A DNA stretch of 64,000 nt from Pseudarthrobacter siccitolerans (lineage in GTDB: Bacteria; Actinomycetota; Actinomycetes; Actinomycetales; Micrococcaceae), in NCBI RefSeq assembly GCF_030823375.1, contig NZ_JAUSXB010000001.1, forward strand, positions 2,604,001 through 2,668,000. The letters run 5' to 3'. Of this stretch, positions 1 to 64,000 are shown piece by piece. The translations under genes and the position numbers were made by a program. Positions within the stretch are counted from its first letter, which is position 1, and the number at the start of each line of letters is the position of its first letter. The notes beneath the pieces are model-generated. The model was not told where the DNA came from and searched no databases. It saw nothing but the letters and a program-made list of their open reading frames with translations.

Positions 1-704
1 ATGGGGCGGTAGACGATGTCCGCCACCCAGTGGCGCGGTTCCAGCAGCTCAAGGTCCAGCGGAACGCCGGGGTGTGCGGCCATGCCCACCGGGGTGCAGT
101 GGACCAGGCCGTCGGCGAGGGGCATCAGTTGGGGCAGTTCCCCCGTCGTCCGTGCCGTGACGGTGCTGTCCGGGAAGAAGCCGGCCAGCTCCTCTGCGCG
201 CGCGGCGGCACGGGCGGGGTCCATGTCCACCAGGTCCAGCGTCTTCACGCCGGCTGTGAGCAGGGCGTAGGCGACGGCGGAGCCTGCCCCGCCGGCACCC
301 AACTGCACCACACGGTCCAGCCTCGCGCCCGGAAGGCCGGATGCCAAAGCCGCGGCGAAACCGGAGAAGTCGGTGTTGTGGCCGATGAAACGCCCATCCT
401 CAATCACCACGGTGTTGACGGCGCCGAGCCGGAGGGCATCCGGGGAGACCTCGTCAAGGTGCTGCAGCACCAGCTGCTTGCAGGGGTGCGTGATGTTCAA
501 GCCGTTGAAGCCCAGGCTGCGGGCGCTGTGAAGCAGCTGGCCGACGGACTCGCCGGGAAGGCCCAGCTCCAGGAGGTCAATGGGGCGGTAAAGGTAGCGC
601 AGGCCCTGCACGTCCCCTTCGCGTTCGTGCATGGGCGGGGTGAGTGACGGCATTACGCCATCGCCGACCAGTCCCACCAGGTAGGACTCAGTTCGATTGC
701 TCAT
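1..704 (-). CDS. qsuD: Quinate/shikimate dehydrogenase, QsuD/AroE family (3' end beyond window)
   Basis: This gene enters from the left edge, so its C-terminus is missing; 234 codons are visible. It probably oxidises shikimate and/or quinate with NAD(P)+. The start ATG at 704-702 has an AGGAG ribosome site about 11 nt upstream. Visible landmarks are TPPMHEREG near the N-terminus (substrate loop), GFNGLNITHP (catalytic Lys follows as CKQ), GAVNTVV, GHNTDFSGF and the nucleotide-binding GAGGAGSAVAYAL. The TPxMHExEG loop in place of SPxxHN resembles corynebacterial QsuD, a catabolic enzyme, more than biosynthetic AroE. The neighbouring IclR regulator and MHS permease fit uptake and breakdown of shikimate or quinate. 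Biosynthetic AroE remains possible. Confidence 0.85.
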   Translation of the reverse strand, partial: MSNRTESYLVGLVGDGVMPSLTPPMHEREGDVQGLRYLYRPIDLLELGLPGESVGQLLHSARSLGFNGLNITHPCKQLVLQHLDEVSPDALRLGAVNTVVIEDGRFIGHNTDFSGFAAALASGLPGARLDRVVQLGAGGAGSAVAYALLTAGVKTLDLVDMDPARAAARAEELAGFFPDSTVTARTTGELPQLMPLADGLVHCTPVGMAAHPGVPLDLELLEPRHWVADIVYRP

Positions 705-877
705 CCGTGCAGCTCCTTTGATACGGCACCAGCCGGGCGGCGCAGCCTTGGCATACGCAACGGGACCGGTGATAGGGATTACAGTACAACACTTGTTCAC
801 ATCTTGCACTCTTGTTCTAGATACGAACAGGAGCCCGAAAGCGGCCTCCCACAGCCGCCGAACTTCAGCCCGTTCGG

Positions 878-1714
878 CTAACGCAGTGGAAGCCTGGCCG
901 AGAGTTCGGCGGCAGCTTCCTGCAGCAGCGGCACATGGGCAGCCAGCGCCTCGACGCTAAGGCGGAAGACGGGGACGGCGGTGGCCAGTGAGGCGAAAGC
1001 GTGGCCCTGGGAGTTGAAGACGGGCACGGCAACAGCGCGCATGCCGAGTTCGTTCTCCTCATCCATCAAGGCGTAGCCGCGGCTGCGGACCTGCTCGATT
1101 TCCGCCCGGAAGGCGTCCCGGTCCGTGATGGAATACTCCGTCAGCGGCTCCAGCTCCAGCTCCTCCACCAGGCGCTGGCGCTCGGCGTCGTCAGCGAAGG
1201 CCACCAGCGCCTTGCCCACCGAGGTGGTATGCAGCGCACCCAGGTGCCCGGGGTCGCTGGTCACCCGGAAAGTGCGGGGCCCGTCCACCTTGTTGACGGT
1301 GAGGTGGTGGTGGCCGTCGCGGACGCTAAGGATGGTGGCCTCACCGGTCTGCTCGGTGACGCGGCGCAGCACGGGCAGGGCGGCGCCGGCGAAACCGTGA
1401 TGGTTGGAGACGCGCTGGCCCAGCTGGAAGATCCGCAGCCCCAGGTGGTAGCGGCGACCGTCGGGCTCGTAGTCGACGAAGCCGTCCCGGGTCAGCGAAC
1501 CCAGGAGGCGGTAGGTGGTGCTGAAGGGCAGCTCCGCCCTGCGCGAGATCTCCGCGGCACTGGCGCCGCGGGGCTCGTCGCCCAGGAGGACGAGCAGGCC
1601 CAGGGCCTTGCCCACCATGTCCGTGCGGTCCGCCTTCGCAGCCTTGGAGTCCATCTTGGGGTCAGCAGAAACGCCATTGTCCGCTGTGGCTTGATTCACA
1701 CTCATGCCGTCCAT
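878..1714 (-). CDS. IclR-family transcriptional regulator
   Basis: A 278-residue protein with an N-terminal winged helix (about residues 28-90, with LGLLVLLGDEPRGASAAEISRRAELP and STTYRLLGSL) and a C-terminal IclR effector domain (VRDGHHHLTVNKVDGP, SVGKALVAF, RSRGYALMDEENELGMRAVAVPV). IclR proteins bind aromatic or organic acids and usually control an adjacent catabolic gene. It lies between the dehydrogenase (same strand) and the divergent permease, so it likely controls both. Two in-frame ATGs (1714 and 1705) are possible and neither has a strong ribosome site. The first operator-like repeat lies directly upstream of the start, which suggests autoregulation. Confidence 0.88.
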   Translation of the reverse strand: MDGMSVNQATADNGVSADPKMDSKAAKADRTDMVGKALGLLVLLGDEPRGASAAEISRRAELPFSTTYRLLGSLTRDGFVDYEPDGRRYHLGLRIFQLGQRVSNHHGFAGAALPVLRRVTEQTGEATILSVRDGHHHLTVNKVDGPRTFRVTSDPGHLGALHTTSVGKALVAFADDAERQRLVEELELEPLTEYSITDRDAFRAEIEQVRSRGYALMDEENELGMRAVAVPVFNSQGHAFASLATAVPVFRLSVEALAAHVPLLQEAAAELSARLPLR

Positions 1715-1717
1715 GTT

Positions 1718-1821
1718 GCCACATGGTGGGAGCTATTTCTAGATGGTGATTATTTTCTTGACAGGTGACTCCACTCACAGTCATCATTGCTGTATTGCAC
1801 AAGTAGCTCCCACCATGTGGC
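1718..1821. promoter_or_regulatory. Divergent promoter pair with twin 18-bp inverted operators
   Basis: The sequence TAGCTCCCACCATGTGGC occurs at 1804-1821 and its exact reverse complement at 1718-1735. Each copy has an internal CCAC-N3-GTGG dyad. Between them are two candidate promoters with overlapping -35 hexamers. On plus, TTGACA at 1758-1763 is followed by CATCAT at 1782-1787 (18-bp spacer). On minus, CTGTCA (1764-1759) is followed by TAGAAA (1741-1736) with a 17-bp spacer. Each repeat thus sits just downstream of one -10 element, a repressing position. The repeats are seen directly; IclR as the ligand is inferred. Confidence 0.7.
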
Positions 1822-1937
1822 TACTGTCCGGGTCCTCCCGCCACTGCAGCCGTGCCGACCAAAGCCAACACCCAGGCCGTGCCGGCTGAAGCTCCCCCGA
1901 TCCATCCGCGACAAAGTCGTCACATCTAAGGAACTCC

Positions 1938-3257
1938 ATGAGCCAGATACTTCCGTCCGCCGAGCCAGGCATCGCTGCCCCGGCCGGGACGCCGAAGAAG
2001 GCAGCCCTCGCCAGCTTCCTGGGCAGCGCCGTCGAATACTACGACTTCTTCATCTTCGGTTCCGCCGCCGCCCTCATCTTCCCCAAGGTCTTCTTCCCCG
2101 ATGCTGACGCGAACGCGGCCATCATGTCCTTCGCCACCTTCGGGTTCGCCTACGTCGCCCGTCCGATCGGCGCCGTCATTCTGGGCCACTTCGGCGACAG
2201 GGTGGGCCGGCGGAAGGTCCTCATGTTCACCCTTCTCCTGATGGGTGCCTCAACCTTCATCATCGGCTGCCTCCCGGACTTCAACACCGTCGGCTGGTGG
2301 GCTCCCGCCCTGCTGGTGCTGGCCCGCCTTTGCCAGGGACTCTCCGCCGCCGGAGAGCAGGCCGGCGCCTCCTCCATGACGCTGGAACACGCCCCGGACA
2401 ACCGCCGCTCCTTCTTCACTTCCTGGACCCTCACCGGCACCCAGGGCGGCCAGATCCTCGCCGCGCTCGTCTTCATCCCCGTCCTGGCCCTCCCGGACGA
2501 GATCAAGTACGGCATCGGCTGGCGCATCCCGTTCTGGCTCAGCGCAGTCGTTGTTGTGGTGGCGTTCTTCATCCGCCGCACCCTGCACGAACCGCCGGCC
2601 TTCGAGGAAGCCCAGAAGTCGGCCCAGATCTCCAAGCTCCCCGTCGCAGACCTGCTCAAGGGCCACTGGCGCGACGTCCTGCGCGTCATCTGCTGTGCCT
2701 TCATCGCCGCAGTCTCCACAGTTTTCGGCACCCTTGCCATCAGCTACGCCAAGACCGTTGCCGGCGTTGACGGCACCACCACACTCTGGCTCGTGGTGGG
2801 CGCCAACCTCGTAGCCCTGGGCACCCAGCCGCTGTTCGGCATGCTGGCGGACAAGATCGGCCGCAAGCCCGTCTTCATCTACGGCGCCCTCGCCAGCGCC
2901 GCCCTGACGCCCGTGTTCCTGCTCAGCCTGGAATCAGGCAGCGTGCCGCTGATGTTCCTGGCCGCCATCGGCTTCTTCTCCTGCGGCTACGCCGCCTCCA
3001 ACGCCGTCTGGCCGTCCTTCTACGCCGAGATGTTCAGCACCAAGGTGCGCTTCTCCGGCCTGGCCATCGGCACCCAGCTCGGCTTCCTGATGGCAGGTTT
3101 CGCCCCGGCCATCGTTGCAGCCATGGGCGGCATCAAGCCGGGCGGCTGGGTCCAGATCAGCATCTTCACCGCCATCATCTGCGCAGTGGCAGCCATCTCC
3201 GCGCTGACCGCCAAGGAATCCTTCAAGGTTCCCACCAAGCAGCTCGGCCTGAAGTAA
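1938..3257 (+). CDS. MFS transporter, metabolite:H+ symporter (ShiA/KgtP-like)
   Basis: A 439-residue, 12-helix permease of the MHS subfamily. Family marks are the N-terminal SAVEYYDFFIFGSAAALIFP, ARPIGAVILGHFGDRVGRRKVL between helices 2 and 3, the long RLCQGLSAAGEQAGA segment, the central RRTLHEPPAFEE loop, and MLADKIGRKPVF in the second half. These carriers take up dicarboxylates, shikimate or aromatic acids with protons. The start is set by AAGGAA 5 nt before ATG. It is divergent from the IclR gene and faces away from the quinate/shikimate dehydrogenase, so shikimate or quinate is the likely substrate (inference from context). A strong terminator follows. Confidence 0.85.
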   Translation: MSQILPSAEPGIAAPAGTPKKAALASFLGSAVEYYDFFIFGSAAALIFPKVFFPDADANAAIMSFATFGFAYVARPIGAVILGHFGDRVGRRKVLMFTLLLMGASTFIIGCLPDFNTVGWWAPALLVLARLCQGLSAAGEQAGASSMTLEHAPDNRRSFFTSWTLTGTQGGQILAALVFIPVLALPDEIKYGIGWRIPFWLSAVVVVVAFFIRRTLHEPPAFEEAQKSAQISKLPVADLLKGHWRDVLRVICCAFIAAVSTVFGTLAISYAKTVAGVDGTTTLWLVVGANLVALGTQPLFGMLADKIGRKPVFIYGALASAALTPVFLLSLESGSVPLMFLAAIGFFSCGYAASNAVWPSFYAEMFSTKVRFSGLAIGTQLGFLMAGFAPAIVAAMGGIKPGGWVQISIFTAIICAVAAISALTAKESFKVPTKQLGLK

Positions 3258-3301
3258 CCTTCCGCCGGACCGGAAGCACATTCCAGCCCGGTTTTCAGAC
3301 C

Positions 3302-3340
3302 GGAAAGCCCGCCATTCCCCCAAATGGCGGGCTTTCCTTT
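3302..3340 (+). terminator. Intrinsic terminator of the permease gene
   Basis: A perfect 15-bp stem (3302-3316 paired with 3323-3337) with a 6-nt loop is followed by TTT. It lies 45 bp past the permease stop. The gene on the other side ends at 3374, so the hairpin may serve both convergent units. Confidence 0.85.
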
Positions 3341-3373
3341 TCCAAAACCGGGCTGTTCCGGCACCCCGCGCCC

Positions 3374-4459
3374 CTAAGGCCGCCCGGTCTCCAGCACCGA
3401 CGCCAGGTCGAAGCTGACAGGTTCCTCCAGCTGCGCGTAAGTGCACGATTCCGGATCCCGGTCCGGGCGCCAGCGGTTGAACTGGGCGGTGTGCCGGAAC
3501 CGGTCGCCCTCCATGTGGTCATAGCGGACCTCCACCACGAGGTCGGGCCGGAGCGGCACGAAGGACAGGTCCTTGCCGGCGCTCCAGCGGCTGCCTTCGG
3601 AGTTCCGCGGCGTCCGTTCGCCTTCCTCCTGCTTGGCCCAGGCCCACGGATGGTCCTCGAAGTCGGTGACGAGCGGCTGCAGCTGCTCGAACAGCTCCTG
3701 GCGGCGCTTCATCGGGAAGGCGCCGATCACGCCCACGCTGGCCAGGCCGCCGTCGTCCTTGTACAGGCCGAGCAGGAGCGAACCGATAGCGTCCGGCCCG
3801 CTCTTGTGCAGCCGGTAGCCGGCCACCACGCAGTCCGCGGTGCGCTCGTGCTTGGTTTTGAACATCACCCGTTTGTCCGGCTCGTACCGTCCGTCCAGGC
3901 GTTTGGCCACCACCCCGTCCAGCCCGGCGCCTTCAAACTGCTCAAACCACTGCCCGGCCGTGTCCTTGTCCGTGGTGGCCGCGGTGAGGTGGACGGGGGC
4001 TTTGCTGGCGGCGAGCGCCTTCTCAAGTGCCGCCCGCCGCTCCGTGAAGGGCCTGTCCCTGTAGTCGTCTTCGCCCAAGGCCAGCAGGTCAAACGCCACG
4101 AACGAGGCCGGGGTCTGCGCCGCGAGCAGCTTCACCCGGCTGGCCGCCGGGTGAATCCGCTGCTGGAGGGCGTCGAAATCCAGCCGGTCGCCGGACGGGC
4201 CGATCAGGATAATCTCGCCGTCCACCACGCACCGGGGCGGCAGGTTTTCCCTTAAGGCTTCCACGAGTTCAGGAAAGTAGCGGGTCATGGGCTTTTCGTT
4301 GCGGCTGCCGATCTCCAACTCGTCGCCGTCCCGGAAGATGATGGACCGGAAGCCGTCCCACTTGGGCTCGTAGCTGAGACCGCCTTCCGGGATGCCGCTG
4401 ACGGCCTTGGCGAGCATGGGCGGGACGGGCGGCATCACGGGAAGTTCCATGCTGCCCAT
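3374..4459 (-). CDS. ATP-dependent DNA ligase (LigC/LigD ligase-domain type)
   Basis: A 361-residue protein with the adenylation core only and no polymerase or nuclease domain. Motif I is EPKWDGFR with the adenylated Lys at residue 33; DGEIIL (motif III) and DGVVAKRLDGRY (motif IV), with FKTKHERTADCVVAG (motif V), follow. The C-terminal OB fold runs from about residue 225 to 330. Stand-alone enzymes like this are LigC-type ligases of actinobacteria, accessory to the essential NAD+ ligase and linked to base-excision or end-joining repair. The start is either ATG 4459 or ATG 4450, neither with a clear ribosome site. No ku gene lies nearby. Confidence 0.9.
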   Translation of the reverse strand: MGSMELPVMPPVPPMLAKAVSGIPEGGLSYEPKWDGFRSIIFRDGDELEIGSRNEKPMTRYFPELVEALRENLPPRCVVDGEIILIGPSGDRLDFDALQQRIHPAASRVKLLAAQTPASFVAFDLLALGEDDYRDRPFTERRAALEKALAASKAPVHLTAATTDKDTAGQWFEQFEGAGLDGVVAKRLDGRYEPDKRVMFKTKHERTADCVVAGYRLHKSGPDAIGSLLLGLYKDDGGLASVGVIGAFPMKRRQELFEQLQPLVTDFEDHPWAWAKQEEGERTPRNSEGSRWSAGKDLSFVPLRPDLVVEVRYDHMEGDRFRHTAQFNRWRPDRDPESCTYAQLEEPVSFDLASVLETGRP

Positions 4460-4507
4460 TCTTGCCCGGCGACCGCCCCTGGCGGAAGACCAGCGGAAGA
4501 CCGGTGC

Positions 4508-5431
4508 TCAGCCGGCCAGCAGCCAGACGATCAGGATCAGCGCCGGGGCTGCCGCCGCTGTCGAAAGGAGGATGGTTTCCCGGGCCACCGCCACCCCGCG
4601 GCCGTACTTGCCCGCGAACAGGAACACGTTCTGGGCGGAGGGGAGCGCTGCCATCAGCACCACGCCCAGGAGCATGTGCTGGTCCAGGCTGAAGAGGAAG
4701 CGCCCGACGACGAAAGCCACCAGGGGCATCACCGCAGACTTCAGCGCGGTGGCGGTCAGGATTTCCGCGGTATGCCCGCCGCTTTGCAGCATGCGCGAGC
4801 CGTGCAGGGACATGCCAAAGGCCAGCAGCACCACCGGAACGGCCGCCCCGCCCAGGAGCGTCAGCGGCGCCATCACCGGGCCGGGAAGCTCCACCTTGAA
4901 CGCCGCCAGGACAACGCCCAGTAGAGAGGCGATGATCATGGGGTTCCGGAACGGTTGGGTCAGCAGCAGGCGGGGAGAAAACCGGCCGGCGGCGGAAAGG
5001 TCCAGAAGAGTGAGGACCAGCGGCGCGAACAGGAGCAGCTGGACCAGCAGGACCGGCGCCACCGGGGTTGCGTCGCCCAGCGCGTACAGCGTGATGGGGA
5101 TGCCGATGTTGTTGGCGTTGACGTAGGAACTGGCCATGGCCCCAACGGCGGTTTCGGCCAATGGGCGCCGGAACCACAGCCGGCTCGCCGCCACATACAG
5201 CAAAGCAGTCACGGCAGCCGTGATCATGGCCAGCGGAACGTAGGCGGAAAAGACCACAGTGAGGTCGGATTCGAGGACCACCGTGAACAGCAGCACCGGG
5301 TTGGTGATAAAGAAGGCGGTGCGGGTCAGCGCCGAAACGGTCGGCTCTCCGCCCAGTCCGCACCGCGCGGCAATGTAGCCCACCGCAATGACGACGCCGA
5401 TCACCGCCAGCCCGATCAGCACACCGACCAC
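4508..5431 (-). CDS. AEC-family permease (auxin efflux carrier-like)
   Basis: A 307-residue protein with about ten transmembrane helices. The family pattern is two five-helix bundles with a polar loop, here SSYVNANNIGIPITLYALGD in the first half and the AALPSAQNVFLFAGKYG loop in the second. AEC carriers move organic acids such as malate, malonate or auxin-like compounds. I chose GTG at 5431 because GGAAGGAAG lies 8 nt upstream and the first helix begins at once. A longer frame reaching 5578 adds 49 polar residues unlike a carrier N-terminus. The substrate cannot be told from sequence. Confidence 0.82.
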   Translation of the reverse strand: MVGVLIGLAVIGVVIAVGYIAARCGLGGEPTVSALTRTAFFITNPVLLFTVVLESDLTVVFSAYVPLAMITAAVTALLYVAASRLWFRRPLAETAVGAMASSYVNANNIGIPITLYALGDATPVAPVLLVQLLLFAPLVLTLLDLSAAGRFSPRLLLTQPFRNPMIIASLLGVVLAAFKVELPGPVMAPLTLLGGAAVPVVLLAFGMSLHGSRMLQSGGHTAEILTATALKSAVMPLVAFVVGRFLFSLDQHMLLGVVLMAALPSAQNVFLFAGKYGRGVAVARETILLSTAAAAPALILIVWLLAG

Positions 5432-5601
5432 AAGAGGTACTTCCTTCCAGTTCCGCCAGCTGCGCAGGACCGCAGCGGGCGCAGTGTTACAAGTTACAAA
5501 CTTATCTGACAAGTGGCAGGCCGGCTGCACCGGTGCCGCATTCCGCCAACCGCCCGGCCGAAACCCTCGACAGGGCACGCGCCGGACGGTAGAGGTTAAC
5601 G

Positions 5602-6630
5602 ATGGTTACTGTCGGCTTCCACGCTTCACACGAACAGATCAGCCCCGCCCGGCTCCTCAGGGACGTCCAGCACGCGGAGCGGGCGGGCTTTGACGCGGCT
5701 ATGTGCTCGGACCACATCGAGCCGTGGTCCGCCCGGCAGGGACACTCCGGCTTCGCCTGGTCCTGGCTGGGAGCAGCGCTGGCCACCACCAATCTCCGGT
5801 TCGGGGTGGTCACGGCGCCCGGCCAGCGGTACCACCCGGCCATCATCGCCCATGCCTCGGCCACCCTGGCCGGCATGTTCCCGGGCCGGTTCTGGATGGC
5901 CACCGGCAGCGGGGAGAACATGAACGAGCACATCACCGGGGATCCCTGGCCGCCCAAGGACATCCGCCAGCGCCGGCTGGAGGAAAGCGTGGAGGTGATA
6001 CGGCGCCTGCATCGCGGCGAGGAGGTCACCCACCGCGGCCTGGTCACCGTGGAACAGGCGAGGATCTGGGACGTTCCGGACAACCCCCCGCCGCTCATTG
6101 CTCCCGCGGTCAGCGTGGACACCGCCCGGCGTGCGGCCGCATGGGCGGATGGCCTGGTCACCGTGAACCAGCCGGCCGACAAGCTCAAGGACATGCTGGC
6201 GGCCTACCGGGACAACGGCGGGCAGGGCAAGGCTGTCCTGCAGGTCCATTTGTCCTGGGCCGGGAACGAAGAGGAAGCTGTTGCCGTTGCGCTCGACCAG
6301 TGGCGGACCAACACCTATGATCCGCCCATCCCTTGGGATTTGCCCACCGCCGGACACTTCGACGTGGTGGGCGAACACGTGACAGCGGAGCAGGTCCGCA
6401 AAACCGTGAACGTCTCGGCGGACCTGGGCCAGCATACGGAGTGGCTGGCCGAATACGCAGACTTGGGCTTCGACGAGCTCTACCTGCACTTTGTGGGCCA
6501 GGAGCAGGCTCCCTTCATCGACGCGTTCGCCGCGGAGGTACTCCCGCAACTGCGCATGCCGGGCAGCACCCCGGCGGTCCCGCAGCTTTCTGCGGCCGGT
6601 GCCGAACCGGCGTCGGGCGCTTCGGCATGA
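5602..6630 (+). CDS. LLM-class flavin-dependent oxidoreductase (TIGR03885-like)
   Basis: A 342-residue luciferase-like TIM-barrel monooxygenase. Landmarks are GFHASHEQISPARLL at the N-terminus, the early CSDHIEPW loop, FGVVTAPGQRYHPAIIA, and GRFWMATGSGENMNEHITG, which matches the FMN-using members previously called non-F420 flavinoid oxidoreductases. The last 30 residues are low-complexity and probably disordered. The stop codon overlaps the start of the next gene (ATGA), so the two are translationally coupled; the pairing with a GH13 enzyme recurs in actinobacteria as far as I recall. The natural substrate is unknown. Confidence 0.85.
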   Translation: MVTVGFHASHEQISPARLLRDVQHAERAGFDAAMCSDHIEPWSARQGHSGFAWSWLGAALATTNLRFGVVTAPGQRYHPAIIAHASATLAGMFPGRFWMATGSGENMNEHITGDPWPPKDIRQRRLEESVEVIRRLHRGEEVTHRGLVTVEQARIWDVPDNPPPLIAPAVSVDTARRAAAWADGLVTVNQPADKLKDMLAAYRDNGGQGKAVLQVHLSWAGNEEEAVAVALDQWRTNTYDPPIPWDLPTAGHFDVVGEHVTAEQVRKTVNVSADLGQHTEWLAEYADLGFDELYLHFVGQEQAPFIDAFAAEVLPQLRMPGSTPAVPQLSAAGAEPASGASA

Positions 6631-8321
6631 GGATCGCCGAAACCTCCGACCTCTGGTGGAAAAACGCCGTGATCTACTGCCTGGACGTCGAGACATTCTT
6701 TGACGACGACGGCGACGGTTGCGGCGACTTCGCCGGCCTCACCCAGCGTGTGGACTACCTGGCCGCCCTCGGCGTAACCTGTATCTGGCTGATGCCGTTC
6801 TATCCCTCCCCGGACCGGGATGACGGCTACGACGTGACCGATTTCTTCACCGTTGATCCCCGGCTTGGGACCTTGGGTGATCTGGTGGAGTTCGTCCGCG
6901 CCGCCCGGGACCGGGGCATGCGCGTAATCGCGGACTTCGTGGTGAACCATACCTCGGACCAGCACCCGTGGTTCGTGGAGGCCCGGACGTCAAAGGACAA
7001 CCGGTACCGGGACTACTACGTGTGGCGGAGCGACACACCCCCGGACACGTCATCGGAGGTGGTGTTCCCCGGCGAGGAAACGTCCTTGTGGAACAAGGAT
7101 GAGACCACCGGCGAGTGGTACCTGCACATGTTCGCCAAGTACCAGCCGGACCTGAACGTGACCAACCCCGGCGTACGGAACGAGATCGCCAAGGCGATGG
7201 GCCTGTGGCTGGAACTCGGGTTGGACGGTTTCCGGCTGGACGCCGTGCCCTTCTTCCTCGAAACCCGCGGCCAGCCCAAGGACGAGGCCGCCAACCTGGA
7301 TCCGCACGGCTACCTCGAGGCCCTGCGGAGCTTCGTGAACCGCCGCAACGGCAGCGCGGTGCTGCTCGGAGAGGTAAACCTGCCGTACAAGGAACAACTG
7401 GAGTACTTCGGCGGCCCCGACGGCAACGAACTCAACATGCAGTTCGACTTCCTGTCCATGCAGCACCTCTACCTGTCGCTCGCGCGGCAGGATGCCCGGC
7501 CCCTGGCGGAAAACCTGAAGAGCCGCCCGCCGCTGCATCCGGACAACCAGTGGGCCATGTTCGTGCGCAACCATGACGAACTCACCCTGGACAAACTCAC
7601 GGACGGCGAACGCGGGGAGGTCTTTGCCGCTTTCGGGCCCAAGAAGAACATGCAGGTGTACGGGCGGGGCCTGCGCCGCCGGCTTCCCCCGATGCTGGAC
7701 GGCGATCCGGAACGCCTCCGGATGGTGTACTCGCTGATGTTCTCCCTGCCCGGCACCCCGGTGCTGTTCTATGGGGAGGAGATCGGCATGGGTGAGGACC
7801 TTCGGCTCAAGAGCAGGGCCGCCGTGCGCACCCCCATGCAGTGGAGCGACGGGAAAAACGGGGGCTTTTCCACGGCCAAGGCGGCGGACCTGGCGGTCCC
7901 GCTGGCAAGGGGAGAGTACGGCCCGGACCACGTCAACGCGGCTGCCGCCAGGCGGGACCCCGATTCACTCTTCAACTTCATGGCAACCCTGATCCTGCGC
8001 TACCGGGAGAACGCGGAGCTGGGGTGGGGCGGCTTCGCCCTTATCGACCAGCCGGAGCGCGCGGTCTTCGCGCACACCTGCAGCTCGGACGGCGGCATGC
8101 TGGTGCTCCTGCACAATCTGGGCGAGGATCCGGTGACGATCAGCGCCAACGCCGGCCGGGAGGATAGCCCGCCGCAAGCCTTCAAGGACGCCGCCCTGCT
8201 GGACGTGTTCGACGGCGGGAGCGTGCCTTTGGAGCCCGACGGCGGCTTCACCGTGGAGCTGGGCCGTTACGGTTTCCGGTGGTTTCGGCTGCACCGGAAG
8301 GGCGACCGGCTGGCACCCTGA
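6627..8321 (+). CDS. GH13 trehalose synthase-like glucosyltransferase/hydrolase
   Basis: A 564-residue alpha-amylase-superfamily protein most like maltose alpha-D-glucosyltransferase (TreS). The catalytic set is intact: nucleophile Asp205 in GFRLDAVPF, acid/base Glu249 in GEVNLPY, and transition-state Asp317 in RNHDELTLDKL. DYLAALGVTCIWLMPFYPSP, DFVVNHTSDQHPWF and AAVRTPMQWSDG are shared with TreS. The start ATG at 6627 overlaps the previous stop; an upstream in-frame ATG at 6333 lies inside the LLM gene and is rejected. No TreS-associated maltokinase follows, so the true reaction (trehalose/maltose interconversion or other glucosyl transfer) is open. Confidence 0.88.
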   Translation: MRIAETSDLWWKNAVIYCLDVETFFDDDGDGCGDFAGLTQRVDYLAALGVTCIWLMPFYPSPDRDDGYDVTDFFTVDPRLGTLGDLVEFVRAARDRGMRVIADFVVNHTSDQHPWFVEARTSKDNRYRDYYVWRSDTPPDTSSEVVFPGEETSLWNKDETTGEWYLHMFAKYQPDLNVTNPGVRNEIAKAMGLWLELGLDGFRLDAVPFFLETRGQPKDEAANLDPHGYLEALRSFVNRRNGSAVLLGEVNLPYKEQLEYFGGPDGNELNMQFDFLSMQHLYLSLARQDARPLAENLKSRPPLHPDNQWAMFVRNHDELTLDKLTDGERGEVFAAFGPKKNMQVYGRGLRRRLPPMLDGDPERLRMVYSLMFSLPGTPVLFYGEEIGMGEDLRLKSRAAVRTPMQWSDGKNGGFSTAKAADLAVPLARGEYGPDHVNAAAARRDPDSLFNFMATLILRYRENAELGWGGFALIDQPERAVFAHTCSSDGGMLVLLHNLGEDPVTISANAGREDSPPQAFKDAALLDVFDGGSVPLEPDGGFTVELGRYGFRWFRLHRKGDRLAP

Positions 8322-8345
8322 CAGGGACGCCCGGCGCCGTCCTTT

Positions 8346-9587
8346 ATGAAAAGATCAACCATGCGCGCCATGCAACATTCCAGCAAACTCCAGAACGTCC
8401 GGTACGAACTCCGCGGGCCGATCCTCCAGGCAGCGAAGAACATGGAGGCCGAGGGGCACCGGATCCTGAAGATGAACCTGGGCGATACCGCCCCGTTCGG
8501 CCTGGAAACCCCGGAATCGGTGGTGGTGGATATGATCCACCACCTGCGGGGCGCGCAGGGCTACAGCGACTCCAAGGGAATCTTTTCCGCCCGGACCGCC
8601 ATCTCGCAGTACTACCAGACCCGCGGCCTGATGCAGATCGGCGTGGAGGACATTTTCATTGGCAACGGGGTCAGCGAATTGATTTCCATGTGCCTGCAGG
8701 CCTTTATGGAAAACGGCGACGAGATCCTGGTACCGGCACCGGACTACCCGTTGTGGACGGCGGCTGTGACCCTGACCGGGGGCACGCCTGTCCATTACCT
8801 GTGCGACGAGGAGGAAAACTGGTGGCCGGACATGGCCGACGTCGAGGCAAAAATCACCAGCCGGACCAAGGGCATCGTGATCATCAACCCGAACAACCCC
8901 ACCGGCGCCGTTTACCCCCGCTACATCCTGGAACAGTTCACCGCCCTGGCCCGGAAGCACAACCTGGTCCTCTTCTCGGACGAGATCTACGAGAAGGTGC
9001 TGTACGGGGAAGCCGTGCATATCCACACGGCCGCCGTGGCTGAGGACGTCTGCTGCCTGACGTTCAGCGGCCTGTCCAAGGCCTACCGGATGCCCGGCTA
9101 CCGTGCCGGCTGGGTCGCAGTCACCGGGCCGCTGGCCGCCACCGCCGCGTACCGGGAGGGGCTGGAGCTGCTGGCGTCCCTGAGGCTGTGCCCCAACGTT
9201 CCTGCCCAGCATGCCATCCAGACATGCCTGGGCGGCTACCAGAGCATCGAGGCACTGGTGCGCCCCGGCGGCCGGCTCCGGGAACAACGGGACCTCGCGC
9301 ACAAGCTGCTGACCGCCATTCCGGGCATCACCTGCGTGCCGGCAGAGGGCGCCATGTACCTGTTCCCGCGCCTGGACCCGGAACTCTACCCGATCGCCAG
9401 CGACGAACAGTTCGTCCTGGACCTGTTGAAGGACCAGAAAATCCTGGTGTCCCACGGCTCGGCGTTCAACTGGCCCACGCCTGACCACTTCCGCTTTGTG
9501 ATCCTCCCGTCTGTCCTGGACATCGAGGAAGCCGTCCGCAGGATCGCAACGTTCCTCGCCGCCTACCGCAACCGCGAGGCAGCGTAG
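8346..9587 (+). CDS. Pyridoxal-phosphate aminotransferase, AlaA/AlaT-like
   Basis: A 413-residue fold-type I class I/II aminotransferase. It shows the N-terminal RGPILQAAKNMEAEGHRILK and LNLGD-type start, GYSDSKGIFSARTAI, VPAPDYPLWTAAV, IINPNNPTGAVY, and SDEIYEKVLYG. The PLP lysine lies in FSGLSKAYRMPGYRAGW, and the carboxylate-binding Arg is in FRFVILPS. The pattern fits alanine-producing glutamate-pyruvate aminotransferases. The gene is 24 nt after the GH13 gene and may be in the same transcript. Three close ATGs (8346, 8361, 8370) make the exact start uncertain. Confidence 0.88.
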   Translation: MKRSTMRAMQHSSKLQNVRYELRGPILQAAKNMEAEGHRILKMNLGDTAPFGLETPESVVVDMIHHLRGAQGYSDSKGIFSARTAISQYYQTRGLMQIGVEDIFIGNGVSELISMCLQAFMENGDEILVPAPDYPLWTAAVTLTGGTPVHYLCDEEENWWPDMADVEAKITSRTKGIVIINPNNPTGAVYPRYILEQFTALARKHNLVLFSDEIYEKVLYGEAVHIHTAAVAEDVCCLTFSGLSKAYRMPGYRAGWVAVTGPLAATAAYREGLELLASLRLCPNVPAQHAIQTCLGGYQSIEALVRPGGRLREQRDLAHKLLTAIPGITCVPAEGAMYLFPRLDPELYPIASDEQFVLDLLKDQKILVSHGSAFNWPTPDHFRFVILPSVLDIEEAVRRIATFLAAYRNREAA

Positions 9588-9771
9588 CCAGCGGCTGCCC
9601 AGGAAGACCTCTGCCTTGGGTGCCACGCCGCCGGCAGACCCTTGGCGGGAAACAGTTCCGGCTCAAAGAACTAACCGGCGCCTAACCATCAGGAAACCAA
9701 GGCGCAACATTGCCACTCCACACTGGTAGTGCAGGCAAGAGCCGGCACCAGCTCCAGCCAGGAGGCCCCCC

Positions 9772-10008
9772 ATGTTAAAGAGAGCAGCAGCCCATGTAAC
9801 CAGAGTCCGCGCCCTGGACCAGCTCCGCCGCGGCGACGAGATCGAAGCCCGCCTTTCCATTGGCCCTTCCTACGATGACGTAGTGATCCGCCGGGGCAGG
9901 GTCCAGGAGACGGCGCCGGGAATCGGAGTGGTGTGGATCCTGGACAGGATGACAGGCCTGCGGAAAGCAATCAATACGGACGAATGCAGCGTCTGGCGGG
10001 TTGCCTGA
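9772..10008 (+). CDS. Small hypothetical protein, 78 aa
   Basis: The ATG has an ideal AGGAGG ribosome site with a 6-nt spacer, which is the main reason to call it a gene. The product is basic at its N-terminus (LKRAAAHVTRVRALDQLRRGDE) and continues with a short beta-rich stretch (DVVIRRGRVQETAPGIGVVWILD). No transmembrane segment and no known motif is visible. It stands alone between the aminotransferase and the convergent MoaD-like gene. I do not recognise the family. The preceding 180 bp (9588-9771) hold no other gene I can support. Confidence 0.6.
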   Translation: MLKRAAAHVTRVRALDQLRRGDEIEARLSIGPSYDDVVIRRGRVQETAPGIGVVWILDRMTGLRKAINTDECSVWRVA

Positions 10009-10104
10009 ACCGGACGCGCGGCGGCGCCGGAAATGCCGGGCTGCGGCAGCGGGTGCAGTCAGTAAGGACTGCCCGCTGCAGGAGCCTGGCCTTCCGGGCC
10101 GGTA

Positions 10105-10392
10105 TCAGCCGCCCGCCACCGACTGGATGACCAGCACCTCCTGGCCGGGTGCAACCTCCGTGTCCAGGCCCTGCAACCGCCGCACCTCGTCACCATCCAC
10201 GTAGACATTCACGAAGCGCCGCAAGGCTCCCGTCTCGTCCCGAAGCCGGCGGGCAAGGACAGCGAAGTCGGCGGTGACGGAATCCAGCAGTTTTGCCACG
10301 GTCACAGGTCCGTCCGCGGGCGCAGTCAGAACGGACTGCCCGCCGGCCAGTGGCTGCAGGATGCTGGGAAGTACTACCGATATGTCAGGCAC
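10105..10392 (-). CDS. MoaD/ThiS-family sulfur-carrier-like protein
   Basis: A 95-residue beta-grasp protein ending in the diagnostic Gly-Gly (QSVAGG). Known MoaD/ThiS proteins are adenylated and thiocarboxylated at that terminus and donate sulfur. The GTG start at 10392 lies inside the last codons of the upstream Asp-box gene (overlap 10385-10392), which implies coupled translation. A longer open frame upstream is an antisense-frame artefact. No MoeB/ThiF activator, MoaE or thiazole gene is nearby, so the recipient of the sulfur, if any, is unknown. The core after PDISVVLP has the usual FVNVYVDGDEV and VLVIQSV strands. Confidence 0.8.
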   Translation of the reverse strand: MPDISVVLPSILQPLAGGQSVLTAPADGPVTVAKLLDSVTADFAVLARRLRDETGALRRFVNVYVDGDEVRRLQGLDTEVAPGQEVLVIQSVAGG

Positions 10393-11491
10393 CGGCCACC
10401 ACTGCCGCCCGGACGCACAGGACATCCGGAAGATGTGCCACCACTTCCGAGAATGTCTCCCCTTCGTCCGGGCTGGCATAGACACTGCCTCCGCGCGTGC
10501 CGAAGTACACGCCGGACGGTTCCGCCGAATCCACGGAGGCTGCGTCCCGCAGGACGCTGTTGTACTCGCCCGTGGGCAGCCCGTTGCTGAGCCTCTTCCA
10601 GCTGGCGCCGGCGTCGTCTGTGCGGTGGACGGCCAGTTCACCGTTGGGCGGGATACGCTCGCCGTCGGCTTTGAGGGGGACAACCCAGGCTGTACCTTCC
10701 CGCCGCGGATGGGTCAGCATGACGAACCCGAAGTCGGCCGGCAGGCCCTCCGCAATTGACGTCCAGCTCTCCGCGTTGTCGTCCGTGCGGTACACGCCGT
10801 GGTGGTTCTGCGCATAGAGGCGGCCGTCGACGGCGGCATCCGCAGCGATCTTGTGCACGCACTGTCCGAACTCAGGGTTCGGGTCGGGCATGAAGTAGGC
10901 GGAGATCCCCTTATTGCGGGCCTCCCAGGAGGTGCCGCCGTCGAGCGAGCGGTAAACGCCCCCTGTGCTCATGGCGACGTGCACGGTTTCGCCTTCAGGG
11001 TGGACCACGATCGAGTGGGCAGCGGCGCCGCCGTAGCCGGCACCCCAGTCGCTGCGGTGGGGATGGTCCCAGAGGCCCCTGTTCAGCTCGAAGTGTTCGC
11101 CGCCGTCGGTGGACTTCCACACCGAGATGGGCTCCGCCCCGGCCCACACCACTCCCGGCCGGGCCTCGGCGTCCGGATAAATCTGCCAGATGCGTTCCAG
11201 GGCCGCGCCCGTATCTTCGGGGAATTTGATGGCGCCCTGCTCGGGTTCGGACCAGGTGGTGCCAAGATCGTCCGAGTGAGCCACCGTGGGGCCCCAATGC
11301 TCGTTCCGGACCCCCACCATGATCCGGGTGCGGCCATCCCTGGTGTCGATTCCGATGCTCGGAATCTCACTCATCAAAAAATGGGGGCCGGTGAAGGACC
11401 ATTCCCGCCTGTCCGGGCTGGTGGCCAGCCACAGGCCCTTTTTGGTCCCGATTGCTAAGACAAAACTTCCTTGGGTTGCCATGCCCACCAT
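10385..11491 (-). CDS. Asp-box (BNR) beta-propeller protein, sialidase-like fold
   Basis: A 368-residue protein with six Asp-box repeats: HSDDLGTTW, KSTDGGEHF, RSLDGGTSW, RTDDNAESW, RTDDAGASW and SPDEGETF. This is the layout of a six-bladed beta-propeller of the exo-sialidase/WD40-YVTN-BNR group. There is no signal peptide, so it is probably cytoplasmic. The sialidase Arg triad and Tyr nucleophile are not evident, hence no sialidase activity is claimed. It overlaps the MoaD-like gene by 8 nt, and the two probably act together. The start is ATG 11491 or ATG 11482. Confidence 0.8.
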   Translation of the reverse strand: MVGMATQGSFVLAIGTKKGLWLATSPDRREWSFTGPHFLMSEIPSIGIDTRDGRTRIMVGVRNEHWGPTVAHSDDLGTTWSEPEQGAIKFPEDTGAALERIWQIYPDAEARPGVVWAGAEPISVWKSTDGGEHFELNRGLWDHPHRSDWGAGYGGAAAHSIVVHPEGETVHVAMSTGGVYRSLDGGTSWEARNKGISAYFMPDPNPEFGQCVHKIAADAAVDGRLYAQNHHGVYRTDDNAESWTSIAEGLPADFGFVMLTHPRREGTAWVVPLKADGERIPPNGELAVHRTDDAGASWKRLSNGLPTGEYNSVLRDAASVDSAEPSGVYFGTRGGSVYASPDEGETFSEVVAHLPDVLCVRAAVVAGA

Positions 11492-11548
11492 GCAACCACC
11501 CGCCCCGGGCAGGCTGCAACGGTTTTGGCTGAAAGAGGGCGGCGAGGG

Positions 11549-11749
11549 TTAGTCCACAAACTCCGACTGAGTCTCGATGAAGTCCCAGTCCGCGTCCGTA
11601 AGCACTGCCGTCGGGTTGTCCGGGTGGGGTCCACCCGCTTCAGCGATCCCCTGCAGCACCGGAAGGGGAAGTTCCCCGGCACGCAGATTCTCCCGCAACC
11701 ATTCCTTGCTCCCGAGGTCCAGGTCCAGCCACCACATAAAAATTTGCAT
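11549..11749 (-). CDS. Small acidic hypothetical protein, 66 aa
   Basis: The frame starts MQIFMWWLDLDLGSKEWL with GAGGG a few nt upstream, and ends WDFIETQSEFVD. Composition is that of a folded, acidic cytosolic protein with many Trp/Phe for its length. It is on the same strand as the Asp-box and MoaD-like genes, 57 nt upstream of the former, so it may belong to that unit. I do not recognise the family. Between its start and the next gene (11750-12025) are two GGTACCCGC direct repeats (11804-11812 and 11844-11852) but no further gene. Confidence 0.55.
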   Translation of the reverse strand: MQIFMWWLDLDLGSKEWLRENLRAGELPLPVLQGIAEAGGPHPDNPTAVLTDADWDFIETQSEFVD

Positions 11750-12025
11750 GCCCTCACGCCCTTTCTCGAATTCAACGTTAGGCGCGGGCGGTGCCGGCTA
11801 CAAGGTACCCGCGTCCTGGACAAGTACCGCTGCGGGATTTTCGGGTACCCGCAAGTAACAGGTCCAGCGGAAGCCTCCGAAAGACGAGTACACCCTACTC
11901 GCGACCAGTTGCGGGCCCGCACCTAGCCTGAAAACTCAAGCAAGCTGACCGTGCTGCTGGGGCATTCGGCGTAACCGCTGTTCCTCCTCATCATGGTCCG
12001 TTTCAAACATACTGGGGAGAGAACA

Positions 12026-12745
12026 ATGAAACGCACTTTTGCCGCCCTAGGGGTGGTGGGGCTGGGACTGATCAGCATCACGGCACCGGCCATGGCAGCG
12101 TCCGAAAAAGTCACCGTCTGCCATGACGACGGGACATCCTGGAAGCCGCTGGAATTCAGCGTCAACGGGATTGGCGGCCACGACGAGCATCCTACGGACA
12201 TCATCCCGCCCACCCCGAAGGCGCCGGACGGAATGAACTGGACGAACGCCGGAAAGCTCACCTACATTGCCAAATGCGATGATCTGCCGGCCGGTGAAAC
12301 GCCACCCGTGGTTGAGCAGCCGCCCGTGGTGACTCCACCGGTGGTGGAGCAGCCCGTGGTGAACCCGCCGGTGGTCGAGCAGCCCGTGGTGAACCCGCCG
12401 GTTGTGGTTCCGCCTGTGGAACAGACGGTGATTCAGGCACCTGTCGTTGAAACGCCCGTAGTGGAGACTCCCGTGGTCACTGCTGCCGTGATTCCACCCG
12501 TCCAGCAGCCCGCTGTGGTTCCGCCGGTGACCGTCCCGCAGGCGGCAGCCACGGTCGTCGTCCCTGAACGGACTGCTGCTGGTGCCGCGGCCACAAGCCT
12601 GGGAACCAACCAGGGGTTCAACGCCCAGACGGCCGTGGGCGGCTCCAGCAGCCCGTCCTGGCTGGCAGGTGTGGGCGCCCTGGTGGCAGCCGGCGCGGCA
12701 GTGGCTTTCCGCCGCAACCGCCGCACACTGCCCCTGGCCGACTGA
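12026..12745 (+). CDS. Secreted Pro-Val-rich surface protein with C-terminal membrane anchor
   Basis: A 239-residue protein. Residues 1-26 form a signal peptide (KRTFAALGVVGLGLISITAP, cleavage near AMA-AS). A short folded part (residues about 27-90, with Cys at CHDDG and KCDDL) is followed by roughly 85 residues of PVVEQ/PVVNP/PVVET repeats that should span the cell wall. The C-terminus has a hydrophobic helix (WLAGVGALVAAGAAVAF) and RRNRR, the form of a sortase substrate, but there is no LPXTG. NAQTAVGG lies just before the helix. ATG 12026 has GGGGAG upstream; an earlier ATG at 11993 would put 11 polar residues before the signal. The next gene is a sortase. Confidence 0.78.
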   Translation: MKRTFAALGVVGLGLISITAPAMAASEKVTVCHDDGTSWKPLEFSVNGIGGHDEHPTDIIPPTPKAPDGMNWTNAGKLTYIAKCDDLPAGETPPVVEQPPVVTPPVVEQPVVNPPVVEQPVVNPPVVVPPVEQTVIQAPVVETPVVETPVVTAAVIPPVQQPAVVPPVTVPQAAATVVVPERTAAGAAATSLGTNQGFNAQTAVGGSSSPSWLAGVGALVAAGAAVAFRRNRRTLPLAD

Positions 12746-12791
12746 TACCGGCTGCGCCGCAACCCTCGGCGCCATCAAGGGCCCCACGACA

Positions 12792-12833
12792 GGAAGGCGT
12801 CCCGCCAGTGCCCGGCGGGGCGTCTTCCTTCCT
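12792..12833 (+). terminator. Intrinsic terminator
   Basis: A 15-bp stem with two G-U pairs (12792-12806 with 12814-12828) and a T-rich tail lies between the surface-protein gene and the sortase gene, so the two are probably not a simple operon. Confidence 0.75.
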
Positions 12834-12859
12834 TTCATCCGCAACTGCTGAGGAGCAGC

Positions 12860-13615
12860 ATGTCCAAGGAACGCAGCCGGCACGCGGCTCTCAAGGACCA
12901 CAGGCGGAGACGCTGGAACCGGGGAGACCTGGCCATCCTCCTATGCGGGGTTCTGGCCTTTCTGTCCATGACCTTCGGTACACCCCTCTTCCACCAGATG
13001 GACGTGTCCGCTGGTGGAGACAGTGCGGGGATCGTGTCTCCGGCACCTGGGGCCATATCCCGCCAACCGGCACAATTGGCCGGGACGGCGGCAGATGCAA
13101 CGGGGACGGCCGGGCCAGGCCAAGTGCCGGTTCCGGCCGCTCCAGCTGCAGCACTGCCGGCCCCTGTCCTCCCGGCAGCGGCTGAACCAGTACGCATCCG
13201 CTACGGCGCCGCCGCGTTCGATGTTCCGGTCCACGCGCTGGACCTGGACGCTGCCGCGCAGGCCAGCCAAACGGTGGAGCCACCTGAAACCAAAGACGGC
13301 TACTGGCTGACGCCCTTCGGGACTCCCGGGCAGGGGTCGGCGAACACAACCTACGTGATCGGGCACAGCTGGGAAGGTGCGGACGCACCCTTCAACCATC
13401 TGAGTTCATCGGCGGCTGTGGGCGACAGGTTCGAAGTGGACACCGCAACCGGCACCATCCCCTACCGGGTGGACAGCGTGACCACCTACCTGAAGTCCAG
13501 CCTCAAGGACAGTCCCATCTGGGACATCGTGCCGAACCGGCTGGTCCTGATCAGCTGCTTCACTGAAGATCCCTGGGGGAAGAACGTGGTGGTCACGGCA
13601 TCACCCGCGCCGTGA
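12860..13615 (+). CDS. Sortase, class F/E-like
   Basis: A 251-residue membrane-anchored transpeptidase. A basic N-terminus and one helix (about residues 25-44) precede a 60-residue Ala/Pro linker and a sortase domain from about residue 110. The catalytic His169 is in YVIGHSW and Cys233 in LVLISCFTED. The Arg expected 7-10 residues after Cys is not found; the segment reads DPWGKNVVV, with Lys241 in the region. GAGGAGC precedes the ATG. The neighbouring surface protein, with its C-terminal anchor, is the obvious substrate candidate. Class assignment is by general shape (short, one N-terminal helix, YVIGH) and is tentative. Confidence 0.8.
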   Translation: MSKERSRHAALKDHRRRRWNRGDLAILLCGVLAFLSMTFGTPLFHQMDVSAGGDSAGIVSPAPGAISRQPAQLAGTAADATGTAGPGQVPVPAAPAAALPAPVLPAAAEPVRIRYGAAAFDVPVHALDLDAAAQASQTVEPPETKDGYWLTPFGTPGQGSANTTYVIGHSWEGADAPFNHLSSSAAVGDRFEVDTATGTIPYRVDSVTTYLKSSLKDSPIWDIVPNRLVLISCFTEDPWGKNVVVTASPAP

Positions 13616-13668
13616 CGGACCACAGTAAGCACCCTGTTCAAGCGCGTAGGGGAGGCCGAGAATAAGCT

Positions 13669-14187
13669 ATGACATCAGACCCATTCAGCGGTACGTCACC
13701 CCTGCTGGCAGGCATTGCACCAAAGCAGCACCCTGAGGTCCTGCAGACCGCAGCCCTCCTCGCCGCCCGGCTGGGAAGACCATTGCTCTGCGCTTACGTT
13801 GACGAGGCCAGCTACCTGGTGGAATGGGACCCCGCACGGTCCGCCCACCGGCTCTCCCTCCACCCGGACGCGGACGACGAGGACATCCGGGCCGTGGCTT
13901 CAGAGCTGCGGGCATCCATAGAAGCGGCGGTAGCCAAAGTACCGGCGGAAGCCGGGCACACGGAATGGACCTTCCGGATCCTCGCCGGCGATCCCGCCCG
14001 GGCGCTGGCACGGTTGGCGGCGGAAAATAATGCCCCGATGATCGTCGTCGGCACGTCAGAGCGGGGTTTCTCCCACCGGCTCAGCGAAGCCCTGAACGGG
14101 GCAGTTGGCACCTGGCTGGTCCACCACCAGAGCCGCCCTGTCCTGGTTGTTCCCTACCGGATGCCAGCCCACGAGGACCAGCCGTGA
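13669..14187 (+). CDS. Universal stress protein (UspA family), single domain
   Basis: A 172-residue alpha/beta protein. It has SPLLAGIAPKQHPEVLQTAALLAARL at the N-terminus, GDPARALARLAAENNAPMIVVG, and the ATP-binding region GTSERGFSHRLSEALNGAVG, then RPVLVVPY at the end. This is near the G-2x-G-9x-G(S/T) nucleotide-binding pattern of ATP-binding Usp proteins, with a slightly altered spacing. Such proteins respond to redox, starvation or copper/metal stress; the copper operon is downstream but separated by a terminator. GGGGAGG lies about 12 nt before the ATG. Confidence 0.85.
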   Translation: MTSDPFSGTSPLLAGIAPKQHPEVLQTAALLAARLGRPLLCAYVDEASYLVEWDPARSAHRLSLHPDADDEDIRAVASELRASIEAAVAKVPAEAGHTEWTFRILAGDPARALARLAAENNAPMIVVGTSERGFSHRLSEALNGAVGTWLVHHQSRPVLVVPYRMPAHEDQP

Positions 14188-14215
14188 CCTTCGGCAGCCT
14201 GTTACTGGAGCCGAA

Positions 14216-14384
14216 TTAAGAGCGGAGAAAGTAAAGCGAAAGTAGTTATTCGAGGTGCTGGCGGAGGGGAGTACCAGCCAGTAAGCTGATTCAAGCAGGC
14301 CGGTTCCGCCGAGGTGGACGCCGGGTTTGCCCAAGAGCTGCTCCGGAGTGCGTATCCCCCAATAACGCACTCCGGAGCTTTTTT
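14216..14384 (+). ncRNA. Candidate structured leader/sRNA ending in an intrinsic terminator
   Basis: Nothing codes here, but the stretch has RNA-like features. There is a GCTGG/CCAGC stem (near 14256-14279) with the loop CGGAGGGGAGTA, then a perfect 14-bp hairpin (14340-14353 with 14365-14378) and six T residues. The GGGGAGTA loop resembles the L1 motif of yybP-ykoY manganese riboswitches, but the second conserved loop was not convincingly found. The hairpin ends transcription before the csoR promoter, so either this is an sRNA or an attenuator whose gene was lost. It could also be only the terminator of the usp gene. Confidence 0.4.
14340..14384 (+). terminator. Strong intrinsic terminator
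   Basis: Perfect 14-bp GC-rich stem (GCTCCGGAGTGCGT), 11-nt loop, then TTTTTT. It insulates the upstream usp region from the copper operon. Confidence 0.9.
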
Positions 14385-14436
14385 GTGCCCCCGCTCCTAC
14401 TGCCCCAGCCTCGGCGGCTAGCTGAGACGCACGCGC

Positions 14437-14486
14437 GTATACCCCCACGGGGTACTTGACCGTATACCCCTCGGGGGTATACGGTC
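14437..14486 (+). promoter_or_regulatory. csoR promoter with two tandem CsoR operators
   Basis: Two dyads of CsoR type are seen. One is 14440-14454, TACCCC-CAC-GGGGTA. The other is 14458-14486, a perfect 13-bp dyad around TCG with core GTATACCCC. Their centres are 25 bp apart. The promoter TTGACC (14456-14461), 16 bp, TATACG (14478-14483) is embedded in the second dyad. Bound CsoR would block RNA polymerase; Cu(I) releases it. The predicted transcript start falls at the csoR ATG. Confidence 0.82.
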
Positions 14487-14491
14487 GACGC

Positions 14492-14851
14492 ATGAGTACA
14501 ACCGGAGAAGCAGTCGCGCGGATAGCGGTTGAAGCTGATGCGGGCCCTGAGGGGCCGCAGCACGGCTACACGGGAAACAAGGACGCCTACCTGCGCCGCC
14601 TCAAACGCATCGAAGGCCAGGTGCGCGGAATTGCCCGCATGGTGGATGAGGACAAGTACTGCATCGACATCCTCACGCAGGTCTCCGCCGTCACCAAGGC
14701 CCTGCACGCTGTCAGCCTGGGACTCGTGGAAGAGCACATCGGCCATTGTGTGGTGGGAGCAGCCTCGGAGCCGGACCCCGCAGTGCGGGCAGAAGCCATC
14801 GATGCCAAGGTCAAAGAAGCTGCCGATGCCATCGGCCGCCTTCTCCGCTAA
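14492..14851 (+). CDS. csoR: Copper-sensing transcriptional repressor CsoR
   Basis: A 119-residue all-helical CsoR/RcnR-family repressor. Helix 1 has the DNA-contact stretch YLRRLKRIEGQVRGIARMV. The Cu(I) ligands follow the C-H-C pattern: Cys in DKYCIDIL, His and Cys in LVEEHIGHC. The start ATG 14492 has no ribosome site and lies at the expected transcription start, so the mRNA is probably leaderless; an upstream ATG at 14456 lies inside the operator and is rejected. The operon order csoR-copZ-copA fits copper-induced efflux with autoregulation. The N-terminal 28 residues are an extension without obvious structure. Confidence 0.93.
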   Translation: MSTTGEAVARIAVEADAGPEGPQHGYTGNKDAYLRRLKRIEGQVRGIARMVDEDKYCIDILTQVSAVTKALHAVSLGLVEEHIGHCVVGAASEPDPAVRAEAIDAKVKEAADAIGRLLR

Positions 14852-14939
14852 TCGCGGACTTCCAACTTAAACGGCCGTCCGGCCGACGCCGGACAATGAC
14901 CGCCGGCCCACCATGCCGGCCAAACAACAAGGAGCAGCC

Positions 14940-15179
14940 ATGAGCACCACCTCCCCTACCACCACCACGGTGAGCGTCGCCGGAATGACGTGCGGCCATT
15001 GCGTCTCGGCCGTCAGCGAAGAACTTGAGTCCCTCGCGGGCGTAGAGGCAGTGGACGTCGAGCTCAACGCCGGCGGCGTCTCCACCGTCACCATCACCTC
15101 GAGCAACGATTTGTCACCATCGGAAATCGGCGAGGCCGTAGCGGAGGCCGGCTACCTGGTCGTCGCCAACGAAGCCTAA
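14940..15179 (+). CDS. copZ: Copper chaperone CopZ (HMA domain)
   Basis: A 79-residue heavy-metal-associated domain with the Cu(I)-binding motif GMTCGHC near residue 16 and the beta-alpha-beta pattern of the ferredoxin-like fold. CopZ shuttles Cu(I) to CopA. Its 5' ribosome site AAGGAGC sits 6 nt before the ATG. It lies 88 bp after csoR and 35 bp before copA, in one operon. Confidence 0.93.
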   Translation: MSTTSPTTTTVSVAGMTCGHCVSAVSEELESLAGVEAVDVELNAGGVSTVTITSSNDLSPSEIGEAVAEAGYLVVANEA

Positions 15180-15214
15180 GCACCTGCCCTGACACAGCAC
15201 GGATAGGGGGCCAC

Positions 15215-17485
15215 ATGAGCAACCAGGATCTACTCCAGCCAGGAACCCGGGTGGTGGAGCTCGACATCGAGGGCATGACGTGCGCCTCCTGCGTCAACAG
15301 AGTGGAAAAGAAGCTCGGCAAGCTCGAAGGCGTGCAGGCCCTGGTCAACCTCCCGCTGGAATCCGCCCACGTAACAGTGCCGCCAGGCATCACCAACGAG
15401 CAGTTGGTGGACACGGTCAACGCGGCAGGATACAAAGCTACGGTCCACCAGCCCACCCCGGCTCCGGAGGCTGCCCCAGCGGAGAACCTGCTCCCGCGCC
15501 TGGTCCTGGCCGCCCTCCTGACGGTGCCCGTATTCCTGATCTCCATGGTCCCGGCGTTCCAGTTTCCGCAGTGGGGCTGGGTAGCGGCCGCGCTGGCCCT
15601 GCCCGTGGTCACCTGGGCCGCCTGGCCGTTCCACCGCGCGGCCGCCATCAACGCCCGCCACTTCGCGTCCACCATGGACACGCTGGTGTCGATCGGTGTC
15701 GCCGCCGCCTACCTGTTCTCAGCCTGGCAGCTGCTCTCCAACCCCCTGTTGACCGAGCACCCGGGCATGGAGGAAATGGAGCAGGCAGGCCTGTACTTTG
15801 AGGTGGCAGCCGTCGTCACCACATTCCTGCTCCTGGGCCGCCACCTCGAGGCCAACGCCAAACAAAAAGCGGGCGACGCCCTGCATGCCCTCCTGAGCCT
15901 GGGCGCGAAGGATGCCACCATCCTGCGTGACGGCCGCGAGCAAAGGATTCCCGCTGGGCAGCTGGCGGTTGGCGACATCCTGGTGATCCGCCCCGGTGGG
16001 AAAATCGCCACCGACGGTGTAGTCGTCGACGGGACGTCTGCTGTTGACGCCTCCCTGGTGACCGGCGAGTCTGTGCCCGTGGAGGTTGAACCCGGCAGCC
16101 GGGTCACCGGCGCCACCATCAACACCTCCGGCCGGCTGCTGGTCAAGGCCACGCGCGTAGGCTCGGAAACTACGCTGGCGCAGATGGCGCGCCTCGTGTC
16201 CCAGGCGCAGACGGGCAAGGCTCCCATCGCCCGCCTCGCAGACCGCATCAGCGCCGTGTTCGTTCCCGTGGTCCTGGCCGTCGCCGCACTCACGTTTGTG
16301 CTCTGGCTGCTTGTTGCGGGTGCGGGAGCCACGGGCGGGGGGCTGCGCGCTGCCTTTACCGCCGCCGTCGCCGTCCTGGTGATCGCCTGCCCGTGCGCGC
16401 TGGGACTTGCCACTCCCGTTGGCCTCCTGACCGGGACGGGCCGGGGCGCGCAGCTGGGCATCCTGATTAAGGGCCCGCAGGTGCTTGAAGACACCCGGAC
16501 CGTGGACACCATCCTCTTGGACAAGACCGGAACGGTCACCACCGGGGTGCTGGCAGTGGATTCCACCCTTGCCTTCGAAGGGTTTGGGGAGCGCGAGGTC
16601 CTGCGGCTGGCCGGAGCAGTCGAGGCAGCATCGGAGCATCCGGTAGCCCGCGCGATTGCCGCCGCTGCTGCGGCCCGGGAAACGCGCCGGGGTCGCGAAT
16701 CAGCGCACGACGGCGGGCACCTGCCGCCGGTGAAAGGGTTCAGGTCGGCGCCGGGCGGCGGCGTCACGGGAACCGTTGAGGGCAGGCTGATCGTTGCCGG
16801 TCGTACCGGCTGGCTTGAGCAGAACGGTATCGCCATCACTCCACACCAGGCGCGGGCCCAGGCAGCGGCAGAAGCCGCCGGCGCCACGGCTGTCTGGGTG
16901 GCAGTGGACGGGACCGTTTCCGGGATTATCAGCCTTCGCGACACCGTCAAGCCCGGCTCCCGCGCCGCCGTCGAACGGATGAAAGCGCTGGGCCTCCGCC
17001 CCCTCCTGCTGACCGGAGACAACGCGGCCGTGGCTGCTCAGGTGGCTGCCGCCGTCGGAATTGATCCCGCAGACGTTTACGCAGGTGTATTGCCCGAGGG
17101 CAAGGTGGAAGTGGTGAAAACACTGCAGGCCGCCGGTGCCACCGTGGCCATGGCCGGCGACGGCGTCAACGATGCCGCGGCGCTGGCGCAGGCTGACCTC
17201 GGCATCGCCATGGGATCCGGCACGGACGTGGCCATCGAGGCTGCCGACCTGACGGTGATGGGCAACGACCTGTCGCAGGTGGTCCAGGCCATCGAACTCT
17301 CGCGCAGGACCCTGGCCACCATCAAAACCAACCTGTTCTGGGCGTTCTTCTACAATGCCGTGGGCATTCCGGTGGCCGCCCTGGGCCTGCTGAACCCGAT
17401 GATCGCCGGCGCCGCGATGGCGGCGAGCTCGGTCCTGGTCGTTGCCAACTCGCTGCGTCTCCGCAATTTCGGACGGAAGGCCTAG
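15215..17485 (+). CDS. copA: Copper-translocating P1B-type ATPase CopA
   Basis: A 756-residue export pump. One N-terminal HMA domain carries GMTCASC (Cys23 and Cys26). The Cu(I) membrane site is CPC at residues 392-394. The phosphorylated Asp436 lies in DKTGT. TGES (actuator), EHPVARAI (the HP of the nucleotide domain), and GDGVNDAAALAQAD are all present. Eight helices are expected, with the last pair carrying FYNAVGIPVAA and MAASSVLVVANSLRL (P1B-1 signature). The pump removes Cu(I) from the cytoplasm. It is the last gene of the csoR-copZ-copA operon. Confidence 0.95.
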   Translation: MSNQDLLQPGTRVVELDIEGMTCASCVNRVEKKLGKLEGVQALVNLPLESAHVTVPPGITNEQLVDTVNAAGYKATVHQPTPAPEAAPAENLLPRLVLAALLTVPVFLISMVPAFQFPQWGWVAAALALPVVTWAAWPFHRAAAINARHFASTMDTLVSIGVAAAYLFSAWQLLSNPLLTEHPGMEEMEQAGLYFEVAAVVTTFLLLGRHLEANAKQKAGDALHALLSLGAKDATILRDGREQRIPAGQLAVGDILVIRPGGKIATDGVVVDGTSAVDASLVTGESVPVEVEPGSRVTGATINTSGRLLVKATRVGSETTLAQMARLVSQAQTGKAPIARLADRISAVFVPVVLAVAALTFVLWLLVAGAGATGGGLRAAFTAAVAVLVIACPCALGLATPVGLLTGTGRGAQLGILIKGPQVLEDTRTVDTILLDKTGTVTTGVLAVDSTLAFEGFGEREVLRLAGAVEAASEHPVARAIAAAAAARETRRGRESAHDGGHLPPVKGFRSAPGGGVTGTVEGRLIVAGRTGWLEQNGIAITPHQARAQAAAEAAGATAVWVAVDGTVSGIISLRDTVKPGSRAAVERMKALGLRPLLLTGDNAAVAAQVAAAVGIDPADVYAGVLPEGKVEVVKTLQAAGATVAMAGDGVNDAAALAQADLGIAMGSGTDVAIEAADLTVMGNDLSQVVQAIELSRRTLATIKTNLFWAFFYNAVGIPVAALGLLNPMIAGAAMAASSVLVVANSLRLRNFGRKA

Positions 17486-17495
17486 GACTCAGGGC

Positions 17496-17768
17496 TCAGG
17501 CCGCGCCGTACCGTACGGCTGCGCGCGCCCTCGCCTTCGCAGCCTCGGCGTCGCGGTCCTTGGGCGGAGCCTGCGTTACCAGTGCCTCCAGGAGGTGCTG
17601 GGTGATGTGGGCGATCTCGTGGACTGCCTCCTCAAAGGCCTCCTGGTTGGCCTTGGACGGCTTGGTGCTGCCGCTGACCTTACGCACGTACTGCAAGGCC
17701 GCGGCATGCACCTCCTCCGAGGTGGCGTGCGGTTCAAAGTTGTGGAGGGTTCGAATATTCCGGCACAT
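17496..17768 (-). CDS. DUF2277 family protein
   Basis: A 90-residue protein starting MCRNIRTLHNFEPHATSEEV, the conserved N-terminus of DUF2277, with LQYVRKVSGSTKPSKANQEAF following. It is widespread in actinobacteria and its role is unknown. The ATG has no ribosome site; a -10-like TAGCAT ends 6 nt upstream (17780-17775), so the mRNA may be leaderless. Convergent with copA, whose stop is only 10 bp away. Confidence 0.85.
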   Translation of the reverse strand: MCRNIRTLHNFEPHATSEEVHAAALQYVRKVSGSTKPSKANQEAFEEAVHEIAHITQHLLEALVTQAPPKDRDAEAAKARARAAVRYGAA

Positions 17769-17981
17769 AACGCCATGCTAGGCTCTGGATCGCCACGGAT
17801 CGACCCCTCTACAGAACATCGCGGAACTCCTGTCCATGCGGAGCACGGCATGGGCAGGGGTGCCCATCGACACTGTTTTGCGGGCCGGGATAGGTTTGAG
17901 GCATTGGATCTTCCGGACAAGCCGGGGGGCCGCGGGGGATGCCGACCTGGTTCGGATCCACGATCTTACGAGGAGAAACTC

Positions 17982-18248
17982 ATGGCTATTTGGGGTGCAG
18001 ACGTTGAGCAGCTTCGTCAGCTCGGAAACAAGCTTCAGCACGGTGCGTCCGAGATCGAGACGCAGAAGTCCACTCTGACCAAGCTTCTGCACGGCACCGA
18101 CTGGAAGGGCCCGGACGCGGACAAGTTCAAGGGGGAATGGGACGGCCAGCACGTCACCATGCTGACCAAGGTTGCCGAAGCCCTGAAGGAAGCCGGCAGC
18201 AAGGCCACGCGTAACGCCCAGGAGCAGTCCCAGGCCTCAAACGGCTAG
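17982..18248 (+). CDS. WXG100-family (ESAT-6-like) protein
   Basis: An 88-residue helical hairpin protein. The turn is TDWKGPDADKF (W-x-G), preceded and followed by amphipathic helices, the layout of WXG100 substrates and cofactors of type VII secretion. The C-terminal YxxxD/E secretion signal is not visible. The ATG has GAGGAGAAA upstream. No eccC/essC ATPase, membrane component or second WXG100 gene lies near, so it is an orphan here. The 213 bp before it (17769-17981) hold no gene; the copper operon and DUF2277 seem unrelated. Confidence 0.85.
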   Translation: MAIWGADVEQLRQLGNKLQHGASEIETQKSTLTKLLHGTDWKGPDADKFKGEWDGQHVTMLTKVAEALKEAGSKATRNAQEQSQASNG

Positions 18249-18279
18249 AGGCTTTGGCGGCAAACATTGCCGCCGCATC

Positions 18280-18307
18280 GGCCCGGGCACCTCAGGGTGT
18301 CCGGGCC
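18280..18307 (+). terminator. GC-rich hairpin after the WXG100 gene
   Basis: A 12-bp stem with one G-U pair (18280-18291 with 18296-18307), 4-nt loop. It lacks a clean T-run, so termination efficiency is uncertain. Confidence 0.6.
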
Positions 18308-18348
18308 GTTGCCTTTAAGGGAGAGGGGCTTTTAAGGGACGTGTTCCG

Positions 18349-19389
18349 TTAGGGGACGGGCTCGACGTCGTTCGCGTGTTCCAGCGGGGACGCCGCCGTG
18401 GGTGCCGGGCCGGCCGCCCCGCCGCGCCTGTCCACGGAGCTCCGCAGTTCATCGAGCCGGACCAGGATGACGCCACCGACGATCAGCATGCCGCCCATGA
18501 GCTGGATGGCGCCGGGAAGCTCGCCCAGGAGCAGCCAGGCCCAGATAACGGCAAAGAGGACTTCGGTCAGCGACACGAAAGACGCCACCTTAGAGCCGAG
18601 CGCCCTGGCCGCCATGATGCCGGACACGTAGGCCAGCACGGTGGCCAGGATGACGAGCCCCGCCAGCGATACCCACCACGGCGTAACCCAGGGGCCCAGC
18701 ATGGTGTCCGCAGTACTGAAGGTCATGGGCAAAAGTCCCGTTGCTGCGGCGAGCCACATCACGGCAGCGCCCACCAGGAGCCCTCCCGAAGCCAGCACGA
18801 TGGGTGGCAGGGAGTCGTTCTCCTTGGCGGTGATAAAGAAGTAGATGGCAAGGCAAACTGCGGCTGCGATGCCCCAGAAGACACCCACGAGGTCAATTTT
18901 GACCGCGCCCGCGAGGTCAAGGACCAGGACCAGGCCGGCCAGCGAAAGCAACGTTCCCCCGATGGTCAGCACCCTGGGGCGCTTCCGGCTGGCCGTCCAG
19001 AGCCACAGCACGATAATCACCGGTGCCAGGTATTCAAGCAGCAGGGCGACCCCCACCGAGAGCCTCGCCACGGCGTTGAAGTAGAACAGCTGGCACGCCG
19101 CGACGCCGATCAGCCCGAAGAGCAGGATGGTCACCCAGTTGTCCCGGAGTTGATGCCACCGGCCGCGGAGCGCGGGAACCGCCGGCACTGCGAGGATCAG
19201 GGCGGCGCCGGTGAGCCGGGCAGTCACTGCCGCGCCGGGAGACCAGCTTGTTTCGAGCAAAGCCTTGGCAAAGGATCCGGAGAGGCCGAAAACGGCGGAC
19301 GAGAACAGCGCAATACCCAGGCCGGAGGCGAGGAAGCTGCGCTTGGCCCGGACCCCCGGCTTCGGGGCGGGTTGGGGTGCGGCAGGCAT
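18349..19389 (-). CDS. EamA-family (DMT superfamily) transporter
   Basis: A 346-residue protein with ten predicted helices in two EamA repeats (GLSGSFAKALLETSW in the first; ARALGSKVASFVSLTEVLFAVIWAWLLLGELP in the second, a typical end of repeat two). Members export amino acids, nucleotides or other metabolites; substrate unknown. The last 35 residues are a cytosolic tail. AGGAGG is 6 nt before the ATG. It is divergent from the CGNR zinc-finger gene, 71 bp away, which may control it. Confidence 0.88.
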   Translation of the reverse strand: MPAAPQPAPKPGVRAKRSFLASGLGIALFSSAVFGLSGSFAKALLETSWSPGAAVTARLTGAALILAVPAVPALRGRWHQLRDNWVTILLFGLIGVAACQLFYFNAVARLSVGVALLLEYLAPVIIVLWLWTASRKRPRVLTIGGTLLSLAGLVLVLDLAGAVKIDLVGVFWGIAAAVCLAIYFFITAKENDSLPPIVLASGGLLVGAAVMWLAAATGLLPMTFSTADTMLGPWVTPWWVSLAGLVILATVLAYVSGIMAARALGSKVASFVSLTEVLFAVIWAWLLLGELPGAIQLMGGMLIVGGVILVRLDELRSSVDRRGGAAGPAPTAASPLEHANDVEPVP

Positions 19390-19460
19390 CGTCGCCTCCT
19401 GTCAGGAGTAAAGTGGGGTAATGGTCATGACAGTACGGGACGGCGCTGTAAGGAGTCAAG

Positions 19461-20006
19461 ATGGTTTTTGCCCCTGACACCGAGGTGGCCCTGCGCACGG
19501 TGGTTAATCTGATCAATTCAGCGGCGAACGCAAGTGAGGGACTGGCGTCCGCGGCGGACCTGGACCAGTTCCTCGCGGCTGAAGGCTTCACGGGATCGCG
19601 TACCCGGGATGAGAGCGAGCTCACGAGTGTGCGCCGGCTTCGTCAAGAACTCGCAGCGCTGTGGACCGCGGATGAAGGCTCCGCCGTCGAGACCGTTAAC
19701 CGCCTGCTGCGGGACGCCAATGCCCTGCCCCAGCTGGTCAAGCACGATGACTGGGACTGGCATCTGCACGCCACCACTCCGGAGGCCCCGCTGGTGGACA
19801 GGATGAGCACCGAAGCCGCCATGGCCCTGGCCGACGTGATCCGCGGCAAGGAGATGGACCGGATGCGCATCTGCGGGTCTGAGGACTGTGATGCTGTGGT
19901 GCTCGACCTCAGCAGGAACCGGTCAAAGCGTTACTGCGATACAGGAAACTGCGCGAACCGGGCGCACGTGGCCGCCTACCGGGCCCGTCAGGCAGCATCT
20001 GCCTAG
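19461..20006 (+). CDS. CGNR zinc-finger / ABATE-domain transcriptional regulator
   Basis: A 181-residue protein. The N-terminal helical ABATE-like domain spans residues 1-125 (TEVALRTVVNLINS, RRLRQELAALWTAD). The C-terminal CGNR finger shows Cys at CGSEDCD and CDTGNCANRAHVAAYRAR. The family is thought to be stress-responsive transcription regulators. Ribosome site AAGGAG precedes the ATG. It is divergent from the EamA gene with a short shared promoter region; control of that gene is the simplest guess. Confidence 0.85.
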   Translation: MVFAPDTEVALRTVVNLINSAANASEGLASAADLDQFLAAEGFTGSRTRDESELTSVRRLRQELAALWTADEGSAVETVNRLLRDANALPQLVKHDDWDWHLHATTPEAPLVDRMSTEAAMALADVIRGKEMDRMRICGSEDCDAVVLDLSRNRSKRYCDTGNCANRAHVAAYRARQAASA

Positions 20007-20013
20007 AACGTGG

Positions 20014-20373
20014 TCAGCGGCTGCCGGGGCTGTCCGGATCATCGGGGGAACCGGCAGGGTCCTGCGGGCCCGGAGAGCCAAAGCCATGGGACGGCTTGGG
20101 GGCCGAACTGAGGTTTACCCCCGATCCCTTGCCGAGGTGCTCGGCGTTCTCCTTGTGGCTCATCGAGAGCATCGCCGCGATCACGAGGGTAACGATGAAG
20201 GCAATCCCGGCAGCGGTGAAAGCAAGGTCGAAACGGGGTGCGTGTGCACTGCCGCCTGAAGCGAAGATCACCACGGCCACAAAGGCAACGACGGCCCAGA
20301 ACGCGGAGAACATCAGCGGGCCTTTCACCGAGGTCCGCACCTTGCGCGGGTGTCCTGGTTGCTGGTCTGCCAC
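20014..20373 (-). CDS. Small two-helix membrane protein, 119 aa
   Basis: Two hydrophobic segments (about residues 20-42, GPLMFSAFWAVVAFVAVVIFAS; and 52-70, FTAAGIAFIVTLVIAAML) with a Pro/Ser/Gly-rich C-terminal tail. The first helix is followed by a short extracytoplasmic loop with GGSAHAPRFD. No enzyme motif. Convergent with the CGNR gene. Function unknown; similar small proteins are common in Arthrobacter. Confidence 0.7.
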   Translation of the reverse strand: MADQQPGHPRKVRTSVKGPLMFSAFWAVVAFVAVVIFASGGSAHAPRFDLAFTAAGIAFIVTLVIAAMLSMSHKENAEHLGKGSGVNLSSAPKPSHGFGSPGPQDPAGSPDDPDSPGSR

Positions 20374-20478
20374 GGTGATTCCTCCCTGCAGGCGGCATGC
20401 CGGCCAGCCTGGTTCTGCATAGTGCGTCGTGAGTCCGGACCAATTTTCTACGAGAAGTAGAACCGGACACTTCCTAGT

Positions 20479-21069
20479 TTACGGCGTTCCTGCGTTGCTG
20501 CGGGCATCGTGCCGGATCGTCAGCCCGGCAAGTGCCCACAGCACAGCGGAAATGATGGCCCCGCCCCCGGCCACGCCGAGCAGGGCATGGGCGCCCAGAC
20601 TGACGAAGAACGGCAGGATGGCTGCAGTGCCCAGGCCGATGATTCCCGAGGCTATCCAGTCGCGGGCCAGCACGTGCCTGCCGCAGAATTTCAGGCCGCA
20701 GAACAGCTCGAGGGCTCCGGCCACAGCCAGGCCCAGGGCGGCAATGACTCCAAACAGCAGGTCCCCGTGGAGCAGAAGCAGCGCGGCCCCTGCACCCGCG
20801 AGAACCGACCCGGCCGAGGAGTGCAACTTGCCCGGTGCGCTCTCCTTCGCAAAACCTGACGCACGGATACCCCACAGCAGGAGGAGGCCGGTGGATAGCA
20901 GGTACAGGCCGCCCGACCATCCCATCACCTCTACGGATGGTGCCGCCCAGAAAATGGTGACAGCCCCAAACACCAGCGCAACTGCGGAACGAAGGAGGAC
21001 CGGCTTCCACAGGTCAGCTCTGGGAGCCATTCCGGGAGCAACGCCTGAGGGGGTTTTGGGTTGGGTCAC
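20479..21069 (-). CDS. Polytopic membrane protein, 196 aa (HdeD/DUF308-like)
   Basis: Five or six hydrophobic segments with no long soluble part: WKPVLLRSAVALVFGAVTIFWA, GLYLLSTGLLLLWGIRA, SAGSVLAGAGAALLLLHGDLLFG, LGLAVAGALELFCGLKF, and a C-terminal pair. The helical-pair repeats resemble the HdeD/DUF308 acid-resistance family, but I am not sure. It is 26 bp downstream of the MATE gene on the same strand and may be cotranscribed. Confidence 0.6.
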   Translation of the reverse strand: MTQPKTPSGVAPGMAPRADLWKPVLLRSAVALVFGAVTIFWAAPSVEVMGWSGGLYLLSTGLLLLWGIRASGFAKESAPGKLHSSAGSVLAGAGAALLLLHGDLLFGVIAALGLAVAGALELFCGLKFCGRHVLARDWIASGIIGLGTAAILPFFVSLGAHALLGVAGGGAIISAVLWALAGLTIRHDARSNAGTP

Positions 21070-21094
21070 CGGTCCAGTTTAGTGGCGGTCCATG

Positions 21095-22447
21095 CTAGGG
21101 CGAACCCAGCACCATCCACCGGTCGGAACGGGCACGCAGGCCAAGCGTGACGGCACGGGCAGCCATGTACGCGAGCGCGAAGGCGGCCCACAGCCAGGCC
21201 AAGCCGGCCGCGCCCGCCGCATGTGACAAGCCCACGGCAATCAGAAGCGGCACATACACGGCCAGGTTCACCACACCGGCCAGCGCCAGGTATTTGGCAT
21301 CCCCGGCACCGATTAGCACCCCGTCAAGCACAAAGACATATCCCGCGATGGGCTGGCCGGCGGCGAGGACCCACAAAGCAACCGCCAGCACCGACTGAAC
21401 CTCCGGATCGGACGTAAAAAGGGCTCCGGCCCGAGGGGCGGCAACCGCCAAAAGCGCCCCGGTGACTACGCCGAAACCGAGTCCCCAACGGGTCATGGTC
21501 CGGGTCAGCAGCCGTGCCCTGCCGGGGTTGGAGGCCCCCAGCTCCTTGCCGATCAGCGCCTGGGCAGCAATGGCGAGGGCGTCCAGCGCGAAGGCCAGGA
21601 AAGAGAAGATGGTCATGGCCAGCTGGTGGGCGGCGAGGTTGACGGCGCCCTGCGCGGTGACCACAAGAACGGTGGCCAGGATGGCAATGCGCAGGCTGAG
21701 GGTGCGCAGCATCAGCCACGAGCCAACCCGCGTCATGCTCCTGATGCCGCTCCAGCTGGGCAGCAGGCTTACACCGTGGATTACGGCATTCCGCTTCACC
21801 ATCACCAGGTAGACGGCGGCCATGGCCCATTGGGCCACGCTGGTGCCGGCGGCCGAACCGGTGACGGACCAGCCCAGTCCGTAGACCAGCCACAAGTTCA
21901 GGACAATGTTCAGGGCAAAACCCGCCGTGGCCACCACCAGGGGCGTCCGGGTGTCCTGCAGGCCGCGGAGAAGTCCGGTGCCGGCGAAGATGAGCAGCAT
22001 GGCCACCAGGCCGGGCATGGACCATCGGAGGTAGTCGACGGCGAACGCGCGCACCTCGCCTTCCGCTCCGAGCAAGCCGATCAACGGGCCGGCCGCCAGG
22101 AATCCGGCCACGGCCAGAAGCGTGCCCAGCAGCAGCGCCAGCCACACGCCGTCGCGCCCGGCGGCCAGGGCCTTGCCCGGTTGCCCGTCACCCATCGCAC
22201 GGGCCACTGCGGGGGTGGTGGAATAGGCCAGGAAAACCATCAGGCCGACGGCGGTGTGCAGCACTGCGGTTGCCAGCCCGACGCCGGCCAACTGCGCTAC
22301 GCCGAGGTGGCCCACAATCGCCGAATCCGCGAGCAGGAAGAGCGGTTCGGCCACGAGGGCGCCAAAGGCGGGAACTGCCAGCCGAAGGATCTCGCGGGCA
22401 TGTCCTTTCGGCGGGGCGGCTGGCGCCGGGGCAGGTAAGTGGGGCAC
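21095..22447 (-). CDS. MATE-family efflux transporter (DinF-like)
   Basis: A 450-residue, 12-helix exporter with two six-helix halves. Landmarks are LRLAVPAFGALVAEPLFLLADSAIVG at the N-terminus, FLAYSTTPAVARAMG, GLLRGLQDTRTPL, and AHQLAMTIFSFLAFALDALAIAAQALIGKELG in the second half, typical of DinF-type MATEs. They expel cationic drugs or oxidised compounds in exchange for H+ or Na+. The start is the first ATG; the nearby protein (20479-21069) may be cotranscribed. Confidence 0.9.
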   Translation of the reverse strand: MPHLPAPAPAAPPKGHAREILRLAVPAFGALVAEPLFLLADSAIVGHLGVAQLAGVGLATAVLHTAVGLMVFLAYSTTPAVARAMGDGQPGKALAAGRDGVWLALLLGTLLAVAGFLAAGPLIGLLGAEGEVRAFAVDYLRWSMPGLVAMLLIFAGTGLLRGLQDTRTPLVVATAGFALNIVLNLWLVYGLGWSVTGSAAGTSVAQWAMAAVYLVMVKRNAVIHGVSLLPSWSGIRSMTRVGSWLMLRTLSLRIAILATVLVVTAQGAVNLAAHQLAMTIFSFLAFALDALAIAAQALIGKELGASNPGRARLLTRTMTRWGLGFGVVTGALLAVAAPRAGALFTSDPEVQSVLAVALWVLAAGQPIAGYVFVLDGVLIGAGDAKYLALAGVVNLAVYVPLLIAVGLSHAAGAAGLAWLWAAFALAYMAARAVTLGLRARSDRWMVLGSP

Positions 22448-22550
22448 CTTGCCAGCCTAATCGGGCGTCCGGCTGCCTCCATGCCGGCATGACAAAGCCC
22501 ACATTATGACGCTATTAGTTGACACTTCAACCATCATCCGGGAAGACTTA

Positions 22551-22991
22551 ATGCCCATGAACCAGTCACGACTTACCACCACCGCCATCACCGCCCTCCG
22601 CATCATCCTGGGCTTCCTCTTCGCAGCGCACGGTTGGCAGAAGTTCAACGAGTGGACCATCGCCGGCACACAGGCATCCTTCGCCAAGATGGGCGTTCCT
22701 GCAGCGGAAGCAGTCGCACCGGCGATTGCCGTGCTGGAACTGGCCGGCGGCATCGCCCTGATCCTCGGCATCCTCACCCGGGTGGTCGCAGCACTTCTGG
22801 TCCTGGACATGCTCGGCGCCCTGTTTATGGTGCACGCATCCGCCGGCGTTTTCGCCGCCAACGGCGGCTACGAACTGGTCCTGCTCCTCGCTGCAGCCGC
22901 GTTCGCCCTGGCACTGACCGGCGCTGGCCGCCTTTCCGTGGACCGCGCCCTCTTCGGCCGCAGCAACTCGAAGCTGGCCGCCCTGGCCTAA
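22551..22991 (+). CDS. DoxX-family membrane protein
   Basis: A 146-residue four-helix protein: TAITALRIILGFLFAAHGWQK, the conserved G-x-x-F-x-x-H-G start of DoxX, then KMGVPAAEAVAPAIAVLELAGGIALILGILT, and VVAALLVLDMLGALFMVH. Members sit in redox or thiosulfate contexts and are often induced by oxidative stress. ATG 22551 follows GGAAG at 5 nt. Upstream is a short dyad, GTTGA-N4-TCAAC (22518-22531), of MarR-family operator type. It is a single-gene unit ended by a hairpin. Confidence 0.82.
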   Translation: MPMNQSRLTTTAITALRIILGFLFAAHGWQKFNEWTIAGTQASFAKMGVPAAEAVAPAIAVLELAGGIALILGILTRVVAALLVLDMLGALFMVHASAGVFAANGGYELVLLLAAAAFALALTGAGRLSVDRALFGRSNSKLAALA

Positions 22992-23035
22992 CCCCTGCAC
23001 TCCTCCAGCGGCAGCCGGCTACGGCCGGAACCGCT

Positions 23036-23073
23036 CGACGGCGGATGGGCACCTCGGTGCCCGTCTGCCGTCG
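23036..23073 (+). terminator. Terminator of the DoxX gene
   Basis: A 16-bp stem with two G-U pairs (23036-23051 with 23058-23073). It is followed by GCCTTTAA. Confidence 0.75.
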
Positions 23074-23267
23074 GCCTTTAACTACCCGCTGTTCACGTCC
23101 TACCCCTCCCTGCCGGATTCGCCGGAAGACTGCGGACTCGCCGTTCGGGAACGGCGAACCGGGGGCTTCCGGCGATCCCGGCGCCAGGACCTTCAGTTGT
23201 CCGCCGTCCGGAGCTTCCACGGCGGAACACTCCGGAACAATTCCCATCACAACAGCCCGTGGGAAAG

Positions 23268-23286
23268 TTGGGAAAACGCTTGCCAA
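23268..23286 (+). promoter_or_regulatory. LacI-family operator upstream of the rhamnogalacturonan gene
   Basis: TTGGGAAAACGCTTGCCAA is an imperfect dyad around a central CG, the typical LacI/GalR operator form (AAnCGnTT core). It lies 192 bp before the start of the large esterase-lyase gene. The rest of 23074-23477 has no gene. It suggests sugar-controlled expression; the regulator is not in the window. Confidence 0.65.
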
Positions 23287-23477
23287 GATCCTTCGCAGGC
23301 TGATAAACCAGTGAGTGCTGCAGCGAGAGCTGCATCACCATCCCAGGTCTCAGCTACTCCCGAATCATCACTCGGAACCCTCAAACCGCCATGCTCCGCC
23401 GTTGGTGCGTCGCGTGTTTGAATCGTTCCAACGTTCCTGGGTTACCGCTTTGCCACCGCTCATCGAAGGAGATGTCC

Positions 23478-26400
23478 GTGAACAAATCCCCGCAATCAAC
23501 CCCACAGCCCCAGCAACCACCACCACTCCGGCAGCGCAGGATCCCTGCTGGCGCCAAAGCCGTGACAGCCGCCGTGGCCTCAGCTGCCATCGCCTTCACC
23601 GGGCTCCCGGCGGTCCAGGCCGACACCGCGCTGCCGCCGGTGGGAAGCGGGTTCAAGTTCGATTTCGGCCCCGGCGCCACGGCGGACGGCTACACGGCTG
23701 TAGCCGCTGGCACGCAGTACTCGGCGGCCACGAAATATGGCTTTACCGACACGTCGGGCACCTCCGGCGTGGACCGCGCCACGGGCGATCCGCTCCGTTC
23801 TGACTTTGTCCAAGCCCAGGGAAGCACCTTCCTGGTGGACCTGCCCAACGGCGACTACACCGTCAAACTCATTGCCGGCGATGCCGCGGAGGCCACGAAC
23901 ATCGCCATTACTGCCGAAACCATGGCGAAGGTGCAGGCCACGGACAAGGCCGCCGGCCAGTACCTGGAAATGGAATTCCCCATTTCGCTGGTGGACGGCC
24001 AGCTCAACCTCGATTTCAGCGGCACGGCGGCCAAGATCAATTCGCTGGTCATCTCCGCCCGCGCTCCCCGCACCGCCACCACGGACCCCGGCGTCTATCT
24101 CGCCGGTGACTCAACGGTGCAGACCTACGACCCCGGCTTCGCCCCGCAGGCAGGGTGGGGCCAGATGATTGACCGCTACTTCGATGACAAGGTCTCCTTC
24201 AAGAACCACGCCATTGGCGGGCGCAGCTCCAAGAACTTCATCACCCAGGGCCGGCTGGACGAGATCCTGAGGGTCATTAACCCCGGCGACTACCTGATGG
24301 TCCAGTTCGGGCACAATGATGCCACGATCGGCGTCGACGACCGCTACGCCTCCCCCGCCGACTACAAGGAATACCTGCGCACGTACGTGAACGGTGCGCG
24401 CCAGCGCGGCGCAACCCCCGTCCTGGTCACCCCGGTGGGACGCCGGGACTACGACGAAGCCACTGGCAAGTTCAACGTCAGCTTCCCCGAGTACGTGGCG
24501 AAGATGCAGGAACTCGCCACCGAGGAGAACGTGGCCCTGGTGGACCTCTCCGCCTCGAGCCGCGCCTACTACGACGCCATCGGCCCGGAGGACACCAAGT
24601 CCGTCTTCCTGCACGTCGATGCCGGCGTCTATCCCAACCGGCCCACCGGCACGGTGGACAACACCCACTTCCAGGAATACGGTGCCATCCAGATCGCCCG
24701 GCTCGTGGCCGGCGGAGTGAAGCAGCTCAGTGTTCCGCTGGCCGCACGCGTCAAGGAGGTCACACCGCCGTCGTCCGTTCCTGCCAAGCCGCAGGGCCTG
24801 GTGGCCGGCAGCGTTTCCAACGCCGGGGCGCTGCTGAAGTGGCAGGCCGTTGAAGGCGCGGACATTTACAAGGTCTACCGGAAGCTGGCCTCCGAACCGG
24901 ACAGTGCATTCAAGCTGACCACCACCGCCACGGTGCCCACCGCCAACCTTGCAGGGCTGGCGGAAGGCACGGCCTACAACGTCCGGGTAGCAGCCATGAA
25001 CGGCAAGGGACTCTCCGAGCCGAGCGACACCCTGAGCGTCAGCACGAAGCAGGCGAAATACAAGTTCGACTTTGGGCCGGTGGGAGCACCGCTGGAACCC
25101 GGCTACACCGAAGTCAACCGCACCATGGCCTACACCCCCGAGCGGGGCTTCGGCTTCAAGGACATCTCCGGGCTGAGCGACCGGGACCGCGGCGCCGTGA
25201 CCAGCAACCTCCTGCGCGACTTCGTCCTCAGCAGCACCAGCTTCGAGTTCCAGCTCGACGTCCCCAACGGCACCTACGCCCTAAAGACCTACCACAGCGA
25301 CTGGATCGGCTCCACCCGGACCGACGTCGCCGCGGAAGGCACTCCCTACGGCCAGGTGTCCTCGAGCAGGGCGTCATCGGCAACCAAGATCATCAACCAG
25401 GTCCTGGTCTCCGACGGACAGCTCAACCTGACCATCAGCGGCTCCGGACAGCGGCTCAACGGCGTGGAAGTCACCCCGCTGCTGGTGGGACCCACCAACC
25501 TGCACACCTCTGCCGTCAATGCCGCTTCCGAGCCGCCCACCGTTGACCTCGCCTGGGACGCAGTGGCGGACGCCGCCAGCTACAAGGTGTTCCGCCAGGC
25601 CTCGTTCGAAGCCGAACCCCGGCTGATTGCGGAGAATGTCACAGCCGCGGCTTTCCAGGACACCACCGCCTTCGCCGGCCTGAAGTACAAGTACTTCGTC
25701 ACCGCGCTGGACAGCACAGGACTCGAATCGGTCCCCTCCAACACGGTGGAAACCGCCCTGGTGGATCCCAATACCCCTGTCCCGGCGGCCACTGGGAAGG
25801 TGGACGTCGAGGCAGTGGAGAAGACAAGCGTCACGCTTAAGTGGCAGAAGGTGGCTGGGGCAGCCGTCTACCAGGTTTACCGGTCCACCTCCCCCGACGG
25901 TCCTTTTGACTACGTGGGCCGGGCCACCGAGGTGAACTACACGGACTTCACTGTGCTGACCACCATCAAGTACTACTACCGTGTCACCACGCTGAACAAG
26001 GGCGGCGAATCCGCGCCCTCTCCGGTGGTGGGAACTGAGAAGGTCACGGTGGTGAACCGGCAGATGGAGAAGCTGGACCGCGCCCCCGTGGCATTGCTGA
26101 CCAGCGAAGGCGTCCGTGTGGGCTGGCGGATGCTCGGCCTTGATCCGGAGCAGATCGGCTTCCATGTGATCCGCGACGGCGTGCAGCTCACCGATGAGCC
26201 GATCCGCAGCAGCACCACCTTCCTTGATCCGGACGGAACCGCATCCTCCAAGTACGTCGTCAAGGCAGTGGGCAACGGCGGAGACCAGCTCACCGCGGAG
26301 TTCACGCCGCTGGCCCAGGACTACCTTGCCATCAAGCTGGACAAGCCTGCCGACGATTACACCAAGGACGGCCAGCCGTACAGCTACTCCGCTGGCGACT

Positions 26401-27872
26401 CGAGCGTGGCTGACCTGGACGGCGACGGCACGTACGAAGTCCTGCAGATGTGGTCCCCGTCCAACTCCAAGGACAACTCGCAGGCAGGCTACACCGGCAC
26501 TGTCTACGTGGATGCCTACAGGATGGACGGCACCAGGCTCTGGCGCATCAACATGGGCCCGAACATCCGTGCCGGCGCCCACTACACCCAGCTGCTCGCC
26601 TACGACTTCGACGGCGACGGCAAGGCTGAAGTTGCGATGAAGACGGCGGACGGTACGCGTGACGCGGCCGGCACCGTGATCGGCAACCCGAGCGCCGATT
26701 ACCGCAACAGCAGCGGGTACGTGCTCACGGGCGACGAGTTCCTGACCGTGTTCCACGGTGCCACCGGCACGGTGATGGACACGGTGAAGTACGACCCGCC
26801 GCGCGGAGACGTGGGCGCCTGGGGTGACACCTACGGAAACCGGGTGGACCGCTTCCTTGGCGCCGTGGCCTACCTGGACGGCGAACACCCTTCCATGATG
26901 TTCAGCCGCGGCTACTACACACGGGCGGTTCTGGCCACCTACGACCTGGTGGGCGGCAAGATCATCAAACGCTGGGTCTTCGATTCGGATATTGCCGGCG
27001 CCCAGTACCGGGGCCAGGGCAACCACAACCTGTCCGTGGTGGATGTGGACGCTGACGGCAAGGACGAGTTTGTCTTCGGTTCCATGACCATCGACGACAA
27101 CGGCAAGCCGCTGTACACCACCGGCCTGGGCCACGGTGATGCTATCCACACCAGTGACCTTGACCCGTCCCGTCCCGGGCTCGAGACGTTCGCCGCCCAC
27201 GAGGAAATGGGTTCCAGCGGCAACAGGGGTGCCACCTTCCGCGATGCACGTACCGGCGAAGTGCTGTGGAGCATCCCGGCCACCAAGGACACCGGACGTG
27301 CTGCGGCGGGAGACATCGACCCCCGTTTCCCGGGTGCGGAGGGATGGGCCATCGGCGGTGACGCTGCCTGGAACTCCCCGGTGGGTGAACTGCGGTCCGC
27401 CAAGGGCCAGCTGATCGCGAACAAGATCCCGGCAGCCAACTTCCTTGCCTGGTGGGACGGCGACCTGCTGCGTGAGATCGTGGACCACGACTGGAATGCA
27501 TCGGCCAACACGGGAACACCGAGCATCGCCAAGTGGAACTGGGAGACCCAGTCCAGCGACCGGCTGCTGACCGCCACCGGCGCGAAATCCAACAACAGCA
27601 CCAAGGGCACGCCCGCCATCCAGGCAGACCTCCTGGGTGACTGGCGCGAGGAGATCGCCTGGCCTTCGGCCGACAGCACGGAGCTGCGGATCTACACCAC
27701 CACCGCAGGCACCGACGTCCGGCTCCGCACGCTGATGCATGATCCGGCGTACCGCCTCTCGGTGGCCCGCGAGAACATCTCCTACAACCAGCCGCCGCAT
27801 CCCAGCTTCTATATTGGGGAGGGCATGGAACGCCCGGCCCAGCCGGACATCGTGTACACCCGCGCCGGCTAG
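23478..27872 (+). CDS. Secreted rhamnogalacturonan acetylesterase-PL11 lyase fusion
   Basis: A 1464-residue secreted enzyme for pectin rhamnogalacturonan-I. Order: signal peptide (about residues 15-47); malectin-like module (59-194, KFDFGPGATADGYT); CE12 SGNH esterase (205-420) with Ser212 in GDSTVQTYD, Asn280 in FGHNDA and Asp394/His397 in DNTHF; FnIII (434-522); second malectin-like module (527-668, KFDFGPVGAPLEPGYT); two FnIII (669-858); PL11 lyase (865-1464) with DLDGDG and DFDGDGK calcium-binding loops and YRGQGNHNLSVVDVDADGKDEF. GTG 23478 is chosen since AAGGAG (23466-23471) directly abuts ATG 23472 but is 6 nt from GTG. Esterase and lyase are normally separate proteins. Confidence 0.9.
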   Translation: MNKSPQSTPQPQQPPPLRQRRIPAGAKAVTAAVASAAIAFTGLPAVQADTALPPVGSGFKFDFGPGATADGYTAVAAGTQYSAATKYGFTDTSGTSGVDRATGDPLRSDFVQAQGSTFLVDLPNGDYTVKLIAGDAAEATNIAITAETMAKVQATDKAAGQYLEMEFPISLVDGQLNLDFSGTAAKINSLVISARAPRTATTDPGVYLAGDSTVQTYDPGFAPQAGWGQMIDRYFDDKVSFKNHAIGGRSSKNFITQGRLDEILRVINPGDYLMVQFGHNDATIGVDDRYASPADYKEYLRTYVNGARQRGATPVLVTPVGRRDYDEATGKFNVSFPEYVAKMQELATEENVALVDLSASSRAYYDAIGPEDTKSVFLHVDAGVYPNRPTGTVDNTHFQEYGAIQIARLVAGGVKQLSVPLAARVKEVTPPSSVPAKPQGLVAGSVSNAGALLKWQAVEGADIYKVYRKLASEPDSAFKLTTTATVPTANLAGLAEGTAYNVRVAAMNGKGLSEPSDTLSVSTKQAKYKFDFGPVGAPLEPGYTEVNRTMAYTPERGFGFKDISGLSDRDRGAVTSNLLRDFVLSSTSFEFQLDVPNGTYALKTYHSDWIGSTRTDVAAEGTPYGQVSSSRASSATKIINQVLVSDGQLNLTISGSGQRLNGVEVTPLLVGPTNLHTSAVNAASEPPTVDLAWDAVADAASYKVFRQASFEAEPRLIAENVTAAAFQDTTAFAGLKYKYFVTALDSTGLESVPSNTVETALVDPNTPVPAATGKVDVEAVEKTSVTLKWQKVAGAAVYQVYRSTSPDGPFDYVGRATEVNYTDFTVLTTIKYYYRVTTLNKGGESAPSPVVGTEKVTVVNRQMEKLDRAPVALLTSEGVRVGWRMLGLDPEQIGFHVIRDGVQLTDEPIRSSTTFLDPDGTASSKYVVKAVGNGGDQLTAEFTPLAQDYLAIKLDKPADDYTKDGQPYSYSAGDSSVADLDGDGTYEVLQMWSPSNSKDNSQAGYTGTVYVDAYRMDGTRLWRINMGPNIRAGAHYTQLLAYDFDGDGKAEVAMKTADGTRDAAGTVIGNPSADYRNSSGYVLTGDEFLTVFHGATGTVMDTVKYDPPRGDVGAWGDTYGNRVDRFLGAVAYLDGEHPSMMFSRGYYTRAVLATYDLVGGKIIKRWVFDSDIAGAQYRGQGNHNLSVVDVDADGKDEFVFGSMTIDDNGKPLYTTGLGHGDAIHTSDLDPSRPGLETFAAHEEMGSSGNRGATFRDARTGEVLWSIPATKDTGRAAAGDIDPRFPGAEGWAIGGDAAWNSPVGELRSAKGQLIANKIPAANFLAWWDGDLLREIVDHDWNASANTGTPSIAKWNWETQSSDRLLTATGAKSNNSTKGTPAIQADLLGDWREEIAWPSADSTELRIYTTTAGTDVRLRTLMHDPAYRLSVARENISYNQPPHPSFYIGEGMERPAQPDIVYTRAG

Positions 27873-27886
27873 CCTTCTGATCCACC

Positions 27887-27920
27887 GCTGCCCCGTCCGC
27901 CTTCCGGCGGGCGGGGCAGC
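27887..27920 (+). terminator. Terminator of the esterase-lyase gene
   Basis: A 15-bp stem with one G-U pair (27887-27901 with 27906-27920), TTCC loop, then TTCAATT. Confidence 0.85.
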
Positions 27921-28016
27921 TTCAATTAACTGGATCCTCCCCTCAGCCGGTTGCCCCGCCTGGCTTTGTTGCAGGCCCGACCGGCCGGTAACCGGAAGCG
28001 TCAGTATGATCGCAGC

Positions 28017-28988
28017 ATGACTGAGACCGGCACCCCCAATTCCGTAACCCTCCGCTTCCTGGCCGCCCCCATGGACGTGGGCCACAGCGGATCGGTGGAC
28101 GCCGGAACGGTGCTGGAGTGGGTGGACAAGGCCGCTTATGCCGCGGCAGTGGGCTGGGCCAAGTCCTACTGCGTCACGGCCTATGTGGGGAACATCCACT
28201 TCGCGGATCCGGTGAACAGCGGGGACATGGTGGAAGTTGAAGCCACCATTGTCTACACCGGGCGCTCGTCAATGCATATCCGCACCGTTGTGTCCTCCGG
28301 TGATCCCAAAGGCGGCCCTGCCACCATGCGCAGCCAATGCATGGTGATCTTTGTTGCTGTCGGGGAGGATGGAAAACCCATCCCGGTCAAGCAGTTTGAG
28401 CCCGTCACGGTTGAAGAGATCGAGCAGCGGGACCATGCGCTGGCCCGCGTCAAGATCCGCGAGCAGATCGTGGAAGCCATGAACCGGCAGGAATATACCG
28501 ATGCGGGCACGGCCGAGCGGGTGACCCTCCGGTTCATGGCCGCTCCCACGGACGTGAACTGGGGCGGGAAGGTGCACGGAGGCATCGTGATGAAGTGGAT
28601 CGACGAAGCCGCCTACGTCTGCGCCTCCCGCTACTGCGGAATGGACACGGTGGCCGTGTTCTCCGGCGGCGTCCGCTTCTACCGCCCACTGCTGATCGGC
28701 CACGTCGTGGAAGTTGAGGCCCGGCTCGTGTACACGGGAACCAAGGGCATGCATATCGCAGTCCACGTCCGGTCCGGGGACCCCAAGAGCCGGGACATGA
28801 ACCTCACCACCTATTGCCTGACGGTGATGGTGGCGCGCGACGCCGAGGGCACCTCGGTGCCTGTCCCCGCCTGGGTGCCGGTCACCGATGAGGACAAGCG
28901 GCTCCACGCACATGCCCGCGAGCTGCTGGAAATCAGGGGCCAGGCGCCCGGGAACCGGCTGCCCAACCACCTGCTCGCGCAGGGCTGA
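28017..28988 (+). CDS. Acyl-CoA thioesterase, double hotdog
   Basis: A 323-residue protein of two tandem YciA-type hotdog domains. Repeat 1 has LRFLAAPMDVGHSGSVDAGTVLEWVDKAAYA. Repeat 2 has LRFMAAPTDVNWGGKVHGGIVMKWIDEAAYV. Both have VEVEATIVYTGRSSMHI or VEVEARLVYTGTKGMHI. The catalytic Asp/Asn loop is DVNWGGKVHGG in repeat 2 and differs in repeat 1, so only one site may be active. It hydrolyses acyl-CoA. TATGAT (28004-28009) ends 7 nt before the ATG and no ribosome site exists, so the mRNA is likely leaderless; the upstream in-frame ATG at 27951 lies before that promoter. Confidence 0.88.
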   Translation: MTETGTPNSVTLRFLAAPMDVGHSGSVDAGTVLEWVDKAAYAAAVGWAKSYCVTAYVGNIHFADPVNSGDMVEVEATIVYTGRSSMHIRTVVSSGDPKGGPATMRSQCMVIFVAVGEDGKPIPVKQFEPVTVEEIEQRDHALARVKIREQIVEAMNRQEYTDAGTAERVTLRFMAAPTDVNWGGKVHGGIVMKWIDEAAYVCASRYCGMDTVAVFSGGVRFYRPLLIGHVVEVEARLVYTGTKGMHIAVHVRSGDPKSRDMNLTTYCLTVMVARDAEGTSVPVPAWVPVTDEDKRLHAHARELLEIRGQAPGNRLPNHLLAQG

Positions 28989-29030
28989 CCCAGCAAAGCG
29001 CTGAGTCTGGACCCACGCCGGGCGAGGGCT

Positions 29031-30422
29031 TTAGAAGCCGCCGCCACCGCTGCCACCCGCGTCGCCCGCCATATTGGCGAAGCGGGAATAGTGGCCCTGG
29101 AAGGCCACCACGATGTCCTTGGTGGGACCGTTACGGTGCTTGGCCACCAGGATGTCCGCTTCTCCGGCGCGGGGGGATTCTTTGTCGTAGACGTCCTCGC
29201 GGTGCAGCAGGATCACCATGTCCGCGTCCTGCTCAATGGAGCCGGATTCACGGAGATCGGACACCATGGGCCGCTTGTCCGAGCGCTGTTCCGAACCACG
29301 GTTCAGCTGGGACAGGGCAATGACGGGGACCTGGAGTTCCTTGGCCAGCAGTTTCAGTGCACGGGAGAATTCGGAAACTTCCTGCTGCCGCGACTCTACC
29401 TTCTTGCCGGAGCTCATCAGCTGAAGGTAGTCGAGGATTACCAGCTTGAGATCATGCTGCTGCTTCAGCCGGCGGCACTTGGCCCGGATTTCCATCAGGG
29501 ACATATTGGGACTGTCATCGATGAACAGCGGGGCATCGTTCATCCGGCCCATGGTGGTGGCGATCTTGGACCACTGCTCATCCTTGATGGTTCCCTTGCG
29601 GAGGTCCTGCAGCCCAATGGTGGCCTCGGCGGAGAGCAGGCGCATGGCAATCTCGTTCCGGCCCATTTCGAGCGAGAACATCACGGTGGCCAGGTTGTTC
29701 TTGATAGCTGCGGAGCGGGCGAAATCCAGGGCGAAGGTTGACTTACCTACGGCGGGGCGCGCGGCAATAACGATCATCTGGCCGGGGTGGAGTCCGTGAG
29801 TGAGCTCATCGAGCTCGTAAAAGCCGGTGGGGACACCTGTCATGCCTTCACCACGGTGTCCGGATGCCTCGATTTCATCCACGGTGGACTCCATGACGTC
29901 CTTGAGCACCACATAATCCTCGGCGGTGCGCCGCTCGGCCACGGCGTAGACCTCGGCCTGGGCCTGGTTGACCAGATCCTCCACTTCGCCGTCCGAGCCG
30001 TAGCCCAGCTGGACAATCTTGGTGCCGGCATTCACGAGCCGCCGGAGGACAGCGCGTTCGGCAACGATCTCGGCGTAATAGCCGGCGTTTGCTGCGGTGG
30101 GAACGGTCTGGATCAGCTCGTGGAGGTAGGCGGGACCGCCGATCCGGTTGATCTCGGCACGCTTGGTGAGCTCGTCGGAGACGGTGACGGCATCCGCGGG
30201 CTCACCGCGGCCATACAGGTCAATGATGGCCTCGTAGATGGTTTCGTGCGCGGGGCGGTAGAAGTCCTGGCCGCGGAGGATTTCAACGACGTCGGCGATG
30301 GCGTCCTTGGACAGCATCATGCCGCCCAGAACCGACTGCTCGGCGGGAATATCCTGCGGAGGCTTCCGGCTCGCGTCCGATCCTCGGGTGGCCTCGACCG
30401 GGTCCAGATGCGCTATAGACAA
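29031..30422 (-). CDS. dnaB: Replicative DNA helicase DnaB
   Basis: A 463-residue hexameric helicase. The N-terminal primase-interaction domain (QSVLGGMMLSKDAIADV) leads to a RecA-like core with Walker A ARPAVGKST, Walker B VILDYLQLM, ALSQLNRGSEQR and the arginine-finger region. No intein interrupts it, although inteins are frequent at these motifs in actinobacterial DnaB. The start codon is TTG (30422-30420), supported by GGAGGA 8 nt upstream; no in-frame ATG fits. It is unwound-strand entry at the replication fork, loaded with DnaA/DnaC-type help. It lies upstream of a DnaA-box cluster. Confidence 0.96.
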   Translation of the reverse strand: MSIAHLDPVEATRGSDASRKPPQDIPAEQSVLGGMMLSKDAIADVVEILRGQDFYRPAHETIYEAIIDLYGRGEPADAVTVSDELTKRAEINRIGGPAYLHELIQTVPTAANAGYYAEIVAERAVLRRLVNAGTKIVQLGYGSDGEVEDLVNQAQAEVYAVAERRTAEDYVVLKDVMESTVDEIEASGHRGEGMTGVPTGFYELDELTHGLHPGQMIVIAARPAVGKSTFALDFARSAAIKNNLATVMFSLEMGRNEIAMRLLSAEATIGLQDLRKGTIKDEQWSKIATTMGRMNDAPLFIDDSPNMSLMEIRAKCRRLKQQHDLKLVILDYLQLMSSGKKVESRQQEVSEFSRALKLLAKELQVPVIALSQLNRGSEQRSDKRPMVSDLRESGSIEQDADMVILLHREDVYDKESPRAGEADILVAKHRNGPTKDIVVAFQGHYSRFANMAGDAGGSGGGGF

Positions 30423-30583
30423 AGCTGCCGTCCTCCATTGTGTACCGGGAACCTGGGTGCCCGGTGACTAACCATCCTGCTAAGGCGTTGCGTGGCAAAG
30501 CCGCGCTCCGCCACCTGTCCAGGTCTACCGGCGGGGTCTGACAATCCTGCCCACCAGCCTCCGCATCGGCTGCCGACTCAGAG

Positions 30584-31060
30584 TTATCCCCACTATCCAC
30601 AGGTTTTCCACAACGGATGCTTCCTGCAGGATGAGCGGTTTTCTCCAGCCCCGCCGAATGCTCTCTGTGAGCCGGCCCGGGCGCCGAAGAACAGGTACCC
30701 CGCTACGCTAGCCCCCAAGGGTCCAGCCACAAAGCCAGCAGGCGTCGAGGGGTGTGGATAACCTGTGCAGTACGGGGCATAGCTTGTGCACAGCCTGTGG
30801 GGAAACCTGTGGATACAAAAAAAGTTTACCTCCATGCAAGGCGCTGACCAGCGAAAACGCCGGTCCGGACGTGTGGAGTAAATATTTCTTCTGTGGAATT
30901 TCATCCACAGCGCGTGTCGCCCGAAGCTGCCAGAGAAACGCCCGCCATCGGTCCAAGCGGGGGCTGCGGCAGCTTTGTGGCCGCCCTCATATTCCACCCG
31001 GGACGTTAGCCCCGCTTCAAGCCGGCCTCCATGCGGCGAGGTGAATATTGCTGTGGATAA
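30584..31060. promoter_or_regulatory. Cluster of DnaA boxes outside oriC
   Basis: Seven 9-mers with 0-1 mismatch to TTATCCACA: plus 30584-30592, 30593-30601, 30604-30612 and 30901-30909; minus 30753-30761 (perfect), 30808-30816 and 31052-31060 (perfect). Weaker ones are at 30796-30804 and 30872-30880. The first three are nearly contiguous. AT-rich patches lie at about 30825-30840 and 30877-30900. The 660-bp gap (30423-31085) has no gene. It may regulate dnaB or titrate DnaA. True oriC should be beyond trxB. Confidence 0.8.
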
Positions 31061-31085
31061 ACCGGATCTGGCATAAGCTCTATGC

Positions 31086-31358
31086 ATGGGCGAACTACTG
31101 CTGGTCCTGTTGCCTGCGATCGTTTTGGTGGCGCTCATCTGGGGCCTTTTTACGGCCCTGAGGCCGCGCGACTCGGGAATGTCTGACGCCGAAAAATACC
31201 AGCGCCACCTGGCGGAGCGTTCTGCCCAGCATTACGCGGCGCAAGTCCAGGCTGCCACCGCTGCCCGGGCCCAGCTCGAGCGGAACACCATGCCCAGCCA
31301 GAACTCCCAGGCATCATCGGACCTGGCCGCTGCCAGGAAGCACATAGAACGGCGTTAG
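31086..31358 (+). CDS. Small membrane protein, 90 aa
   Basis: One N-terminal helix (MGELLLVLLPAIVLVALIWGLFTAL), then a helical, polar, charged segment (DAEKYQRHLAERSAQHYAAQVQAATAARAQLE) that could form a coiled coil. The ATG lies 6 nt past TAAGCT, and there is no ribosome site, so the message may be leaderless. The stop is 2 nt before the next gene, suggesting a coupled pair. Function unknown. Confidence 0.7.
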   Translation: MGELLLVLLPAIVLVALIWGLFTALRPRDSGMSDAEKYQRHLAERSAQHYAAQVQAATAARAQLERNTMPSQNSQASSDLAAARKHIERR

Positions 31359-31360
31359 AC

Positions 31361-31930
31361 ATGGAATCCCTTGTGGCCCCGGTCCTTATCCTCCTTGCAG
31401 TGGTAGCCGGAGTAATACTGGCCATCCGGACCATTGGCAGGCGGAAGGCCGCCCGCGGGGCTGAACCGGCAGCACCTGCCCCCACTCCCGCGGAGTTGGC
31501 GCGGACAGCCGCCGCCAGACTCTCGGAAGAAGAACATCGCAGGCTTTATGCCCTGATCGCCCAGGGGCAGGCGATGGCTGCGATCAAGCTGTACTACGAG
31601 GCCACCGGAGAGGGCCTTCGGGCGTCCCGTGATGCGGTGGGTGCGTTGGCGGCCCACCCCCAGCCCTACCGGGGTCCTGAGGCGCCTCCTGCCGCCGTTG
31701 AAGATGACGACGACGAGCCGCAGCGCTTCCCCTACCGCTACCGGGCCATCGCCAGCAAGGGCGACGTGACCCGGGAAGTCAGCAGCAACATGCTCAACGA
31801 CGAAATCTACGGCCGGATCCGCACACTGGCCCGCAATGGGGACACAGAGGCTGCGGTCACAGCGCTCACCCGGCATTCTGATATTTCCATGAAGCAGGCC
31901 CGGGAGTTCATCGAACTGCTGGACGACTGA
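31361..31930 (+). CDS. Membrane-anchored protein with L7/L12 C-terminal-like repeats
   Basis: A 189-residue protein with an N-terminal helix (residues 4-23, LVAPVLILLAVVAGVILAI), a linker, and two short helical modules. Module 1 (about 58-95, LYALIAQGQAMAAIKLYYEATGEGLRASRDAV) resembles the AIKxYrexTGxGLxeAkdaV helix-turn-helix of ribosomal L7/L12; module 2 (about 148-186, RIRTLARNGDTEAAVTALTRHSDISMKQAREFIELL) is a more degenerate copy. I infer a factor-binding role but cannot say which. Coupled to the preceding gene by a 2-nt gap. Confidence 0.7.
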   Translation: MESLVAPVLILLAVVAGVILAIRTIGRRKAARGAEPAAPAPTPAELARTAAARLSEEEHRRLYALIAQGQAMAAIKLYYEATGEGLRASRDAVGALAAHPQPYRGPEAPPAAVEDDDDEPQRFPYRYRAIASKGDVTREVSSNMLNDEIYGRIRTLARNGDTEAAVTALTRHSDISMKQAREFIELLDD

Positions 31931-32000
31931 TTTCCCGTTGCGTTTGTCCGGTTGGACGGTTTACCCGGCACCGCGGAGCGCTTTGAGGCCAGCACGCAGA

Positions 32001-32044
32001 AGGTGGCCGGGACGGCATCCTTACGGATACAGTCCCGGCCACCT
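32001..32044. terminator. Bidirectional hairpin terminator
   Basis: A perfect 13-bp stem (32001-32013 with 32032-32044), with an internal ATCC/GGAT hairpin, stands between the convergent genes ending at 31930 and 32063. Confidence 0.78.
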
Positions 32045-32062
32045 CAGTCGCTTCTGCCGGAC

Positions 32063-34006
32063 CTAACCGAAGGTCAGCACCAGCGTTGGTGCTTTGCCGG
32101 CCTCCTTGGAGCTGAGGTCCACGCCATCGCTGCTGGTGGAGTCCAGGCCAAGAGATAGCGGTTGGCCGAGCTCACCGGCCACGGCGCTGGCGGTCAGCGG
32201 AACGGTGTAGCTCGTGTTGGTGGCTGTCGGGCCGAGAGTTCCGATACTGGCGCCCAAAGCAGGCCGGTTGGTGCTGCCGTAGGTCAGCCCGGTCTCGGTC
32301 CAGCTGTCATCCGCGACCACCTTAATGTTCTGCTTGCCCGTGGACCCGCTCCCCGCACTCCACAGCTGCAACGTAGCACTCTGCAGCGTCGTGCCCGCGG
32401 GAGCAGCAGGCAGGTTGAACTTCAAGTACGCGTTCTCGATGGGGCTGTTGTCCACACCCAACATCTGACTTGTGCCAAAGTTCGTCGTCGTCAACCCCGT
32501 TCCGTTGGACACATAGGTGTCAGCGCTGGCCGGGACTGTGACGGTTTGCGACGTGCCGCCAGTCGGGGGAGGCGTGGTAGTGCCAGTCGGGGGAGGCGTG
32601 GTGCCGCCAGCACCGCCCGTGGAGTCGTAATAGTGCCAGTACCGGCTCGTGGCGTTCACATCGGCGAGCACCAGCAGGCCGCTGTTGGCCGTGCGCGACG
32701 TATTACTGTTGAGATTCTGCTTGGTCGAGGTCACGTTGTGGACGTACTGGTCGGCGTCCACGATACGGGCCGTCTTCGTTGTAGTGAAGTTGATGTTGTT
32801 CAGCGGCGTTGACTTCTCGTAGATGGCACCCCCGGAACTGGTGCAGACACCAGCATTCGTGGTGCTACCCGGTTTCGGGTAGGTGGCGAAGGTACGGATC
32901 TGCTGGGCGGCCTCGTCGATCAGGACGATCACCCGGTTCGGGCACTCCGCCACAGTCGCGATCGTGTGGGCCGACCACGACGCGGCCGCCGTATCCAGGG
33001 CCAACAGTTGGATCAGCGGCAGGGATGCTGAAGTGTTCGACGTTTTGACAGCGGCGAAAACCTTTCCACTCGTCGTTGTGTCCAGCCACTTCAAGTTCAT
33101 GTGGTCATCAGCGCTGCGCTGCCCCTTCACGGCCGCCACAGGAGTGGTCCAGGCGTTGTTCACGGCTCCGTCAACGTGGTAGCTCCAATACATGCCGTCG
33201 GTAGCATCACCCACCTGCCGGCTCCACATCACGCCCATCTTCCCGTCGAACGCAATCACAGCCGACGTGTCGTCCACAGACACGTTGCTCAAGGACGCCG
33301 GATGCGCAAACGGTGTCCCCCACGTCTTGCCATCCGTGGCAGTGGCGTTCATGAAGATACGGTTTCCCTGCTGCCACGTGGCCCATACCCGACCGGTCGA
33401 GTCCTTATCGATGGTCAGTACCTCAACCTTTTGGTTGTTAATTGTTTCAGAACCCAGCAGCGTGTATTTCTTTGCAACCGGGTCATAGCTGTAGCGCCGC
33501 ATCGTTGTCGGGAAATTCGGCTCAGACGGCAATCCGTCATTGACGAACCGGTAGCTGGCCACATACAGCGTGTTCCCGTCCCACAGGACGTCCTGATGGC
33601 TGCTGGCCCGCGTCTCCGTCACCACGCCGGTATCGGCCCACGAGCTCGTGGTGCCATTGAACTTGAAGACATGGAAATCCGAACTGGCAGTGTCCCACAG
33701 ACTCCCCCACCAGATCCCGTCATTGAACCACAAGGCGCTGATCGCCCGTTTTGTGCCCGTCGGTGTCCCTGTCCCTGAATGCGACGGACCCTCTACTCCA
33801 ACATCACCGGTAGCCGCCGTCGCAACCGGCGCCACCAGGGCAGCCAGGGCAACCAGCAGCGCAGTCAGCAGTGCATGGAGCCGAAGATTCGGCCACCTGC
33901 GTGGATGAGGACCGGTTGGGTGATCAACTCCCCGCCTTACAAAAAGCCAGGAACTCCTGGGGCCTGTATCACGCTCGCCATTGTGTAAAAACGGATAATT
34001 TAACAA
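32063..34006 (-). CDS. Secreted DNRLRE-domain protein
   Basis: A 647-residue exported protein. A long basic N-terminus precedes the signal helix (LHALLTALLVALAALVAPVAT). The middle, about 70-430, has propeller-like stretches (DVLWDGNTLYVASYRF, WATWQQGNRIF, VMWSRQVGDATDGMYWS); a TTPPPTG linker precedes a DNRLRE domain (CBM96-like; ADTYVSNGTGLTTTNFGTSQ, LKFNLPA, LQLWSAG, SWTETGLTYG). Such modules bind polysaccharides; enzyme activity is not evident. TTG 34006 is favoured because GGGGAG is 5 nt upstream; ATG 34072 also fits the frame but has no ribosome site. The gene's end has more AT than its neighbours. Confidence 0.75.
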   Translation of the reverse strand: MLNYPFLHNGERDTGPRSSWLFVRRGVDHPTGPHPRRWPNLRLHALLTALLVALAALVAPVATAATGDVGVEGPSHSGTGTPTGTKRAISALWFNDGIWWGSLWDTASSDFHVFKFNGTTSSWADTGVVTETRASSHQDVLWDGNTLYVASYRFVNDGLPSEPNFPTTMRRYSYDPVAKKYTLLGSETINNQKVEVLTIDKDSTGRVWATWQQGNRIFMNATATDGKTWGTPFAHPASLSNVSVDDTSAVIAFDGKMGVMWSRQVGDATDGMYWSYHVDGAVNNAWTTPVAAVKGQRSADDHMNLKWLDTTTSGKVFAAVKTSNTSASLPLIQLLALDTAAASWSAHTIATVAECPNRVIVLIDEAAQQIRTFATYPKPGSTTNAGVCTSSGGAIYEKSTPLNNINFTTTKTARIVDADQYVHNVTSTKQNLNSNTSRTANSGLLVLADVNATSRYWHYYDSTGGAGGTTPPPTGTTTPPPTGGTSQTVTVPASADTYVSNGTGLTTTNFGTSQMLGVDNSPIENAYLKFNLPAAPAGTTLQSATLQLWSAGSGSTGKQNIKVVADDSWTETGLTYGSTNRPALGASIGTLGPTATNTSYTVPLTASAVAGELGQPLSLGLDSTSSDGVDLSSKEAGKAPTLVLTFG

Positions 34007-34210
34007 CTTTACTCCCCGGAGTTGAATGTCAGAGCCACTCCCCAGTTCGTTTAGTGTCAGCGGGCAGGGCATTCAAAAACAACCCCCGGGTCCCCCCTAT
34101 TTGTGATGCCCCTAAACCCCCATTTATTGCTGCCCCGGGGCAGATCGCGGCGGAAACAACCCTCCGTCGACACATCAAAACAGCGGTTTCTCCGGGCCCT
34201 GCGGCTACCC

Positions 34211-34837
34211 TCAGCCGTTCCCGGAGATGCCGGCCAGCAGCTGCTCGAAGGGCAGGGACTCCATCGGAGCGGGCTTACGGCCGGGCTGGGGTCCCTCCAG
34301 CAGCCGGGTGAACTCCCCGGCAGCGCGGTCGATCCGGCCGGCAAGGGAGAAACCGCCATCTTCGGCGCTTCCCCAGTCTTGCGGGCCGGCGAAGACCCCC
34401 GTAACGGCCGTCCGGGTACGCAGGTAGTTGAACAGCGGGCGCATGGCGAAGTCGAGGACCATCTGGTGGCGGTCCGAGCCGCCGGTGGCCCCAAGAAGGA
34501 CCGCTTTTCCGTCAAGGGACTTGGGGTCCAGGACGTCAATGAAGGACTTGAACAGGCCACTGTAGGACGCACTGAACACGGGGCTTACGGCGATAATGCC
34601 GTCGGATGCTTCAACGCCGGCAATCACCTCTTCCAGCCGGGGACCGGCGTACCCGGTCACGAAGTTGTTGGCGATGTCCACGGCGAGGTCCCGGAGTTCG
34701 ACGATGTCCACCGTCACGTCGTATCCTGCCGCGCGGAGCTGCCGCTCAGCTGACGCTGCAAGCTGGTCAGCCAACAGACGGCTCGACGACGGTACGCCAA
34801 GTCCGGCGGAGAGGACTGTGAGGCGGCGGGTTTCCAT
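34211..34837 (-). CDS. NAD(P)H-dependent FMN reductase, CE1759-like
   Basis: A 208-residue flavodoxin-like protein. It has LSAGLGVPSSSRLLADQL (phosphate loop), VELRDLAVDIANNFVTGY, ASDGIIAVSPVFSASYSGLFKSFIDVL (the SPVY-type loop of SsuE/MsuE), and GKAVLLGATGGSDRHQMV. It should reduce FMN for a flavin monooxygenase. Members called CE1759 are partners of LLM-class enzymes; the LLM gene in this window (5602-6630) is far away and of another type. Ribosome site AGGAG precedes the ATG. Its promoter region contains a palindrome (34873-34884). Confidence 0.82.
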   Translation of the reverse strand: METRRLTVLSAGLGVPSSSRLLADQLAASAERQLRAAGYDVTVDIVELRDLAVDIANNFVTGYAGPRLEEVIAGVEASDGIIAVSPVFSASYSGLFKSFIDVLDPKSLDGKAVLLGATGGSDRHQMVLDFAMRPLFNYLRTRTAVTGVFAGPQDWGSAEDGGFSLAGRIDRAAGEFTRLLEGPQPGRKPAPMESLPFEQLLAGISGNG

Positions 34838-34872
34838 GGCGTTTCTCCTGTTGCTCGTTCATTCCATCGTAC

Positions 34873-34884
34873 ATGCATATGCAT
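34873..34884. promoter_or_regulatory. Palindrome ATGCATATGCAT upstream of the FMN reductase
   Basis: Perfect 12-bp dyad, 36 bp before the start codon, in an AT-rich patch that also contains TATAT. It is a candidate operator. The rest of 34838-35125 holds no gene that I can support. Confidence 0.45.
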
Positions 34885-35125
34885 CTATATCCTGAACGGG
34901 GCGGCGCGCCGGAGTATTCCCGGCCGGCTTTACTGAATGAATGCAGGCGCTTTTACAGCTGTGCTGTGCCGCGGATTCACTTCCGGTCACCGGGTCCTCC
35001 GTCATGGCACCGCCGGGGACAAAGGTGGGGACCTCGTAGCCAGCGTCCGGATCTGGTGCGTGCGGGCCGATGACGCTAATCAGGGCGGAACGCCACAGCC
35101 CCTGACTCAACGTCGTCCGGGCAAA

Positions 35126-35168
35126 CGAAAGACCCCCGCCGCCGGAATCCGGCAACGGGGGTCTTTCG
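35126..35168 (-). terminator. Terminator of the rpsF-ssb-rpsR-rplI operon
   Basis: Stem CGAAAGACCCCCG/CGGGGGTCTTTCG (35126-35138 with 35156-35168), with an inner CCGG/CCGG hairpin. It lies 13 bp beyond the rplI stop on the minus strand. Confidence 0.85.
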
Positions 35169-35180
35169 TGCAGTCAGAAA

Positions 35181-35633
35181 CTACTTGCTTGCCACTACGT
35201 CGAGTTCGATCACAGCAGCAACGTCGTCGTGCAGACGGACGTTGGCCTGGTAGGAACCAACCGACTTGATGTGTGCCGGCAGTTCAACCTTGCGCTTGTC
35301 GATGCGGCCAAGGCCAGCGGCCTCAACAGCGTCAGCAACGTCGCCCTGCTTGACGGTGCCGAACAGGCGTCCGGTCTCGCCAGCCTTGACAACGAGCTTG
35401 ACCGGCTTGGCGGAGAGTGCAGCAGCCTGCTTCTGAGCGTCTTCCAGGGAAGCGTGCTCGCGGGCGGCACGGGCAGCCTTGATGGACTCAACCTGCTTCT
35501 CGCCACCCTTCGACCAGGACAGGGCGAAGTTGCGGGGGAGCAGGTAGTTACGTGCGTAACCGTCCTTGACCTCAACAACGTCGCCAGCAGCACCGAGACC
35601 GGTTACTTCGTGGGTCAGAATGAGCTTTGCCAT
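35181..35633 (-). CDS. rplI: Large-subunit ribosomal protein bL9
   Basis: A 150-residue protein with the N-terminal RNA-binding domain [33 protein letters not shown] (residues 1-33, including the conserved [15 protein letters not shown]), a long connecting helix, and a C-terminal domain ending in IELDVVASK. Length is usual. AAGGAAGG lies upstream of the ATG. It is the last gene of the rpsF-ssb-rpsR-rplI operon. Confidence 0.97.
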
Positions 35634-35650
35634 GTTAGTTAATCCCTTCC

Positions 35651-35890
35651 TTAGCCGCGGCCAGCGCCGGAGTAAGGCAGCAGGGCAACTTCGCGGGCGT
35701 TCTTGATTGCCTGTGCGATCTTGCGCTGTTCCTGCACCGTGACGCCAGTGACGCGACGGGCGCGGATCTTGCCGCGGTCGGAGATGAACTTGCGCAGCAA
35801 TGCTACGTCCTTGTAGTCGATGACAGTGATGTCAGCGGCCTTCAAGGGGTTGGACTTTGGTTTGGGCTTACGGAGTTCAGCCTTAGCCAT
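35651..35890 (-). CDS. rpsR: Small-subunit ribosomal protein bS18
   Basis: A 79-residue protein. It has [32 protein letters not shown] and [20 protein letters not shown], the S18 signature. The N-terminus lacks the Cys pairs of the zinc-binding form, so this is a C-minus S18; many actinobacteria carry both types. GGAG precedes the ATG. 17 nt separate it from rplI. Confidence 0.97.
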
Positions 35891-36015
35891 CGTGGAGCTC
35901 CTATTCTAGGGAGCCCGTGGATATTGATCCACGGGATGGTGGTGGTCCGGCGGCGGCTTCCGCCCTGCGCCTTACGGCGCTTTGGGCAGTCCTGGCGTCG
36001 GACCTTTATTGGTTG

Positions 36016-36594
36016 TTAGAAGGGAGGTTCGGAATCAGGGCCGTTGCCCCAGCCGCCCGCGTTGGAGACACCGGGCGTAGCCCAAGGATCGTCCTGTGCA
36101 GCCTGCTGGTTGCCGCCACCCCAGCCTCCGCCGGCGTTGCCACCCTGGTTTCCACCAGAGTTGCCGCCGCCGAAGCCACCGCCGCTGTTGCCGCCGCCGA
36201 AGCCACCTTGTCCACCCTGTCCGCCGGAGCGCTGGGTGCGGTTGACCTTGGCATTGGCGTAGCGCAGGCTCGGGCCGATTTCGTCGACCTCAAGCTCGAT
36301 AACGGTGCGCTTCTCGCCTTCTTTGGTTTCGTAGGAACGGCTCTTCAGGCGCCCGGTAACGATCACGCGCATGCCCTTGGTGAGGGACTCGGCGACGTTC
36401 TCGGCCGCTTCACGCCATACAGCCGCGCGAAGGAACAGGGTTTCCCCGTCCTTCCACTCGTTGGACTGGCGATCAAAGGTGCGGGGGGTGGAAGCGATGG
36501 TGAAGTTCGCTACTGCTGAACCGGACGGTGTGAACCGCAATTCCGGGTCATTGGTGAGGTTACCGATGACCGTAATGGTGGTCTCGCCTGCCAT
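36016..36594 (-). CDS. ssb: Single-stranded DNA-binding protein Ssb
   Basis: A 192-residue protein. Residues 1-110 form the OB fold ([49 protein letters not shown]). A Gly/Asn-rich linker with GGGFGGGN repeats leads to the conserved acidic tip DSEPPF that recruits partners. Ribosome site AAGGAGG is ideal. Between ssb and rpsR are 125 bp without a gene. Confidence 0.96.
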
Positions 36595-36667
36595 CTACTG
36601 CCTCCTTGTTCGATCCTGGGTGAAGAGTTCGTTTCCTGCGGGGTAAAGAATGAAAACCGGTGCTGAA

Positions 36668-36973
36668 TTACTCAGCAACGACCTTCTGCTCTTCGGGGCG
36701 GGTGATCTTGGTGCGCATGATGGTCTCGTTAAGAGACAGCTGGCGGTCAAGTTCCTTGGCGGTTTCCGGCTTGGCGGTGAAGTTCACCACGGCGTAGATA
36801 CCTTCGGACTTCTTCTTGATGTCGTAAGCCAGCCGGCGACGGCCCCAGATGTCAACCTTTTCGATGGTTCCACCATCGTTGGTGATGACGTTCAGGAACT
36901 TCTGAAGCGACGGCTCAACGGTACGCTCTTCGACCTCGGGGTCGATGATTACCATCAATTCGTAAGGACGCAT
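36668..36973 (-). CDS. rpsF: Small-subunit ribosomal protein bS6
   Basis: A 101-residue protein starting [19 protein letters not shown], with [20 protein letters not shown], the core of S6. ATG 36973 follows the very strong site AAAGGAGG at about 10 nt; the longer frame reading GTG 36985 overlaps that site and is rejected. S6 forms a dimer with S18 on the 30S platform. First gene of the rpsF-ssb-rpsR-rplI operon. Confidence 0.97.
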
Positions 36974-37129
36974 ATGTGAACCCACCTCCTTTGGGCTAAG
37001 CGGTTACGGCATTTCCGTAACAGGAGGTTCATTTGCGGTGCCATGCGATGCCCCGCCGCCAGGAACGGAAGCAGGACGCAGCACAGACTTCAATATCTTA
37101 GTGCATTTGGACTGGATAGGCGATTCGTC

Positions 37130-37305
37130 TTGACTCCAAGGCTATGCCCGTGGTCGCGCCGGCGGCAGAACAGAACCGGCTATGTGGAAAACCGGCAACG
37201 GCTCGGCACGGCAGCTGCGCAGCGTTCAGGAAAAATCTTGATGGAATCCAGCGTCTGGGCCCGTATTGCCGCCCACAGCCGTGGGCTATATTGACTCCAC
37301 GGCTG
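37130..37305 (+). promoter_or_regulatory. Direct repeats and hairpin upstream of the LuxR-type gene
   Basis: TTGACTCCAAGGCT (37130-37143) and TTGACTCCACGGCT (37291-37304) match 13 of 14 and are 161 bp apart. The second copy overlaps a perfect inverted repeat, CAGCCGTGG (37276-37284) and CCACGGCTG (37297-37305). TTGAC is a -35-like hexamer in each case. These are candidate regulator sites; nothing else in 36974-37390 resembles a gene. Confidence 0.45.
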
Positions 37306-37390
37306 GGTAGGGGCTTGACGCTGTAGGCGGACGGCCTTGGTGGAACTGAAATGCAGGAAAGTGGTCTCCTTCTTCTACGGACGGGGACCC

Positions 37391-40084
37391 ATGTCATTAT
37401 TTGGCAGAAGCAAGGAACTCGACCGGATCCTGTCCGTGATCAGGGGCCCCAAGGAAGCAGCCCTCGCCGTCGTGGGTGCACGTGGGGCTGGAAAGTCAGC
37501 GCTTTTGGGCGAGATCCCGCGGCTCTCGGATTACCGCACGGTGTTCCTGAGGGCCAGCGCTTCGGAATCGGACTGGCCCCTGTCCGGGCTTACGGCCCTC
37601 CTGAACGGCTTGGACGATCCGGCGGTCAACCGGATCGCCGATGAACTTCTTCAGGACCATTCCGGATCCCTCAATGTGGCCGCCTTTTCAACCGTGCTGC
37701 TCGACGCGCTGCATCAGCGCTCATCGTCCCGCACCATTGTGGTGATCGACGACGCCGACCAGTTGGACCCGGACAGCCAGGCCATTATCGGCTTCCTTTC
37801 CCGGCGCCTCGCGGGGACGGACCTCGTCGTCTTCGCCAGCCTCCGTGAAGGCACGGCGGACAGCCCGCTCTCAAGCCTGCCCGTGCTGCAACTGGCAGCA
37901 CTGGGCTACAGCGAGACCGTCCGCATGCTGGAGTCCATACCGGCACGCCATACCGCGACGGCGGCAGTCCATGCAGTTGCCGCAGCCTCGCAGGGGAACC
38001 CGCTGGCCGCCGTCGAACTCTACACCGCCCTGGTCGAACGCCAGGCGGAGGGAAAGTACGCCCTCCCGGTTCCGTTGCCCTCCGGGGGCAGCTTCGAAGC
38101 CGAATTTGCCGCCACCCTGGACGGGCTCACGCCCGCTGCACGCGGGGCCCTTGACCTCTTGTCGCTCTCCTTCCGGAGTGACATAGCTACCCTCGAAAAG
38201 GTTCACACCGATATCTGGACGGCTGCGGACGAACTCCTGGCCTGCGGCTTGGTGAGCCGGACTGGGCCGTACCTGCGCATCCGCAACCAGTTGCTGCGCG
38301 GCCATGTCTTCGCAGCGATGACACCAGCCGCCAGAACCGCAGGCCACCGCGCACTGGGCGACGCGGCTGACCCTGCGGATCCTTTTGCCCGGAGGTGGCA
38401 TCGAAGCTTCACGGCGCTTGAACCTAAGACCCCCTTTGGCCTCCTCCGGTACGCCATGGACCTGATCCGGGACGGAGAGGTGTCTTTCGCGGTCGAATGC
38501 ATTGAGCGTGCCCTCACGATCAGTCCAAGGGAAGCGGAGATGGCGGCAGGCCTGACTACCGTGGCCGAGCTCCTGTTCAACCGTGGCGAGTTCGTTTTCG
38601 CGCGGCGCTACCTCGGCTGGGCACGGCAGGTGGCGCGGGACCCTGCGCTGATACTCCGGCTGGCGGGTCTCTCCTTCGAAGTCGAGTTCCTCCAGGGCGG
38701 TGCGGCGCGGGCCAGCATGGTGCTGCGGCTGGTGAAGGAGTCCGGACAGCATGACCCGGCGTACGCAGCAAATCTGCTGGCAGTTGGGGCCTTGTACTTT
38801 GCCGAGCGCTGGGAGCTGAAGGATGCTCTCGCGCTCCTGCGCTGCGCGGAGGATTTCCGGCACCCGGCGTCATCCCAGGGCCTGACCAAGGCTGACCATG
38901 CACGGCTGCTCATTGACTCGATCACCGGTAAGGCGGAGAACCTCCGCCGCAAGAACGATTTTGGCGGACCTGCCAAGATGGCGGGTCTTCTGGTGCATGC
39001 CCGTGCCCTCAGCTACGCAGAGCATCATGGGCCCGCCCGGGAGGCTTTCGCCATGATGCGGAACGCAGCAGGACCCGGCAATATCAACTGGCGTGAAACC
39101 GCAGCTTTCCTGGCCGTGGATAACGAGATCCGGGCCGGAAATGTCCGGACTGCGGTAAAGCTCATTGAAGACCTTGAGCTCAACGAACCTGAGATGAAGT
39201 ACCACCGCGGAATGCGGCACGTCTTCCGCGTATGGCGGGCGTATGCCCTCGGTGACCACGCATTGGCACGGGCCTGTGTGGCGGACGCGCAGCGCTTCTA
39301 CGGCGCAGAAACCCATCGGTCCATCGCTGCCCGGCTTGCAGCTACCCAGGGCCACTTCGAACTCATGCGGGGCAACCTTGCTGAGTCGCTTGCCCAACTG
39401 ACGCGCGCGGCAGAGCTCGGGATGGAGTTCGGAAACCCCACGCTGCTTCGATGCGAGGGGGACCTCGTGGAGGTCCTGGTGAGGCTGGGTCGGCATCGGG
39501 AAGCTACCCAGTCGCTCTTCCACCTGGAGAGCCGGTCCGTGGGGCTGAGGTCCCCCTGGCTCATGATGGCTGTTGCCCGGAGCCGGGCAATGCTGGCCGA
39601 CGGCGACCAGTCACTCCAGCTTTTCAGCCAGGCACTGGAAGGCACAACTGCCCACGAATCCGTTCTGGAACGCGCCCGCACCCTCCTCTGCTATGCGGAG
39701 CGGCTCAATGCGTTCGGCCGGGTCCGTGATGCCCGCGACGCCATGCTGAGGGCGAAGGTGATGTTCGATGAGGTGGGCGCCGACGCATGGACACAGCACG
39801 TCGATGCCCTCCTGGTGGACGAACGGGTGGAACCTGCCGGTCCACAGGGCAACCCGGCAATGCTGATGCTCGCCGGCCACGAACGAGCCCTCGCGAAGAT
39901 GGTGGCGCGGGGAATGCGCAATAAGGAGATTGCAGCCACGCTTTACGTGTCAGTACGGACGGTAGAGGTGCGGCTCACAGCCATCTACCGCAAGCTTGGG
40001 GTTGAGTCGCGCGCCCAGCTGACTGCCCTCGCCGCCGGCAAGGAAAACAAGGCTGCCGAGCCATACGTGCTGCCCGTACTTTAG
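37391..40084 (+). CDS. Large ATP-binding LuxR-family (LAL) regulator
   Basis: A 897-residue regulator. The N-terminal AAA/STAND-type ATPase has Walker A VGARGAGKSALL (about residue 27) and Walker B IVVIDDADQLD (about residue 120). A long helical, TPR-like mid region follows. The C-terminus (residues about 835-890) is a GerE/LuxR winged helix, with KMVARGMRNKEIAATLYVSVRTVEVRLTAIYRKLGV. Large LALs sense sugars or other small molecules through the mid region. I use ATG 37391; an upstream GTG at 37337 adds 18 residues. It is monocistronic with direct repeats upstream. No obvious target is nearby. Confidence 0.87.
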   Translation: MSLFGRSKELDRILSVIRGPKEAALAVVGARGAGKSALLGEIPRLSDYRTVFLRASASESDWPLSGLTALLNGLDDPAVNRIADELLQDHSGSLNVAAFSTVLLDALHQRSSSRTIVVIDDADQLDPDSQAIIGFLSRRLAGTDLVVFASLREGTADSPLSSLPVLQLAALGYSETVRMLESIPARHTATAAVHAVAAASQGNPLAAVELYTALVERQAEGKYALPVPLPSGGSFEAEFAATLDGLTPAARGALDLLSLSFRSDIATLEKVHTDIWTAADELLACGLVSRTGPYLRIRNQLLRGHVFAAMTPAARTAGHRALGDAADPADPFARRWHRSFTALEPKTPFGLLRYAMDLIRDGEVSFAVECIERALTISPREAEMAAGLTTVAELLFNRGEFVFARRYLGWARQVARDPALILRLAGLSFEVEFLQGGAARASMVLRLVKESGQHDPAYAANLLAVGALYFAERWELKDALALLRCAEDFRHPASSQGLTKADHARLLIDSITGKAENLRRKNDFGGPAKMAGLLVHARALSYAEHHGPAREAFAMMRNAAGPGNINWRETAAFLAVDNEIRAGNVRTAVKLIEDLELNEPEMKYHRGMRHVFRVWRAYALGDHALARACVADAQRFYGAETHRSIAARLAATQGHFELMRGNLAESLAQLTRAAELGMEFGNPTLLRCEGDLVEVLVRLGRHREATQSLFHLESRSVGLRSPWLMMAVARSRAMLADGDQSLQLFSQALEGTTAHESVLERARTLLCYAERLNAFGRVRDARDAMLRAKVMFDEVGADAWTQHVDALLVDERVEPAGPQGNPAMLMLAGHERALAKMVARGMRNKEIAATLYVSVRTVEVRLTAIYRKLGVESRAQLTALAAGKENKAAEPYVLPVL

Positions 40085-40296
40085 GCGCCGAGTCCCTGCC
40101 TTGCAGGTACCCGCAGTATCCGCACAGTTCCCTCCAAGGACCCACAAAGCCGTTCTCCACCGCCTCACAACGGCTTCTTGTGAAGCTAGTTTTGCTTCAC
40201 GGTCAGAGCACACAGGCGGACACGCCGGGAAGGAGACTGCATGGCCGAGACGGACAGCTCTTCCCATGGCCGAGGCGCAGCATGGGGGACTGGCAG

Positions 40297-40956
40297 ATGA
40301 GCGAGTTGATCCTCATCGCCGCCAGCGGCCTCGCACGCGAGGTCCTGGCCATGGTCCGCGCCAGCGGACAGTACGACGTTGCGGGTTTGCTGGACGACGA
40401 TGAGGAAATAAACGGGGTCAGCGTGGACGGCGCACCCGTCCTGGGCAGCATCGACGACGCCCCTTATTACACCCACGCTCTCCTGCTGGTGTGCCTCAAT
40501 TCCGGCAGGGCACGTGAATCGATTGTGGAGAGGCTGACCGCAATGGGCATTCAGAACTCGCGTTACGCCACAGCTGTCGATCCCTCCGTGCAATACCCCG
40601 AGGGGTGCCGGATCGGGCGGGGAAGCATCCTGCTGCGGAACGTGACGTTGACTGCCTCAGTGACTTTAGGTTCGCACGTGGTGGCGATGCCGTCAGTCAC
40701 GTTCACCCATGACGACGACGTAGCAGATTTTGCTTCATTCGCTGCAGGTGTCTCGCTTGGCGGCGGAGTCCGAATCGGCCGGGCAGCCTCCCTCGGCATG
40801 AACTCCTGCGTCCGGGAAAGGACATTGGTGGGCGACTATACGACAGTCGGCATGGGTGCAGCCGTTCTCAGTAATGTACCCAACGGCGAAACGTGGGTTG
40901 GTGTTCCGGCCCAGGAAATTGATCGGCCGGCCTTCACGTTCGGCGCCGGTAGGTGA
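40297..40956 (+). CDS. NeuD/PglD-like sugar acetyltransferase
   Basis: A 219-residue protein. The N-terminal Rossmann-like PglD domain has ELILIAASGLAREVLAMVRASG, and the C-terminal left-handed beta-helix has repeats such as CRIGRGSILLRNVTLTASVTLGSHVV, VRIGRAASLGMNSCVRERTLVGDYTTVGMGAAVLSNV, and VGVPAQEI. The general-base His of PglD is at TFTHDDD. Family members acylate amino sugars for surface glycans. The ATG at 40297 has GGCAG upstream; the frame extends 39 codons further but has no better start. No glycan pathway genes follow, so it is isolated. Confidence 0.82.
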   Translation: MSELILIAASGLAREVLAMVRASGQYDVAGLLDDDEEINGVSVDGAPVLGSIDDAPYYTHALLLVCLNSGRARESIVERLTAMGIQNSRYATAVDPSVQYPEGCRIGRGSILLRNVTLTASVTLGSHVVAMPSVTFTHDDDVADFASFAAGVSLGGGVRIGRAASLGMNSCVRERTLVGDYTTVGMGAAVLSNVPNGETWVGVPAQEIDRPAFTFGAGR

Positions 40957-40969
40957 AACTGCCGATTCC

Positions 40970-42271
40970 CTACACCGGTGTCCCGTAAAACAGTTCCGTG
41001 ACGGCAGCCATCCGCCGCGGATCCTCCACACCGCACAGCTCCCGCGCGGAGTGCATCGAAAGCAGCGGAACCCCCACGTCCACGGTCCGGATCCCCAGGC
41101 GCGTGGCGGTCAGCGGACCAATCGTCGAGCCGCACGGGATCGCGTTGTTCGACACGAACTCCTGGTACGGCACATCCGACTCCGCACACAGGCGCGCCCA
41201 CAAAGCCGCGCCGGCCGCGTCCGTGGCGTAGCGCTGGTTCGCATTGATTTTGAGCAGCGGGCCGCCGTTGAGCACCGGGTGGTTGACGGGGTCGTGCCGC
41301 TCGGCGTAGTTGGGATGGACCGCATGCCCGGCGTCGGCAGAAACGCAGAACGACGCCGCCAGCGCCTGCCGCCGCTGGCTTGCCGACGCACCAAGGCCGT
41401 CGGAGATGCGCACCAGCACATCCTCCAGGATGGGCCCGCAGGCCCCCGAACGGGAGTTGGAGCCAATCTCCTCGTGGTCAAAAGCAGCCAGCACGGCGAT
41501 GGGTGCGCCGGCTTCGGCCCGGGAAGCGTGTGCCATCAGTGCCACCAGCCCCGCATGGGTGGCGGAGAGGTTGTCCAGCCGCCCTGACGCGAAGAACTCG
41601 CTGTTCCCCCCGAAAACCGCAGGCGCCTGCGTGTCCGCAATAACGACGTCGTACCCGCCAACCAGTGACGGATCCACGGAAGCGCCCGGCACATGCGAGG
41701 CCAGCACGGCAAGCAGGTCAGAATCGCCGGGATTCCCCAGGCCCCACACCGGATTCATGTGCCGCTGTTTGTCCAGAGCCAGGCCGTCATTGACGGCCCG
41801 GTCCAGGTGGATGGCCAGTTGCGGGAAGCGCAGCATGGGCCCGGTGGCGGTCAAGTGCTCGGTCCCGTCCAGCATCACCAGCCGGCCTGCGAGCTGCAGT
41901 TCGCGGTCCAGCCACGAATTCAGCAGCGGCCCGCCGTACACCTCCACACCCGCCTGCAACCAGCCATGCGCACCAATGGTGGGCTTGGGCTTCAGTTTAA
42001 AAGAGGGCGAATCCGTGTGCGCCCCCAGGATGTTGAACCCGGTAGTGGGCCCGGCCGCCTCCGGCGCAACCCACGCGATCAGCGCGCCATCACGGATCAC
42101 AAAAAACGAACCTGCGCCGCCCTCCCAGGGCTCCAGCTCATCAAGCCGGACAAAGCTGGCCTCCAGCAGCCGCCGCCCCGCTTCGTGCACCGCGTGAAAG
42201 CTCGACGGCGACGCGCTGACATAGGCGCCAAGGTCCTGGATGTGCTCTGCGGCGGAGGATAGAGAAGGCAT
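40970..42271 (-). CDS. M18-family aminopeptidase
   Basis: A 433-residue zinc peptidase. GAHTDSPSFKLKPKP carries the first metal His, FDHEEIGSNSRSGACGP the Glu and Asp, and LSMHSARELCG the last His; DGTIGAFGW-type and FDNLSA segments are visible. M18 enzymes remove acidic N-terminal residues as a dodecamer in the cytoplasm. ATG 42271 is preferred since the family starts near HIQDLGAYVSASPSSFHAV; the longer frame adds 34 Arg-rich residues. The gene is 11 nt downstream of the permease gene on the same strand (42282). Confidence 0.92.
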   Translation of the reverse strand: MPSLSSAAEHIQDLGAYVSASPSSFHAVHEAGRRLLEASFVRLDELEPWEGGAGSFFVIRDGALIAWVAPEAAGPTTGFNILGAHTDSPSFKLKPKPTIGAHGWLQAGVEVYGGPLLNSWLDRELQLAGRLVMLDGTEHLTATGPMLRFPQLAIHLDRAVNDGLALDKQRHMNPVWGLGNPGDSDLLAVLASHVPGASVDPSLVGGYDVVIADTQAPAVFGGNSEFFASGRLDNLSATHAGLVALMAHASRAEAGAPIAVLAAFDHEEIGSNSRSGACGPILEDVLVRISDGLGASASQRRQALAASFCVSADAGHAVHPNYAERHDPVNHPVLNGGPLLKINANQRYATDAAGAALWARLCAESDVPYQEFVSNNAIPCGSTIGPLTATRLGIRTVDVGVPLLSMHSARELCGVEDPRRMAAVTELFYGTPV

Positions 42272-42281
42272 GGTCCCGAGT

Positions 42282-43691
42282 CTAGCGCCGGGATTCCTCC
42301 ACGGGCGTCCGCTGTGCCGGGGCCGGCAGACCAATGGCCTTTGCACCCTGGCGGCGATAGCGCAGCACCCCAACGGCCACCACTACGGCTGCCAGCGCCA
42401 GGGAGAGCAACAGCGATTCGCGGGTCGACTCCACGATAACCATGCCGATCAGCAGCGCCACGATGCTGATGATGGCAGCCCACGTGAGGTACGGGAAAAG
42501 CCACATCTTCAGCTGCAGGTGTTTTGCGGCAGCGCCCATCCGGCGGCGCAGGATCAACTGCGAAGAGGAGATGACCAGCCACACGAACAGTGCGATGGCG
42601 CCGGAGGTGTTGACCAGGAACAGGAAAACCGTGTCCGGGGCGACGTAGTTCAGGCCAACTGTGACAAAACCAACCACTGTGGAGGCAAGCACGGCTGCGG
42701 CAGGGACCCCCCGCTTCGAGATGCGCGTCCAGGAGCGCGGAGCATCCCCTCGGGTGGAGAGCGAGAACAGCATCCGGCTGGCGGTGTAGAGCCCGGAGTT
42801 CAGGCAGGAAAGCACCGAGGTCAGGACGACGACGTCCATAATAGTTCCGGCGCCCGGGATGCCGAACAGTTCAATGACTGCAACGTAGGGGCTCTTGGCG
42901 ACGGAGGCCGAGTTCCACGGCAGCAGGGTGACCACCACGGCGATGGAGCCGATGTAGAACACCAGGATGCGCCAGACGGTGGATTTGACGGCCTTCTTCA
43001 CCGCATCCACAGGATTTTCGGATTCACCGGCAGCGATGGTGGCTATCTCTGCGCCGAAGAAGGAGAAGACCACCACGAGGATGCCGGCCAGGACGGCACC
43101 CGGCCCGTTGGGCATGAAACCGCCGTTATTGATCAGGTTATCCAGGCCAGGTGCGGGAACACCGGGTACGAGGCCCAGGATTGCGGCGGCACCGAACACC
43201 AGGAAGAGGACAATTGCTGCCACCTTGATGGACGCGAACCAGAATTCGAACTCACCGTACGACTTCACGGAACCAAGGTTGGTCAGCGTCAGCAGCACCA
43301 TGAGAAGCAGCGCCCACACCCACTGGTCGATGCCGGGCACCCAGCGGTGCATAATGGCAGCCCCGGCGGTGGCTTCAATGCCGAGGACAATAACCCAAAA
43401 CCAGGCGTAGAGCCATCCGATGCTGAACCCGGCCCAGCGGCCCAGCGCCTTGTCCGCATATGTCGAGAAAGAGCCGGTTTCAGGATTGGCAGCCGCCATC
43501 TCTCCCAGCATGCGCATGACAAGGATGACCACCAGCCCGGCTGCTGCGTAAGCGACGAGTATGCCCGGGCCGGCCTGCTGGATCGCGGCCCCCGAACCTA
43601 CGAACAGGCCTGCGCCGATGACGCCGGCGATGGCGATCATTGACAGGTGCCTGGGTTTCAGGGACTTTGATAGTTGCTGCTCAGCATGCAT
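42282..43691 (-). CDS. APC-family amino acid permease (GabP-like)
   Basis: A 469-residue, 12-helix transporter. KSLKPRHLSMIAIAGVIGAGLFVGSGAAI is the amino-acid-carrier start; PETGSFSTYADKALGRWAGFSIGWLYAW, FSFFGAEIATIAAGESENP and NSGLYTASRMLFSL follow. The pattern is that of the GABA/proline/arginine group. ATG 43691 is preferred; ATG 43727 adds 12 polar residues. The M18 gene follows after 10 bp, so peptide breakdown and amino acid uptake may be cotranscribed. Confidence 0.88.
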   Translation of the reverse strand: MHAEQQLSKSLKPRHLSMIAIAGVIGAGLFVGSGAAIQQAGPGILVAYAAAGLVVILVMRMLGEMAAANPETGSFSTYADKALGRWAGFSIGWLYAWFWVIVLGIEATAGAAIMHRWVPGIDQWVWALLLMVLLTLTNLGSVKSYGEFEFWFASIKVAAIVLFLVFGAAAILGLVPGVPAPGLDNLINNGGFMPNGPGAVLAGILVVVFSFFGAEIATIAAGESENPVDAVKKAVKSTVWRILVFYIGSIAVVVTLLPWNSASVAKSPYVAVIELFGIPGAGTIMDVVVLTSVLSCLNSGLYTASRMLFSLSTRGDAPRSWTRISKRGVPAAAVLASTVVGFVTVGLNYVAPDTVFLFLVNTSGAIALFVWLVISSSQLILRRRMGAAAKHLQLKMWLFPYLTWAAIISIVALLIGMVIVESTRESLLLSLALAAVVVAVGVLRYRRQGAKAIGLPAPAQRTPVEESRR

Positions 43692-43945
43692 GAAGGTGCC
43701 GTCCTGTAGGGAAATCGCCTGGGGCATGGGTCTTGATGTGGAATGCAGTGACCACTGGAAGAAATGTGATCCATCCCACCGCCGTTGTTTTACCCTAGGC
43801 CGCTTCCAGCTGTGGCGCCTTGTGCATCTCGCCAGAAACGATGATCGAGGACAGGTCGGGGCTCCAGGCGGGTACTCCGGTGGGCATCAGAAGTTTTCTA
43901 AGAGGCTAATTGGTCATGTGCCGGAAACCTCGGCTATCCCAGGGT

Positions 43946-44842
43946 TTATACGTCGCGTTTCTTCAGCACAATCATCGCCGGGACCAGGAACAGCAGCACG
44001 TAGCCCAGGAAGATCAGGCCGCCGTGCCAGGGATCAATGATGCCGTCCGTGTGGCCAATCGAGAGGAACCGTCCGCCGGCTTCGCTGGGAATGTACTGCG
44101 GGACGTACTTCCAGAACTCGCCGGGGATGAGGTTCATAAAGCCCGCGGCGATGGACAGGACGAAGAACATAGCCACCAGGACGGTAATGCCGCCGGCGGA
44201 GTTGCGGAGCAGCGTTCCCAGAGACAGGCCGATCAGGGCAACGCCGGCCACGTAGAGGCCACCGGTGAAGACGCTGTAGAGCACGCCCTCGGTGGACCAG
44301 TCGAGGTCAAAGCCCATGCCCTGGAACACCGGCATGGCGATCAGGAAGGTGGCCGCACCGGCAATGGTGGTGATGACATAGGAAATGACTGCGAGGATGA
44401 TCGCCTTGGCCGCGAAAGCGGGGGTGCGCCGCGGGACGGCGTTCATGGTGGAACGGATCATTCCCGTGGCGTACTCGGAGGACATAAAGAGGACCGCGAG
44501 CGAGCCGAGGATCAGGATCCCGATCTGCAGCCCGGCGTTCGGCAGGTTGTACAGGTCGAAACCGGAGCCCGGGGGAAAGGACTTTTCCAGCATGTCGGGG
44601 GTCATCGTCTGGCCCTGGTCCCTGGCCCGGCTGATCATCTCGTCCAGGTAGGTATAACGGATCAGGACCGCCAGCGCCCCTACGCCGATGATGGCAACCA
44701 GCGTCAGCAGCAACAGGATGCGGGTGGACAGCAGGGACCACAGCTTGATCCATTCGGACCGGAGCACGCCGGCAAAAGTCACGCCGCGTGAACCTGCGGA
44801 GGAGCGGGTGGGGGCGGTACGGGTTTCAGTCATGCTGCTCAT
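43946..44842 (-). CDS. ABC transporter permease (ABC-2 type)
   Basis: A 298-residue integral membrane protein. LRSEWIKLWSLLSTRILLLLTL is the typical ABC-2 start. A large extracytoplasmic loop (residues about 55-100) is followed by five more helices, ending LIFLGYVLLFLVPAMIVLKKRDV. It begins 5 nt after the ATPase gene stops, so the two form one exporter. The substrate is unknown; this group covers drug, peptide or lipid exporters. Confidence 0.85.
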   Translation of the reverse strand: MSSMTETRTAPTRSSAGSRGVTFAGVLRSEWIKLWSLLSTRILLLLTLVAIIGVGALAVLIRYTYLDEMISRARDQGQTMTPDMLEKSFPPGSGFDLYNLPNAGLQIGILILGSLAVLFMSSEYATGMIRSTMNAVPRRTPAFAAKAIILAVISYVITTIAGAATFLIAMPVFQGMGFDLDWSTEGVLYSVFTGGLYVAGVALIGLSLGTLLRNSAGGITVLVAMFFVLSIAAGFMNLIPGEFWKYVPQYIPSEAGGRFLSIGHTDGIIDPWHGGLIFLGYVLLFLVPAMIVLKKRDV

Positions 44843-44847
44843 CGTCC

Positions 44848-45792
44848 TTACTTTCCTGCCACTGCCGGGGCCAGGGCAGGCCCGCCGGTGAGGTGTGAGT
44901 GGTATTCCACTTCGTCCTTGGTGAGGTCGAAGTACGCGTCTTCCAGTGATGAGAGCTGCGGGGTGAGCTCGTAGAGCAACACCTGGTTGTCGAGGGCGAT
45001 CTGCCCGATCTGCCGGGAGTCCATCCCTGACACTTCCAGGGTTTCAGGCTCGCTCTGGTCCACGCTGACCCCATCGCCGGACAGGAGGGCGGAAAGTTGC
45101 AGTGCGGCGGCGGTGCGGACCAGGGTCTTGGCCTGCCGGGTTCCGGCGATGATCTCCTTCACCGGGGCATCGGCGATGATCCGGCCGCGGCCAATCACGA
45201 TCAGGTGGTCCGCCGTCTGGGCCATCTCACTCATCAGGTGCGAGGACAGGAAGATGGTTTTGCCCTGGTTGGCGAGGTGCCGGACCAGGTTCCGGACCCA
45301 CAGCACACCTTCCGGGTCCAGGCCATTGACCGGTTCGTCCAGGATAAGGGTCTGGGGGTCGCCCAGCAGCGCCGCGGCAATGCCCAGCCGCTGGCCCATG
45401 CCCAGGGAGAACCCGCCGGCCTTCTTGCGGGCCACAGCCTCAAGCCCGGTCATTTCGATAACTTCCCGGACCCTGGCTTTTGGAATGCTGTGGGTGGCGG
45501 CCATGGCGAGCAGGTGGTTGTACGCACTGCGGCTCGTGTGGACGGCTTTGGCATCCAGCAGCGCGCCAACCTCGTGCAGCGGCGCCTTGTGGTGTGCGTA
45601 AGGCAGTCCGTTGACGGTGACGGAGCCCGACGTCGGCCGGTCCAGTCCCATCACCATGCGCATGGCGGTGGACTTGCCGGCGCCGTTCGGCCCCAGGAAG
45701 CCTGTGACGAGCCCTGGTTGCACAGTAAAGCTGACCCCGGCCACAGCGGTTTTTCCGCCATAAACCTTGGTCAGGCCTTTAGCCTCAATCAT
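44848..45792 (-). CDS. ABC transporter ATP-binding protein
   Basis: A 314-residue nucleotide-binding subunit. Walker A GPNGAGKST, signature FSLGMGQRLGIAAAL, Walker B LILDEPVNGLDPEGV and the H-loop SSHLMSEMA are complete. The C-terminal 90 residues form the regulatory extension common in bacitracin/antibiotic-export ATPases. It is the first gene of the two-gene exporter; the upstream 165 bp (45793-45957) have no gene and no clear operator. Confidence 0.92.
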   Translation of the reverse strand: MIEAKGLTKVYGGKTAVAGVSFTVQPGLVTGFLGPNGAGKSTAMRMVMGLDRPTSGSVTVNGLPYAHHKAPLHEVGALLDAKAVHTSRSAYNHLLAMAATHSIPKARVREVIEMTGLEAVARKKAGGFSLGMGQRLGIAAALLGDPQTLILDEPVNGLDPEGVLWVRNLVRHLANQGKTIFLSSHLMSEMAQTADHLIVIGRGRIIADAPVKEIIAGTRQAKTLVRTAAALQLSALLSGDGVSVDQSEPETLEVSGMDSRQIGQIALDNQVLLYELTPQLSSLEDAYFDLTKDEVEYHSHLTGGPALAPAVAGK

Positions 45793-45957
45793 GGATTGTT
45801 TCCTTTGGACGGCAGCATGCGCTGCGGGAAATGTTGCTCGGACGGTTGTCTACTTCCCACGCTACCGATCCGCCTGCCCGAATTCGCCGGTCTCAGGGAT
45901 GATTCAGGGGTTAACCGGGGTAGTCCCCTGGATGACCGCCAGTTGCAACGCCCGAGG

Positions 45958-47454
45958 TCAGGGGCGCGGGGAGTAATACGCCAGTGCCCGGGGCCGTACG
46001 CTGTACTCCACACTGCGTACGCCTGCCACCGCCTCGCCGTCCACGGCCAGTGCCATGGGTGACCCGCCTGCTTCGATCCGGACGCGCGTCGCCTCTGTCA
46101 GATGGGTGATGCGTGAGGTGGCCACGGTGCCGGTCAGCACCGACCAGAGGAGGCGGAGCCGGGCAAAGGATTCGTCTGCCGTGATCATGCGGACATCCAG
46201 GATGCCGTCGTCCAGCAGAGGCCGGAACAACGGCGCGTGGTCGCGGGGGTAGTAGCGGCCGCGTCCCACGTAGGCGATCCACAACTTGTGGCGCCTGCCG
46301 TCCACCGTCAGGATGGTGGGGGTGCCGGCCGCGAAGGTGCGGAACATGGCCACCACTCCGGCGAGGGGTTTCCCCAATGCAGGCTGCAGGTGTTCCCGGC
46401 GCCGCACGAGGTTCGGATAGAGCCCAATGCTCGAGGTGTTGAGCATAACCACTTCTGCAGTTTCCGGCTTGCCGGCCAGCCCGCGTTCTACGGTGACAAT
46501 GCCGACGTCGGCCAGGGCAGCTTCGCCTTTGGACGCTGCCGCAAGTGCCTCCTTCAGGCTGCCGGTTCCGGCGTCCCGGGCGAAGTGGTTGAGTGTTCCG
46601 CCGGGCAGCACCAGCAAGGGGAGGGAACGCTCGACGGCGGCCGTGGCCGCTGCTCCCACGGTTCCGTCGCCGCCCCACACCCCGAGGGCACGGGTGCCTG
46701 GTTGTTGCGCTGTCTGATCGATTGCCGCGAGAAGGTCCTCCTCCGGCTCCACGGTCTTTATGTACGCCTTTGGGAATACTTGCCGGAGGGCGTCTGCTGT
46801 CTCTTCCTTAAAGGACCCGCCGAGGGTGTTCACTACGATGCTCAGTCCGTCCCCCTCCGGCAACTCGGGTGCTGACGCCCATGTCCGGGTTGTTGGGGGA
46901 AAGGGCGGCCGGACCGGCCACCACCGTCTGGTGACCAGGGCCGCGCCGGCTCCGATGGCCGAACCGAAAAGCACATCGGAGGGCCAGTGGGCACCGGTGT
47001 GCACGCGGGAGTAGGCAACTCCGAGTGCCGCCGGGGCCAGCGCAAATCCGAGGGACGGCTTGACCAGGCCCACTCCCACCGCAAACGCTATTGCGGAGGC
47101 AGAATGCCCCGAGGGCATGGAGGAGCTCTTAGGTTGCGGATGCACGAACCGGAAAACCGGCAGGTGTTCCGGGAGCGGGCGGGCGCGGGGCAACAGCGTC
47201 TTGAACACGCCGTTGGTCACAGCGGAAGCCACTGCCTGCGCGATCAGTCCGTGAAGGGCGGCGCGGCGGGGCCTGCCCGGAATGGTGGCGATGACGGCTG
47301 CCGCACCCATCCAGAGTTTTCCGTGGTTCGCGGCAGCGGAAAGCCGCCGGAAGAAGTCGTCATGGTTTCCGCCGGGCAAACGGGAGACATGCCGGACCAG
47401 GTACCTGTCAGTGCTGGTGATCCATCGATGGCTCTGGCGCCATTTGCTCTGCAT
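45958..47454 (-). CDS. PAP2 phosphatase-diacylglycerol kinase fusion
   Basis: A 498-residue two-domain enzyme. Residues 40-190 are a PAP2 lipid phosphatase with KTLLPRARP, MPSGHSAS and SRVHTGAHWPSD, the three motifs. Residues about 210-498 are a DAGK catalytic domain with GGDGTVGAAATAAVE and PGGTLNHFARD. The fusion joins dephosphorylation and phosphorylation of lipids, perhaps recycling undecaprenyl or phosphatidic acid. Both active sites look intact. It is a single-gene unit. Confidence 0.9.
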   Translation of the reverse strand: MQSKWRQSHRWITSTDRYLVRHVSRLPGGNHDDFFRRLSAAANHGKLWMGAAAVIATIPGRPRRAALHGLIAQAVASAVTNGVFKTLLPRARPLPEHLPVFRFVHPQPKSSSMPSGHSASAIAFAVGVGLVKPSLGFALAPAALGVAYSRVHTGAHWPSDVLFGSAIGAGAALVTRRWWPVRPPFPPTTRTWASAPELPEGDGLSIVVNTLGGSFKEETADALRQVFPKAYIKTVEPEEDLLAAIDQTAQQPGTRALGVWGGDGTVGAAATAAVERSLPLLVLPGGTLNHFARDAGTGSLKEALAAASKGEAALADVGIVTVERGLAGKPETAEVVMLNTSSIGLYPNLVRRREHLQPALGKPLAGVVAMFRTFAAGTPTILTVDGRRHKLWIAYVGRGRYYPRDHAPLFRPLLDDGILDVRMITADESFARLRLLWSVLTGTVATSRITHLTEATRVRIEAGGSPMALAVDGEAVAGVRSVEYSVRPRALAYYSPRP

Positions 47455-47517
47455 GCCCTCACCCTACCGCCGGAAGCAATGCGGCAGCGCAGCCGCCCCT
47501 TCGTCGGGCGTTGCGGC

Positions 47518-48711
47518 CTAGCTGGCCTTCAACGGCCTGGCCGCGCCCGCCAGCAGGAGTGCCACGAGGATGGGCGCAAGGATGGCCAGCAGTGCGTGAT
47601 GGATTCCGGTGAGGTCACCCAGGTAGCCCAGCAGGGGAGGACCGGCCAGGAACGAGATGTATCCCAGGGTGGACACCACGGAAACTCGTGCTGCGGCGCG
47701 CTGGGGGTCGTCAGCGGCAGCGGACATGCCCATCGGAAATGCGAGGGCAGCCCCAACGCCCCAGAGCGCGGCTCCGCCTGCGGCCAGCCAGGCATTCCCG
47801 GCGAGCACGAAGAGGCAGAGCCCGGCGGCGGCTGCGGCCATGCTGGCGCGGAGGACGGAAACCCGGCCGTACTTGTCAATGACGCGGCCGCCCAGGAAGC
47901 GCATCGCCGTCATTGCCAGGACAAAGAGGGCAAACATCAGGGCGCCGGTGGATTCGGTGGTGCCCAGGCCGTCCACTGATGCCTTGGCGATCCAGTCGTT
48001 GCCTGCACCTTCCGTCAGGGTGGCGCCAAGCACAACGACGCCGATCAGTACAGTCCTGCTGTCCCGCCAGGCAGAGGGGCCTTTGGCAGCCTTCGCGCCC
48101 TCCGCGGGAGCCGGGATGGCGACGTGCGGGAGGAAGTAGCGGGGCGCGGCCATGGTCACCACCAGCACAATGCCCACAATGACCAGCAGGTGCAGCGGCA
48201 GGTCAACACCGAGGTTTGACAGTCCCGCGCCGATGAGTGCACCAAGAAAGGCGCCACCGCTGAACGCAGCGTGGAACTGGGGCATGATGGTGCGCCGCAG
48301 CTTGTGTTCCACGTCGGCACCTTCGATGTTCTGGGACACGTCCCACAGGCCAATGGCTATTCCGAAGAAGAACAGGGAAACGGCTGTGCCGGGGATGGAT
48401 GCGGCGGCCAGCGAGAGCGCAATGCCCACCCCGGCGGCCGAGGCCAGCAACCCGCCCAGACGGACGGTGTTGGCCGTACCGAGCCGCCCCACCACCCATC
48501 CGGCAGTGGGCAGTGCGAGCAGTGAGCCGACGGCGGTGCACAGCAGCAGGGTGCCCATTTGTCCGGAGGTGATCTGCAGTGTTTGGGTGACAGCGGGAAT
48601 CCTCGCCGCCCAGCTGGCGAAAACCAGTCCGTTGATGCCAAAGACAACAAGAGTGGCAGCCGCGGCTGCCTTAAGTCCAGCCTGTTGTGCCGTACCGGTG
48701 TTGATGCTCAT
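47518..48711 (-). CDS. MFS transporter
   Basis: A 397-residue, 12-helix carrier. FASWAARIPAVTQTLQITSGQMGTLLLCTAVGSLLALPTAGWVVGRLG holds the loop 2-3 motif, and RVIDKYGRVSVLRAS the second-half loop. It resembles FucP-like or fosmidomycin-type single-substrate carriers. Its start ATG overlaps the stop of a truncated regulator-like remnant (ATGA), so it was once coupled to that gene. Substrate unknown. Confidence 0.85.
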   Translation of the reverse strand: MSINTGTAQQAGLKAAAAATLVVFGINGLVFASWAARIPAVTQTLQITSGQMGTLLLCTAVGSLLALPTAGWVVGRLGTANTVRLGGLLASAAGVGIALSLAAASIPGTAVSLFFFGIAIGLWDVSQNIEGADVEHKLRRTIMPQFHAAFSGGAFLGALIGAGLSNLGVDLPLHLLVIVGIVLVVTMAAPRYFLPHVAIPAPAEGAKAAKGPSAWRDSRTVLIGVVVLGATLTEGAGNDWIAKASVDGLGTTESTGALMFALFVLAMTAMRFLGGRVIDKYGRVSVLRASMAAAAAGLCLFVLAGNAWLAAGGAALWGVGAALAFPMGMSAAADDPQRAAARVSVVSTLGYISFLAGPPLLGYLGDLTGIHHALLAILAPILVALLLAGAARPLKAS

Positions 48712-48869
48712 ACATTCACTACTTCCACAGAGTTGTCATCAAGTCGTCGTCGTTCGTCCAGGCTGAACTGCTTGTCCGCCACCATAATGTCCACACGGTC
48801 GAGGCCGGCCACAAGGGCCCTGGCCTGTGCTTCCCATTTCGCCGCAGCAGCCGGGCCCCAGACCCTCTC
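48708..48869 (-). pseudogene. 3' remnant of a DeoR-type sugar regulator
   Basis: Reading upstream of the MFS gene gives 53 codons ending at TGA 48710-48708, which overlaps the MFS ATG (ATGA). The part KWEAQARALVAGLDRVDIMV-ADKQFSLDERRRLDDNSVEVV resembles the last 40 residues of DeoR/GlpR regulators (the D-x-V-I-x-D-x-x-L-S and GVEVV end). There is a TGA just upstream, so no start is possible. The upstream break lies in the palindromic element. A regulator that once controlled the MFS carrier seems lost. Confidence 0.6.
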
Positions 48870-48960
48870 TCACTTAACGCACCTTAAGCACCGACCCTCT
48901 CGCACCGGTGCGAGAGGGTGAGCGAAAAACGCGCATTAACTGAGAGAGCGTTGGGGGTCA
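48861..48960. repeat. Palindromic intergenic element
   Basis: A 26-bp perfect palindrome, ACCCTCTCGCACC at 48894-48906 and its complement at 48907-48919, is flanked by outer arms that also pair imperfectly: GACCCTCTCTCACTTAACGC from 48861 and the complementary GCATTAACTGAGAGAGCG-GTC block up to 48959. The nested inverted structure looks like a REP/MITE-type unit. It ends at the ABC-F stop codon and abuts the DeoR remnant. Other copies could not be searched. Confidence 0.7.
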
Positions 48961-50640
48961 GCGGGCGCGCTCCACCCGCTTCTCATCCCACACCGGCTCG
49001 TCCGATTCGTACACCTTGCCGTCGGATCCGAACACCAGGAAGCGGTCGAAGGTCCGGGCAAACCAGCGGTCGTGCGTCACCGCCAGGACGGTGCCTTCGA
49101 AGTGGTCGATGGCCCGTTCAAGGGCCTCGGCGGAGTGCAGGTCAAGGTTGTCCGTTGGTTCGTCGAGGAGCAGCAGCGTGGCGCCGCTCAGTTGCAGGAG
49201 CAGGATCTGGAACCGTGCCTGCTGCCCGCCGGACAGGGATTCGTACTTCTGCTCTGATTGCCCGGCCAGCCCGTATCCGTCCAGCGCGCCCGCTGCTGCC
49301 TCACGGCCCAGCCCGGACCGGTGTTCGTCGCCGCGGTGCAGGATTTCCAGGAGGGTCTTGCCCAGCAGGTCCGGCCGCACGTGCGTCTGGGCAAAGAAGC
49401 CCGGCCGGATACGGGCGCCGAGTTTCACCGTGCCCTCATGCGGCACTTCGGCGATTTCGACGTCGGACACGGGCACGTGCTCCCGCTCAGGATCGGTCCC
49501 TCCTGTGGCCAGCAGCCGGAGGAAGTGCGATTTGCCCGAGCCGTTGGACCCCAGGACGCCCACGCGGTCGCCGAACCATACTTCCGTGGAGAACGGCTTC
49601 ATCAGGCCGGTTAGTTCCAGCTTCTCGGCAACGATGGCGCGCTTGGCGGTCCGGCCGCCCTTGAGCCGCATCTGCACGTTCTGCTCAATGGGCAGCGCTT
49701 CGGGCGGCCCGATCTCCAGGAATTTCGCCAGCCGGGTCTGGGCCGCGTGGTAGCGGTTGGCCATGTCGGAGCGGAACGCGGCCTTGTTTTTGTACATGTT
49801 GACGAGTTCCTTGAGCTTGACGTGCTCCTCGTCCCAGCGCTTGCGAAGTTCCTCGAAGCGGGCATTCCGGTCCGCCCGCGCCTCCACGTAGGAGCCGAAG
49901 CCGCCACCGTGGATCCAGGCTCCCGCCCCGTTGATGCCGGGCTCAAGCGTCACGATGCGGCCCGCGGCGTTGTTCAGCAGTTCCCGGTCGTGGCTGATGA
50001 AGAAGACAGTTTTTTTGGATTCATTCAGCTTGTCCTCAAGCCAGCGCTTGCCCGGCACGTCCAGGTAGTTGTCCGGTTCGTCGAGCAGCAGCAGGTCGTC
50101 AGGACCGGCAAAGAGCGCTTCGAGGACCAGCCTTTTCTGCTCGCCGCCGGAAAGGCTCGACGCCGGGCGGTGCTGGGCGCGGTCAAAGGGGAGTCCCAGC
50201 GCGGCCATGCAGACCTCGTCCCAGACGGTCTCGACGTCATAACCCCCGGCGTCCCCCCAGTCCACGATGGCCTGGGCATAGCGCATCTGGCTGGGCTCGT
50301 CGTCGTGCTCCACCATGGCCAGCTCGGCGTCGTCCACCTCTTGGGCTGCGGCGGCCAGGGCGGGCGGGGCCGCGGACACCAGCAGGTCACGGACGGTGGA
50401 TCCATCGCGGACCTGGCCCACGAACTGCCGCATGATGCCCATGTTGCCCGACCGGCCGACCACGCCTTCATCGGCAGTCAGGTCGCCGGCGATAATCCTG
50501 AACAGCGTGGTTTTGCCCGTACCGTTGGGCCCGATGAGGGCCGTCTTGGTGCCGTCCGGAACCTTGAAGGTCACTCCGTTGAGCAGTTGGGTGCCGTCGG
50601 AGAGGAAGTAATCGATACCGGAAACGTCAATATGGGCCAC
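48958..50640 (-). CDS. ABC-F family ATPase
   Basis: A 560-residue soluble protein with two ABC cassettes and no transmembrane region. First cassette: Walker A GPNGTGKTT, signature LSGGEQKRL, Walker B LLLLDEPDNYLD. Second: GSNGSGKSH, SGGQQARFQ, LLLLDEPTDNLD. The linker is rich in K/R (ELVNMYKNKAAFRSDMANRYHAAQTRLAKF). ABC-F proteins act on the ribosome in translation control or antibiotic protection. GTG 50640 is preferred (GGGAAG 9 nt upstream and VAHIDVSGIDYFLSDG as family start). The stop lies in a palindromic element. Confidence 0.88.
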   Translation of the reverse strand: MAHIDVSGIDYFLSDGTQLLNGVTFKVPDGTKTALIGPNGTGKTTLFRIIAGDLTADEGVVGRSGNMGIMRQFVGQVRDGSTVRDLLVSAAPPALAAAAQEVDDAELAMVEHDDEPSQMRYAQAIVDWGDAGGYDVETVWDEVCMAALGLPFDRAQHRPASSLSGGEQKRLVLEALFAGPDDLLLLDEPDNYLDVPGKRWLEDKLNESKKTVFFISHDRELLNNAAGRIVTLEPGINGAGAWIHGGGFGSYVEARADRNARFEELRKRWDEEHVKLKELVNMYKNKAAFRSDMANRYHAAQTRLAKFLEIGPPEALPIEQNVQMRLKGGRTAKRAIVAEKLELTGLMKPFSTEVWFGDRVGVLGSNGSGKSHFLRLLATGGTDPEREHVPVSDVEIAEVPHEGTVKLGARIRPGFFAQTHVRPDLLGKTLLEILHRGDEHRSGLGREAAAGALDGYGLAGQSEQKYESLSGGQQARFQILLLQLSGATLLLLDEPTDNLDLHSAEALERAIDHFEGTVLAVTHDRWFARTFDRFLVFGSDGKVYESDEPVWDEKRVERAR

Positions 50641-50676
50641 GCAGTCCATCTTCCCACGGAGCATGCTCCCGGATTT

Positions 50677-52665
50677 TTAGCCGGCGGCGGTGAGGAACTT
50701 CTGCAGCAGCGGGCCGGAGGTTGTTGCGCCCAGGCCGCCGTCCTCCACAAACACAGCCACGGCAAGGTCGCCATGTACGGCCACGATCCAGGCGTGCGTC
50801 TTGGGCGGGTTCTCGTTGCCGAACTCGGCGGTGCCGGTCTTGGCCCCCACGGGTGCGCCGGGGACGCTGGCAAGGAAGCCGGCATGTCCGGATGTCACGA
50901 CGGCACGCATCATGTCCGCCAGCTTCGTGGCTTCCTCAGGGGTAATGGGATTCCCGGAGGCCTGGGATGGTGCCTCAGCACTGGCCGTGGCAGAGGGCTG
51001 GGCTGCCGGAACAGAGGCTCCGCTGGTGGTTCCTTCGGCGGCAGCGCCGGCGTCGGGATTCAGCACAAGCTGCGGCGCTACCGGGGCGCCCTTGGCAACC
51101 GAGCCGGCCATCATGGCAGCGGCCAGAGGGGACAGCAGCACCTTGCCCTGGCCGATCATGGAGGCGGCGTGCTCGGTGCCGGCGGCCTCGCCGGGGACGG
51201 AGCCCAGGAAGGCATCCGCGCCGAGGGTCGGCGCTTCGACGGCGATCCCCATCGCCAGGGCTGCTGCCTCGAGCTGGCTCTGGGAGACGGTATCCCGCGC
51301 CGCGATAAAGGCCGTGTTGCACGAGTGTGCGAACGCATCGCGAAGCGCCACCGAACCCAGGGAGCTCTCCGGGTACCCCTCAGAGTTCTTGAAAGTCCGC
51401 CCGTCCACAGTCAAAGTGGGCGTGCACTCAACCTTCGAATCGGGGGTCAGGCCCTTCCGGAACATCGCCAGCGAGTCCACCATTTTGAAGATGGAACCCG
51501 GTGCGTACTGGCCCAGCATTGCTGTGTTGTAACCGTTGCTTCCCGGCCCTGAGGCCGCGGCCAGGACAGCCCCGGTGGAAGGACGCAGCGCCACAATCGC
51601 GGAGGCCGGTTTAACGCCTTCCAGTGTGGTCTCGGCCAGTGATTGCAGCGTAGGGTCCAGGGTGGTCTTCAGCGGCGTTCCGGGCGTGGGCTTCACTTCG
51701 AAGAGGACCCGGCGCGGATCCGTTGCGGCGGACTGGATCTGTTCCCTGGTCAGGTCAGCGCGCTGGGCACGGATGACGACGGCGTCCGTCCCCCTGAGCT
51801 GTTCGTCGTACTGTTGCTGCAGCCCGCCGATGCCCGTGACATCTCCCGCCGTCAGCTCACCTGCGGATCCTTCGATCTGCTCGGCCGTGGCCTCGCCGAC
51901 GGAGCCGAGGACGGCGCGGGCAAAGGTGCGGGTGGGAGCCAGCGGCATGGAGGCGGGAATCGCACGCGCCCCGGGAATGGCTGCAATCTGCTCGTTCGTG
52001 ATGGTGCGGCCTTCATCGCGCAGCGTTATGGCAGACACAAAAGCCTCGGCGCCGGCGGCCTGCACCTGCTGGCTGTAAGCTGCGGGATCCACCCCCACGA
52101 GGGCAGCGAGCTTGCCGGCGGAATCACCGGGATCCGCGGCCCCCAGTTGCGGCTTGTCGATGCCGACATTCACCACGGGGCGGTATGTCACCAGGGGCAC
52201 ATCGCCGGCACCCAGGATGTCCGCCCGCTGGGGTGACTGTGATCCCTTGGTCAGGATCTCGCTGTCCGCCAGGCCCGGTGCCAAGGTGGCAGGGTCCCAG
52301 ACGGTCAGCCACTTGTCCCCGGACTTCTTGAACTTCGCGGACAGGGTGTACTTCCATTCGGCACCCCCGAAGTTCCAGGTGTAGTTCAGCGGTGCTGCGG
52401 CGTTGTCGCCGTCCAGGGTCAGCTCTCCGGCTTCAACGGCCGGCTTCTCGGGGTCGAGTGCGGCGAAAACGCTCTTCAGCTGATCATTCGCGGCTGCCGG
52501 ATCTTTGCCATCGAAGGGCACCGAGCCCACATCCAGTCCGGAAACCGCAGTGGCGAACTGTTTAACGGCGGCTTCGGCGCCGCTCCTGCCGTCATCGCAG
52601 GCCACCAGCGATGTTCCAAGAATGACGGCAGCGATGCCCAAAGACAGTTTTGTAGATATCCCCAT
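50677..52665 (-). CDS. Penicillin-binding lipoprotein (PbpA/class B type)
   Basis: A 662-residue transpeptidase. A lipobox LVAC after the leader LSLGIAAVILGTS sets the acylated Cys near residue 23. An NTF2-like MecA-N region (RSGAEAAVKQFATAVSGLDVGS) precedes the dimerisation domain and the transpeptidase: SIFK with Ser391, SCN in HSCNTAF, and KTGTAEF. This set matches the staphylococcal PBP2a/FtsI-like class B group. A Ser/Ala-rich insert lies near residue 545. ATG 52665 is preferred; ATG 52704 is 13 codons upstream. Confidence 0.88.
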   Translation of the reverse strand: MGISTKLSLGIAAVILGTSLVACDDGRSGAEAAVKQFATAVSGLDVGSVPFDGKDPAAANDQLKSVFAALDPEKPAVEAGELTLDGDNAAAPLNYTWNFGGAEWKYTLSAKFKKSGDKWLTVWDPATLAPGLADSEILTKGSQSPQRADILGAGDVPLVTYRPVVNVGIDKPQLGAADPGDSAGKLAALVGVDPAAYSQQVQAAGAEAFVSAITLRDEGRTITNEQIAAIPGARAIPASMPLAPTRTFARAVLGSVGEATAEQIEGSAGELTAGDVTGIGGLQQQYDEQLRGTDAVVIRAQRADLTREQIQSAATDPRRVLFEVKPTPGTPLKTTLDPTLQSLAETTLEGVKPASAIVALRPSTGAVLAAASGPGSNGYNTAMLGQYAPGSIFKMVDSLAMFRKGLTPDSKVECTPTLTVDGRTFKNSEGYPESSLGSVALRDAFAHSCNTAFIAARDTVSQSQLEAAALAMGIAVEAPTLGADAFLGSVPGEAAGTEHAASMIGQGKVLLSPLAAAMMAGSVAKGAPVAPQLVLNPDAGAAAEGTTSGASVPAAQPSATASAEAPSQASGNPITPEEATKLADMMRAVVTSGHAGFLASVPGAPVGAKTGTAEFGNENPPKTHAWIVAVHGDLAVAVFVEDGGLGATTSGPLLQKFLTAAG

Positions 52666-52730
52666 CGCGCCATTATCCCCCGGTTTTTGACTGCGGCTTG
52701 CCATTGCGGAGTGAGCGGGCCGGGCAGGGA

Positions 52731-54179
52731 TTAGGCCGCGTCACGGGCCAGTGACGGGACTCCGAGGCCAAATATGTCCTGAAGGGCATATCTGGCGGCA
52801 TGGTAGCCCGGCATGCCGGTGACGCCCGGACCGGGAGGTGTGGAGGAGGAGCAAAGGTAGACCCCGCGCAAGGGCGTCCGCCATGGCACCGGAGACACCA
52901 CGGGCCGCTGGACAAGGTTCAGCATGTCCATGGTTCCGGCGCTGAAGTCCCCGCCCACGTAGTTCCGGTTGTACTCGGCCAGCCCTGCGGCCGTGATGGC
53001 CTTGGATTCCACCACCAGATCCCGGAAGCCCGGCGCAAACCGCTCCACCTGGGCGGTTACCGCTTCCGTCATGTCCCTCGTTGATCCGGCCGGTACGTGG
53101 CAGTAGGCCCAGAGGGTGTGGTGTCCCGCAGGGGCGCGGCTGGAGTCGAAGCGGGACTGCTGAGCCACCAGCACGTAGGGCCGTTCCGGGTGCCTGCCGG
53201 CACTGACTTCGTTCTCAGCGCGGGCAACCTCTGCCCGGGTGCCGCCCAGATGGACGGTTCCGGCGTTGGCCAGTTCCTGCGCAGTCCACGGCACCGGCCC
53301 GGACAGAATGAAGTCCACTTTGCATGAGCCGTTCCCGTACCTGAAGGACTCCAGCGCTCCCCGGTAGCGCACGGGAAGGGCGTGGCCCGCCATGTTCAGC
53401 AGCCCCTGCGGGGCCACGTTCAACAAGGTGGCACGTGCAGCGGGAAGGTCCTTGAGCCGGTCGATCGGCGCATTGGTGTGGATCACCCCGCCGTGGGCAG
53501 TAAGGTCCTGGGCCATGGCCGCAGCTATGGAAGCTGATCCGCCCTCAGGAATGGGCCACCCTCCGGCATGTCCCAGTGCCCCCAGCATCAACCCGGCGCC
53601 GGAAGCGGCGAGGGACGGCTGGTGGGAGATGGCATGGGCAGCAACGCCGGAGAGCAAGGCAGGCGCCAGCTCTTCCTTGAACCGGGCGTTCCACAGGCCC
53701 GATCCCTGTTCCAGGGTCCTGAGCCCGAAGATCCCCGCCGCCACGGGGTTGCGCGGGAGGCGGAGGAGTTGGTTCTGGGTGAAGTCCATGACGTCGTCGA
53801 TGCGCCGGACAAGCGGTGCCATGAGCCGCCGGTAGGCGTCGCCGTCGCGGCCCAGCGCCTCAACTGTCCGGTCCAGAGACCGGTAGGCCAGGGCGGCCCT
53901 TCCACCGTCCAGGGGCGAGGCGTAGGACAGGTCGGGCGTGATGAGGTTGACCCGCCGAAAAAGTTCGAAGGCCTTGAAGAAGGGGGACGCTACTGCCATG
54001 GGATGCACGGCCGAGCAGACGTCGTGGAAGTGCCCGGGCTGTATCAGTTCACTGGTGCGGGTGCCCCCGCCGATCGTGGAGCCTGCCTCGAAGAGTTCCA
54101 CCGACAGGCCCGCCCGTGCCATTACCACTGCGGCTGCCAGTCCGTTGGGTCCCGCACCCACCACCACAACGTCAGGCAT
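52731..54179 (-). CDS. FAD-dependent oxidoreductase (phytoene desaturase-like)
   Basis: A 482-residue flavoprotein with DVVVVGAGPNGLAAAVVMARAGLSVELFEAG at the N-terminus (ADP-binding) and SSSTPPGPGVTGMPGYHAARYAL at the C-terminus, the NAD(P)/FAD amine oxidase/carotenoid desaturase end. ATG 54179 with GGGGCC upstream is the start; the longer frame is inside the GT87 gene. It overlaps GT87 by 8 nt (54172-54179), so the two are coupled. Substrate unknown. Confidence 0.85.
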   Translation of the reverse strand: MPDVVVVGAGPNGLAAAVVMARAGLSVELFEAGSTIGGGTRTSELIQPGHFHDVCSAVHPMAVASPFFKAFELFRRVNLITPDLSYASPLDGGRAALAYRSLDRTVEALGRDGDAYRRLMAPLVRRIDDVMDFTQNQLLRLPRNPVAAGIFGLRTLEQGSGLWNARFKEELAPALLSGVAAHAISHQPSLAASGAGLMLGALGHAGGWPIPEGGSASIAAAMAQDLTAHGGVIHTNAPIDRLKDLPAARATLLNVAPQGLLNMAGHALPVRYRGALESFRYGNGSCKVDFILSGPVPWTAQELANAGTVHLGGTRAEVARAENEVSAGRHPERPYVLVAQQSRFDSSRAPAGHHTLWAYCHVPAGSTRDMTEAVTAQVERFAPGFRDLVVESKAITAAGLAEYNRNYVGGDFSAGTMDMLNLVQRPVVSPVPWRTPLRGVYLCSSSTPPGPGVTGMPGYHAARYALQDIFGLGVPSLARDAA

Positions 54180-55632
54180 TGGCCCCTGCTTTCCACGGGA
54201 GGACAGAGGAACCCCCGGGGCCCAACCGGAACCCGTCCGGTGCGCCGGCGAAAGCACCGCCATGGGGGTCGTCCAGGTGGTGCCGCCGGATGGGATCGTA
54301 GCGGGGGTTGTAGATGTCCCGCGTCACGCGCAGCATAAGGTAGCCCACCGCGGCCATGTGCGCAGCCACGGCCAGGACGTAGTACGGCATATCCAGGTTG
54401 TGCTGGGAAGAGCCTGCGCTGGTCACCTGTCCAAGGTACATCCACACCGCTGCCCAATGCAGGCCTTCGATGCCCTGCCAGATCAGGAAGTCCCGCCATC
54501 GCGGCCGTGCCAGTGCAAGCAGGGGGATCAGCCACACCACAAACTGCGGTGAGTAGACCTTGCCGGTGAGGATGAACGCCGCCACGATCAGGAAGGCCAG
54601 CTGGGCCAGGCGGGGCCGGCGCGGGGCCGTCAAGGCAACAGCCGCAATCGCCGCGCAGGACAACACAAAGAGGCCAGGGGACAAGAGGTCGACGGCGGCC
54701 GGGCTGAGTTCCGTCCACCGCACCCGGTCTGCAACGAGGTTGTAAGCGAACCAGGGCGAGCCGTACCCGGCATCGCGGTCGGCGCAGAACTGGAAAAAGT
54801 AGACCCAGCCGGCGGGGTTGGCCGCGGCGAAGGGGAGATTGGCGGCCAGCCAGGACGCAGCGGCTGCCCCCGCCGTGACCAGCAGGGGACGGAACCGTCC
54901 GGTGCGGAGGGCAAGGAGCAGGACGGCGCCCAGCGCCAGCAGCGGATAGAACTTCATGGCCGCGCCCAGTCCAATCAGGACACCGGCAAGGACCAGCCGT
55001 TGCCGCGAGAAGAAATACATGCCCAGGGCGAGCATGGCTACGGCCCACATGTCCCAGTTAATGGTCCCGGCCAGCACGATGCCCGGGGCCAGGGCCACCA
55101 TGGCAGCATCCCATGGCCGACGGCCTGTCATCCGGGCTGTAGCCAGGACCGTCACGACGGTGACCGCCGCCAGCAGCGTGACGTTGATGTCGAAGTAGGC
55201 GAGCACCCTCGCATCCGATATGCCGCTCCCGGGGACCAGCCAGGCCGTCACCCCGGCAATCAGGGCGGTCAGGACGGGGTACTCGAACTGGCTTCCGGAA
55301 CCGAGGACGGGAAACGTCCCCTCCGCCAGTCCCCGGTTCCGGAACAGATCGGGAAAGTCCGAATAACAGGTGGCATAGAACTGTGTGGGGGATTCCCAGC
55401 CATTGACCCGGCAATAACCCTTCACCAGGATCCCTGCCAGGGCAGACAGAACCGTCAGAAGGATCAGGACACGTTCAACGGTGAAGATCCCGGGCGAGAC
55501 TATCCCCGGCGCGGAACGTGATCCAAGGGGCCCGCCGATGACTTCGGTGAAGTTGCGCAGGAGGACATCGCTGCGGCTGGGGACTACGAGGCGGGACCGC
55601 CCTCGATGCTCCGGCGGCTGGTTCTCCTGCAT
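54172..55632 (-). CDS. GT87-family membrane glycosyltransferase
   Basis: A 486-residue protein with about 12 hydrophobic helices and few soluble parts. It fits GT87/DUF2029 polyprenyl-linked mannosyl- or arabinosyltransferases. SDFPDLFRNRGLAEGTFPVLG-SGSQFEYPVLTALI holds the acidic first-loop pattern; KFYPLLALGAVLLLALRTGR and GKVYSPQFVVWLIPLL follow. The last 40 residues are cytoplasmic. It is the first gene of a coupled pair with the FAD oxidoreductase. Confidence 0.8.
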   Translation of the reverse strand: MQENQPPEHRGRSRLVVPSRSDVLLRNFTEVIGGPLGSRSAPGIVSPGIFTVERVLILLTVLSALAGILVKGYCRVNGWESPTQFYATCYSDFPDLFRNRGLAEGTFPVLGSGSQFEYPVLTALIAGVTAWLVPGSGISDARVLAYFDINVTLLAAVTVVTVLATARMTGRRPWDAAMVALAPGIVLAGTINWDMWAVAMLALGMYFFSRQRLVLAGVLIGLGAAMKFYPLLALGAVLLLALRTGRFRPLLVTAGAAAASWLAANLPFAAANPAGWVYFFQFCADRDAGYGSPWFAYNLVADRVRWTELSPAAVDLLSPGLFVLSCAAIAAVALTAPRRPRLAQLAFLIVAAFILTGKVYSPQFVVWLIPLLALARPRWRDFLIWQGIEGLHWAAVWMYLGQVTSAGSSQHNLDMPYYVLAVAAHMAAVGYLMLRVTRDIYNPRYDPIRRHHLDDPHGGAFAGAPDGFRLGPGGSSVLPWKAGANA

Positions 55633-55682
55633 GCCATCGAGCTTACCGTCGCCCCGCCCGGGTGCTGGAAAGGACGGGACAA

Positions 55683-55710
55683 GGAGCCCACGCGCCGCCG
55701 CGTGGGCTCC
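55683..55710. terminator. 12-bp stem-loop after the small basic ORF
   Basis: A perfect 12-bp stem (55683-55694 with 55699-55710), no T-run on either strand. It lies 50 bp after the small ORF stop and before GT87. Confidence 0.65.
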
Positions 55711-55761
55711 TGTACCGCATCGAAATGCTTCATTGTTTTCTCCCGGACTCCGGCATGTGGG

Positions 55762-55902
55762 TCAGCGCAGGCCGCCCATTTGCTGGTGCATCAGGACGAA
55801 AACGTCTTCCCGCTGCTTCTCCAGCAATGGGCGGTTGAATTGGCCTCGGCTCCTGTGCCTTCCCCGTTTCGGAAGCAGGAGCTGTTGAAGTTTCTTTATC
55901 AT
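55762..55902 (-). CDS. Small basic ORF, 46 aa, strong ribosome site
   Basis: ATG 55902 is 4 nt after AAAGGAGGTGA, an essentially perfect anti-16S match. The product is MIKKLQQLLLPKRGRHRSRG followed by QFNRPLLEKQREDVFVLMHQQMGGLR, with 11 Lys/Arg against 3 Asp/Glu. The first 10 residues can form an amphipathic helix, and no signal peptide or Cys is seen. A longer frame from 55992 lacks a ribosome site. Function unknown; it could be a leader, a regulator or a secreted peptide. Confidence 0.6.
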   Translation of the reverse strand: MIKKLQQLLLPKRGRHRSRGQFNRPLLEKQREDVFVLMHQQMGGLR

Positions 55903-56191
55903 GCGGTCACCTCCTTTCGAATTGCTGGGCCCGCAGAATGGGCGCGACAATTGAGCCCGCTTCGCACCGCACTTGGATGCGGATTTGGGCATAGGAATGC
56001 ACGGTAATAGGCAGAATGGTTTATGCGCAGGGAATTATCACTAAAAGCCCAAGGCCGAAAGCCGCGAAAGTAATTAGCCAGGGCTAAAGAGACTTATCCC
56101 GCGATGAACGCAGTGGACGCAAGGGTACTGACACCTGTGCACACAACTGCCGCCGCGCCGCCGGTTTCAGTGCCGGCAGGAAAGGCGAAGG

Positions 56192-56287
56192 CTAGGAGCC
56201 GGAATTACCTCTAAACGGGCGCGCGAAAGCATCAGAGGCCTGGGGTGCGGTGATGGTCATCTTCCATCCGCTAGTCAAAGTAATCAT
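56192..56287 (-). CDS. Small ORF, 31 aa, strong ribosome site
   Basis: ATG 56287 is 6 nt after AAAAGGAGGTT. The product is MITLTSGWKMTITAPQASDA followed by FARPFRGNSGS, without Cys or a long hydrophobic stretch. It has a downstream separation of 289 bp from the other small ORF on the same strand. In the 158 bp between it and the histidine phosphatase is a hairpin, TGACCCC/GGGGTCA (56343-56349 with 56363-56369). The stretch 55903-56191 holds no gene. Function unknown. Confidence 0.55.
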   Translation of the reverse strand: MITLTSGWKMTITAPQASDAFARPFRGNSGS

Positions 56288-56445
56288 TTTCCCAACCTCC
56301 TTTTCTGCTCTGCCGTTGCTCAATGCTGAGGCAACTGCGCCGTGACCCCGGCAAAAGGCTCTGGGGTCAGGAATAAAGCTACACCACGAATATGCTGGCT
56401 GGCTACCTAATTCGCGGTACTTTCCAAAAGATTTGGAAATGCTGC

Positions 56446-57030
56446 TTAAAGGCCCCAACGGACAATTGCCGGAGTCCTCTTGTCCCAGCCCAGGGTGCAC
56501 ACTTTCGCGGTGCCGAGAATAAAGTGCCTGCCTTCGGCGGGCGGAAGTTCAAGCCAGCGCGCCGTGAGGATCCGGGAGAAGTGCCCGTGGGCCACAACAA
56601 GCACGTTATCCATTCCCGATTCGAGCACGCGGCCGATGATTTTGTCCGCCCTCGCCGCCACCTCATCGAGCGTCTCACCGTTCGGCACGCCATGCGTCCA
56701 GATCAGGTAATCCGGGTTGTCCTTGCGGATCAGGTCCGAGCTGATCCCTTCGTAGTCACCGTAATTCCATTCGACAGCAAGCGGCTCGTGCTGGGCGTCA
56801 GGGAAGCCTGCGAGTTCGGCAGTACGCCGGGCCCGCCGCAAAGGCGATGTCAGCACCAGATCGAAGTCGACGGGATCCAGCACCTTCCGGGCCTCCACCG
56901 CCTGCTGTTCACCTTCCACCGTGAGGGGCAGGTCGGTGAGCCCGGTGTACTGCCCGCTCTTGGACCACTCGGTCTCGCCGTGGCGCAGGATCCAGAGCTG
57001 GGGGCGGGGGGCAAGGGCAGGATTGGTCAC
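56446..57030 (-). CDS. Histidine phosphatase family protein
   Basis: A 194-residue phosphoglycerate-mutase-like enzyme. The catalytic RHGETEWSKSG has His17; LTSPLRRARRTAELAG and VVAHGHFSRIL carry the second active-site His. Substrate could be a sugar phosphate, phosphoserine or a nucleotide. The start is GTG 57030, and cca's stop TGA (57029-57027) overlaps it, so the two are coupled. The order cca-phosphatase recurs in actinobacteria, so a role in tRNA or nucleotide metabolism is plausible. Confidence 0.87.
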   Translation of the reverse strand: MTNPALAPRPQLWILRHGETEWSKSGQYTGLTDLPLTVEGEQQAVEARKVLDPVDFDLVLTSPLRRARRTAELAGFPDAQHEPLAVEWNYGDYEGISSDLIRKDNPDYLIWTHGVPNGETLDEVAARADKIIGRVLESGMDNVLVVAHGHFSRILTARWLELPPAEGRHFILGTAKVCTLGWDKRTPAIVRWGL

Positions 57031-58532
57031 TTGGACTCCTTAGGGGAAGGGTCGACGGCGTCAGGAGAGCTTCCAGCCCCGGCTCCGGCAGGTGCCGATT
57101 CAGGCTGTTCGGCCCACCAGCGAAGGAGCCTGGCCTCAGCTTCCTCGACAGGCAGCGGTCCGTGTTCCATCCGCTCGTTGAGCAGGAACTTGTAGGCCCG
57201 GCCCACCACCGGACCCGGTTTGAGGCCCAGCAGGGCCATGATGCGGGCACCATCCAGGTCGGGGCGGACTGCATCCAGCGACTCCTGTTCGCGAAGGGCT
57301 GCGATCCGGTCTTCGAGGTCGTCGTAGGCGAAGGCAAGCCGTTCGGCCTTCCGCTGGTTGCGCGTGGTGACGTCGGAGCGGGTCAGCCGGTGCAGCCGTT
57401 CCAGCAGCGGCCCGGCGTCGGTGACATAGCGGCGGACCGCCGAATCGCTCCAGCCTGCCTCCCCGTAGCCGTAGAAGCGCATATGGAGTTCCACCAGGCG
57501 GGCCACCGCCTTGATGCTGTCATTGTCGAACCGCAGCTTCTTCATCCTCTTGGTGGTGAGCTTGGCGCCCACCATGTCGTGATGGCGGAAGCTCACCGCG
57601 CCGCCCGGTTCGAAGCGCCGCGTAGCCGGCTTGCCGACGTCGTGCATCAATGCTGCGAAACGCAGCACAAAGTCCGGCCCCGGCACAGGCCCCTCGGCGT
57701 CCGTTTCGAGCTCCGCCGCCTGCTCCAGCACCTGGAGCGAGTGCTGGTAAACGTCCTTATGGCGGTGGTGTTCATCCGCTTCAAGCCGCAGGGCGGAGAC
57801 TTCCGGCAGCACGAATTCCGCCAGCCCGGTTTCCACCAGCAGGTCGATGCCCACCCGGGGGCGGGCCCCACAGATGAGCTTGACCAGTTCGTCCCGCACC
57901 CGCTCGGCGGAGATGATGGTGATCCGCTCGGCCATCTGCGTCATGGCCTGCCGCACGTCGTCGTGGACGGAGACGCCCAGCTGCGCCGCGAACCGGGCCG
58001 CCCGCATCATCCGCAGGGGATCGTCGGAGAAAGACGCCTCGGGGGCGCCGGGTGTGGCCAGGACGGAGGCGTGCAGGTGCTTTACGCCGCCGAACGGGTC
58101 CACCAGTTCCAGGGCCGGCAGTTTGAGGGCCATAGCGTTGATGGTGAAGTCCCGCCGGAGCAGGTCGTCAGTCAAGGAGGAACCGAAGGCCACCACAGGT
58201 TTCCGGGATTCAGGATCGTACGCCTCGGCCCGATAAGTGGTGATCTCGATCTGGAAGCCGGCCTTGCGCATACCGATGGTGCCGAACGCCCGCCCGATCT
58301 CCCAGTAGTTGTCCGCCCACCTCTTAATAAGGGCCACCGTCTGGTCCGGCGTGGCGTCCGTGGTGAAGTCCAGATCGGGGGACGTCCGGCCCAGGAAAAG
58401 GTCACGCACCGGACCGCCCACCAGCGACAGTTCATGGCCGGCGTCCACAAAGCGCTGGCCGAGCTCCAGGACCACCGGGTCCACCTGGAAATCGACGGTG
58501 TGGGATTCAGTCTTGTGATGTGCGTGCGCCAT
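57027..58532 (-). CDS. cca: CCA tRNA nucleotidyltransferase
   Basis: A 501-residue enzyme that adds or repairs the 3' CCA of tRNA. The polymerase head is LVGGPVRDLFLGRTSPDLDFTT, with catalytic Asp53/Asp55, and DFTINAMAL as well as DPLRMMRAARFAAQL follow. A HD domain contains MHDVGK (near residue 300). The length and HD domain suggest a class II enzyme with 2',3'-phosphatase-type extras. It is divergent from the Nudix gene. Confidence 0.95.
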   Translation of the reverse strand: MAHAHHKTESHTVDFQVDPVVLELGQRFVDAGHELSLVGGPVRDLFLGRTSPDLDFTTDATPDQTVALIKRWADNYWEIGRAFGTIGMRKAGFQIEITTYRAEAYDPESRKPVVAFGSSLTDDLLRRDFTINAMALKLPALELVDPFGGVKHLHASVLATPGAPEASFSDDPLRMMRAARFAAQLGVSVHDDVRQAMTQMAERITIISAERVRDELVKLICGARPRVGIDLLVETGLAEFVLPEVSALRLEADEHHRHKDVYQHSLQVLEQAAELETDAEGPVPGPDFVLRFAALMHDVGKPATRRFEPGGAVSFRHHDMVGAKLTTKRMKKLRFDNDSIKAVARLVELHMRFYGYGEAGWSDSAVRRYVTDAGPLLERLHRLTRSDVTTRNQRKAERLAFAYDDLEDRIAALREQESLDAVRPDLDGARIMALLGLKPGPVVGRAYKFLLNERMEHGPLPVEEAEARLLRWWAEQPESAPAGAGAGSSPDAVDPSPKESK

Positions 58533-58691
58533 AGTTACTTAAGCTTGTCAGAAACCAGCGGCACCGCAGGCCAAAATACTGTCAAGATCGTGCTGATTGG
58601 GTCCGCTCCCGGCAAAGTGCGTCATATGCCGTCCATGTTGGTGTCATGTTCCGGTCATCACGAACGGGCAACAGTCGTTAGAGTGGACTCC

Positions 58692-59240
58692 ATGGCCCAT
58701 CCAGTACCGAGCGCTCCCGGCAGGAGGACGAACGCACCGTTGCCGTCGGCAATCGGTGCGCACGTTGCGCCTGCCCAGCATTCGGCGCCGGCTTCGCTGC
58801 CCACGGTTGAGGAAGTCTCCGCCGGCGGCGTCGTGGTGGACACGTCCGACGCCGAACTGAGGGTCGCGATCATCGCCCGCCTTAATCGCGGCGGACGTTT
58901 GGAATGGTGCCTGCCCAAGGGGCATCCGGAGGGCAAGGAAAACAACGAGCAGGCCGCGGTCCGTGAGATTGCCGAGGAAACCGGCATCGAAGGGGACATC
59001 CTCGCGCCGCTGGGAAGCATCGACTACTGGTTTACCGTCAGCGGCCACCGCGTCCACAAAACGGTTCATCACTACCTCCTCCGGGCCACGGGCGGCGAGC
59101 TCACCATCGAGAACGATCCGGACCAGGAAGCGGTGGACGTTGCCTGGGTTCCCATCCAGGAACTCGCCCGCAAGCTGTCCTTCCCCAATGAACGGCGCAT
59201 CGCCGACCTGGCCCGGGAAGTCCTGCCCGAACACCTTTAG
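58692..59240 (+). CDS. Nudix hydrolase
   Basis: A 182-residue protein with a full Nudix box GHPEGKENNEQAAVREIAEE-TGI at about 76-98. EVSAGGVVVD and EWCLPKG precede it. It hydrolyses a nucleoside diphosphate linked to another group. The N-terminal 45 residues are Pro/Ala-rich and dispensable-looking. Start: ATG 58692 is 7 nt after TAGAGT (58679-58684) with no ribosome site, so it is likely leaderless. In-frame codons upstream are antisense to cca. Confidence 0.85.
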   Translation: MAHPVPSAPGRRTNAPLPSAIGAHVAPAQHSAPASLPTVEEVSAGGVVVDTSDAELRVAIIARLNRGGRLEWCLPKGHPEGKENNEQAAVREIAEETGIEGDILAPLGSIDYWFTVSGHRVHKTVHHYLLRATGGELTIENDPDQEAVDVAWVPIQELARKLSFPNERRIADLAREVLPEHL

Positions 59241-59292
59241 TACCGCACCGCCGGCCCCTGCCGTGCGGTAATAGGCTGCTGCGGGTGAGACG

Positions 59293-61440
59293 ATGAACTC
59301 GATGTCAGCTTCCAACTTTCCTTCCGACAGGTCCAGCCGGCCCGACGACGCGGCGCCCGACGGCGTCCCACCGGAACCGGCCGCCCCGGACGTTGCCCAG
59401 CCAACCCCAGCAGGTGCGAGTGAAACCCGCTCCAGCGCCATCATGGCCGCGGGAACGCTGGTTTCGCGCTTCCTGGGCTTCGGCAAGACCTGGATGCTGG
59501 GCACGGCCCTGGGCCTCGGGTCCACGGTCAACGACACATTCATCAACGCCAACAACCTGCCCAACCTGATCTTCCTGCTGGTGGCCGGCGGCGTATTCAA
59601 TGCCGTCCTGGTGCCGCAGATCATCAAGGCCAGCAAGGCTCCGGACAGGGGAGCGGATTACATCAGCCGGCTGCTGACGCTGGCTGTCCTGCTCCTGCTG
59701 GGGCTGACCGCCCTGGTGACCCTGGCAGCGCCGTGGGTCATCGAACTCACCACCCAGGGGTACTCGCCACAGCAGAAAGCGCTGGCAGTGGCTTTTGCCT
59801 TCTGGTGCCTGCCCCAGATCTTCTTCTACGGCCTCTACGCCCTCCTCACCCAGGTCCTCAACGCCAATGGCGCGTTCGGGCCTGCCATGTGGGCGCCCAT
59901 CCTTAATAACGTGGTGGCCATCGCCGGGCTCGGCATGTTCATCTGGATTTTCAGCACCAACGAGATCAGTCCCCATACCCTGGACAACTGGGGTGCCACC
60001 CAGACCCTGTTCGTGGCCGGCTTCTCCACCATCGGGGTGGTGTCGCAGACCGCCATCCTGATGATCCCGGTGATCCGGCTGAAGCTGGGGCTCCGGCCGC
60101 GGTTCGGCTGGCGCGGCGTGGGACTGGGCCAGGCAGCCAAGCTGAGCGTCTGGACCCTGCTGACGGCCGCCGTCGGGCAGCTCGCCTTCCTGTACGTCAT
60201 GCGCATCGCGACGATCCCCGGTGCGGAACGTATCCGCCTGAAGCAGGCGGGCGATCCCGCTGCGGAGATGCTGCCGGGCAACGCGGTGCTGGAGGTGGCC
60301 AGCCAGCTGTACCTGCTGCCGCACTCCATCATTGCCCTGTCCCTGGCCACCGTCCTGTTCAACCGGATGACCCGCGCGTCCCAGGACGGCAACCGGGCCG
60401 AACTGCGCGATGCCCTGTCGCACGGCTTGCGCACCATGGCCGTCGCCACAGTGTTCGGAGCCCTGGCACTGTTCGCCCTCGCAGGTCCACTGGGTATGTT
60501 TTTCTCCGGAGGCCTGCGCCAGGACGGGGTGATGCTGGCACAGACCTTGACCATCCTCGCGCTCAGCACCCCGTTCATGAGCGCCAACTTCATGATGTCG
60601 CGGGTGTTCTATGCCAATGAGGATGCGCGCACCCCGTTCTATGTCCAACTGCTGCTGGCCGTTGTATACGTGGCCGGGGCATTTGCCATCCAGTTCCTGC
60701 CCGTCAACCAAATCATTTACGCCATCGCTGTCCTCTATATGGTGGGCAACATCCTGTCGGTGGTCATCAGCGCGTTCTTCCTGCGCCGGCTCCTGGGCCA
60801 CCTGGACGGGCCGCGGATCGCCAACTCCTACATCCGCATGGGCTACGCAGCGCTCGGTTCCGCCATCGCGGGCGCGGGCGCACTCTGGCTCATGGGCAGC
60901 TACAGTCCGGACGGTTTCGCCTGGCAAAACCGGCTGACGGCGCTGATCACGGTTGTCGTGGTGGGCCCCGTCATGCTGGTGGTCTACTTCTTCCTGCTCA
61001 AGTTGTTCCGGGTGTCTGAACTGCGGGACCTCCTCCGGCCCCTGATGGGACGGTTGGGGCGCGGGGGACCCGCCGCGCCTTCCACGGAAGGTGGGGCGCC
61101 GCCGTCGGACTCTTCACCCGGTGGGCCCTCCGGCGACGACCGGCCACCTGCGCCGGAACGCGCCACCACCTCTGTGGATACAGGCCTCATTCCCCGGATT
61201 TCCGGGGAGTTCGATGCCGTCTCCTTCCGTGCAGGTCCTGCCCCGCAGGAGTCCCCGCAGCGGCGTTCCGATGGCGGCACCGGCCAGTCCGACGGCGGGT
61301 ACCTCCCCGCCGAGGACCAGCCCAGTACCGCGAGGGGCGGCGTACTGCGTGAGCAGGTGCCGCTGCCCGGCCGGCGGACCTTCCAGGGGAAGGCCGGGGA
61401 GAACCCGTATTTCAAGCCGCGGCGGCCACGAAAAAAGTGA
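59293..61440 (+). CDS. murJ: Lipid II flippase MurJ
   Basis: A 715-residue protein with 14 helices (about 45-545), then a 165-residue cytosolic tail rich in Pro/Gly/Ser. Signature parts are SRFLGFGKTWMLGTALG, INANNLPNLIFLLVAGGVFNAVLVPQI, and YLLPHSIIALSLATVLFNRM. It flips lipid II across the membrane for peptidoglycan. In mycobacteria the kinase-like part is fused to the flippase; here it is a separate gene (61605). The next gene starts 165 nt later. Confidence 0.92.
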   Translation: MNSMSASNFPSDRSSRPDDAAPDGVPPEPAAPDVAQPTPAGASETRSSAIMAAGTLVSRFLGFGKTWMLGTALGLGSTVNDTFINANNLPNLIFLLVAGGVFNAVLVPQIIKASKAPDRGADYISRLLTLAVLLLLGLTALVTLAAPWVIELTTQGYSPQQKALAVAFAFWCLPQIFFYGLYALLTQVLNANGAFGPAMWAPILNNVVAIAGLGMFIWIFSTNEISPHTLDNWGATQTLFVAGFSTIGVVSQTAILMIPVIRLKLGLRPRFGWRGVGLGQAAKLSVWTLLTAAVGQLAFLYVMRIATIPGAERIRLKQAGDPAAEMLPGNAVLEVASQLYLLPHSIIALSLATVLFNRMTRASQDGNRAELRDALSHGLRTMAVATVFGALALFALAGPLGMFFSGGLRQDGVMLAQTLTILALSTPFMSANFMMSRVFYANEDARTPFYVQLLLAVVYVAGAFAIQFLPVNQIIYAIAVLYMVGNILSVVISAFFLRRLLGHLDGPRIANSYIRMGYAALGSAIAGAGALWLMGSYSPDGFAWQNRLTALITVVVVGPVMLVVYFFLLKLFRVSELRDLLRPLMGRLGRGGPAAPSTEGGAPPSDSSPGGPSGDDRPPAPERATTSVDTGLIPRISGEFDAVSFRAGPAPQESPQRRSDGGTGQSDGGYLPAEDQPSTARGGVLREQVPLPGRRTFQGKAGENPYFKPRRPRKK

Positions 61441-61604
61441 TGCTGCGGCGCTCTGCCGCTGCCTTCGTCCACGGTGCGCCGGGCTCAATCGGCTAGGATC
61501 GAAAGGGAACAGGGGTAGTTGCATTCAAGGGTCGCCTCGCGCCGGCCCCTGAACGGTGGTTGCGTCATCCAAGCCGGCAATACCGGACAGTCTAGGAGGA
61601 ACAC

Positions 61605-63176
61605 GTGTCCAACCCGATCGATGTCGGATCAGTACTGGGCGGCCGCTACAAGGTCACAGCCACCGTATTGGCCTCGCACGACCACGATCTGGTGCTGGAT
61701 GGTGTGGACCAGGTACTCAACCGGCCGGTCAGCATCCTTGTTGCCGGACCCAATAACACAGAGCAGGTTGCCCAGAGCGCCCGCGAGGTTGCCACCGGGG
61801 AGCGCCCCGGCAACGTCCAGGTACTGGACCTTGGCGTCACCGCAGCGGCAACGTATCTCATCACCAACCACACGTCCGCCGCGGACCTGCTGGATCTCGT
61901 CGTGGCCTCGAACCCTCCGTATGTGGAGCCGTTCTTCACGGACACCCTGGGCAGCGAAATTTTTGGCCAGGCCCGGTCCCATGAACCCGAACCTTACGAC
62001 GACGAAGATGAGAACGTCGACGCCGGCTACATCAGTTACTCCGACACGCATCCCAGCCAGGTTAATCCTTACCGCAGCGCGCCCGTTGTGCCGCCCAGGC
62101 CGCCGGCACGCCCCGCGGCGACGCCCGCGGCGACGCCCGCGGCCGGACGCAAGCCCTCTGGTGCCTCCGCTCTGGGTGGCGCCGCCGGTGCCGCCGCTTT
62201 GAGTGGGTCGGAGCGCCCCGGTAACCCGTCGCCGCAGTCTGAAGAGCCGGCGACTGCCAGTTTCGACTCCAGCCCGAAGAGCCAGGAGGCGGCGCCTGCG
62301 TCCGGGAAGCCGAAGGTCTCCCTGTGGTCCGAGGACGACTATGCCAATTCCGGTGACCAGGGCCGGTATGAAGATGTTCCGGTGGAAGAAGAACCACGGC
62401 CCGCCAAGAAAAAATCTTCCGTCTTTGCTCGGCCAGCAGCCGCCGGCGCTGCTTCAGGCGGCGTATCGGGTGCCTCCTACGGCGGCCAGGACGGCTACGA
62501 TGACGACGACCAGGATGCCCCGGAACGTGAACCACGCTCCATGCGCTGGCTGGTGGGCGGTCTCCTGGCAGTGGTCCTGATTGCCGGCCTCGTATTCGCT
62601 GTGACCAATCTTGGCAGCCTGTTCTCTTCCCAGCCCCAGGCCAACCCGACTGCTGCCGCCCCGAACAGCAGCGCCCCCGAAGGGTCCCCTGCAGCGACCC
62701 AGGCGACTCCTTCCGCGCCGCCCGCTGTCCCGCCCGCCATTGAGGGGGTCAGCCGCCAGGGTGACTTCGACTTTGCCGCCACATTCGACGGTGACCTGGT
62801 GAAGGCCTACGACGGCAACGCTGCCAGCTACTGGTCGGACATGGAATTTGCTAGCGAAAACTGGGGCGGACTCGCGCCCCAGGGTGTGCCGCTGGTGGTG
62901 AAGCTGAAGACTCCCGCCACCGTCTCGTCGATCACGCTGTCACAGCTGGGCGGCTCCGGTGGAAACATCACGGTCTACACCAACGATCGGCCCTCCATGG
63001 ACGGGGCCAAGGCAGTGGGAACAAACAGCTTCACGTCCACGGACCTGAACATCCCGCTGGCAGAGCCCGTGCGGGCGCAGTACGTGATCGTTTCGATCAA
63101 CGCGCTTCCGCGGCTGGCCGCTCCCAAGACCCGTTATGGTTACGGACTCCGGCTGGCAGAAATCAAGGTCCAGTAG
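61605..63176 (+). CDS. Pseudokinase N-lobe/membrane protein with discoidin-like ectodomain
   Basis: A 523-residue single-pass protein. Residues 1-115 (GGRYKVTATVLASHDHDLVLDG, ILVAGP, YLITNHTSAADLLDLVV) resemble the N-lobe and hinge of a Ser/Thr kinase, yet no Gly-rich-loop pattern, HRD or DFG is present. A 190-residue acidic linker, one helix (RWLVGGLLAVVLIAGLVFAV, residues 308-327), a Pro-rich spacer and an F5/8-type domain (about 380-520) follow. It matches the C-terminal part of mycobacterial MviN. Start GTG 61605 follows AGGAGG. Confidence 0.78.
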   Translation: MSNPIDVGSVLGGRYKVTATVLASHDHDLVLDGVDQVLNRPVSILVAGPNNTEQVAQSAREVATGERPGNVQVLDLGVTAAATYLITNHTSAADLLDLVVASNPPYVEPFFTDTLGSEIFGQARSHEPEPYDDEDENVDAGYISYSDTHPSQVNPYRSAPVVPPRPPARPAATPAATPAAGRKPSGASALGGAAGAAALSGSERPGNPSPQSEEPATASFDSSPKSQEAAPASGKPKVSLWSEDDYANSGDQGRYEDVPVEEEPRPAKKKSSVFARPAAAGAASGGVSGASYGGQDGYDDDDQDAPEREPRSMRWLVGGLLAVVLIAGLVFAVTNLGSLFSSQPQANPTAAAPNSSAPEGSPAATQATPSAPPAVPPAIEGVSRQGDFDFAATFDGDLVKAYDGNAASYWSDMEFASENWGGLAPQGVPLVVKLKTPATVSSITLSQLGGSGGNITVYTNDRPSMDGAKAVGTNSFTSTDLNIPLAEPVRAQYVIVSINALPRLAAPKTRYGYGLRLAEIKVQ

Positions 63177-63217
63177 CTTCAGATGCACCGGTGGTGTGTC
63201 TTGAGGCCCATCCGGTG

Positions 63218-63254
63218 AAGTGCCGCCGACCAGGCTGACTGGTCGGCGGCACTT
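63218..63254 (+). terminator. Terminator of the pseudokinase gene
   Basis: A perfect 15-bp stem (63218-63232 with 63240-63254), 7-nt loop, then GCCTTTG. It separates the murJ/pseudokinase unit from trxB. Confidence 0.88.
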
Positions 63255-63426
63255 GCCTTTGCCCCGGGACGGTAGTCTGGAAAGAGCGCCTAACGGAGGT
63301 GGCCTAGTGCTGCCTGCCGGTTTTCCGCTCTGGTGGGCGCCGGAATATTCAGCCAGCAGTATCAGTTGTGCCATGTGGCCGGCCTCCAAGGCGGGCGCGT
63401 CTAATAAGGAAGAGGTTCACCGTCCA

Positions 63427-64000
63427 GTGACCATCGCAGAGAACACCGCGTCGGACGTACGTGATGTCATCATCGTCGGCTCAGGCCCGGCTGGTTACAC
63501 GGCAGCTGTCTACACTGCCCGCGCCAACCTGAAGCCCCTGATGCTGGCAGGTTCCGTCACAGCCGGCGGTGAACTGATGAACACCACCGATGTGGAGAAC
63601 TTCCCGGGATTTCCGGAAGGCATCATGGGACCGGACCTCATGGAGAACTTCGAGAAGCAGGCAGCACGCTTCGGCACGGAGATCCAGTTCGAAGACGTCA
63701 CGTCCCTTCAGCTCGAAGGACCGGTCAAGAAGGTCACCATCGCCACGGGTGAGACTTTCCAGGCGAAGGCCGTGATTCTCTCCACCGGTTCTGCGTACCG
63801 CGAGCTTGGCCTACCCAATGAGAAGCGGCTTTCAGGACACGGCGTCAGCTGGTGTGCAACCTGCGATGGTTTCTTTTTCAAGGACCAGGACATTGCAGTT
63901 ATTGGTGGGGGAGACTCCGCCATGGAAGAGGCGCTGTTCCTGACCAAGTTCGCGAAATCCGTAACGGTTGTTCACCGCCGTGATTCCCTGAAGGCATCCA
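63427..64000 (+). CDS. trxB: Thioredoxin reductase TrxB (3' end beyond window)
   Basis: 191 codons of a NADPH-dependent thioredoxin reductase are visible. [23 protein letters not shown] (FAD), [11 protein letters not shown] (redox CxxC) and [17 protein letters not shown] (NADPH) are all present. GTG 63427 is the usual start ([14 protein letters not shown]). An in-frame GTG at 63307, behind GGAGGTG at 6 nt, would add 40 residues; it is discussed as a finding. It presumably leads into trxA and the par-dnaA region. Confidence 0.95.

What the first reader, a model, noticed from the sequence alone, without database searches (positions are those of the whole stretch)
30584..31060. DnaA-box cluster upstream of dnaB, away from oriC
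Seven near-consensus 9-mers, two perfect, lie in about 480 bp with AT-rich patches and no gene. The canonical origin should be past trxB, 30-40 kb away. This may be a DnaA-titration or regulatory locus like datA/DARS or the B. subtilis clusters.
Basis: partly seen in the sequence, partly recalled or inferred. Interest (0 to 1): 0.7.

Follow-up and report, generated by a model that had tools for sequence, protein, structure and literature searches.

The report
DnaA-box array at the dnaB promoter
The stretch is a cluster of binding sites for the replication initiator DnaA, placed just upstream of the likely promoter of the replicative helicase gene dnaB; a similar arrangement recurs in most related bacteria examined, so the initiator probably controls how much helicase the cell makes.

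Summary
Observation confirmed: seven 9-mers within one mismatch of TTATCCACA, two perfect, at 30584-31060; none of 300 simulated windows had more than two in 480 bp. They lie between dnaB and a small plus-strand ORF, about 46 kb from the dnaA-dnaN gap. Best reading: the DnaA-binding regulatory array of the dnaB promoter, rather than a free-standing datA/DARS/titration locus. Boxes lie just upstream of dnaB in 89 of 100 class genomes and 73 of 80 named loci (permuted motifs: about 3). Where rplI is far from dnaB, 266 boxes lie beside dnaB and 3 beside rplI. In 88 of 169 loci a TTG-16/18-TANNNT promoter starts within 35 bp of the last box (shuffles mean 4.5), at gaps repeating every 11 bp, as for an activator touching RNA polymerase. 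Five of seven operon-like dnaB loci lack boxes. Published mycobacterial data agree: DnaA binds upstream of dnaB, and a DnaA mutant binding less there under-expresses dnaB (PMC7738170). Against: two Nesterenkonia loci keep boxes 3 kb away. DnaA binding at dnaB is known; its class-wide extent and phasing appear new. Nothing was measured here.

The parts
29031..30422 (-). dnaB, replicative helicase, 463 aa, TTG start; the gene that the array most likely controls
   Evidence: Pfam DnaB_C 1.2e-107 and DnaB N-terminal domain 1.8e-36
30584..30612 (+). three one-mismatch DnaA boxes (30584 TTATCCCCA, 30593 CTATCCACA, 30604 TTTTCCACA) between the putative promoter and dnaB
   Evidence: some near relatives also have boxes at this place (L085; alignment)
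30705..30732 (-). putative dnaB promoter: TTGTGG (30732-30727), 16-bp spacer, TAGCGT (30710-30705); start of transcription predicted near 30698
   Evidence: the strict sigma-70 scan reported no site here
30753..30761 (-). perfect DnaA box TTATCCACA, 20 bp upstream of the -35 hexamer
30785..30792 (.). palindrome TGTGCACA (inside TTGTGCACA, two mismatches), a probable weak DnaA site readable on both strands
   Evidence: 34 copies in 64 kb upstream of dnaB in the 100-genome panel against 3 in 552 kb further away
30808..30816 (-). one-mismatch DnaA box GTATCCACA, 75 bp upstream of the -35 hexamer
30901..30909 (+). one-mismatch DnaA box TCATCCACA
31052..31060 (-). perfect DnaA box TTATCCACA at the far end of the array

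Best explanation
The array is the DnaA-binding regulatory region of the dnaB promoter. DnaA binds the boxes upstream of the -35 element, probably as an oligomer on one face of the DNA, and from positions about 4-8, 19-20, 30-31 or 41 bp before the -35 hexamer contacts RNA polymerase and most likely activates dnaB, so that the level of initiator sets the supply of helicase. The extra boxes between promoter and gene in this organism may let high DnaA repress the same promoter. Shown here: the boxes, their linkage to dnaB in most class genomes examined, a conserved promoter-like pattern, and the phasing. Shown by others in mycobacteria: DnaA binding upstream of dnaB, and lower dnaB expression in a DnaA mutant that binds less there. 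Inferred: binding in this organism, the sign of the effect, and contact with RNA polymerase.
For: Box clustering beyond chance. Boxes within -700 to -60 of dnaB in 89 of 100 panel loci and 73 of 80 named loci; 60 permuted motifs gave 3.5 and 3.3 loci on average, at most 21 and 19. In 98 loci with rplI more than 1.5 kb away, 266 boxes (92 loci) lie in the 600 bp before dnaB and 3 (2 loci) in the 600 bp after rplI. TTGNNN-N16-18-TANNNT in 109 of 169 non-redundant loci (shuffles mean 23.0, max 34), and within 35 bp of the nearest upstream box in 88 (mean 4.5, max 10). Gap phasing with an 11.0-bp period: R 0.79 for 24 nearest-box family-unique gaps, 0 of 3000 random sets; R 0.73 for all 47, 0 of 2000. 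Boxes absent in 5 of 7 operon-like loci against 13 of 174 others (Fisher p 1e-4). Mycobacterial binding and expression data (PMC7738170, passages).
Against: No binding or expression was measured in this organism. The strict promoter scan found nothing; the looser pattern was read off an alignment first and occurs in only 53 of the 100 panel loci. Loci are related, so the counts are not independent; family-unique gaps still include near-duplicates (63-66), and phasing of boxes with each other may add to the signal. The 8 opposite-strand gaps show no significant period (p 0.28). Eleven of 100 panel loci have no box within 900 bp. Two Nesterenkonia loci keep boxes 2.8-3.1 kb upstream, off the dnaB operon promoter, and Rothia has three one-mismatch sites 3.3-3.7 kb upstream. 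Box number falls weakly with distance from dnaA (rho -0.26, p 0.046, 58 genomes). Activation rather than repression rests on geometry and on one mutant in another genus.
Confidence: 0.75

Rival explanations
1. DnaA-titration or timing locus near the origin, like the DnaA-box clusters of Streptomyces coelicolor and Bacillus subtilis; its main effect would be to hold DnaA away from oriC, with dnaB merely next door.
For: Reviews say such clusters repress untimely initiation in those species (PMC5742627 and PMC4585315, passages). Box groups in this genome lie only around dnaA. Nesterenkonia keeps boxes away from dnaB. Box number falls weakly with distance from dnaA.
Against: Boxes stay with dnaB, not with rplI, sit in phase with a promoter, and tend to be lost when dnaB joins an operon. 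Loci 125-241 kb from dnaA still have 2-4 boxes.
Confidence: 0.15
2. A DARS- or datA-like site that reactivates or inactivates DnaA nucleotide state.
For: Non-coding box cluster outside oriC.
Against: No core arrangement, IHF or Fis site was looked for or found; spacing and strand of the boxes vary between families while the distance to the -35 is phased.
Confidence: 0.03
3. An origin of replication, or a second or back-up one.
For: Box cluster with a few AT-rich patches.
Against: dnaA, dnaN and boxes on both sides of dnaA lie about 46 kb away. GC skew is too noisy here to help either way.
Confidence: 0.02
4. A regulatory region of the divergent plus-strand ORF at 31086.
For: A perfect box ends 26 bp before its start codon.
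Against: Neighbours on that side differ between the families looked at, while boxes stay beside dnaB; the ORF has no Pfam match at E 1e-5.
Confidence: 0.03

Closest known systems
DnaA-bound region upstream of dnaB in Mycobacterium tuberculosis and M. smegmatis (Rv0057 region; Hicks et al. 2020, PMC7738170)
   Same: DnaA-binding region upstream of dnaB, outside oriC; one of five strong sites in vitro, with homologous sites bound in vivo in M. smegmatis; the DnaA variant that binds less there under-expresses dnaB (passages)
   Different: Binding in this organism is predicted only. The passages seen do not describe promoter phasing or conservation beyond mycobacteria and Caulobacter
DnaA-dependent transcription in Caulobacter crescentus (Hottes et al. 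2005)
   Same: Cited by PMC7738170 for DnaA binding upstream of dnaB
   Different: The paper was not read; another phylum
DnaA-box clusters of Streptomyces coelicolor (Smulczyk-Krawczyszyn et al. 2006)
   Same: Several DnaA boxes near but outside oriC in an actinobacterium; reported to repress untimely initiation (reviews)
   Different: Paper not held; whether one of its clusters is the dnaB-upstream one could not be checked; its proposed role is titration
Escherichia coli datA, DARS1, DARS2
   Same: Non-coding DnaA-box clusters outside oriC
   Different: They act on the DnaA nucleotide state; no such activity or core was tested here

Membership tests
DnaA-bound dnaB upstream region (mycobacterial type) | Cluster of DnaA boxes directly upstream of dnaB, outside oriC | tested here: met
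DnaA-bound dnaB upstream region (mycobacterial type) | DnaA binds it in vitro and in vivo | not testable with these tools
   Published for mycobacteria only
DnaA-bound dnaB upstream region (mycobacterial type) | dnaB expression responds to DnaA | not testable with these tools
   Published for one M. tuberculosis DnaA variant
DnaA-bound dnaB upstream region (mycobacterial type) | Boxes sit next to a promoter of dnaB | tested here: met
   Promoter-like pattern 20 bp from the nearest box in the window; 88 of 169 loci within 35 bp, shuffles mean 4.5. The pattern is computed; no transcript start was seen
DnaA-titration cluster (Streptomyces / Bacillus type) | Box cluster near, but outside, oriC | tested here: met
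DnaA-titration cluster (Streptomyces / Bacillus type) | Deletion raises initiation frequency | not testable with these tools
   No experiment possible
datA / DARS | Core box arrangement with IHF or Fis sites that changes the DnaA nucleotide state | not tested
   No model of the core was built or searched
oriC | Lies at dnaA-dnaN | tested here: not met
   About 46 kb away

The most novel reading that the evidence does not exclude
In most of the class Actinomycetes DnaA is a direct, helically phased activator of the replicative-helicase gene: a DnaA oligomer on an 11-bp ladder of half-sites touches RNA polymerase from class II (4-8 bp) or class I (19, 30, 41 bp) positions, giving a conserved feed-forward loop from initiator to helicase. 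The dnaB array belongs to a small conserved origin-proximal DnaA network that also includes boxes 3' of crgA.
Probability: 0.5. Interest if true: 0.75.

Novelty: new member of a known kind. Interest (0 to 1): 0.6.

Why it matters
If right, initiator level and helicase supply are wired together across much of a major bacterial class, and the wiring can be read from sequence: the phase between box and promoter predicts where DnaA must sit to act. That makes it directly testable whether DnaA works as an ordinary class I/II activator, and gives a sequence-level frame for the published finding that a DnaA variant binding less at dnaB under-expresses dnaB.

Tried and rejected
Rejected: chance clustering; the origin itself; regulation of the divergent ORF as the main role. 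GC skew around dnaA is too noisy to place the origin. The built-in promoter scan found no site; the looser pattern was taken from the alignment and then tested on all loci. The PF11638 search for dnaA was too insensitive (33 of 148 genomes) and was replaced by PF08299 (148 of 148). In other classes of the phylum 5 of 20 loci have a box before dnaB (11 boxes; permuted motifs mean 1.47, max 6), so the strong pattern is largely limited to this class. Of the 11 panel loci without a box, 10 carry a site with up to two mismatches ending in CCACA within 700 bp; no control was run for that. Rfam found nothing in the window. Literature: 'DnaA boxes' with 'upstream of dnaB' gave one paper; 'DnaA' with 'dnaB promoter' two, of which the cyanobacterial one names the promoter only as the driver of a tagged DnaB; DnaA with phrases on dnaB expression or transcription one unrelated paper; DnaA, 'DnaA boxes' and crgA none; one search gave 959 papers, the 20 listed not on DnaA at dnaB. 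The library holds open-licence papers only, so absence there is weak evidence. Papers seen as passages only: PMC7738170, PMC4285127, PMC3411110, PMC5742627, PMC4585315, PMC6478999; the rest as search listings.

Full report
What is there. The window is G000:C1:2604001-2668000 of a 4.5-Mb genome; the closest named DnaB proteins are from Arthrobacter (96-98% identity). Seven 9-mers within one mismatch of TTATCCACA, two of them perfect, lie at 30584-31060. The window holds 15 such sites in all; 300 Markov simulations gave 3.9 on average and never more than two in 480 bp. On one side is the start of dnaB (29031-30422, minus), on the other a 90-aa ORF from 31086 without a Pfam match.

Place in the chromosome. 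dnaA is at 2679691-2681115 and dnaN starts at 2681642, so the array is about 46 kb from the dnaA-dnaN gap. The 62 TTWTCCACA sites of the genome (29+33; reversed control 11+8) form groups of two or more within 1 kb only at the dnaB array, at 2670926-2671316, in the dnaA-dnaN gap and at 2698180-2699336. With one mismatch allowed, the gap upstream of dnaA joins them; the 45-aa ORF on its far side reads like ribosomal protein L34, rpmH (recognised by eye). Four of these five places thus correspond to four of the five strong DnaA sites of mycobacteria: oriC, rpmH-dnaA, upstream of dnaB and Rv0010c-Rv0011c; the fifth mycobacterial site is Rv3843c-RVnc0040 (PMC7738170, passages; that Rv0011c is crgA is recalled).

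Conservation. I examined 100 of the 146 class genomes with a DnaB match, chosen by me for spread over genera, and 80 named loci, the best 80 of 590 candidates. Counting sites within one mismatch from -700 to -60 of the DnaB alignment start, 89 of 100 and 73 of 80 loci have at least one, 69 and 70 at least two, 40 and 47 at least three; background is 0.044 and 0.036 per 640 bp; 60 permuted motifs hit 3.5 and 3.3 loci on average, at most 21 and 19. Most boxes lie 100-500 bp upstream of dnaB. In 98 loci where rplI, the usual neighbour, is more than 1.5 kb away, 266 boxes in 92 loci lie in the 600 bp before dnaB against 3 boxes in 2 loci in the 600 bp after rplI. So the array goes with dnaB. In 20 genomes from other classes of the phylum 5 have a box there.

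The promoter. Aligning twelve upstream regions of Arthrobacter and near kin shows conserved islands that are the boxes, plus a downstream island with a TTG-containing -35-like element and a TAnnGT hexamer in most rows. In the window this is TTGTGG-16-TAGCGT at 30732-30705 on the minus strand, 20 bp past the perfect box at 30753-30761. Over 169 non-redundant loci, TTGNNN-N16-18-TANNNT occurs in 109 (shuffles mean 23.0, max 34), and in 88 instances it begins within 35 bp of the nearest upstream box (mean 4.5, max 10). In the 100-genome panel alone it occurs in 53 loci. In these 88 the gap is 4-6 bp for boxes on the opposite strand and 7-8, 17-20 or 30-31 bp for boxes on the same strand; further gaps cluster at 39-41, 63-65 and 73-74 bp. 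Taking one value per family and only the nearest box, 24 same-strand gaps give R 0.79 at a period of 11.0 bp, reached by 0 of 3000 random sets; all 47 family-unique same-strand gaps give R 0.73, 0 of 2000, while the 8 opposite-strand gaps show no significant period. TGTGCACA is about 100 times denser upstream of dnaB (34 in 64 kb) than further away (3 in 552 kb); it occurs in 57 of 180 loci, and its gaps to the -35 (7, 19, 31, 40, 51-52, 62-64, then 137-198) fall mostly in the same series. This is the geometry expected of an activator touching RNA polymerase from one face of the helix.

Exceptions. By a crude gene call, seven loci have a same-strand ORF ending less than 130 bp before dnaB; five of these have no box, against 13 of 174 others (Fisher p 1e-4). 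Two Nesterenkonia loci keep boxes 2.8-3.1 kb upstream, off the presumed promoter of the dnaB operon, and Rothia has three one-mismatch sites 3.3-3.7 kb upstream; this speaks for some value of the boxes apart from dnaB. Box number falls weakly with distance from dnaA (58 of the 100 genomes, those whose positions on one contig I entered; 11-241 kb; rho -0.26, p 0.046), a hint in favour of titration, though the four loci 125-241 kb away still have 2-4 boxes.

Interpretation. The simplest account is that DnaA directly regulates dnaB, most likely as an activator. Binding at the mycobacterial counterpart is published, and the DnaA variant reported to bind less there uniquely under-expresses dnaB. 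In this organism boxes also lie between promoter and gene, so repression at high DnaA is possible. Titration is a possible by-product.

Novelty. DnaA binding upstream of dnaB is known in mycobacteria and, by citation, in Caulobacter, so the locus is a new member of a known kind. None of the ten literature searches (mostly seen as listings, open-licence papers only) showed a paper on the class-wide array or its phasing to the promoter; the Streptomyces cluster paper of 2006 could not be read, and one of its clusters may be the same site.

A related result. [quoted passage not shown] In 70 of the 147 class genomes with crgA (the 30 best-scoring and 40 chosen by me for spread), 62 have a box within 400 bp 3' of the crgA match and 1 has one within 400 bp 5' of it; permuted motifs hit 2.1 loci on average, at most 9. 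The window's own genome and its genus mate are among the 8 misses: their boxes begin 623 and 706 bp 3' of crgA, in the window's genome beyond a methyladenine-glycosylase gene. The site may therefore also be ancient in the class.

Noticed in passing
G000:C1:2698180-2699344 (L004:14180-15344); crgA loci L185-L214 and L235-L274: DnaA boxes 3' of crgA, the place that corresponds to the mycobacterial Rv0010c-Rv0011c DnaA site: 62 of 70 class loci have a box within 400 bp, 1 of 70 on the 5' side; in the window's own genome the nearest is 623 bp away. Many loci show a plus box and a minus box about 23 bp apart.
   Followed up: partly
G000:C1:2668843-2675785, just past the window's right end (L003): A gap of about 3 kb without ORFs of 100 aa between the trxA side and parB holds seven DnaA boxes (2670915-2671328) inside an array of eight parS-like sites, two perfect (parS consensus recalled).
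   Followed up: partly
30840-30861: A conserved non-box block (minus strand GTTTTCGCTGGTCAG; GTTTnCGCAGGTCAG-like in relatives) lies among the boxes in the Arthrobacter alignment; its binder is unknown.
   Followed up: no
31086-31358 and 31361-31930: Two plus-strand ORFs next to the array (90 and 189 aa) have no Pfam match at E 1e-5.
   Followed up: no
L004:12675-14123: A transposase-like protein (HTH_38 and integrase core domains) lies directly beside the DnaA-box group near crgA.
   Followed up: no
G000:C1:2849829-2850122 (L002): A second, weak match to the DnaA ATPase family in an open frame of 267 aa (E 2.2e-5).
   Followed up: no
23391-27872: A 1493-aa protein joins a GDSL lipase/acylhydrolase domain to rhamnogalacturonan lyase family 11 domains.
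   Followed up: no
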